DNA of 25,711 nucleotides, from the IMG/VR virus record IMGVR_UViG_3300028840_002584, positions 1-25,711 of that record; one strand, given 5' to 3'. The position numbers and the translations under genes were made by a program. The notes below the pieces were generated by a model. It did not search any database. It was not told the DNA's origin and saw only the letters and a program-made list of their open reading frames with translations. How positions within the stretch are numbered: the first letter of the stretch is position 1; each line of letters begins with the position of its first letter. Positions 1-25,711 of this stretch are shown here, in pieces. This DNA comes from a virus.

Positions 1-1
1 C

Positions 2-157
2 ATGTTGCGCGCGGACGGCAAGACCGCGTGCGGGCGTGTGGCAAACGGTGGGTGCATCGACGCCGACCGTCACCTGGGTCCGCGCGCCGTCTCCTGCGGG
101 TCCTGCCGTCGCACGCGCCTCTGGCGCGAGTGGGAGAAGGACTACGCGCGGAGCTAG
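2..157 (+). CDS. Small zinc-ribbon-like protein (possibly 5'-truncated)
   Basis: This 51-residue frame runs from an ATG at the second base of the window to a TAG at 155-157. It has four cysteines: C9, C18, then a C-x2-C pair (SCGSC, C32/C35), followed by a basic-aromatic tail. The arrangement resembles the small zinc-binding proteins common in phage early regions, which would bind one Zn ion. The real start may lie upstream of the window, so the protein may be longer. Its stop overlaps the convergent Nudix gene stop by 4 nt, which fits the tight packing elsewhere. The function is unknown and the family assignment rests only on cysteine spacing. Confidence 0.5.
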   Translation: MLRADGKTACGRVANGGCIDADRHLGPRAVSCGSCRRTRLWREWEKDYARS

Positions 158-516
158 GCACGTAGCAGGCGCGCGAGGCTGTCCCGCATCGGCGGCAGCG
201 GCCCTTGGGGATCAACCCAGGCCGCTGCCGCCGATTCGTAGTTCAGGCGCGGCTTTAGCTCCCGAGGCACGTCTTGCGCGAACACGACGTAGCCCGGATG
301 CAGCACCGCCAACCAGCGCAGGCGGGGGGTCCGCAAGCCCGCCTCTTCCCACGCCTCGCGCCGCGCTGTCTGCGCTGGCGTCTCCCCCCGCTCCGGTCGG
401 CCCCCGGGCAGGTTCCACTCACGCGCGCGCGGCACCTTGTCGCTCCGCTGGAGCAGCAGGACGCGCCCGGAAGGGGCGCGGAAAAGGACGGCAGCGGCGC
501 GGTAGGGGGCAGTCAC
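154..516 (-). CDS. Nudix hydrolase
   Basis: A 120-residue protein with a complete Nudix box at residues 39-61: GX5EX7REUXEEXGU is met exactly, with G39, E45, R53-E54 and E57-E58. Members hydrolyse nucleoside diphosphates linked to another group (oxidised or surplus dNTPs, NDP-sugars, ADP-ribose) using Mg2+ bound by the box glutamates. The length is that of a single-domain MutT-like enzyme, so the substrate cannot be told from sequence. The start is a GTG at 514-516; no good ribosome site precedes it, only a T-rich stretch. It faces away from the Sak4-like gene across an 86-nt gap that carries the rightward promoter. A role in nucleotide-pool cleansing during phage replication is inferred from context. 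Confidence 0.9.
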   Translation of the reverse strand: MTAPYRAAAVLFRAPSGRVLLLQRSDKVPRAREWNLPGGRPERGETPAQTARREAWEEAGLRTPRLRWLAVLHPGYVVFAQDVPRELKPRLNYESAAAAWVDPQGPLPPMRDSLARLLRA

Positions 517-537
517 AGAAAAAAATCACCAATCTCG

Positions 538-567
538 TTGACACTCCGCAAGCGCGGCCCGTAGAGT
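538..567 (+). promoter_or_regulatory. Sigma70-type promoter for the recombination genes
   Basis: TTGACA (538-543) is followed by an 18-nt spacer and TAGAGT (562-567). It lies about 35 nt upstream of the Sak4-like ATG, leaving a short leader that contains the GGAGAG ribosome site. The -35 region is part of a 15-bp sequence, TTGACACTCCGCAAG, found again exactly at 5437-5451 and 5693-5707. Confidence 0.6.
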
Positions 568-602
568 CCTCTCGCTGACACCGACTGCGGAGAGAAAACA
601 TC

Positions 603-1484
603 ATGCCCGAACCTGCGATCGTCGTCGTGTACGGCGATTCGGGGCGTGGAAAGAGCGTGGATGCGCTCTACACCGTCCCTGATGCCCTGTACCTGACACC
701 GGCCCCTGGCGGGCTCGCTGCGGCCACACGCCTCACGGGCGTCGAGCCGCGCGAGCAGCGCGTCAACACCATCGAGCACGCCTGCAAAGTCCTGCGCGAG
801 ACGAAGGGGATCCACAGCGTGGTCCTCGATGACTTCAGCGTCCTCGCGGAGCGCACGCACCTCTCGTTCGACGCCACGGGGCGCGGCGGCTGGGACGTGT
901 GGAAGCGACTGCAACGCAGCGTGATGGCCCTCCGCGAGATCGCCATCGAGCGGGGCCTCACGCTCGTGATGAACGCGCACGTCTCGCCGCCGAAGACCGA
1001 CGACGGCGGCAACTCGATCCCCGGTGGCCCGAAGATGCCGAGCAAGGCGATGACGATGGCGCTGCCGCACGTCGCCACGCTGGTCCTGCGCGCCGTCAAC
1101 GACCCGTTCCTCGCGGCTCCGCGCTGGCCCGGTCGCTACGCCTGCGACCCCACGAACGCGCAGTGGGTCACGAAGGACCGCTACGTTGTGATTCAGGGCG
1201 GCAAGGCCCCGCAGAACGTGCGGGAAATCTTGTGGGCCGCGAAGGCCCACGGGCACGACGTGGTCGTCCCGAAGCGGCCCCAGGGGCTTGAGGCATTGGA
1301 CGACCTCGCGGAGTCGCTGGCCCAGGGCTTCCGCTCCGGGGCGCTGTCGAGCCCGCAGGAGGCCCGCAAGGCCATCGCCACGCAGCGCGGCAAGTTCCCC
1401 CCTCATGTACTGCATTGGGCGTGGCGCGATGGTTGCGCCCGTTCCGATCTCGCGGCTGACGACCTGTTTGCCGACTTGACCTAA
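603..1484 (+). CDS. Sak4-like RecA-fold ATPase (phage single-strand annealing/recombination)
   Basis: A 293-residue protein with a Walker A motif GDSGRGKS at residues 11-18 and a hydrophobic-LDD Walker B at about 72-77. It belongs to the AAA/RecA-like group that phages use as Sak4-type recombinases, which cooperate with single-stranded-DNA-binding protein in strand annealing or replication. The next gene downstream encodes an SSB-like protein and the one after that the DNA polymerase, the usual setting for Sak4. The ATG at 603 has an upstream GGAGAG (12-13 nt away, slightly long) and follows the 538-567 promoter. Alternatives are a packaging or helicase-loader ATPase of the same fold, but the SSB partner favours recombination. 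Confidence 0.75.
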   Translation: MPEPAIVVVYGDSGRGKSVDALYTVPDALYLTPAPGGLAAATRLTGVEPREQRVNTIEHACKVLRETKGIHSVVLDDFSVLAERTHLSFDATGRGGWDVWKRLQRSVMALREIAIERGLTLVMNAHVSPPKTDDGGNSIPGGPKMPSKAMTMALPHVATLVLRAVNDPFLAAPRWPGRYACDPTNAQWVTKDRYVVIQGGKAPQNVREILWAAKAHGHDVVVPKRPQGLEALDDLAESLAQGFRSGALSSPQEARKAIATQRGKFPPHVLHWAWRDGCARSDLAADDLFADLT

Positions 1485-1540
1485 TCCGCCGACCGGGCGG
1501 CGGCTGACTTCCACACTGACCCGGAATTGGAGACTGAACG

Positions 1541-2131
1541 ATGATCCTCAACCTGAGCAACGCTGGCGACGACCTCAAGGGTGGCGGCTTCCCCGAGCCC
1601 AACCGTGCCTACCGCTTCACCGTCGAGAAGGCCGAGATCGGCCAGACCATGAGCGGCAAGGCCAACTTCTCGCTGTTCGTGCGGGTGGCCGAGGGCGACC
1701 AGCAGGGCAGCGGCTTCTACACCAAGTACATGCTGCCGGACGGGGGCAAGGGGGACGCGATCCGCCTCACCCTCCTGCGCCTGCTCTTCCTCGCGATGGG
1801 CGTCCCCGAGAACGCGATGGCGAACCTCGACATTCAGCAGATCGTCCCCGCGACGGTCGGCAAGACCTTCGTCGGCTTCTACGAGCAGCGGAAGTACGAG
1901 TGGCAGGGCGAGACGAAGACCTCGCACGAGGTCATCGGCGTGAAGCGCGAGAACGCTGACGCCGCCCTCACGGGCGACTGGTCCCCGCGCGGCACGACCG
2001 CCGCGAAGCCCGCGAAGCCCGCGCCGACCGCGCAGCCCGCGCAGCAGGCGATGTTCACGGCCCCGGCTGCCCCGGCGGCCCCGGCCCCCGCAGCCCCCGC
2101 GCAGGGCGGCTTCAACGGACTGTTCAGCTAG
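1541..2131 (+). CDS. Single-stranded-DNA-binding-like protein (DUF669-type)
   Basis: A 196-residue protein. The first ~145 residues look like a compact beta-rich OB-type fold seen in phage DUF669-like proteins (opening MILNLSNAGDD, followed by short strands). Residues about 155-188 are a flexible Pro/Ala-rich linker, and the chain ends in GGFNGLFS. That domain-linker-tip layout is typical of SSB, where the tip recruits partners, although this tip is hydrophobic rather than acidic. The gene sits 56 nt after the Sak4-like ATPase and is read with GGAG upstream of the ATG. Role inferred: coating ssDNA for the ATPase and polymerase. An intrinsic terminator follows it. Confidence 0.7.
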   Translation: MILNLSNAGDDLKGGGFPEPNRAYRFTVEKAEIGQTMSGKANFSLFVRVAEGDQQGSGFYTKYMLPDGGKGDAIRLTLLRLLFLAMGVPENAMANLDIQQIVPATVGKTFVGFYEQRKYEWQGETKTSHEVIGVKRENADAALTGDWSPRGTTAAKPAKPAPTAQPAQQAMFTAPAAPAAPAPAAPAQGGFNGLFS

Positions 2132-2164
2132 GGCACGCGCATGGCCCGTGGGCCACGTACATCG

Positions 2165-2199
2165 GGCCCCCGGCAGACTTCTTCTGCCGGGGGCCTTTT
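2165..2199 (+). terminator. Intrinsic terminator after the SSB-like gene
   Basis: A perfect 13-bp stem (2165-2177 with 2183-2195, GC-rich) closes a 5-nt loop and is followed by TTTT at 2196-2199. It sits between the SSB-like stop and the polymerase ribosome site. The T-tract is short, so it may attenuate rather than stop transcription; I see no clear promoter between it and the polymerase gene. Confidence 0.8.
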
Positions 2200-2216
2200 G
2201 CTTGGAGAGACGCACG

Positions 2217-4814
2217 ATGAGGTACGACCCGAGGACCGAAGGGGCGCGCTGCGACGAGTGCCCCATGAAGCGATGGCACGGCGCAGAATGGGCTCCGGTC
2301 CCCGGCACCGGCATGGGCACGCTCCTGCTCACGGACGCCCCCGGCCCCAGGGACAAGCGCCATCTCTTCGCAGGCGAAGACGGCACGGAACTGAACGACG
2401 GCTTGAACGCCGCTGGGATTTCGCGCGCGAACTGCCGAACCGACGCAGTGATCGCGTGCAGGCTCCCGAAGGCGATGAAAGGCAAGTGGGACCTGATCGC
2501 GGCGAAGCTCCGCAAGGAGAAGAAGCAGACCGGCGTTGCGCCGCCGCATCCTGCGGAATGCTGCGCTCCGCGTCTTCAGCCGTCCCTGGACGCCGCGCAG
2601 CACATCGTCGCGCTGGGCGGTCCCGCCGCGTCCCGAGTCCTGGGCGGCAAGCCGTCGATCATGGGCATCCGAGGCACGCCGATCACGCTGGACGATGGCC
2701 GCAAGGTCTTCCCTACCCTGAGCCCCGGTGTCGTGCGCGCTGCGCGCCGCTGGCGCAAGGTCTTCGCCGCCGACCTCTCACGCGCGCGGCGCTTCTTTGA
2801 GGACCGCTTGCTCTGGTCCGCGCCGCGCATCCAGTACACCCCGCGCTTCTATGAGGTGGTGGAGTTTTTCTCGCATCCGTCCCGGTGGTGGTCCTACGAC
2901 GTGGAGACGGACGCGCGCGACCCGCTGCAAGCGAATCTCCGCTGCATCGCGATCAGCCGAGACGCAACCCCGGCGGAAGCGGACCAGGGGTATCCCGATG
3001 CCTGCATCGTCATTCCGTTCCGCTCGCTGGAATTGGAAGGGGAGCACCCGCTGTACGACGCCGAGGAGTACCAGTTGATCGTGGACTACCTGCGGCGCGT
3101 CCTCACCGATGGGCGGCTGTGGTGCGGCCACAACGCGGGCTGGTACGACCGTCTCGTCATTGAGGAGCAGTTGGGCGTGACCCCGAAGCCGCTGCTGGAC
3201 ACCATCCTCCTCGCGCGGCTGGTAGCCAGCGAGTTGCCGAAGTCCCTGGGCGTCGTCGGATCCATGTACATCGACCTCCCGAGCGCATGGAAGCAGGACA
3301 ACGAGGGCCTGAAGCTGTCCGTCGCAGCGCGGACGGACATGGAGTTGTGGGAATACTGCGCGCTCGACACCGCCGTGACGCACCGCTGCGCCGAGAAGTT
3401 GGTCGCGGGTACGCGGGAACGCGCACAAGCCGTGACGTGCGCGGCCTACCCGTCGATGACACTCGTGGAGTTGGATCACAAGATTCAGGACTTCTGCGCG
3501 GGGCTCACGCGCACGGGCATGTACATCGACCGGGAAGCGCAGCGGGTCATGGAGGCAGACCTCACGCAGCGCGTCGATGATGCGCGGCTCCTGATCGACC
3601 AGCGGTCCCCCATTGGGGCGATGAACCCAGCCTCCGTGTATCAGGTGCGCGACGTGCTGTACTCGTCCAAGGGCTTTGGGCTCGACCCCGTCGAGTTCAC
3701 GGACGCGGGCGACCCAAGCACGAACGACGCCTCGATCCGCGCGTACCTCATGCGCTCCGGCCTCGACCCTGCGGCCCGGTCCTACTTGCTGGCGCTCCGT
3801 ACCTTCCGCAAGGCGCACAAGCTCCTCACCGGGTTCGTGCGGCCTCTCAAGCTCCGCTCCGAGCACCCCGACGTGGGGGTGCTGGACGACGACGGACGGC
3901 TCCGCGTGGCGTGGTCGGCCCACGTCCCCGTGACCGGACGCCTGAGCAGTTCGCAGCCCATGAACGTCCAGAACTGGCCGAAGGAGCTACGCAAGCTCGT
4001 GATCCCCGCGCCGGGGAACATCTTGGTGGGCGCGGACTACGACCAGTTGGAGGGCCGCATCGGCGCGGCGCGCTGGGGCCTCAAGCGGTACTTGGAGGCA
4101 TACGCAACGCCGGGAATCGACCCGCACCAGATCACGATGGAATTCTGCTTCGGGCAGCGCATTTGGAGCCTGCCGGGTGCGCCCAAGGAGCGGTACAAGA
4201 AGAAGGGCGACGGCTGGGAAATCAGCGGGAAGTTCAACGAACTGCGCCAGCTAGCGAAGTCCTACTACTACGCAAAGCAGTATTCATCGGGCGATGAGAC
4301 GGTCCACGGGCTGCTCCAAAAGGTGGAGGACACAGACCCGGATACCGGCGAGCCCATCTTCCCGAACGCGGGGCTGAAGGTCGAAGAGGTCGCGGCCATG
4401 AGTCGCAAATTCCTCGCCGCGTGCCCCGAATTGGAGCGCGGCTGGAAGCGGGAGAAGGCGTACTACGACCGCTACGGGTGCAACGTCGAGCCCCTGACCG
4501 GACGGCGTCGAGACTTCCTCGATGGCTTCGACCTTCCCGAAGTCGTGAACTTCCCAGTGCAGGCGTCTGGCGCTGCGCTTATGAACATCGGCACCGTGCG
4601 CCTGATCGACGCTGGGTGGTCCTGCAACTACACGGGACCGGGCACCGGGCCCATCCAGCAGGGGCACGATGCTCTCGTGGTCGAAGTGCCGGAGGCACAC
4701 GCGGAGGACGCGCGGCGCGCTTTGGAATGGGCCATGACGCAGGAGCATCGCCGGATCTACGACGTGGTCTTCAGTGCAGAGGCAGAGATTGGACGCCGCT
4801 GGTACGACGTGTGA
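2217..4814 (+). CDS. Uracil-DNA-glycosylase-like / family A DNA polymerase fusion
   Basis: An 865-residue replicative polymerase. Residues 1-~190 resemble family 4 (Fe-S) uracil-DNA glycosylase, as in the SPO1 polymerase: cysteines C12/C15, C81 and C115/116 match the cluster pattern and an APG motif is present at 41-43. The usual HPS motif reads SPG (169-171), so glycosylase activity is doubtful. Residues ~220-390 are the 3'-5' exonuclease with D228/E230, D311 and Y380-x3-D384. Residues ~420-865 are PolA: TGRLSS at 573, motif A DYDQLEGR with D607, motif B R677-x3-K681, motif C HDA with D818. Motif C normally reads HDE. The ATG at 2217 follows GGAGAG; an upstream in-frame ATG at 2148 is rejected because it would translate the terminator. 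Confidence 0.93.
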   Translation: MRYDPRTEGARCDECPMKRWHGAEWAPVPGTGMGTLLLTDAPGPRDKRHLFAGEDGTELNDGLNAAGISRANCRTDAVIACRLPKAMKGKWDLIAAKLRKEKKQTGVAPPHPAECCAPRLQPSLDAAQHIVALGGPAASRVLGGKPSIMGIRGTPITLDDGRKVFPTLSPGVVRAARRWRKVFAADLSRARRFFEDRLLWSAPRIQYTPRFYEVVEFFSHPSRWWSYDVETDARDPLQANLRCIAISRDATPAEADQGYPDACIVIPFRSLELEGEHPLYDAEEYQLIVDYLRRVLTDGRLWCGHNAGWYDRLVIEEQLGVTPKPLLDTILLARLVASELPKSLGVVGSMYIDLPSAWKQDNEGLKLSVAARTDMELWEYCALDTAVTHRCAEKLVAGTRERAQAVTCAAYPSMTLVELDHKIQDFCAGLTRTGMYIDREAQRVMEADLTQRVDDARLLIDQRSPIGAMNPASVYQVRDVLYSSKGFGLDPVEFTDAGDPSTNDASIRAYLMRSGLDPAARSYLLALRTFRKAHKLLTGFVRPLKLRSEHPDVGVLDDDGRLRVAWSAHVPVTGRLSSSQPMNVQNWPKELRKLVIPAPGNILVGADYDQLEGRIGAARWGLKRYLEAYATPGIDPHQITMEFCFGQRIWSLPGAPKERYKKKGDGWEISGKFNELRQLAKSYYYAKQYSSGDETVHGLLQKVEDTDPDTGEPIFPNAGLKVEEVAAMSRKFLAACPELERGWKREKAYYDRYGCNVEPLTGRRRDFLDGFDLPEVVNFPVQASGAALMNIGTVRLIDAGWSCNYTGPGTGPIQQGHDALVVEVPEAHAEDARRALEWAMTQEHRRIYDVVFSAEAEIGRRWYDV

Positions 4815-4816
4815 AC

Positions 4817-4845
4817 TTGCTATTACGCAATCGCAAGGTTAATGT
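4817..4845 (+). promoter_or_regulatory. Promoter placing a leaderless start at the HTH gene
   Basis: TTGCTA (4817-4822), a 17-nt spacer and TAATGT (4840-4845). The -10 box ends 6 nt before the ATG at 4852, so transcription would begin at or next to the start codon. No ribosome site is visible in front of that ATG. Confidence 0.55.
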
Positions 4846-4851
4846 CCGGCT

Positions 4852-5094
4852 ATGTCGATGCCTCAAATACGCAGCCTGGATTCTATTGACCTGGGGAGCA
4901 GCGAAGCCGCCACCCTCGTCGCCACTGTGCTGCGCCGCAGCCCCACGCTTGAAGCGGGGATGAAAGCCATCGCAGACGAAACCCTCGTCTCCGAATGGAC
5001 TGTCTACCGCTGGCTGAGAGGAAAGCACGTTCCGCGTGCAAGACAGCTTGCGCGTCTGCGCTCCCTGGCCGATCCTGCCGAGGATGCACGCTGA
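4852..5094 (+). CDS. Small helix-turn-helix protein
   Basis: An 80-residue protein. Residues about 34-65 (AGMKAIADETLVSEWTVYRW and the following GKHVPR turn) look like a helix-turn-helix: a helix, a short turn and a recognition helix with W49-T-V-Y-R-W, then a proline-arginine turn as in Cro/CI-type proteins. It would act as a small transcription regulator. The ATG at 4852 is preceded by a -10 box at the leaderless distance; an ATG two codons further in is possible. Its end overlaps the next gene by 11 nt. It is one of three candidate regulators of the promoters in this window, the others being the RHH proteins at 14773 and 19367. Family assignment is by pattern only. Confidence 0.6.
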   Translation: MSMPQIRSLDSIDLGSSEAATLVATVLRRSPTLEAGMKAIADETLVSEWTVYRWLRGKHVPRARQLARLRSLADPAEDAR

Positions 5095-5474
5095 CGTTTT
5101 TCTAGACCGCTGGGCCACCGCGCTCCGAAATCGCAATCCCGGCCTGATCACGGGAATGTATGCACCCAGCGCGGTGCTTCTCCCGACGCTGGATGCACGA
5201 CCGCTCGTCGGCCACAAAGCGATTTACGCATATTTCGATCAACTTATGCAGACCAACGGGTTGGGCGTTGAGTACGACCGAGTGCTCCCGGTGTGTGGCC
5301 CGCCTATGGCCGAAAGTGCCGTAGGCATCATCGCGGGCCTCTACACGTTCCGATTGCCGGAGCCGACGCCTGCGCGCTTCACGTTCGTGTACCGGCGAGG
5401 CGGCAGCATCCTGCATCATCACTCTTCCGCCGCGCCTTGACACTCCGCAAGTCTGCGCGCCCTGGCCGGTCCTG
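5054..5474 (+). repeat. Near-identical 24-bp gene-start contexts (5054-5077 and 5451-5474)
   Basis: The 24 nt at 5054-5077 and at 5451-5474 differ at two positions (GTCTGCGC[T/G]CCCTGGCC[G/A differences]TCCTG). Each is followed within a few nt by an ATG: the NTF2-like gene at 5084 and the 78-residue protein at 5477. They look like duplicated boundary sequence rather than chance similarity. Confidence 0.7.
5084..5440 (+). CDS. NTF2-like (SnoaL/DUF4440, CaMKII-association type) protein
   Basis: A 118-residue protein with the features of the NTF2-like cone fold: an N-terminal helix (RWATALRNRNP), MYAPSAVLLPTL, a YF helix, and a C-terminal strand pair ending in the characteristic ILHHHSSAAP. This matches the calmodulin-kinase-II association/DUF4440 subfamily, whose bacterial members are small dimeric proteins or enzymes of varied function. 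I chose the ATG at 5084, which overlaps the HTH gene; earlier codons add a low-quality extension. A GAGG touches the ATG, so translation is probably coupled. Finding it inside a replication block is unusual and points to acquired cargo. Its start context is almost repeated before the gene at 5477. Confidence 0.75.
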   Translation: MHADVFLDRWATALRNRNPGLITGMYAPSAVLLPTLDARPLVGHKAIYAYFDQLMQTNGLGVEYDRVLPVCGPPMAESAVGIIAGLYTFRLPEPTPARFTFVYRRGGSILHHHSSAAP

Positions 5475-5709
5475 AGATGCCCCCCGAGATCCGCGTGTCG
5501 ATCAAGCAGTACCTCGCCATCCAGTCCGAGTGCAGCGCCATCGAGGCGTGGGTCCTCGCGTACACCGAAGGCCCTGTGCCGCCTGAGCACCCGGAGCGTT
5601 TCGCCGAACGCTACCGGCGGCTCGGGGAGTTGCTGAAGAGCATCGGCGTGCCGGTCGCTCCCATCGGTACTTCTCCCGACGCTGGGCGCGCCTTGACACT
5701 CCGCAAGTC
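5431..5709 (+). repeat. 23-bp exact direct repeat carrying a TTGACA box
   Basis: The same 23 bp (CGCGCCTTGACACTCCGCAA plus GTC) occurs at 5431-5453 and 5687-5709; its 15-bp core is also at 538-552. The copies flank the 78-residue gene at 5477-5713. A second exact repeat of 16 bp (CTTCTCCCGACGCTGG) occurs at 5177-5192 and 5670-5685, immediately before the second 23-bp copy, so 5670-5709 is a patchwork of sequence from the NTF2-like gene and its 3' end. Confidence 0.85.
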
Positions 5710-5713
5710 ATAG
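5477..5713 (+). CDS. Hypothetical 78-residue protein
   Basis: I do not recognise this protein. It is helical-looking, with a central segment HPERFAERYRRLGELLKSIG that could form an amphipathic helix. Its last eight residues (RALTLRKS) are encoded by the 23-bp repeat that also forms the next promoter, so the C-terminus is probably incidental. The gene lies between two copies of that repeat and begins in a start context shared with the NTF2-like gene, suggesting insertion as a unit. The upstream TTGACA copy has no good -10, so transcription probably comes from upstream. Only weak ribosome-site signals precede the ATG. Confidence 0.5.
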   Translation: MPPEIRVSIKQYLAIQSECSAIEAWVLAYTEGPVPPEHPERFAERYRRLGELLKSIGVPVAPIGTSPDAGRALTLRKS

Positions 5714-5720
5714 CTAAGAT
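5693..5720 (+). promoter_or_regulatory. Promoter for the Rad50-like ATPase operon
   Basis: TTGACA (5693-5698), 16-nt spacer, TAAGAT (5715-5720), with the sequence CATAGCTAAGAT around the -10. The same TAGCTAAG core occurs in three leftward promoters (19876, 23605 and 24366). The -10 ends 6 nt before an ATG at 5727, while a GGAGG-preceded ATG lies 30 nt further on. Confidence 0.7.
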
Positions 5721-5756
5721 CCTCCCATGCGCGGGCTGACGCGCGTGGAGGATTCA

Positions 5757-7469
5757 ATGACTGCATCGAGCAGCGGGGCGCTGTACGTCTCGCACATTCA
5801 CACGAACTGGAAGCACGACGACCCCATCGACCTCGACCTGGGGCCGCGCGTCCTGCTGGTCGGACCCAACGGCTCCGGCAAGTCGGCTGTCTACGAGGCC
5901 GTCGAACTTGCCCTGACGGGGGCCGTCTCCAACTACAGCGGGCGGGCCACCGTCAAGGATGCCAAGCGGCTGTGGCGGGCGAAGCCCAAGCGCCACAAGG
6001 CACTGTGGATCAAGCTGACGCTGTCGGATGGCCGCAAGGTCGAGTGGCGGCAGGACCGCGCCAACGGACGCCCCAAGTGGTCGCTCGACGGTGAGAAGCT
6101 CACGGACGCCCCCATACAGGTACACGCGCGCGTGAACGAACTGCGCGCCGAGTTGTTCGGCTCCGCGCAGCGCGCGGAGAAGTTCCTCACGGGCGCGCTG
6201 GGCTTGGGGAACCTCCGCATCCTGCGGGCGCTCCCCGAGGACGTGCGGGACCTCGTGAGGGGCATCGCCGGGACCCGCAAGCCCGCCGAAGTGCTCGACA
6301 CGCTCCGCAAGATGGAGCGGGAGGCGAAGGCCGAGGCGAAGGCCGCAGAGCAGATCGAGCGGGAGCTTGAGCACCACGCGGGCATCCCGCCCACGGACGA
6401 GGAGATCGCAGAGACGCGCGAGCGTCTGGCCGAAGTACAGGCCGCGCTCACGCGGGCGCGGGAGGTCGATGCGACGGCGCTGCAACTGCGCGACGTGCTG
6501 GAAGAGTGGCGGGCTGTGCAGGGGGATCTGATCCCGCCGACGCCGGTTGCGGGTGAAAACCTGCTGCCGCTCATGGAGGCCACGTTGACCATGCTGCGGA
6601 CGATCGGTCGCGTGCTGCCGGACGCGGAGAACTGTCCCTGCTGCCAGCAGGCGTTCAACGCCGAAGCGCGGACGGCACGCGCCGCCGCCCTCACCGGAGC
6701 CGTGCAGGGCATCCACCAAGCGCGGAGCGCCAACCGGACCTACCAGAACCAGCAGGACCAGTTGGCGAGGCTCAAGGAGCAGGCAGCGCGCCTCAAGGCG
6801 GCGCTGCCCGAGTCCGTCTTCGCCCGTGTCGTCTCGCCCGAGTCCTTCCTTGAACTGACGCCTAAGCTCAAACTGGAAACGCTCCTCACGGAGACGCAGG
6901 CGTTGCTGGACGACCAGCAGGCGCGGCGCGTGTCGTCGGCAGCACCGACGATGGCGCGGCAGCGGGCCGAGGCCGCGACGAAGCGCGCAGCGAGCCTCAA
7001 GGCCGCTGCCGACGCCTGGGAAGCGGCGCAGTCGCAGGTAGTCGAGACGGCGTTGGACGACCTCGTCTCGCGCGCGTGTGAGTACTTCCCCGAGCGTTTC
7101 GGCAAGGCGCGGATCAAGCTGCGCCCGTCCGTGGACGTGGGCGTCGATCGCGCGGGGACCGTGGGCTCGCCATCGGGAGCGGAGGAAGCGACCCTCATGC
7201 TCGCGCTCGCGGCAGCACTGAGCGACTACGCCTCTCCCGGCGACTACGACCTCCTCGTCATGGAAGACCGCGCTGTGGACCCGCAGAGCGCCGCTGCGCT
7301 CCTCTCGTCCCTCTCGGACTGGTCCACGGGGCAGTTGTTCGTGCAGGCCGTCGAAGACGTGGGTGACGTGGCCGGATGGACTACGCATCGCTTCGCCCGC
7401 AAGGATGAGGCCGGGAACAACGCCGCCGCTAAGGTCCGGCAGTTGACCCAGATGCTGGCCGAAGCATGA
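5757..7469 (+). CDS. Rad50/SMC-like ATPase with zinc hook
   Basis: A 570-residue ABC-type ATPase with split ATPase halves and a coiled-coil middle. Walker A is GPNGSGKS at 36-43; coiled coil covers about 180-260 and 300-430; a CPCC hook (C293-x2-C296) sits at the turn, as in Rad50; a signature-like SPSGAEEATLMLAL is at 471-484; Walker B is DLLVMED at about 498-504. It is shorter than cellular Rad50 (~900) and close to phage gp46-type proteins. Such ATPases drive a nuclease in end resection, but no Mre11/gp47-like gene is visible nearby. The start chosen is the ATG with GGAGG 5 nt upstream; an in-frame ATG at 5727, placed as a leaderless start, is an alternative. Confidence 0.88.
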   Translation: MTASSSGALYVSHIHTNWKHDDPIDLDLGPRVLLVGPNGSGKSAVYEAVELALTGAVSNYSGRATVKDAKRLWRAKPKRHKALWIKLTLSDGRKVEWRQDRANGRPKWSLDGEKLTDAPIQVHARVNELRAELFGSAQRAEKFLTGALGLGNLRILRALPEDVRDLVRGIAGTRKPAEVLDTLRKMEREAKAEAKAAEQIERELEHHAGIPPTDEEIAETRERLAEVQAALTRAREVDATALQLRDVLEEWRAVQGDLIPPTPVAGENLLPLMEATLTMLRTIGRVLPDAENCPCCQQAFNAEARTARAAALTGAVQGIHQARSANRTYQNQQDQLARLKEQAARLKAALPESVFARVVSPESFLELTPKLKLETLLTETQALLDDQQARRVSSAAPTMARQRAEAATKRAASLKAAADAWEAAQSQVVETALDDLVSRACEYFPERFGKARIKLRPSVDVGVDRAGTVGSPSGAEEATLMLALAAALSDYASPGDYDLLVMEDRAVDPQSAAALLSSLSDWSTGQLFVQAVEDVGDVAGWTTHRFARKDEAGNNAAAKVRQLTQMLAEA

Positions 7470-7657
7470 AGTCTGACGTGAGCCTCAACCTGAAGGGGGA
7501 GTTGCAGCGCCGCAAGGACGCTGCGGACCTGTGTTGGGTGTGGGGCGGGGATGAGATCCAGGCGGTCTACCGCGAGTCGTTGGAGGAGGCTCTGGCCTTC
7601 GCCAAGCAGTTCACGGACGAGACGATCGATTCGACCACGAAAGGGAAAGAACCATGA
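7466..7657 (+). CDS. Hypothetical 63-residue protein
   Basis: Starts on an ATGA overlap with the ATPase stop and ends on an ATGA overlap with the next gene, so translation is coupled. It has no motif I recognise; the composition is mixed and soluble, with an acidic helix around SLEEALAFAKQF. The 27-bp repeat covers its first three codons. Context suggests it is co-expressed with the Rad50-like ATPase. Function unknown. Confidence 0.65.
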   Translation: MKSDVSLNLKGELQRRKDAADLCWVWGGDEIQAVYRESLEEALAFAKQFTDETIDSTTKGKEP

Positions 7658-8217
7658 CCCGCACTCTCAACGACGTGCCGACCCTCTCGGTCGGCGCCCA
7701 CCGCGACCCGGCTGCGGGCATGTGCGCCATGGAAGCTGCCGCGTGGCTGGCCGGAGAAGAGCATTCGGATCGCCCGAAGTGCGTCTGCCCGGTGTTGGCT
7801 GCCGCATGTCGTCAGGCAAACGATGATGGTGACGACACCGTCCGGGAGCGGCTGCGGCAGATGCTCCCGGTGCTGATCGGCACGCGCTCGACCATCGAGG
7901 TCGAGCGCCGTCGCGCCTACACATTCACGGATACGGCGGTGAGGGTCCTCGCCCCGCTTGCGCTGGATGCTGCGGGGCTGGGGGCGGAAGCGGAGCGTCT
8001 GCGGGCGCTTCCGCCAGTGGTCGACCGGACCACTGCACGCGCCGCCGCCGTCCGCGCCGCCGACGCCGCCGTCTGCGCCGCCGCCGTCCGCGCCGCCGCC
8101 GTCCGCGCCGCCGCCGTCCGCGCCGCCGACGCCGCCGTCTGCGCCGCCGACGCCGCCGCCGTCTGGGTGTCGCTGCTCGACGCAATCGAACGGGCAGCGA
8201 AGATTGGTGGCGAGTGA
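7654..8217 (+). CDS. Phage protein with MEAxAWLAGE...DRPKCV motif and Ala-rich repeats
   Basis: A 187-residue protein. Residues about 20-60 (GMCAMEAAAWLAGEE, then SDRPKCVCPVLAA) match an uncharacterised family frequent in phages of GC-rich bacteria, where the pattern is cysteine-MEA...GE.SDxPxCxxPVxAA. Residues about 130-172 are a low-complexity tract built from AAAVR and AADAAVC units, encoded by 15-bp and 21-bp DNA repeats (8041-8166). GGGAAAGAACC precedes the ATG. It overlaps both neighbours by about 4 nt or less. The biochemical role of the family is unknown to me. Confidence 0.7.
   Translation: MTRTLNDVPTLSVGAHRDPAAGMCAMEAAAWLAGEEHSDRPKCVCPVLAAACRQANDDGDDTVRERLRQMLPVLIGTRSTIEVERRRAYTFTDTAVRVLAPLALDAAGLGAEAERLRALPPVVDRTTARAAAVRAADAAVCAAAVRAAAVRAAAVRAADAAVCAADAAAVWVSLLDAIERAAKIGGE
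8041..8166 (+). repeat. In-frame minisatellite of 15-bp and 21-bp units
   Basis: Units A (15 bp, GCCGCCGCCGTCCGC) and B (21 bp, beginning GCCGCCGACGCC) are arranged A-B-A-A-A-B-B', with starts at 8041, 8056, 8077, 8092, 8107, 8122 and 8143. The B' unit has one extra GCC and ends TGG. All units are multiples of three, so copy-number change would lengthen or shorten the alanine tract without a frameshift. Confidence 0.9.
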
Positions 8218-8594
8218 TGGCCGACGACCTCGTGCGCCCTCAACGCCCAGATGCTGGCCGAAGCATGAAGTCGAACAGTCTTGGTGAACTTCGACACCGC
8301 ATCGAAGACCTGACCGGGTGGACATTCAACCACGCTGACGCGCGGGGTCGAATGTCCTTCTGTGTCGGAAAGGCAACCGATGTGCGGCTCACGGTCGCGC
8401 AGGCAGAGCGGCTGCTGGATCAGGGGGCCGATCGAGACGGATTGGTGCAAATGGATTTGACTGAGGCGTTCGACGCTGTGCAGCGCACGCATGGCTTGGA
8501 CGATGCCACGATGCTGGCGGCGCTTCAGATGTTCATAGCCCGCGAAACCGAATGGGTGCGCCGCCAGGAAGAGAAGCGTGTCGTTCGCGACTGA
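8217..8594 (+). CDS. Hypothetical 125-residue protein
   Basis: Unrecognised, mixed alpha/beta and soluble. The start is ambiguous: an ATG at 8217 overlaps the upstream stop (GTGATG) with GGTGG about 6 nt before it, while an ATG at 8265 lies in the 27-bp repeat and starts MKSNSL, like MKSDVSL of the gene at 7466. If 8265 is right the protein has 109 residues and there is a 47-nt gap before it. The C-terminal half is helical (DATMLAALQMFIARETEWVR). It is overlapped by 17 nt by the next gene. Confidence 0.6.
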   Translation: MADDLVRPQRPDAGRSMKSNSLGELRHRIEDLTGWTFNHADARGRMSFCVGKATDVRLTVAQAERLLDQGADRDGLVQMDLTEAFDAVQRTHGLDDATMLAALQMFIARETEWVRRQEEKRVVRD

Positions 8595-8829
8595 CATGCG
8601 CTACGCGATCCAAGGCGTCGAGCGCAGGATCCTCGACGCCTTGGACGAGGGCACGGTGCTACGTGCGGCAGTACGAACACCTACATGGACTGACGGCGAC
8701 CGGCTGTTGAAGCTGGCCCGTCTGCTGCGCCAGCGCGAAGAGGCGCTGCGATGGCTGGCCTACGCCGAAGACCTGCCTAGCGGGCTCACCGAGGTGGCCG
8801 CCCCCGAATCGAGATACACGGGGATGTAG
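8578..8829 (+). CDS. Hypothetical 83-residue protein
   Basis: Starts with GTG at 8578, well placed after AGGAAGAG; an ATG at 8596 is the alternative. The protein is mostly helical and charged (GDRLLKLARLLRQREEALRW). Its last codons are GGG-ATG-TAG: the reading frame ends inside the 5' acceptor stem of tRNA-Ala, so the gene and the tRNA overlap by 10 nt and transcript processing would remove the CDS stop. No function recognised. Confidence 0.6.
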   Translation: MSFATDMRYAIQGVERRILDALDEGTVLRAAVRTPTWTDGDRLLKLARLLRQREEALRWLAYAEDLPSGLTEVAAPESRYTGM

Positions 8830-8895
8830 CTCAGTTGGGAGAGCATCGGCTTTGCAAGCCGAGGGTCAGGGGTTCGACCCCCCTCATCTCCACCA
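8820..8895 (+). tRNA. tRNA-Ala (anticodon TGC)
   Basis: A full cloverleaf can be drawn: acceptor GGGGATG with CATCTCC (one G-U pair), D-arm GCTC/GAGC, anticodon stem TCGGC/GCCGA with loop TTTGCAA (anticodon at 8853-8855), T-arm with TTCGA, discriminator A at 8892 and encoded CCA at 8893-8895. It decodes GCA/GCG-type alanine codons. The first 10 nt overlap the end of the upstream CDS. Confidence 0.97.
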
Positions 8896-8898
8896 AAT

Positions 8899-8974
8899 GC
8901 CGCTGTAGCTCAATTGGTAGAGCTACTGATTTGTAATCAGTGGGTTGTAGGTTCAAGTCCTATCAGCGGCCCCA
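8899..8974 (+). tRNA. tRNA-Thr (anticodon TGT)
   Basis: Acceptor GCCGCTG pairs with CAGCGGC; D-arm GCTC/GAGC; anticodon stem ACTGA/TCAGT with loop TTTGTAA giving anticodon TGT; T-arm with TTCAA; discriminator C at 8971 and encoded CCA at 8972-8974. It follows tRNA-Ala by 3 nt, so both are probably cut from one transcript. It reads ACA, which is uncommon in this GC-rich genome. Confidence 0.97.
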
Positions 8975-8998
8975 TCTTTCGGTCGCGGCGAAGACCTG

Positions 8999-9004
8999 TA
9001 GACT
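8999..9004 (+). promoter_or_regulatory. -10 box at leaderless distance from the endolysin
   Basis: TAGACT ends exactly 6 nt before the ATG at 9011, matching the spacing seen at 4852, 15133 and 19948. The -35 region at the right distance (CTTTCG) is poor. No ribosome site is seen in the intervening bases. Confidence 0.45.
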
Positions 9005-9010
9005 GCCGCC

Positions 9011-9442
9011 ATGCCGAAGTTCAGCAGCAGTTCCCGCAGCCGATTGGAGACGTGTGACCCACGCCTTCAGGCCCTCTTCACCGCCGTCGTGGAAACGCAC
9101 GACTGCACGATCCTTGAGGGCTTGCGGACGCTAGAGCGCCAGCAGGAGCTTTACCGGCAGGGCAAGTCGAAGCTCGACGGCGTGAACAAGAAGAGCAAGC
9201 ACCAGAGCGACGACGGCGTCAGCCGTGCCGTGGACGTGGCCCCGTATCCGATCGACTGGAATACGCACCAGCCCGCCGTCGCAAAGCGGTGGCTCGACTT
9301 CGCGCGTGCCGTGCTCGCGGAGGCCGAGCGCCAGGGAACCTCTGTGCGCTGGGGCGGCGACTGGGACGGCGACTGGGACCGTGTCTCCGACCCGACCCTC
9401 GACCAGTCCTTCAACGACTGGCCGCACTGGGAACTGCGCTAG
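9011..9442 (+). CDS. Endolysin, M15 family L-Ala-D-Glu/D-Ala peptidase
   Basis: A 143-residue single-domain peptidase like T5 endolysin (137 residues). Metal and catalytic residues are in place: SKHQ with H64, AVDVAP with D75, and DWPHWEL with catalytic D136 and zinc ligand H139. M15C enzymes cut peptide stems in peptidoglycan, usually between L-Ala and D-Glu, to lyse the host at the end of infection. No signal peptide or wall-binding domain is present, so it needs a holin to reach the wall. The gene has its own -10 box. It overlaps the convergent gene at 9439 by 4 nt. Confidence 0.92.
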   Translation: MPKFSSSSRSRLETCDPRLQALFTAVVETHDCTILEGLRTLERQQELYRQGKSKLDGVNKKSKHQSDDGVSRAVDVAPYPIDWNTHQPAVAKRWLDFARAVLAEAERQGTSVRWGGDWDGDWDRVSDPTLDQSFNDWPHWELR

Positions 9443-9687
9443 GGGTGCGCCAGTAGCACGCCGTCCGCAATGAATCCCGAGATCGCGGACTCGTCCCAGA
9501 CCGCATCGTCGGCAAACAAGGTGCTCCCGGTGACTCCGGCGATGGGGTAGACCCGGAACACCCGGCCCTCGTGGACCGTGGGCCGCACCGAGATCACGAC
9601 GCTGCGCGTCTCCTCCTGCACGGGTCCGATGACAATGTCCAGGCCGGTAGCCTGCTCGATCCACGTCTCGTTGCTGTAGTCGGCCAT
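9439..9687 (-). CDS. Hypothetical 82-residue protein
   Basis: Last gene of the leftward operon that begins at 15027. Its ATG follows the upstream stop by one base (TGAGATGG), so translation is coupled. The protein is beta-rich and lacks cysteines or membrane segments. Position directly after the putative virion protein suggests a structural accessory or chaperone, but nothing in the sequence proves this. Confidence 0.6.
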   Translation of the reverse strand: MADYSNETWIEQATGLDIVIGPVQEETRSVVISVRPTVHEGRVFRVYPIAGVTGSTLFADDAVWDESAISGFIADGVLLAHP

Positions 9688-9688
9688 C

Positions 9689-10756
9689 TCAGCTCTCGTT
9701 GTAGAAGACGCAGGCGTCGTAGATGCTGCTGATCAGACTGCCGCCCATGCGGTAGCCCTTCGGCGTTGCGCCCGTGTCGAGCAGGATGCTGCGTGCGGGC
9801 CCTTGCTGTGTCCAGTAGATGCCCCGCAGCCGTCCGCAGTAGCCCGCGTAGTAGGGAGCCTGGGTAGTGCCGCCGATGAAGCGTCCGCGCCAGGACTGCA
9901 ACGGGACGACGGCGAGCCCGCCGTCGAACGTCAGCGTGTTGAAGATGCGCTGGCCCGTTCCGATGCCCGAGCCGCGTGGGGCGATGGTGGCAGGGAACGA
10001 CACAGAGCCCGCTGGAACCGTGGGGTCGAAGACGCCCGCGTGCGCCTGTGCGTTTGCTGCAACGTGACCAAGCGTGACGTTGACTCCCAGGACCGCGCTG
10101 TAAGACCATGTTGACGGCATGGGGGTGATTTGGTTGCCCGAGACGCACATGCCATAGAGGCGATCGTCACTCTCGACGTTGGCCGCGTTGACTCCCTCCA
10201 CAATCGCACCGAAGTAGATGAAGCCGCAGGCGTTGTCGGTGCCGTAGCGGAAGCAGATGGCACACGTCTCAGCCGACGCGACGACCCATACCTTCGTGAT
10301 GGCACTGATGCCGCCGGAGTTCGCCGTAGCGCACCAGAAGCCCGATTCGCGGCCACTCGTGCCGAAGGCATTGACGCCGCTGTACCAATTAGTCGGCGCG
10401 GTCGCGTTGTCGTAACCATCGGGCCCGACCGCCAAGTAGAAGTTGCCGGGACCAACGGTGTCTACCGCTGCCGTCTGTGTGTAGTCGCGATATGACGCCC
10501 GCCTGAAACCCGACGACGCGGAGGCGGGTGCGCCCAAGATCGCGTTGAAGTTGCTGATCGGGCTGCCGGACGGCGCGGTGATGCGGATCGCCGGGTTGCT
10601 GGCGTCCTCGCCCTTCGCGCGAGCCGTCGTCCACTGGTTCGTAGACAAGGCGGCGAACGCAGCCTCGATGGCCGTGAGCACGTCGGCAGTAGACGACGAT
10701 GCAGCCGTCTCAAGGGACGACTGCTCAAAGGTGAGTGCGGGATTGGGGAGGGCCAT
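9689..10756 (-). CDS. Putative virion (tail/fibre-like) protein
   Basis: A 355-residue protein rich in Gly, Ala, Ser, Thr and Asn, low in Lys and with alternating short beta-type segments throughout, a composition usual for tail-tip, fibre or decoration proteins. No recognised domain. The N-terminus (ALPNPALTF) is followed by a helical part (residues ~15-45), which could be an attachment or trimer segment. The start is the ATG in TAATG, overlapping the stop of the proline-rich gene by one base and preceded by GGAG. Sharing an operon with glycosyltransferase and sugar dehydrogenase genes might connect it with host-surface recognition, which is inference. Confidence 0.6.
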   Translation of the reverse strand: MALPNPALTFEQSSLETAASSSTADVLTAIEAAFAALSTNQWTTARAKGEDASNPAIRITAPSGSPISNFNAILGAPASASSGFRRASYRDYTQTAAVDTVGPGNFYLAVGPDGYDNATAPTNWYSGVNAFGTSGRESGFWCATANSGGISAITKVWVVASAETCAICFRYGTDNACGFIYFGAIVEGVNAANVESDDRLYGMCVSGNQITPMPSTWSYSAVLGVNVTLGHVAANAQAHAGVFDPTVPAGSVSFPATIAPRGSGIGTGQRIFNTLTFDGGLAVVPLQSWRGRFIGGTTQAPYYAGYCGRLRGIYWTQQGPARSILLDTGATPKGYRMGGSLISSIYDACVFYNES

Positions 10757-10956
10757 TAGTAGCTCCAACCGGGGGCGAGGGTGTGCTCGTCCACCTCTTG
10801 CGCGCCCGTCACGTCAAGGTTCGTGACCAGCGTGGTGTCGTTGGGCAGCGTGGTCGTTGGGGGCGGTGGTGTGGGGCTCCCGCCGCTATCGGGGATCGGA
10901 GGGAAGATCCGGTCTACGGTGGAGCCGTTCGGAATGATGCGCGTGACCGTTGCCAT
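10756..10956 (-). CDS. Small proline-rich protein
   Basis: A 66-residue protein with a central hinge PTPPPPTTTLP (residues ~29-39) between two short beta-like segments. Such linkers are common in phage tail or baseplate parts. A TACTCT sequence lies 7 nt before the ATG, which could act as an internal -10 for a leaderless start, but this is weak. It is followed without gap by the putative virion protein. Confidence 0.55.
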   Translation of the reverse strand: MATVTRIIPNGSTVDRIFPPIPDSGGSPTPPPPTTTLPNDTTLVTNLDVTGAQEVDEHTLAPGWSY

Positions 10957-10969
10957 GCACCGAAGAGTA

Positions 10970-11134
10970 TCAGTCTTCGCTTGACTCGCAGTCCAAACTC
11001 AGCTTGTGAGCAAGGTATTCGCTGTTGCGGCGATGCCGCAGCCATTCCTTCAATCGGAGGCGTTCAGCCTTCAGCGCGCGTAGCTGCTCTGCTCGTGCGT
11101 CGTTCTTCGCCCGAAGAGTGTCGGGGTCCCACAT
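10970..11134 (-). CDS. Small charged helical protein
   Basis: A 54-residue protein starting MWDPDTLRAK and consisting almost entirely of a charged helix with heptad-like leucines (QLRALKAERLRLKEWL), ending in an acidic tail. It probably forms a coiled coil. The ATG comes just after the TGA of the upstream Cys-rich gene (TGACATG). It is a short gene supported by position within the operon and helix periodicity rather than by a recognised family. Confidence 0.5.
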   Translation of the reverse strand: MWDPDTLRAKNDARAEQLRALKAERLRLKEWLRHRRNSEYLAHKLSLDCESSED

Positions 11135-11135
11135 G

Positions 11136-11528
11136 TCAGCGATCCCAGGGAATCGCGAGCAACGTCTTGAGCGTGTTGCGCCACGACTTGCCCCGAATCG
11201 GCTTGCCACCGGCTCCGGCCCACAAGCGGCACCACGCACCCCAACCCACACGGCCCTCGATCTGCGAGCAGATAATGTCGCCCGTCAGAATGCGGACGTA
11301 GGCAAAGCGGCAGTTTCCGCACACCTGACCCTTGGCTTGCGGCGGCGGGGCTCCGTAAGCGGAGTCCTCCTTCGACATTTTGTAGGGAGGGGTTCCGTCA
11401 CCCAGCAGCCAGTAGACCAGGGGAAGACGTGCGCGCACGCGCGCGGGGAGAGTGCGGAAGCGTTCGACCGCTTCTACGACTTCCGGCTGCGCTTTGCCGG
11501 GAATGCCAGCGTCGGGGTACTCGTTCAT
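11136..11528 (-). CDS. Cys-rich protein with HiPIP-like four-cysteine motif
   Basis: A 130-residue protein. The segment YKMSKEDSAYG followed by VCGNCRF, then a single C and a final WCRLW, matches a phage family resembling high-potential iron-sulfur proteins (K-x-x-KxxAxY...CxxC...C...GWC). Four cysteines (in CGNC, ICS and WCR) could hold an Fe-S cluster or zinc. The N-terminal ~45 residues are helical (EVVEAVERFRTLPARVRAR). The function of these phage proteins is not known to me. It is translationally coupled to the preceding gene (TGAGATG). Confidence 0.65.
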   Translation of the reverse strand: MNEYPDAGIPGKAQPEVVEAVERFRTLPARVRARLPLVYWLLGDGTPPYKMSKEDSAYGAPPPQAKGQVCGNCRFAYVRILTGDIICSQIEGRVGWGAWCRLWAGAGGKPIRGKSWRNTLKTLLAIPWDR

Positions 11529-11529
11529 C

Positions 11530-11790
11530 TCAGCAGCGCCGCAGGTATGCGATACCGAGGATCGTGATCAGGCCGAGGCCCATGAGGCCCGTCAGTTGCG
11601 CCTGATCTGCGATGGACTCAGTCGTCGTCGTCAGCCGGTCGATGCGAGCCGTCAGTTGCGGCGTCGTGTCGATCGTGACCTTGCCGAGCGGCGGGCCTGT
11701 CCGCTGCTGTTGCTGCTGCTGCTGCTGCGACCCTTCCCCCACCGGGACGCGAAAGTCGAAGACGCCAAAGCTGGGAATGTGGTAGCGCAT
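11530..11790 (-). CDS. Small polyglutamine membrane protein
   Basis: An 86-residue protein with eight consecutive glutamines (codons at 11704-11727, CAG with one CAA), a Thr/Asp-rich helical middle, and one C-terminal membrane segment (GLMGLGLITILGIAY) ending in basic RRC. The topology is a tail-anchored or inner-membrane protein. It could be a holin-like or structural protein; there is no recognised domain. The CAG tract is a simple repeat that may vary in length. Confidence 0.6.
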   Translation of the reverse strand: MRYHIPSFGVFDFRVPVGEGSQQQQQQQQRTGPPLGKVTIDTTPQLTARIDRLTTTTESIADQAQLTGLMGLGLITILGIAYLRRC

Positions 11791-11799
11791 GGCGGGATG

Positions 11800-12723
11800 C
11801 TACGCCCGCTTTCGCAAATCTGCTAGCAAACTCGTGACGGGGCCGAGGTCCGAAAGCCGCATGTAGGGCTCGTCGCTTGCGACCACGTTGGCGTACACAG
11901 CCTTGTGGAGATCGGTGAATCCGCTGGAGAATTCCAGCCGCGTCCCCTTGCCGCTCCAACAACTGTCGGTAGACGTGTCGGGGAAATGCAGCGTCAGTTC
12001 CCGGTGGCTCTGCTGCGTCGGATACGGCAGGTACTTGCGGTCGATGGACAAGAGGAAGTCGATCACCGTGTCCTTGAAGACGACCACGCCCATGGCCTCA
12101 CGAGTCGTCAAGGAGCCGATTGAGACGGACTGATGCTCACCGAAAATCCAGCACAGCGCATCGAGCATGTGGATTCCGATGTTCGCGAGGATGCCGCCGC
12201 TCCGACTCGCATCGCCCTTCCATGACCAGTCGTACCACTGGCCCCGAGGCGTGACATAGGTGAGCGTGCCCATGCTGGGGGGCTGGGGGGCCGTGAGGAT
12301 CGACTCACGGAAGGTCTGTAGCTTTTCCGAAAGCCGCAGTTGGTGGACCGGGTAGATGCGCTTCCCGGTGTCTTTTTCCAGCGCGAGCAGCAAATCGAGA
12401 TTGCGCGGGTTGACGACGACGGGCTTTTCGCATATCGCGTGCGCGTCATTCCGTAGAGCCAACCGGCAGTGCGCGTCGTGCAGGTAGTTCGGGGAGCACA
12501 CCGAGACGTAATCCACGCCCTCTCCGTCGCGCCGCAAGCGGTCCAAGTGCCGCTCAAAGCGTTCCACCTCCGTGAAGAAGTGGCAGTCGGGGAAGTACCG
12601 ATCGATCACGCCGATGGAATCGTGCGGGTCCACGATCGCGACCAGATCCCCGCCGATCGCCTTGATGGCTTCCATGTGCCGGGGGGCGACGTAGCCACCC
12701 GCCCCGATCAGAGCAAAACGCAT
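11800..12723 (-). CDS. WlbA/WbpB-like UDP-GlcNAc(A) 3-dehydrogenase (Gfo/Idh/MocA family)
   Basis: A 307-residue NAD-dependent oxidoreductase. The Rossmann motif GAGGYVAPRHM starts at residue 8; the EKP lysine is K100; the NIGIH histidine is H185; TPRGQWYDWSWKGD (158-171) and SSGFTDLH near the end match WlbA of Bordetella and WbpB of Pseudomonas almost motif for motif. Those enzymes oxidise C3 of UDP-N-acetylglucosaminuronate, the first step toward 2,3-diacetamido-uronic acids of LPS O-antigen. No partner aminotransferase or acetyltransferase of that pathway is nearby, so the phage product may feed a host pathway. The ATG in TGATG is chosen; it is coupled to the glycosyltransferase stop. Confidence 0.88.
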   Translation of the reverse strand: MRFALIGAGGYVAPRHMEAIKAIGGDLVAIVDPHDSIGVIDRYFPDCHFFTEVERFERHLDRLRRDGEGVDYVSVCSPNYLHDAHCRLALRNDAHAICEKPVVVNPRNLDLLLALEKDTGKRIYPVHQLRLSEKLQTFRESILTAPQPPSMGTLTYVTPRGQWYDWSWKGDASRSGGILANIGIHMLDALCWIFGEHQSVSIGSLTTREAMGVVVFKDTVIDFLLSIDRKYLPYPTQQSHRELTLHFPDTSTDSCWSGKGTRLEFSSGFTDLHKAVYANVVASDEPYMRLSDLGPVTSLLADLRKRA

Positions 12724-14780
12724 CACCGCACTCCTTGAATGTGCTCATACAGGCTGCGCCAGCGCGCGGTCACGCTTGCTGCGCCGTGGGTCCGCTGGGC
12801 CCACTCGATCTGAGGACGCTGCGTGTCTGCATCGCCCCAAAGGCCCCGAGCAGCGGGGTTCGCCACGTCGAGACGGATGGCCTCTGCCAGCTCGTGCTCG
12901 TCCCGCACGCGCCTGACCGGAGCATCCGGGTGGATGGACTTCGACCATGCGTTCAAGTCGGAGTAGACCGTGTGGCCCAAGGCGATCGACTCTGCGCCGC
13001 TCATGCCGTAGATCCCAACCGCGAACTGATCGAACGTCGCGTGGCACGTCCGCTTGATCTCCATGCACTCCTCGTTCGACTTGCCTTCAATCACGACGGC
13101 TTCGACGGGGACGCCGTCAGCCTTCAACGCATCCACCACGTCGAGGAACACTTCCGTCTTCTTGAACCGGCGGTTCGTCGTCGGGTGGCAGATCCGGTAC
13201 ACCCCCTTGCCGCGCCATGCCGGAGCGCGCCGAGCGAAGACGTGGTCGGGGACAATCAGGGGCATGTGGTACGGGAGCCAAGACCGCTCCAACATCGTCC
13301 AGTCCCAGGCCGAGACTCCCATGATGCCGGTGTGCTTGTGCCACGCCATGTACTCGTGAGCGTGCTGCCGCAGCGGTGAACCGAGGTACTGCACGAGGCA
13401 GTTGTGCGGCGTCAGAATCTCGCGCCAGTCCAGCTTGCCCACGCTGACCGGGTGCCGAACGAAGTGGAAAAACCAGTCACGGCTCGACACCAGTTCGTAC
13501 AGCGGTTCCACGTCGTCCAAGTCACTGAGGACCAGCGCATCGTCGGGCAGCGGGAAGTCGATGTAGTCCTGCTGGAGCACGATGCAGGGAGCGCCCATCG
13601 CCTGCGCGAGGTAGCCCGCTTGACCGGCTGCGTTCGTGTCCGTCACGAACAGGACCGGGCGCGTCTTCGCCGTTTCAGGGGCGGGGACGTGCCTGCGGGG
13701 CGTCCACCCCTCAAGGTCGTGGGACTGCGTCTCTAGCCAGTGGAACCCAGCCGCAGCCGCCATTTCATCCTTGGCTTCCTGCGGGATTACCAGCGCGCCC
13801 CCGTGCTCAAGGCCAGAGAGGATGCGCGGCGCAGTCACAAGGGAGCCGTGCGTCCCAGGGGCTCCGCGCATCGCGCCGAGCGTGTGCCCGAGCAAGCCGT
13901 AGCCTGCGACCGCGACGACTTGCGCCCAAAGGTCGGGGGCTGTGGAACCAGTGGAGTCCGCAAGCTGGGCCCCTTCTGCGAGGACGCCGAGTGCCATCGT
14001 GCTGTTCCCCTGAAGGAGCGCAGCCTGCGCCACGATCTGCCACGGGCGGGCGTGCAGTGTCGGGACGCCTGCGCGATGGAGTTGGATGGATCGCATCGCC
14101 GTGCGGACGGCGTCGTCGTGTCGGTTCAAGGCTTGGTACGCGCGGCTTTCGACGTACAGCCGGTGCTGATCGTCGGGATCCATGAGGGCCGCGATCCGCA
14201 GCGTGCGCCGTGCGTTGCGGGTGGGGTCCGCGTCGTAGCCGATGTGACGGATCCAGGCGTCTGGATAGCTGGTCGCGTTGAGGTGCGTAACCTGCGCCGC
14301 CATGTGGACCCGGTGCTTGTACCGAACGCCCGATGACACCCGCCACAAGCGAGGCTGAAGCGTGTCCTCCCGCTTCTTCCCGATGTGCGACCGGACGGGG
14401 AGCCCAATCACGTCGATGCGGGGGTCGGGGTCGAGCAGCGCATCACGGAACGCCTTGCGGTCGCCGTCGATGCGGTCGTCGCCGTCGATGATCAGGATCC
14501 AGGGATCGCCCCACTCCGACGCAACCGCGATCTCTTCAATCGCAGTCAGTCCGACGTTTCGACTACGTGCGAAGTCGTCGTCCCAGGGGTCTTCGATGAT
14601 GTGGACCGGGACCGATAGCTCCTGCCCCAACGTGCGAGCCACGTTGATCGTCTCGTCCGTCGATCCCGTGTCCACGATCACCCATGCGTCTACGACGCCA
14701 CGAGCCGACGCGAACAGGCCCGGTAGATTCTCGGCCTCGTTCTTAACGATCATCGCGCCGACGACGTGAACTTCAGACAC
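12723..14780 (-). CDS. Bimodular glycosyltransferase (GT2 + TPR-like linker + GT-B-like)
   Basis: A 685-residue protein. Residues 1-~200 are a GT2/GT-A domain: MIVKNEAENL, VDTGSTDET, DDFARSRN and the metal-binding DGDD at 99-102. Residues ~200-340 are helical repeats of TPR type (VESRAYQALNRHDDAVR and following). Residues ~370-660 resemble a GT-B enzyme: VLFVTDTNAAGQAGYLAQ, VYRICHPTTNRRFKKTEVF, and a C-terminal GMSGAESIALGHTVYSDL that parallels the donor-binding EA..G motif of GT4. GTs of this kind modify surface polysaccharides, virion proteins or DNA bases. The GTG start overlaps the RHH gene by 8 nt after GGAGGAG. The neighbour WlbA-like enzyme may make or alter its NDP-sugar donor (inference). 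Confidence 0.85.
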   Translation of the reverse strand: MSEVHVVGAMIVKNEAENLPGLFASARGVVDAWVIVDTGSTDETINVARTLGQELSVPVHIIEDPWDDDFARSRNVGLTAIEEIAVASEWGDPWILIIDGDDRIDGDRKAFRDALLDPDPRIDVIGLPVRSHIGKKREDTLQPRLWRVSSGVRYKHRVHMAAQVTHLNATSYPDAWIRHIGYDADPTRNARRTLRIAALMDPDDQHRLYVESRAYQALNRHDDAVRTAMRSIQLHRAGVPTLHARPWQIVAQAALLQGNSTMALGVLAEGAQLADSTGSTAPDLWAQVVAVAGYGLLGHTLGAMRGAPGTHGSLVTAPRILSGLEHGGALVIPQEAKDEMAAAAGFHWLETQSHDLEGWTPRRHVPAPETAKTRPVLFVTDTNAAGQAGYLAQAMGAPCIVLQQDYIDFPLPDDALVLSDLDDVEPLYELVSSRDWFFHFVRHPVSVGKLDWREILTPHNCLVQYLGSPLRQHAHEYMAWHKHTGIMGVSAWDWTMLERSWLPYHMPLIVPDHVFARRAPAWRGKGVYRICHPTTNRRFKKTEVFLDVVDALKADGVPVEAVVIEGKSNEECMEIKRTCHATFDQFAVGIYGMSGAESIALGHTVYSDLNAWSKSIHPDAPVRRVRDEHELAEAIRLDVANPAARGLWGDADTQRPQIEWAQRTHGAASVTARWRSLYEHIQGVR

Positions 14781-15027
14781 CGTTCTCCTCCTCCTGATTC
14801 GCGGGGGTGAAGTAGGTGTTCAGGAGGCGCTGCTGCTCCTCCAAGCGGGCGCGCAGTACCGACTGCACACTGTCATCACCCAGTGCCGCAGACACGCTGT
14901 TATCGAGCAAGCCACGAACCAACGTGGACAACGGCTGATTCTTGACGGAACGCAGCAGTTGCAGCTTGTCGTAGGTGCTCTTCGACACGCGCACGCTGAT
15001 CATGTGGCCGGACTTGTTCTCGGACAT
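14773..15027 (-). CDS. Ribbon-helix-helix-like regulator with C-terminal coiled coil
   Basis: An 84-residue protein. HMISVRVSKSTYDKLQLLR, then QPLSTLVRGLLD, has the strand-helix-helix layout of CopG/Arc-type DNA-binding proteins (residues ~8-45). The rest is a Gln/Glu-rich helix (RARLEEQQRLLNTYF). GGAGG precedes the ATG by 9 nt. As first gene of the leftward operon and neighbour of the divergent integrase, it is well placed to autoregulate and to set the lysis-lysogeny balance, though that is inference. Its own promoter lies at 15050-15078. Confidence 0.65.
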   Translation of the reverse strand: MSENKSGHMISVRVSKSTYDKLQLLRSVKNQPLSTLVRGLLDNSVSAALGDDSVQSVLRARLEEQQRLLNTYFTPANQEEENGV

Positions 15028-15049
15028 TTCACTTACCTCCAGGCGAATG

Positions 15050-15078
15050 ATTCTTCCAGCTTGTCGTTAAAAGGTCAA
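15050..15078 (-). promoter_or_regulatory. Leftward promoter for the glycosyltransferase/virion operon
   Basis: Read leftwards: TTGACC (15078-15073), 17-nt spacer, AAGAAT (15055-15050), then a short leader with GGAGG before the ATG at 15027. It lies in the 105-nt region shared with the divergent integrase gene. Confidence 0.6.
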
Positions 15079-15120
15079 AGCAAGTGCCCCCGAGAAGGGA
15101 GCATTCCCGGCAGTTGCAGC

Positions 15121-15126
15121 TAGACT
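15121..15126 (+). promoter_or_regulatory. -10 box at leaderless distance from the integrase
   Basis: TAGACT ends 6 nt before the integrase ATG; no ribosome site is present in the short gap. No convincing -35 is found at 17 nt, so the promoter may need an activator. Confidence 0.45.
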
Positions 15127-15132
15127 GTCTGC

Positions 15133-16104
15133 ATGACGAACGAAATCGTAGAAAAGCCAGTGAATGCGCTTCCGGCTCCGCTGATCGAAGCTGCGAACAA
15201 AGCGCGCGAATACGCAGAGGCAAGTCTTAGCGATGCAACGCGCCGTCGTTACGCGAGTGCATGGCGCGGATTCGTAGAATGGTGCCTTGAGCACGATGCG
15301 AATCCACTACCCGCAGAGCCGGAGTTAGTGGCGGCTTACTTTGCCGCAGCAGAAATGCGGCCACAGACACTCGGCGTTGTTTCAGCCGCGATCCGCCTCG
15401 CGCACACATCGCAGGGTCACGACGACCCCACCAAGTCGGAGGCAGTGCGCCTCACGCTGCGCGGCATCCGGCGAACGCATGGTGTCGCCGCGCACGGGCG
15501 CAGGGCTCTACGCCTCGCGGAGCTACAGCGCATCCTCTCGGAATGCGGCGACGACTTCGCGGGACAGCGCGATGCGGCGCTCCTGCTGGTCGGGTTCGTC
15601 GGCGGGATGCGTCGGGCCGAACTTGCGGCGATGGACTGGTCGCATCTGCGCGAGGAGCCGGAAGGGCTCGTCATCACGATCCCCCGGAGCAAGACAGACC
15701 AAGAGGGGGAGGGGCGCACCGTCGCGCTCCCCTACGGGCGCAGCTTGCTGACGTGCCCCGTCCGAACCCTGCACCGCTGGCGGGCGCACGTCGGGGGCAT
15801 CATGCGGACGCGCCTCGTCCCCGATCCGGGGGCCGTGTGGTTGTCGCGGCGTTCCTTGCGCCGCCTACCGGCATCGCGCATCGCCACCGTGCTGCAAGAC
15901 CGCGCCGAGGCCGCAGGCATAGACACGAAACTGCTCGCTGCCCACTCGCTCCGGGTAGGCTTCGCCACGGAAGCAGCACTGGCCGGAGCATCGGAGCGCG
16001 CCATCGCGCGGCAGACGGGGCATCGGGACGTAAAGACGCTTCGGAAGTACATTCGGGACGGCACCGTTTTCAGTGACAATGCCGCCGCAAAGCTGGACCT
16101 CTAG
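15133..16104 (+). CDS. Tyrosine recombinase (integrase)
   Basis: A 323-residue site-specific recombinase with every catalytic residue: R160 (GGMRRAEL), K187 (SKTD), H271 and R274 (HSLR), H297 (GH) and nucleophile Y306 (LRKYIR). The N-terminal ~110 residues form the SAM-like core-binding domain (SLSDATRRRYASAW...). There is no AP2-type arm-binding extension, and the size is close to simple integrases rather than lambda Int. It would insert or excise the phage genome, or resolve multimers. It sits divergent to the RHH gene and 8 nt before the next gene. I could not locate an attP core by eye. Probably leaderless (TAGACT 6 nt before the ATG). Confidence 0.93.
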   Translation: MTNEIVEKPVNALPAPLIEAANKAREYAEASLSDATRRRYASAWRGFVEWCLEHDANPLPAEPELVAAYFAAAEMRPQTLGVVSAAIRLAHTSQGHDDPTKSEAVRLTLRGIRRTHGVAAHGRRALRLAELQRILSECGDDFAGQRDAALLLVGFVGGMRRAELAAMDWSHLREEPEGLVITIPRSKTDQEGEGRTVALPYGRSLLTCPVRTLHRWRAHVGGIMRTRLVPDPGAVWLSRRSLRRLPASRIATVLQDRAEAAGIDTKLLAAHSLRVGFATEAALAGASERAIARQTGHRDVKTLRKYIRDGTVFSDNAAAKLDL

Positions 16105-16112
16105 GAGAAATC

Positions 16113-16517
16113 ATGGCCCTCCCCGTCGATGCCGCATTTGAGCCGATCAATTTTGCAGTCAACGTCCCCAACGGTTCTGAATCCACTCCCGAGCACGTAG
16201 ACGTGCCCTCCCGCGTAGACGGGAAGGTCACGGTCGGGACGACCACGGGGTTCCTTCTCGGCGCGAAGATCACGATCGGAGCCACGAGCCACAAGGTCAC
16301 GCTGCGTGCCTACGACGGCAACCCCAGCGGAACCGGCGTGCTGATCTACGAGGTGGAATTCACGCCGGGAGCCAACGAGACTGCGTCTGACTTCCTGGGA
16401 GATCAGGCGATCCCGTTCTTCAGCGGCCTCTACGTGACGGAAGAAGCGAACGGTGCCGGGGTTGTGGCGCAGACATTCATCTATGTCTCTGACGGTGCGA
16501 CGATCAAAAGGCTCTAG
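16113..16517 (+). CDS. Beta-rich protein, possibly virion-associated
   Basis: A 134-residue protein rich in Val, Thr and Gly with alternating hydrophobic strands (KVTVGTTTGFLLGAKITIG, HKVTLRAYDGN, GVLIYEVEFTPG). It looks like an immunoglobulin- or jelly-roll-type sandwich, as in phage decoration or tail proteins, but no family is recognised. AGGAG sits 7 nt before the ATG. It follows the integrase by 8 nt in the same transcript, an odd position for a structural gene. Confidence 0.55.
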   Translation: MALPVDAAFEPINFAVNVPNGSESTPEHVDVPSRVDGKVTVGTTTGFLLGAKITIGATSHKVTLRAYDGNPSGTGVLIYEVEFTPGANETASDFLGDQAIPFFSGLYVTEEANGAGVVAQTFIYVSDGATIKRL

Positions 16518-16522
16518 CGGGC

Positions 16523-16551
16523 TTGACGGTCGAAGACTCGACCTGTATTCG
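16523..16551 (+). promoter_or_regulatory. Possible promoter for the PAS membrane protein
   Basis: TTGACG (16523-16528), 17-nt spacer, TATTCG (16546-16551), 36 nt upstream of the GTG start at 16587. The spacer holds a small inverted repeat (GTCGA-AGAC-TCGAC at 16530-16543), which could bind a regulator. The -10 fit is modest. Confidence 0.4.
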
Positions 16552-16586
16552 CGCGCACGCGCCTTCCTATAGAAGCGAGAAACCGA

Positions 16587-17312
16587 GTGAAGGTCATTGA
16601 GACGCTCCAGCAGGTAGCCGACCGGCTACAGGTCGGGATGATGATTGGTTCAGTACCCGGCGACGGCTCTGGACACATCGAGATCATCCACAGCAATCCG
16701 GTTGCCTCGATGATCTTCGGGTACCCGAGTCCCGCCGCACTCAAGGGCGCGGACGTGCGGACCCTAATGCCTCAGACCATCGCGCGGGACCATAAGGACA
16801 ACGTCGCGGCATACGTGAAGCGCGCGAACGGCGGCGGGATCCGCCAGTCCTCAGTGATGGGCCAGTGGCGGTCGCTTGAGGCCGTGCGTATGGACGGCTC
16901 CCGCATCCCGGTCGCCGTCAACGTCGCGGACGTGAGGAACACCGAGGAGCGGTACTTCGTCGCCATCGTGCGCGACCGCTCCGAGGCGGTCGCTCGCGAG
17001 GCCGAGCTATCCGAGGCCGTCGAAGAAGCTCAGCGGTTGGCCGAGGAGGCCGAGCAGGCGCGGGCAGCAGCCGAGGATGGGCTCCTGCGCCAGAAGCGTC
17101 TAAGCGGCCAGATCTCGCTCCTCAAGCAGATATACACAGGCACCATCGGGCTCGTCGTCCTGCTCGGCGTGCTGACCGTGGCAAGCTGGGCGACCGGGGC
17201 GAAGGACCCGGACTCCCTCGCCATGTTTGAGCGCGTGCTACTCGTGCTCACCGGAATGCTGGGCTCCGCGCTCGCCGCCGTGTTCGATACGCGGCGATCA
17301 GACGGCGACTGA
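16587..17312 (+). CDS. FixL-like PAS protein with holin-like membrane hairpin
   Basis: A 241-residue protein in three parts. Residues ~15-130 are a PAS domain in which FGY, LMP, a histidine at H69 (ARDHKDN), an arginine at R95 (GQWR), RMDGSRIPV and IVRD follow FixL; H69 and R95 align with the haem-ligand His200 and the oxygen-sensing Arg220 of Bradyrhizobium FixL. Residues ~131-180 are a charged coiled coil. Residues 182-203 and 213-233 are two membrane helices joined by a short loop, with a charged C-terminus, like class II holins. No kinase or other output domain exists, so the membrane hairpin is the output. The start is GTG at 16587. Haem binding is inferred, not shown. Confidence 0.75.
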   Translation: MKVIETLQQVADRLQVGMMIGSVPGDGSGHIEIIHSNPVASMIFGYPSPAALKGADVRTLMPQTIARDHKDNVAAYVKRANGGGIRQSSVMGQWRSLEAVRMDGSRIPVAVNVADVRNTEERYFVAIVRDRSEAVAREAELSEAVEEAQRLAEEAEQARAAAEDGLLRQKRLSGQISLLKQIYTGTIGLVVLLGVLTVASWATGAKDPDSLAMFERVLLVLTGMLGSALAAVFDTRRSDGD

Positions 17313-17431
17313 GCCCACCTCTAGCACCACGAACCCGCAGCGGTTCCACGAGGCGAGCTTCGTGGCGTCCCTCTGGGCCCCCTCGCGGGTGTCGGTGTGG
17401 CCTTGACGATGATCCAAGTTCCGGGGCGCAT
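17298..17431 (-). CDS. Small protein interrupted by a -1 frameshift
   Basis: From an ATG at 17431 with AGGAG upstream, the frame reads MRPGTWIIVK and then an unlikely Pro/Arg-rich tail to a TAG at 17321. A shift of -1 after the AAG at 17404-17402 instead gives GHTDTREGAQRDATKLASWN, then RCGFVVLEVGSVAV, and a TGA at 17298-17300: a normal-looking 44-residue protein. Either one base is missing in the sequence, or the gene is broken, or it uses recoding. No canonical slippery heptamer is present. The longer product would overlap the end of the convergent PAS gene by 15 nt. Confidence 0.45.
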
Positions 17432-17442
17432 CTTCCTATCTC

Positions 17443-17694
17443 CTATCGAAGCGAGGACAGGCCGACCAGCTTCGGCTGGACGCCACAGTGGCCGGGGAGC
17501 ATGTCGGCGTCCCCTTCGCGGGGTTCGGGGGTGACGACGCGGTCGCCGGGACGGACTTCCTTCCACTCCGTTTCGTCGTAGAAGGTGCGGACCTCCGCGA
17601 CCCATTCCTCGCCGCACTTCGGGCAACGGTAGGTCGCCACGGCCCGACCACGGTACTTACGGGTACTCAACGTCCGAGTGTGCGCGCGGGGCAT
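17443..17694 (-). CDS. Zinc-ribbon protein
   Basis: An 83-residue protein with YRCPKCGEEW (C-x2-C, ~24-27), followed by an acidic-basic stretch and a C-terminal GHC. This is half or a whole small zinc ribbon. The basic N-terminus (MPRAHTRTLSTRKYRGR) could contact nucleic acid. GAGG lies 8 nt before the ATG, and the start overlaps the stop of the tiny upstream frame (TGATG). Function unknown; part of the leftward operon from 19904. Confidence 0.6.
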   Translation of the reverse strand: MPRAHTRTLSTRKYRGRAVATYRCPKCGEEWVAEVRTFYDETEWKEVRPGDRVVTPEPREGDADMLPGHCGVQPKLVGLSSLR

Positions 17695-17695
17695 C

Positions 17696-17755
17696 AGCGG
17701 ACCTCGACCGGCTTGTAGGGGCGAAGGGACTCTTCGTTGAGGGTGCGGGGCATGG
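17696..17755 (-). CDS. Possible 19-residue peptide
   Basis: MPRTLNEESLRPYKPVEVR is preceded by a strong GAGGAG ribosome site and ends on TGATG, sharing bases with the start of the zinc-ribbon gene. It may be a real micropeptide or a leader that couples translation to the next gene. Only the initiation signals support it. Confidence 0.4.
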
Positions 17756-17790
17756 GTTCTCCTCGATGTTCAATCGCGGCTCCGGGGCGT

Positions 17791-18252
17791 TCAGTGTCCA
17801 TTTACTCCCCGGCCCTCCTCCGACAGCCGCAAGGTCAACTCGATGCGTGACGCACCGGATGACCACGGTGTTTCCGGCAGCGCACGCATAGCGTCCCAGC
17901 CGCGTGCGGTCCACCAGGGTGCCAGAGGCTCCGCGACAACCGTGCGAAGCGTGTACACGTCCCACAGGCCCGCCCATTCCATGCGCGCGGCCAGCAGTTG
18001 TTCACGTAGGCCGGAGCCCCGGTGCTCCGGGGCGATCCAGCAGGACCGCAGCGTCATGGTCGCGCCGGAAAGATGCACGGGCGCGACCCCGGGGTATTCA
18101 ACGGCAGCGAAACCCCCGGGCGTTCCGAACCATGCCCGCGAGCGTTCCGGGGGTAGCTCAGGGCAGAGCCCCGGGTAGTCGCCTCGACGGATCGCTTGCT
18201 CCAAGCGCCGTGCGTCCAGGCCCGTGATTCTACTTCGGCTGGTACACGTCAT
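17791..18252 (-). CDS. GNAT-like acetyltransferase
   Basis: A 153-residue protein with the acetyl-CoA-binding signature of GNAT enzymes at residues ~69-85: LRSCWIAPEHRGSGLREQL, i.e. a strand followed by R-G-S-G-L at the start of the next helix. A later segment PLAPWWTARGWDAM fits strand 6/7 of the fold. The substrate cannot be predicted. The start at 18252 overlaps the upstream Cys-rich gene by 23 nt and has no strong ribosome site, so coupling is probable. Phages often carry GNAT-like proteins of this kind near small unknown genes. Confidence 0.65.
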   Translation of the reverse strand: MTCTSRSRITGLDARRLEQAIRRGDYPGLCPELPPERSRAWFGTPGGFAAVEYPGVAPVHLSGATMTLRSCWIAPEHRGSGLREQLLAARMEWAGLWDVYTLRTVVAEPLAPWWTARGWDAMRALPETPWSSGASRIELTLRLSEEGRGVNGH

Positions 18253-18481
18253 AGGTGCCGCACAGTGCGAGGACGCCTCGCCCCGAAATGCGCTGGTAGC
18301 AGCGACACACAGCGTCGATCTCCTGCAACAACGGCGTGGTCAATTCCACAGGTCGCCAGCCGGAGCCGTCCTGTAGGAACGCGGGCCCGCAGCGGAGATA
18401 CGGGTCGGCGGGGCCGGATGAGGGGTAGCGGCAGGAATCCCCGCTCAGGCACTTCGGACAGGCAGCAGCTTCAGCAGACAC
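18230..18481 (-). CDS. Cys-rich small protein
   Basis: An 83-residue protein with ACPKCLSGDSC near the N-terminus, one further RCG and CRC/LCG cysteines later: seven in total. The first three to four could bind zinc. The start is GTG at 18481; a weak GAG lies upstream. It follows the SodC gene by 39 nt and runs into the GNAT-like gene. No family recognised. Confidence 0.55.
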   Translation of the reverse strand: MSAEAAACPKCLSGDSCRYPSSGPADPYLRCGPAFLQDGSGWRPVELTTPLLQEIDAVCRCYQRISGRGVLALCGTYDVYQPK

Positions 18482-18520
18482 AGCGTTTTCTCAGCGAAAG
18501 GGGTTGAAGGGTCGAGTATT

Positions 18521-18988
18521 TCACCACCACAGGACTCCGCAGGCGATGCGCTCCCCGCCGCCACCCAAGGGCTTCGGCTGGTCGGAGTAGTTGTCGCCCC
18601 CGGCATGCACGATCAGTACGCGACCCGCGAAGTCTCGCGCGCGTGGGCGCGGGGCGTACAGGAAGGTGTCCACCGTTCCGGTCGCGGGTACGACAACCCG
18701 GGGGAGGTCGCCCAAGTGCCCCCGCCGATACGGACCCAAGTGCCTGCCCGTCCGCTCCGGGTCGTAGTGCCCGCCAGCGCCGCCCGCAGCGATGATCTTG
18801 CCGTCCTTGTTGGGTCCCGGGGCGCAGGAGCACCCCTCGTGGACGTGGAGCCCATGAGGGCCAGGGGCCACGGTCCACAGCCGCAGGCGAATCAACAGCG
18901 CCGCCGTCGTGTCCGTCATGGTCACTTCGCCCACGCGCTCGTGGATACCGGAGGGGCTAACCCGGAAAAGCCCAGCGCCGATTTTCAT
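18521..18988 (-). CDS. sodC: Cu/Zn superoxide dismutase
   Basis: A 155-residue SodC. The copper ligands H48 and H50 (GLHVHE), bridging H74 (GGHYDP), zinc-site H83, H91 and D94 (GHLGDLP) and copper ligand H128 (VHAGGDNYSDQP) are all present, as is LGGGGERIACG with the disulfide cysteine C150 (partner C53 or C55). It converts superoxide to oxygen and peroxide. Bacterial SodC normally has a signal peptide; the ATG at 18988, coupled to the upstream stop (CAATGA), leads directly into the fold, so this form would remain in the cytoplasm or the virion. The start could be earlier in frame, but the residues there do not look like a signal peptide either. Confidence 0.95.
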   Translation of the reverse strand: MKIGAGLFRVSPSGIHERVGEVTMTDTTAALLIRLRLWTVAPGPHGLHVHEGCSCAPGPNKDGKIIAAGGAGGHYDPERTGRHLGPYRRGHLGDLPRVVVPATGTVDTFLYAPRPRARDFAGRVLIVHAGGDNYSDQPKPLGGGGERIACGVLWW

Positions 18989-19389
18989 TGAAGCACCTTC
19001 AATCCTAAGGCGAGTGCGGCCTGTCCAAGAGCCACGAAGACGTGCCAAATCGTATGCCACCGGCCATAGGCATCGGCATCCAACTCACCTTTCTTCTTCG
19101 CGATGAGCCCCGCGCCCAAACACAGCAGCGCCACAGCCCACACGATGGGGTGAACCTCCGACGCGGCGGCGTAACCCACCGTGAGGCCCAGGGTCATGTA
19201 GGCGGCGTACACGTCGAAGGGACGCACGACTTCCCACTCGTGGGAATAGTGGTACGTGATGCTCGCGCCAGCACAGAGCAGCATCGCCAGCGTGGGCATA
19301 GCCGCGCCAGCGATGGCGTAGAGCACTGCGTTGCCCACGAAGAGCCCGTTGGAGAAGAGGACCGGGTCAGTCCACGCGCGGGTCGTCAT
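18985..19389 (-). CDS. CREST-like (ceramidase/hemolysin III-type) membrane protein
   Basis: A 134-residue polytopic membrane protein with about four to five helices. It shows the three marks of CREST-superfamily metal hydrolases: S43-x3-H47 (SITYH) at the end of a helix, D59 (RPFDVYAAY) and H112-x3-H116 (WHTIWH) in the last helix. Members include alkaline ceramidases, PAQR receptors and hemolysin III proteins, which bind zinc in the membrane and hydrolyse lipid amides. This protein is shorter than seven-helix members, so it may be a minimal or diverged form. It overlaps the RHH gene by 23 nt and the SodC gene by 4 nt. The lipid substrate is unknown. Confidence 0.65.
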   Translation of the reverse strand: MTTRAWTDPVLFSNGLFVGNAVLYAIAGAAMPTLAMLLCAGASITYHYSHEWEVVRPFDVYAAYMTLGLTVGYAAASEVHPIVWAVALLCLGAGLIAKKKGELDADAYGRWHTIWHVFVALGQAALALGLKVLQ

Positions 19390-19552
19390 CGGCCTTCCCG
19401 TCTAGAGCCTGTTCCGCCAGCTTTTCAGCCAGCGTGAACTGGACCGCGTACCGGATGGTTTCGGTCTTCGCGAGGCCCAGCAGGGCGGCGAGGTCCACGA
19501 CTTGCTGCCACTCTTCTGCGCTGAACGTGATTCCCCTGGCTCGGCGTCCCAT
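19367..19552 (-). CDS. Ribbon-helix-helix-like protein
   Basis: A 61-residue protein. RGITFSAEEWQQVVDLAALL, then LAKTETIRYAVQFTL, has the strand-helix-turn-helix pattern of RHH regulators (residues ~6-42), followed by an acidic tail. GGAGG lies 7 nt before the ATG, which overlaps the preceding stop (TAATG). As second gene of the operon driven by the 19904 promoter, it may repress that promoter; this is inference. Confidence 0.6.
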   Translation of the reverse strand: MGRRARGITFSAEEWQQVVDLAALLGLAKTETIRYAVQFTLAEKLAEQALDGKADDDPRVD

Positions 19553-19845
19553 TAGTGCACCTCCGTGTCTTCGGGGAGGTCGGACTTGACGGTCCAGAGG
19601 TCGAAGGCGTCGAAGCTGTTGTCCATCCAGATGATGGCGGGGCTGTAGCTGTCCTTCATCTTGCAAAGCCACATGGCTCGCCATTCCACATCGTTGTGCG
19701 GAATGACCATTTGACAGACGTGTACGCCTTCGGGGTCCAGCCGCTTCGCGAAGTCAGGGACCGGCCCACGGTTGCGGCCCTTGCTGTCCTGCATGAGCCT
19801 GCGAAATCCAGGGGTGCCGGTGATGGTCACGACTCTCTTGTCCAT
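19552..19845 (-). CDS. Hypothetical 97-residue protein
   Basis: First gene of the leftward operon. It begins MDKRVVTITGTPGFRR with GGAGG 5 nt upstream of the ATG and is soluble, with many aromatics in the C-terminal half (WRAMWLCKMKDSYSPAIIW). I recognise no domain. The C-terminus is acidic. Because it is nearest the operator-like promoter, it would be the first product expressed together with the RHH protein. Confidence 0.6.
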   Translation of the reverse strand: MDKRVVTITGTPGFRRLMQDSKGRNRGPVPDFAKRLDPEGVHVCQMVIPHNDVEWRAMWLCKMKDSYSPAIIWMDNSFDAFDLWTVKSDLPEDTEVH

Positions 19846-19875
19846 TGGGTCCTCCTTGTAGGGGTCAACAACCCC

Positions 19876-19904
19876 AACTTAGCTATGGCTATGGCTAATG
19901 TCAA
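19876..19904 (-). promoter_or_regulatory. Leftward promoter for the SodC/CREST operon
   Basis: Read leftwards: TTGACA (19904-19899), 17-nt spacer, TAAGTT (19881-19876), with CATAGCTAAG around the -10. A leader follows that includes a small hairpin (GGGGT/ACCCC, 19861-19875) and then AGGAGG. The TAGCTAAG core matches three other promoters in the window. A degenerate second arm (GGCTAATG) is visible. Confidence 0.75.
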
Positions 19905-19935
19905 ACAAGGTTCTACCTATAAGTCGCAAGCCCCG

Positions 19936-19941
19936 TATGCT
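19936..19941 (+). promoter_or_regulatory. -10 box at leaderless distance from the gene at 19948
   Basis: TATGCT ends 6 nt before the ATG at 19948 and no ribosome site is present. TATAAG at 19918-19923 is an alternative -10. No strong -35 is found. The region is divergent with the 19876-19904 promoter. Confidence 0.4.
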
Positions 19942-19947
19942 TCGCGC

Positions 19948-20163
19948 ATGGAAAGCAAGCGATACCGGGTGTTTTGGGCCGTCTACGTTCTTGGCCTTCT
20001 CTCTGTCCTCGCGCTCACGGGCGCAGCGACTCAGGGCAACGTCGTCGGAGAGGTCGCGGGCACCGTGGGGATGATCTTCACGGGCATCGCGGGGCTGGGC
20101 GCGACGTATGTCGGCGGCGAGTCCTACCGGGCGAGCGGCGCAACCCGGGCCGACGATGAGTGA
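19948..20163 (+). CDS. Two-helix membrane protein, holin-like
   Basis: A 71-residue protein with two membrane helices (VFWAVYVLGLLSVLALTG and GTVGMIFTGIAGLGATYVGG), a basic N-terminus (MESKRYR) and a charged C-terminus, the size and layout of class II holins. The helix pair resembles the C-terminal hairpin of the PAS protein at 16587. It probably begins leaderless and overlaps the next gene by 8 nt. Holin function is plausible but not proven; it could also be another small inner-membrane protein. Confidence 0.6.
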   Translation: MESKRYRVFWAVYVLGLLSVLALTGAATQGNVVGEVAGTVGMIFTGIAGLGATYVGGESYRASGATRADDE

Positions 20164-20509
20164 CGACGACCTTCGGATCCGGCCAGATTGGAAACGCATT
20201 CGGCATTTGACCGATCGCGCCGGGGATGCCCGAAAGAGCGCGGAGGTAGTCCACATGATCGCGTCACTGATCGAGACTCCGGGGTCGATGCTGCTCGCGG
20301 GCCGCGATGCCATGCGATTTATCGCCAAGGAGAAGTTCGGGCTCGACCCCGGATGGTTCTGGGAAGGCGACGACGATGAAGACCGCGACTGGTACGCGGA
20401 AGAGTCCGAGAATTGGACGGACGAAGACGGTGAATACGACGAAGACGAAGACGGCTGGTATCCCGATTCGTATTCGGACGAAGAGGAAGAGGAAGACGAA
20501 TGGGACTAG
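20156..20509 (+). CDS. Protein with strongly acidic C-terminal tail
   Basis: A 117-residue protein. Residues 1-~70 form a basic-hydrophobic helical part (RPDWKRIRHLTDRAGDARKS, LIETPGSMLLAGRDAMRF), while residues ~72-117 are almost entirely Asp, Glu, Trp and Tyr, ending in EEEEEDEWD. DNA-mimic proteins and chaperone-like phage proteins have tails of this kind. The ATG overlaps the upstream stop (ATGAGTGA). Function unknown. Confidence 0.6.
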   Translation: MSDDDLRIRPDWKRIRHLTDRAGDARKSAEVVHMIASLIETPGSMLLAGRDAMRFIAKEKFGLDPGWFWEGDDDEDRDWYAEESENWTDEDGEYDEDEDGWYPDSYSDEEEEEDEWD

Positions 20510-20775
20510 TGGACTCCACGATGAGCGGCCTGATGATGGACCGGGACGACAACGTCCCCGTAGTCGAAGTCCGCAAGAGTCAGAGCGTGCGTGTGTTCGA
20601 CGTGCTCGTCCTCGGCCCCGCCATGATCTACCTCGGCACGCGGAACCGGCCCCTCACGGTTCAGGAGCGCACAATCCTGCTATTGGCTGGATTCGGAACG
20701 GTGCTCTACAACGCGAACAACTGGAACGAGACGCGCAAGGCTAATCGTCCAGAGGAAGACCGTTCCGAATCTTGA
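20500..20775 (+). CDS. Small phage membrane protein
   Basis: A 91-residue protein with two hydrophobic segments: VRVFDVLVLGPAMIYLG and TILLLAGFGTVLYNANNW. The FDVLVLGPxMIY...LxxxGxxTxxYNxxN pattern occurs in small membrane proteins of many phages whose role is not known to me. The start ATG at 20500 lies in the tail of the previous gene behind a GAGGAAGAGG ribosome-site-like tract; MSGLMM at 20521 is an alternative. It overlaps the convergent gene by 35 nt. Confidence 0.65.
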   Translation: MGLVDSTMSGLMMDRDDNVPVVEVRKSQSVRVFDVLVLGPAMIYLGTRNRPLTVQERTILLLAGFGTVLYNANNWNETRKANRPEEDRSES

Positions 20776-21064
20776 AGTCGAGAGCACGGTGCTCGTGCTC
20801 CATACGCGCGAAGACCGCTTCCGGTAGATAACGCGCGAAGACCGCGTCCTCCCACTCCGCATGCTCCATGAGCGCCCGCCTCGGCCAGTCGCCGTGGCGG
20901 CGTCGGTACGCACGGAAGGCTTCATGCTCCTGATGGATGCGCCCTCGCGCAGCCAGGGGAAGAAAGCCCAGGACGTAGGACTCTTCCCAGGACAAGTGAC
21001 AGCCCGCGCAGCAATCCGCACGTTCGTCGGGCCGCATGGTGAAGGGGCCTGCGGGATCTTTCAT
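20741..21064 (-). CDS. His-rich protein, possibly hemerythrin-like
   Basis: A 107-residue protein. A CCAGC cluster near the N-terminus is followed by helices carrying spaced histidines and glutamates: RIHQEHEAF, a H in RRRHGDW, MEHAEWEDAVF and RMEHEHRALD. The H..EH...H..WE....EH order resembles the helical bundle of hemerythrin-type di-iron or metal-binding proteins, but the exact ligand spacing is not certain. It starts on ATGA overlap with the spanin-like gene. If metal-binding is real, it adds to the redox theme of the window. Confidence 0.5.
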   Translation of the reverse strand: MKDPAGPFTMRPDERADCCAGCHLSWEESYVLGFLPLAARGRIHQEHEAFRAYRRRHGDWPRRALMEHAEWEDAVFARYLPEAVFARMEHEHRALDFKIRNGLPLDD

Positions 21065-21510
21065 TGCGCCGCACTCGCTCCGATGGCGATGCCGATACCC
21101 CCGCCACAGATGCCGAAACCGATCGCCAGCCCAACCCCAAAGGCTTCCCACCGCTGGCGACGTGCCTGATCCCGTTCCCACAGCAACCGCTCGTAGTGAG
21201 CATCGGCCCAGGTGCGGTCACGCTCGCGCCCTTCGACAGACAGTGTCAGGAGTCGCCGGAGCGCATCGCCCTGATCGTCCACGTCGTAGAGGTACTGGAC
21301 TTCGCTCGGCGGCAACAGGAGGCCCGTGCAGGATGCCGTGTCGCCGGGTCGAAGCGCCGAGACGTTCGCGCACGCCTCGGCGTCGTCAGGGGCCTTGGGC
21401 GGGGGCTCGGGGGCCGTGTAGTCAGGGAGCGGGGACCAGGGGATCGTCGTCGGCGTCGTCGCGCAGCCCGCGAGCAGCAGACTACAGAGGATCGTAGTCA
21501 GGCGGGTCAT
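21061..21510 (-). CDS. Lipoprotein with C-terminal membrane helix (unimolecular-spanin-like)
   Basis: A 149-residue protein starting MTRLTTILCSLLLAGC: a lipoprotein signal with lipobox LLAGC and acylated C16. A proline-rich stretch, a GDTASCTGLLLPP motif and a charged helix (residues ~85-120) follow, then a C-terminal membrane helix (about 122-146, rich in Gly). Lipid anchor at one end and membrane helix at the other is the plan of u-spanins such as T1 gp11 (131 residues), which fuse inner and outer membranes at the last step of lysis. The RBS lies in a GAGGAC-repeat of the upstream gene. An ordinary lipoprotein is the alternative. Confidence 0.6.
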   Translation of the reverse strand: MTRLTTILCSLLLAGCATTPTTIPWSPLPDYTAPEPPPKAPDDAEACANVSALRPGDTASCTGLLLPPSEVQYLYDVDDQGDALRRLLTLSVEGRERDRTWADAHYERLLWERDQARRQRWEAFGVGLAIGFGICGGGIGIAIGASAAQ

Positions 21511-22009
21511 CGGCGTACTCGTCCTCGTCCTCGTCCTCATCTTCGTACTGCCCCGGCTCGTCCAGCCCTTGCGCCGTGAGCATGAGGTCGGGGTGCGTCA
21601 CGACCAGAGCCCCGCTCGGCAGCACGAACACGCGCGTCTCTGCGGGAAGCTGATGGTAGTAGAAGCGTTCCACGTCCGGCATCGTGTAGCCCAGCGTCGG
21701 GCGTGAGTCTTCGCCCTCTGCGAATTCCCAGGCGAGCCAGTCGGCGCTCCCCAACTCGACGGCGGGACCCGTGAGGTTCAAGGCCGTGACTTCGCACGCG
21801 CCATCCGTCCATTCGGAACAGTTCTCATAGAGGTCAGAGAGCGCGCGTGAGGGTGATACTGGGTCGCCCGTCTTCGCGCCCTCTCCGAATAGCTCCTCGG
21901 CCATGGCATTCAGAAGGTCATCCACAAAGGCATCGCGCGCCTCTGCGTCCTTGAACGTCACGCCCTTGGATTCTCGGATCGCCAGCAGGAGAGCATCGCG
22001 CAGCATCAT
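21482..22009 (-). CDS. Hypothetical 175-residue protein with acidic tail
   Basis: Unrecognised soluble protein: helical N-terminus (DALLLAIRESKGVTFKDAEARD), mixed middle, and a C-terminal run EDEDEDEDEYADD. The GAG-GAC codons of this tail also provide the Shine-Dalgarno-like sequence for the spanin-like gene. Two adjacent ATGs (22009 and 22006) follow GGAG; the second is better spaced. It overlaps the upstream gene by 4 nt. Confidence 0.6.
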   Translation of the reverse strand: MMLRDALLLAIRESKGVTFKDAEARDAFVDDLLNAMAEELFGEGAKTGDPVSPSRALSDLYENCSEWTDGACEVTALNLTGPAVELGSADWLAWEFAEGEDSRPTLGYTMPDVERFYYHQLPAETRVFVLPSGALVVTHPDLMLTAQGLDEPGQYEDEDEDEDEYADDPPDYDPL

Positions 22010-22362
22010 CGACTCCGTCGCCGCGCGTTCGCGCGCGCCACGAGACTATCAACGTCGGGGGGCTCACGACGTTCTTCCTCCGGCACCGCAGCGGCTTCCT
22101 GCGCGTCAGCCACAGCCTCGGCCTCCTGCGCCGCCGCTGCGGCCTCCTGCGCCTCGTCAGGGGGCTCCGGGGGCGGCTCCCGCCTCCCCACGTCCTCACG
22201 GATGGCGAAGCGGTCTAGGGCCCGCATGAGCGCGCCGACGCCGAGAGCGGCGAGAGTGGCGAGAGCCCACGCGCGGAAACGCGGAACCGCCGCTGCGACG
22301 ATGATCGCAGCGACGGCTCCGGCGAGCAGGACTAGAAGGATGGGGTCAACCGGAGTACTCAT
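22006..22362 (-). CDS. Two-helix membrane protein with Ala/Glu-rich coiled coil
   Basis: A 118-residue protein starting inside the VWA gene (17-nt overlap). Two membrane helices (ILLVLLAGAVAAIIVAAAV and WALATLAALGVGALMRAL) are followed by a long soluble tail rich in Ala, Glu and Pro (EAAAAAQEAEAVADAQEAA), probably coiled coil, ending in ARANARRRSR. It lies two genes upstream of the spanin-like lipoprotein and could be a holin or membrane scaffold, but there is no family match. Confidence 0.55.
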   Translation of the reverse strand: MSTPVDPILLVLLAGAVAAIIVAAAVPRFRAWALATLAALGVGALMRALDRFAIREDVGRREPPPEPPDEAQEAAAAAQEAEAVADAQEAAAVPEEERREPPDVDSLVARANARRRSR

Positions 22363-23572
22363 CGAGGTCCACCACGATGCACTCCTCGTGCGGCACGTCG
22401 TAACGGTCGGCCAGGGCGTACATCTGATCAATGCAGCCCTGCGTGGGCTTCTTGCCCCCGCCCGCCGGTACGCAGACGAAGATCAGGTTGTCGAGGGTTG
22501 TGTCCTCGGGCCAGTCCCCAAAGTCGGACCCGAACTCAAAGTCACTGATGATGGCGGTCGTCGCAGGCGCGGGTGATACCTGCTCCTCCATCGCCGTCAG
22601 GCCGAGTCCGACCAGCGTGCCGCCGCCGCCCATGAACGATGCTTCCACGTCCTCACGAGAGAAGCACTGCCGCACGGTGTTGACCGCTGCATCGACAGCA
22701 ATCACGTCCACACGCTTGATGTTGTTGGCCTCGACCAGGGACGCGATCTCGGTGGCCGTGATCGCGAGGGCCATGTTGCTCACGGACCCCGATGTGTCCA
22801 CGATGCAACCGATCGTGAACTCTCGTCCCCTGTAGACAGGGAGGATGGCCGCGCGGCGCATCCCCACGGTCTGACGCATCGAGGAGGTGATGCGTGCGGG
22901 GCGCTTGTAGGTCTGCTCCTGCCGCATCTGCGTGAGCAATTCCGCGAAGCGGCTGGACCTCAGACGCTCCTGCCAGTTGATGATGGCCGTGCCGTACTCC
23001 TCAATCGCACGGCGGAAGTTGCCGGGAGTGAAGCCACGAGAAGCAGACGGGTTCTCGTCCATCTCCTTCTGGATCTCCTTCATCTCCTCACGCGCCTCGT
23101 CAATCTCCCCCGGCGTGGGGTCCTCGTCGGGATCGAGGAACCCATTTTCAATAGCCTCCTCGCGAGCCCTTTCGGCCTTCCTCTGGTCGCCGCCCGCGCC
23201 CGCACCGCACTCGCCGCCGAAGCCGCCCGCAGCCTCTGGGTCTGCGCCGCCACCGGGCTGCGGCTGGCCTTGGCCCTCACCGGGCTGACCTTCTCCGGGC
23301 TGACCGGGCTGTCCAGGCTGGGGCTGACCGGGCTGGGGCTGACCCTCTCCAGGCTGCCCAGGCTGGCCCTCGCCGTCGCCCTCGTCGTCGCCGTCCCCTT
23401 CTCCGGGCTCGCCGTCTCCGTCGCCGTCGTCGTCTCCGGGCTCACCGCCCTCCGGGCTTTCCTGGCCGTCGTCGCCTTCGTCGTCGCCCCCCGGGCCTTC
23501 CTGGCCTTCTTCTTCTTCGCCGTCGCCGGTCCAGGGGTCGAGGTCGGTGTTTTCCGCGCTGAAAGTCGCCAT
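22346..23572 (-). CDS. VWA-like protein (C-terminal half of a DUF2201-type module)
   Basis: A 408-residue protein. Residues 1-~130 are acidic, Gly/Pro/Gln-rich and repetitive (GQPGEGQPQPGQ-type). The C-terminal VWA-like domain has a full MIDAS: D259-T-S261-G-S263, T319 (GGGGT) and D344 (ISDFEFG). This matches the VWA-like region of DUF2201 proteins (RavA/MoxR-associated), whose N-terminal HExxH half is here a separate upstream gene. Such VWA proteins act with MoxR-type AAA ATPases in remodelling complexes. GGAGG precedes the ATG by 5 nt and the gene has its own promoter with a dyad. Confidence 0.8.
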   Translation of the reverse strand: MATFSAENTDLDPWTGDGEEEEGQEGPGGDDEGDDGQESPEGGEPGDDDGDGDGEPGEGDGDDEGDGEGQPGQPGEGQPQPGQPQPGQPGQPGEGQPGEGQGQPQPGGGADPEAAGGFGGECGAGAGGDQRKAERAREEAIENGFLDPDEDPTPGEIDEAREEMKEIQKEMDENPSASRGFTPGNFRRAIEEYGTAIINWQERLRSSRFAELLTQMRQEQTYKRPARITSSMRQTVGMRRAAILPVYRGREFTIGCIVDTSGSVSNMALAITATEIASLVEANNIKRVDVIAVDAAVNTVRQCFSREDVEASFMGGGGTLVGLGLTAMEEQVSPAPATTAIISDFEFGSDFGDWPEDTTLDNLIFVCVPAGGGKKPTQGCIDQMYALADRYDVPHEECIVVDLDEYSG

Positions 23573-23604
23573 GGTGTCCTCCGTGCTGGGGTGTCAGCCT
23601 CTTG

Positions 23605-23633
23605 ACCTTAGCTAACCCTAGCTAAGGTGTCAA
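23605..23633 (-). promoter_or_regulatory. Promoter with operator-like dyad upstream of the VWA gene
   Basis: Read leftwards: TTGACA (23633-23628), 17-nt spacer, TAAGGT (23610-23605). A perfect inverted repeat, CCTTAGCTA-ACCC-TAGCTAAGG (23606-23627), fills the spacer and -10, so a bound dimer would block RNA polymerase. The leader carries GGAGG before the VWA ATG. Confidence 0.85.
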
Positions 23634-23642
23634 CCCCGCGCG

Positions 23643-24344
23643 TCAAATTGGTTCGTATTCCACGATCTGACGCCCCTGCACGTCGGGCCGCGTGGCCTTG
23701 ACGACGACGCACCGCTTGCCCTTGTTGGGCCCACTGCGCGGCTTCACCTCATCTCCAACTTCGTAGACCCGGGGCTTGTCGTCCTGTCCCGGTGGGGGAG
23801 GAGGCGGCGGGGCACCGCCCTCATTCTGGCGCTGCTCGATCGCGTAGTAGACCTCTGCCGTTGCTGCGGGACCCTCAGAGGGCGCACCGATCTGCTCAGG
23901 GAAGAGAGCCCAACTCGGCATATCGAGAGGAATGACGCTGCCATCCGGCTTCGTGTACGTGAGGTTCCGAAGGCCCTTGTTGATCTCGCGGTCGCCCGCG
24001 CAATTCCACAGAGAGCCGCCAGCAGCGGCCATCGCGTTCCGGTTACCGCGACGTTCACCGTGGTCGAGGATGATGTGCCCCACCTCGTGCATCACGCCGA
24101 CGATCAGTTCTCTGGGCGTGAGCTGTAGGTCCGTCCGACCCATGACGAAATCAGCGTTGTAGTAGAAGACCATCGTTGTGTGATCTACGGCGAGCGTCTT
24201 GTATACCGACGTTTCGATGTAGCGGAAGAGGTCGAGCATCGGCCCAACCGTTGGGCACACGCCGTCCTTGACCAAAAGAATCGCCGCTTGAAGCCGGTTC
24301 CAGGCTTCCTCGTCCTTGTAACCACCGTTGTAGACCTTGGGCAT
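23643..24344 (-). CDS. HExxH metallopeptidase-like protein (N-terminal half of a DUF2201-type module)
   Basis: A 233-residue protein. The zinc motif HEVGH is at 86-90 with a third histidine in ILDHGERRGN (H95), and WNCAGDREIN at ~113-122 is the paired AxDxxIN motif of putative DUF2201_N metallopeptidases. After a proline run (PPPPPPP) the tail carries a small KOW-like segment (GDEVKPRSGPNKGKR). In cellular relatives this domain is fused to a VWA domain; here it precedes the VWA gene with 70 nt between. Peptidase activity is predicted from motif only. GGAGG precedes the ATG. Confidence 0.8.
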   Translation of the reverse strand: MPKVYNGGYKDEEAWNRLQAAILLVKDGVCPTVGPMLDLFRYIETSVYKTLAVDHTTMVFYYNADFVMGRTDLQLTPRELIVGVMHEVGHIILDHGERRGNRNAMAAAGGSLWNCAGDREINKGLRNLTYTKPDGSVIPLDMPSWALFPEQIGAPSEGPAATAEVYYAIEQRQNEGGAPPPPPPPGQDDKPRVYEVGDEVKPRSGPNKGKRCVVVKATRPDVQGRQIVEYEPI

Positions 24345-24365
24345 ACGTCCTCCTGCCAGACCGGC

Positions 24366-24394
24366 ACCTTAGCTAACCGTAGCTAAGGCGTCAA
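24366..24394 (-). promoter_or_regulatory. Promoter with operator-like dyad upstream of the HExxH gene
   Basis: Read leftwards: TTGACG (24394-24389), 17-nt spacer, TAAGGT (24371-24366). The same perfect 9-4-9 inverted repeat as at 23606 occurs at 24367-24388 (only one base of the 4-nt centre differs). It overlaps the last codons of the 24383-25699 gene. Confidence 0.85.
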
Positions 24395-25699
24395 GCGGAA
24401 TGCCTGCGAGCCGCGCCGAGTCTGCTGCGTCAGGAAGCTGATCGCGCGTTGCAGTGCTGCCTTCTTGATGGCTTCCGATTCCGGCAGTCCGTCGAGGCGC
24501 AGGTTCCTCGGGCCGAACTTCAGCACTTCCATGCCCACCTCGGGGTTGCCGCTTCCCACCTTGATCAAGATGCGCGCGAGGCTTTCAATCAGGAGGAAGT
24601 TGCGCGCACGCCGCCTCTGGTCGTCGCTCGCATTCTCGCGGAAGAAGTCTGCGAAAAGCGTCAGGGTCGGGTTATCGAAGCGGCCCAGAGCGCCCAGGAT
24701 GATGGGGCGCGTCACGCTGGAAGAACCAGACAGCGAGGCGTACACACGATTGTCGGAGCCGTCGAATGGGGCACCCAAGCAGCGGTAGAGGCTATCGCCG
24801 TGGTCGAGGTCCAGCGGCACGACGAGGTATTGCAGCTTCTGCCCCGAACGCACCGCCAGCACGCTACTCGGCTGCGTAACCTGATCGGGCACGCTGCCAT
24901 CGAAGTAGATACGCGGGAGCGCCATCGTGGGGATGAACTCGTAGCTCGCTCCGTCGTCCGTCGCAGCAATCGGCACGTTGAGAGCCACGCCGCCGAGCGG
25001 GTTGGAGCGCCACACGACCTGTTCCTGAATCAGTCGCGATACATCGGGCTCCCTGCCCTGGCGCTGCTCAAATTCAAGGATCTCGGTCACGCGCCGGAAC
25101 ACTGCGGCCATCTCGGCAGAAGGCATGTGGCCCCGGAACACCACCATGTACTTCTGGTTCGCCAAAGAGCCTGTACCCGTCTTCAGCGGCTCCCCGGCGA
25201 AGCGGAAGGCAATGCGGCACTCGCTCGTGGCGGGCATGGTGTCAGGCCCGAACGCAGCGAAGCGCGGGTCACTGAACTGCGGCGCGTAGATCACACCGGG
25301 CTTCACCTCCCCCAACTCAGGGAGCTTCGGCGCGGGAATCACAAGCTGGTCGATGGATACGTCGTTGGCCGTGCGCTTCGGTGACGGAAGCATCCGGTAG
25401 CGCAGACCGTCCTCGTGGTAGACCCCGGTCGGAGTCGCAGACTTCAGGGACTTGAAGAAGTCTCCCGATTCGTTGTTGATCGGAGTCAGCGTTGACCACT
25501 GAACCGGCTTGCCTTCCTGCACATCTCCGGCAGGGAGCGCACGACGGAAGTAGGACGCGAACACCGGCTCCTTGGACGCAGCCGTGGCCTTCGTCCCGGC
25601 ATCCTCCTCTTCGGGAGCCTCCAACCCGGCTGCGCGCGTCTCAAAGCCCAGGAGGTCCAGCGCAAGGTGCGCGGCACAGTTGCTCATGCGCGGGATCAT
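24383..25699 (-). CDS. Large hypothetical protein (438 residues or longer)
   Basis: The frame is open to the end of the window on its 5' side, so the start may lie outside; in-window candidates are ATG at 25699 and ATG at 25687. The protein is soluble, with no Walker, HExxH or MIDAS motif. An N-terminal acidic stretch (LEAPEEEDAG) is followed by mixed alpha/beta sequence, and the last third is helical (TLFADFFRENASDDQRRRAR, LLIESLARILIKVG). It lies directly upstream of the HExxH and VWA genes and may be a partner of that module; a MoxR-type AAA ATPase, the usual third member, would be expected beyond the window edge if present. Confidence 0.65.
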   Translation of the reverse strand: MIPRMSNCAAHLALDLLGFETRAAGLEAPEEEDAGTKATAASKEPVFASYFRRALPAGDVQEGKPVQWSTLTPINNESGDFFKSLKSATPTGVYHEDGLRYRMLPSPKRTANDVSIDQLVIPAPKLPELGEVKPGVIYAPQFSDPRFAAFGPDTMPATSECRIAFRFAGEPLKTGTGSLANQKYMVVFRGHMPSAEMAAVFRRVTEILEFEQRQGREPDVSRLIQEQVVWRSNPLGGVALNVPIAATDDGASYEFIPTMALPRIYFDGSVPDQVTQPSSVLAVRSGQKLQYLVVPLDLDHGDSLYRCLGAPFDGSDNRVYASLSGSSSVTRPIILGALGRFDNPTLTLFADFFRENASDDQRRRARNFLLIESLARILIKVGSGNPEVGMEVLKFGPRNLRLDGLPESEAIKKAALQRAISFLTQQTRRGSQAFRLTP

Positions 25700-25711
25700 G
25701 GATCCGAGCCC

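Follow-up and report, generated by a model that had tools for sequence, protein, structure and literature searches.

A phage PAS protein of the FixL/DosP subfamily ending in a predicted two-helix membrane anchor

The gene, its domains and the predicted hairpin

The stretch of phage DNA analyzed here (the window; 25,711 nucleotides, positions 1 to 25,711 of IMG/VR record IMGVR_UViG_3300028840_002584) encodes a protein in which a FixL/DosP-type PAS domain is joined through a long helix to the membrane (Table 1). The frame is intact, and its GC content at the three codon positions (0.70/0.45/0.83) is coding-like. The protein consists of the PAS domain (residues ~17–131), a helix covering residues 132–202 that runs as a predicted coiled coil into the first transmembrane helix (TM1), and a second transmembrane helix (TM2) followed by six residues. 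Searches of Pfam, NCBIfam and PHROGs found no output domain, in agreement with the original prediction, which had described a protein without enzymatic output; two weak Pfam matches, HDPD and Pox_RNA_Pol_19 (E 0.03–0.09), were set aside. AlphaFold2, given an alignment of 74 sequences spanning the PAS part, returned a model with a mean pLDDT of 90.9 that contains the PAS strands, helix 132–202 and helix 208–239; the pTM of 0.65 makes the relative placing of these parts less certain than each part alone.

A coiled coil and two C-terminal membrane helices had likewise been read from the sequence at the outset, and both were borne out. The heptad a and d positions of the coiled coil are 80% hydrophobic (shuffle p = 0.0046) and fall within helix 132–202, while hydrophobic segments at ~184–202 and ~217–235 coincide with AlphaFold2 helices. 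The N-in/C-in hairpin topology is predicted from hydropathy and charge only (four K/R and zero D/E before TM1; RR after TM2). The hairpin has no family match, neither to a Pfam or PHROG holin nor to any lysis PHROG. Neither the whole protein nor its C-terminal half alone had a tblastn match up to E = 10 in 50,697 phages, pattern scans of IMG/VR yielded zero relatives of the protein or of the hairpin, and 0/500 pattern matches from a GTDB genome scan with the hairpin were confirmed. Against the window's other hairpins and those of contig L112, its similarity was not significant (8–36% of shuffles scored equally well). A single match of the C-terminal half among 398 Pseudomonadota genomes (E = 9.8e-4) was taken as chance; it lies in a 350-aa frame without a PAS domain, which we judged to be a GspK-like secretion protein. 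The complete layout was not seen elsewhere in the viral, phage, plasmid and genome collections searched; the original prediction had known of no characterised phage protein like it. Sequence, profile and predicted fold together support the combination of a FixL/DosP-type PAS and a membrane hairpin, without an enzyme, as a real layout. Sensors of this kind are already known; new is an output-less, predicted membrane-anchored PAS sensor bearing a C-terminal hairpin not seen elsewhere.

Table 1 Features of the PAS gene, lysis-related genes of the window and PAS-like genes of Cellulophaga phages
Feature	Position	Strand	Basis or remark
Gene for PAS–coiled coil–membrane hairpin protein	16587..17312	+	241 aa, GTG start
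PAS domain, FixL/DosP subfamily, residues 17–131	16635..16979	+	TIGR00229, FixL PDB match, fold match
H69 codon; aligns with BjFixL H200 (proximal haem ligand) and DosP H77	16791..16793	+	alignment
R95 codon; aligns with BjFixL R220 / DosP R97 (distal arginine)	16869..16871	+	alignment
Predicted coiled-coil signalling helix, residues 132–183, continuous with TM1	16980..17135	+	AF2 pLDDT >90; heptads
Predicted TM1, residues 184–202	17136..17192	+	hydropathy, AF2 helix
Loop between TM helices, residues 203–216, predicted outside	17193..17234	+	positive-inside count
Predicted TM2, residues 217–235, small-residue ladder G223/S227/A231 + G226/A230	17235..17291	+	hydropathy, AF2
M15-type endolysin of the window phage	9011..9442	+	phrog_465 E=7e-40; PF13539
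Rival holin candidate (small, single C-terminal TM)	11530..11790	-	homologue of G007 protein L022:1497-1799
phi38:2 gp11, TM + PAS-like	L117:2911-3546		directly before M15 endolysin
phi18:3 gp090, TM + PAS-like	L116:39102-39620		two genes before endolysin
phi19:1 gp108 (phi19:1/Nekkels), TM + PAS-like	L115:5703-6425		between tail genes and lysozyme

The PAS domain and its putative haem pocket

The PAS region is matched by TIGR00229 above its cut-off (E = 1.3e-9), by PF13426 (PAS_9) slightly below its cut-off of 27 (26.2 bits, E = 1e-5), and by the FixL equivalog model in the PAS part only (E = 1.7e-9). FixL is the best PDB sequence match (E = 6.6e-6); nearly all PDB sequence matches, including all those at E ≤ 0.001, are FixL or DosP, with DosP entries to 0.0016, and no FAD- or FMN-PAS occurs among them. 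Comparison of the predicted structure with FixL and DosP, the check that had been proposed, returned a PAS fold: Foldseek against the PDB placed LOV/PAS kinases, FixL, short LOV proteins and DosP at the top ranks, and the BjFixL haem domain matched with a TM-score of 0.84, normalised by that domain's own length. The protein is not a LOV photosensor, as the adduct-forming cysteine is absent and the 241 residues include zero cysteines. Bacterial PAS relatives are ~25–41% identical to the window protein. The 85 that were inspected (80 genome loci and 5 plasmid loci; four run off their contig) all lie in longer proteins, most with 170–1100 aa after the PAS, and within the PAS relatives compared the phage proteins alone have no long region there.

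H69 and R95 do stand at the FixL positions to which they had been assigned. Their counterparts are numbered H200 and R220 in BjFixL, and H77 and R97 in DosP. The numbering of BjFixL R206, R220, I215, L236 and I238 agrees with PMC10765370, and the DosP numbering is also supported by PMC4263535. The aligned His is found in 73/73 PAS relatives and the aligned Arg in 69/73, a set chosen by similarity to the window protein, whose fractions do not represent PAS domains in general. Both residues are common to the whole subfamily, proteins of unknown cofactor included, and are therefore subfamily markers, necessary but not sufficient for haem.

The haem side of the pocket has changed. At H+1 the window protein has K70 where 65 of the 73 relatives have Asp, at H+3 it has N72 in place of a Tyr (again 65/73), and at H+6 A75 in place of an Arg (57/73). 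The loop before strand G (FG loop) is six residues longer, and the distal hydrophobic positions are retained (V90, V111, V113). The H+3 Tyr is Y80 of DosP, whose ring rotates upon O2 binding (PMC4263535); haem binding by SmFixL persists when its H+6 Arg is varied (PMC10765370). The proposal of haem-based oxygen sensing keeps its His and Arg, but substitutions at three conserved F-helix positions and the longer FG loop make it uncertain. In our judgement, haem binding by this PAS domain is plausible but weakened, its chances falling a little short of even.

Compared with FixL, the oxygen sensor kinase of Rhizobiales, and with PAS-A of EcDosP, the window protein has the same PAS fold and subfamily, the same positions for the proximal His and distal Arg, and a predicted coiled-coil linker; with FixL it would also share membrane association. 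It differs in stopping after the hairpin without a kinase or phosphodiesterase, in the C-terminal location of its membrane helices, and in the pocket changes described above.

Genomic setting, lysis genes and anchored PAS proteins of other phages

Seven related phages (G001–G007), of up to 106 kb, were available for comparison, and no PAS relative was found in them. G001 is a near-exact match to the window but stops at window position 13813, short of the PAS gene. Because the PAS protein is absent from these relatives, its gene looks like an accessory gene. It stands after a tyrosine recombinase (15133–16104) and a small conserved gene, near an accessory module of GNAT, SodC and small ORFs. 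A Cu/Zn superoxide dismutase (18521–19060, minus strand; PF00080 E = 1.3e-25, phrog_1975 E = 4e-44) lies 1.2 kb from the PAS gene with its usual metal-ligand motifs LHVHE, GGHYDP, HLGDLP and VHAGGD readable, which suggests that oxidative stress matters to this phage. Elsewhere in the window, the adjoining frames 22346–23572 and 23643–24344 (minus strand) jointly carry DUF2201 metallopeptidase and VWA-like domains, accompanied in the near-identical contig G001 by an AAA-like ATPase gene at 3330–5033. The region 11800–14780 (minus strand) encodes a Gfo/Idh/MocA oxidoreductase and a glycosyltransferase 2 protein, probable surface-sugar genes that are both kept in G004, G005 and G007. G007 also encodes a 3569-aa protein (L020:769-11478) with helicase/methyltransferase and DarB-like matches.

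The PAS gene lies ~7 kb from the endolysin gene and is not adjacent to it; genes of opposite orientation lie between the two. In G007, the M15 endolysin (L022:825-1478; matched by endolysin PHROGs 2649 and 465) has L022:1497-1799 directly downstream, which encodes a small protein whose single TM is C-terminal. The window homologue of this small protein (Smith-Waterman score 67 versus 23.8 ± 4.1 for shuffles, with 0/1000 as good) is, from this comparison, a better candidate than the PAS protein for the holin of the phage group. Other hairpin proteins of the window are the C-terminal part of 19555–20163, and 22006–22431. The protein at 21061–21540 (minus strand) has a lipoprotein signal, a C-terminal TM and a weak spanin PHROG match (5.6e-5), and shares 48% identity with a G007 protein across 102 residues.

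Alignment-based scans revealed two further FixL-like PAS proteins, both membrane-anchored and output-less: L029:514-1113 (G008) and L112:4842-5441 (G009). They are 42% identical to each other over residues 24–181, TM included, and come from tailed phages whose terminase and portal genes belong to different families. Unlike the window protein, they have one TM, N-terminal to the PAS, and no hairpin, and their haem-side residues are intact (HDGY, that is HD-Y, and the Arg of GxGR). Downstream of the PAS gene in G008 are genes for TM/coiled-coil proteins with a weak resemblance to i-spanins. As far as these alignments indicate, an output-less anchored FixL-like PAS occurs in three phage lineages, which is new here. 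A consensus FixL PAS searched against 50,697 named phage records gave ten records, mostly large or unannotated and perhaps bacterial, as well as the PAS S-box protein of a giant Sinorhizobium phage.

A fold search of viral models added small PAS-like TM proteins of Cellulophaga phages (phrog_10199/phrog_31932, function unknown; Table 1, with UniProt entries assigned to genes by length and phage). They resemble the window protein in combining a TM segment with a PAS-like fold, and in phi18:3 and phi38:2 their genes are near the endolysin. They differ in that the TM is N-terminal, the PAS-like domain is probably outside the membrane, the FixL residues are missing and identity is 9–12%. These proteins may be functionally unrelated to ours and are a lead only.

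Possible functions of the PAS protein

Membrane potential, superinfection and quorum signals are all known to affect the timing of phage lysis. Our preferred reading, which we hold tentatively, is that the PAS protein modulates the timing of membrane lesion or lysis as an antiholin or holin-like accessory, and is not the sole holin. It would be a membrane-tethered, probably dimeric cytoplasmic sensor of the FixL/DosP type with a mechanical output. A change in the PAS pocket, caused by O2, NO or CO at a haem, by its redox state, or failing these by some different small ligand, would produce a coiled-coil twist like that of FixL and LOV kinases. Because the helix is predicted to be unbroken, the twist would pass directly into TM1 and alter packing of the hairpin in the inner membrane, so that the accessory would sense the oxygen or energy state of the cell. 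The predicted anatomy supports a PAS switch joined through a rigid helix to the membrane; the dimer, the ligand, the signal transfer and any link to lysis are inferred. We favour lysis modulation for two reasons: anchored PAS proteins are found repeatedly in phages, some of them in lysis regions, and there is a precedent in VqmA-phage of vibriophage VP882, a phage-encoded PAS sensor governing lysis (PMC8284805). That protein is soluble, acts through an HTH DNA-binding output and has DPO as its ligand. The coupling to lysis that the original prediction drew from the hairpin fares unevenly: the hairpin has no homologue, the endolysin is distant and the phage group has a conserved endolysin-linked TM protein, and the link gained from other phages, whose anchored PAS or PAS-like proteins lie within or close to lysis regions, is circumstantial only.

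Two readings are close rivals of lysis modulation. The protein might be a decoy for host signalling, which we consider somewhat unlikely; the hairpin would then be an Aer-like anchor, and the PAS and coil would pair or compete with host PAS kinases or cyclases and blunt oxygen or stress signalling. FixL-type kinases dimerise through a module of PAS and coiled coil, which the window protein keeps while lacking any catalytic part, and Aer offers a precedent, with an N-terminal cytoplasmic PAS and two TM helices preceding HAMP and signalling domains (PMC6406031). The window protein shares the predicted order of PAS and two-TM anchor, but the Aer PAS binds FAD, the HAMP and chemotaxis signalling domain are absent here, and the identity to the bacterial PAS domains found is low for heterodimerisation. 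Alternatively, the protein could act in superinfection exclusion or otherwise as an early host-takeover membrane protein, with the PAS serving as a ligand-free dimer scaffold. The position beside the recombinase and the accessory module, together with the drifting pocket residues, would suit this role, yet the PAS fold and H69/R95 are kept despite divergence, and we regard it as unlikely.

A less likely reading makes the PAS protein itself the holin, with the PAS domain gating a class II hairpin. Class II holins such as pinholin S21 have two TM helices in an N-in/C-in hairpin. The predicted topology, short loop and small-xxx-small TM2 of the window protein resemble this arrangement, and family searches recognise no other holin in the window. 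The same topology, however, suits an Aer-like anchor equally, as it would any anchor; lysis PHROG and holin sequence matches are absent, a 180-aa cytoplasmic sensor is fused to the hairpin, the gene is apart from the endolysin, the window has the homologue of the endolysin-linked G007 protein, and it has further hairpin proteins. Of the holin-like hairpin first described, only the predicted class II topology is left, and we consider the PAS protein very unlikely to be the holin. A decaying, functionless fragment of a captured host gene, which the single copy and the lack of a close relative in the collections searched could suggest, is improbable given the intact frame, coding-type composition, confident fold, significant heptads and recurrence of this type of layout in other phages.

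We return to lysis modulation for its wider meaning. With an anchored, output-less FixL-like PAS in three phage lineages, these proteins form a testable group and not a one-off. A phage protein in which a haem-type PAS is joined directly to membrane helices would let one protein relay the oxygen or redox state to the membrane. It is conceivable, though quite unlikely, that several phage lineages adopted PAS domains of the FixL oxygen/redox type as switches embedded in the membrane and acting on it directly, so that lysis would be timed to the oxygen or energy state of the host without a kinase or DNA-binding step.
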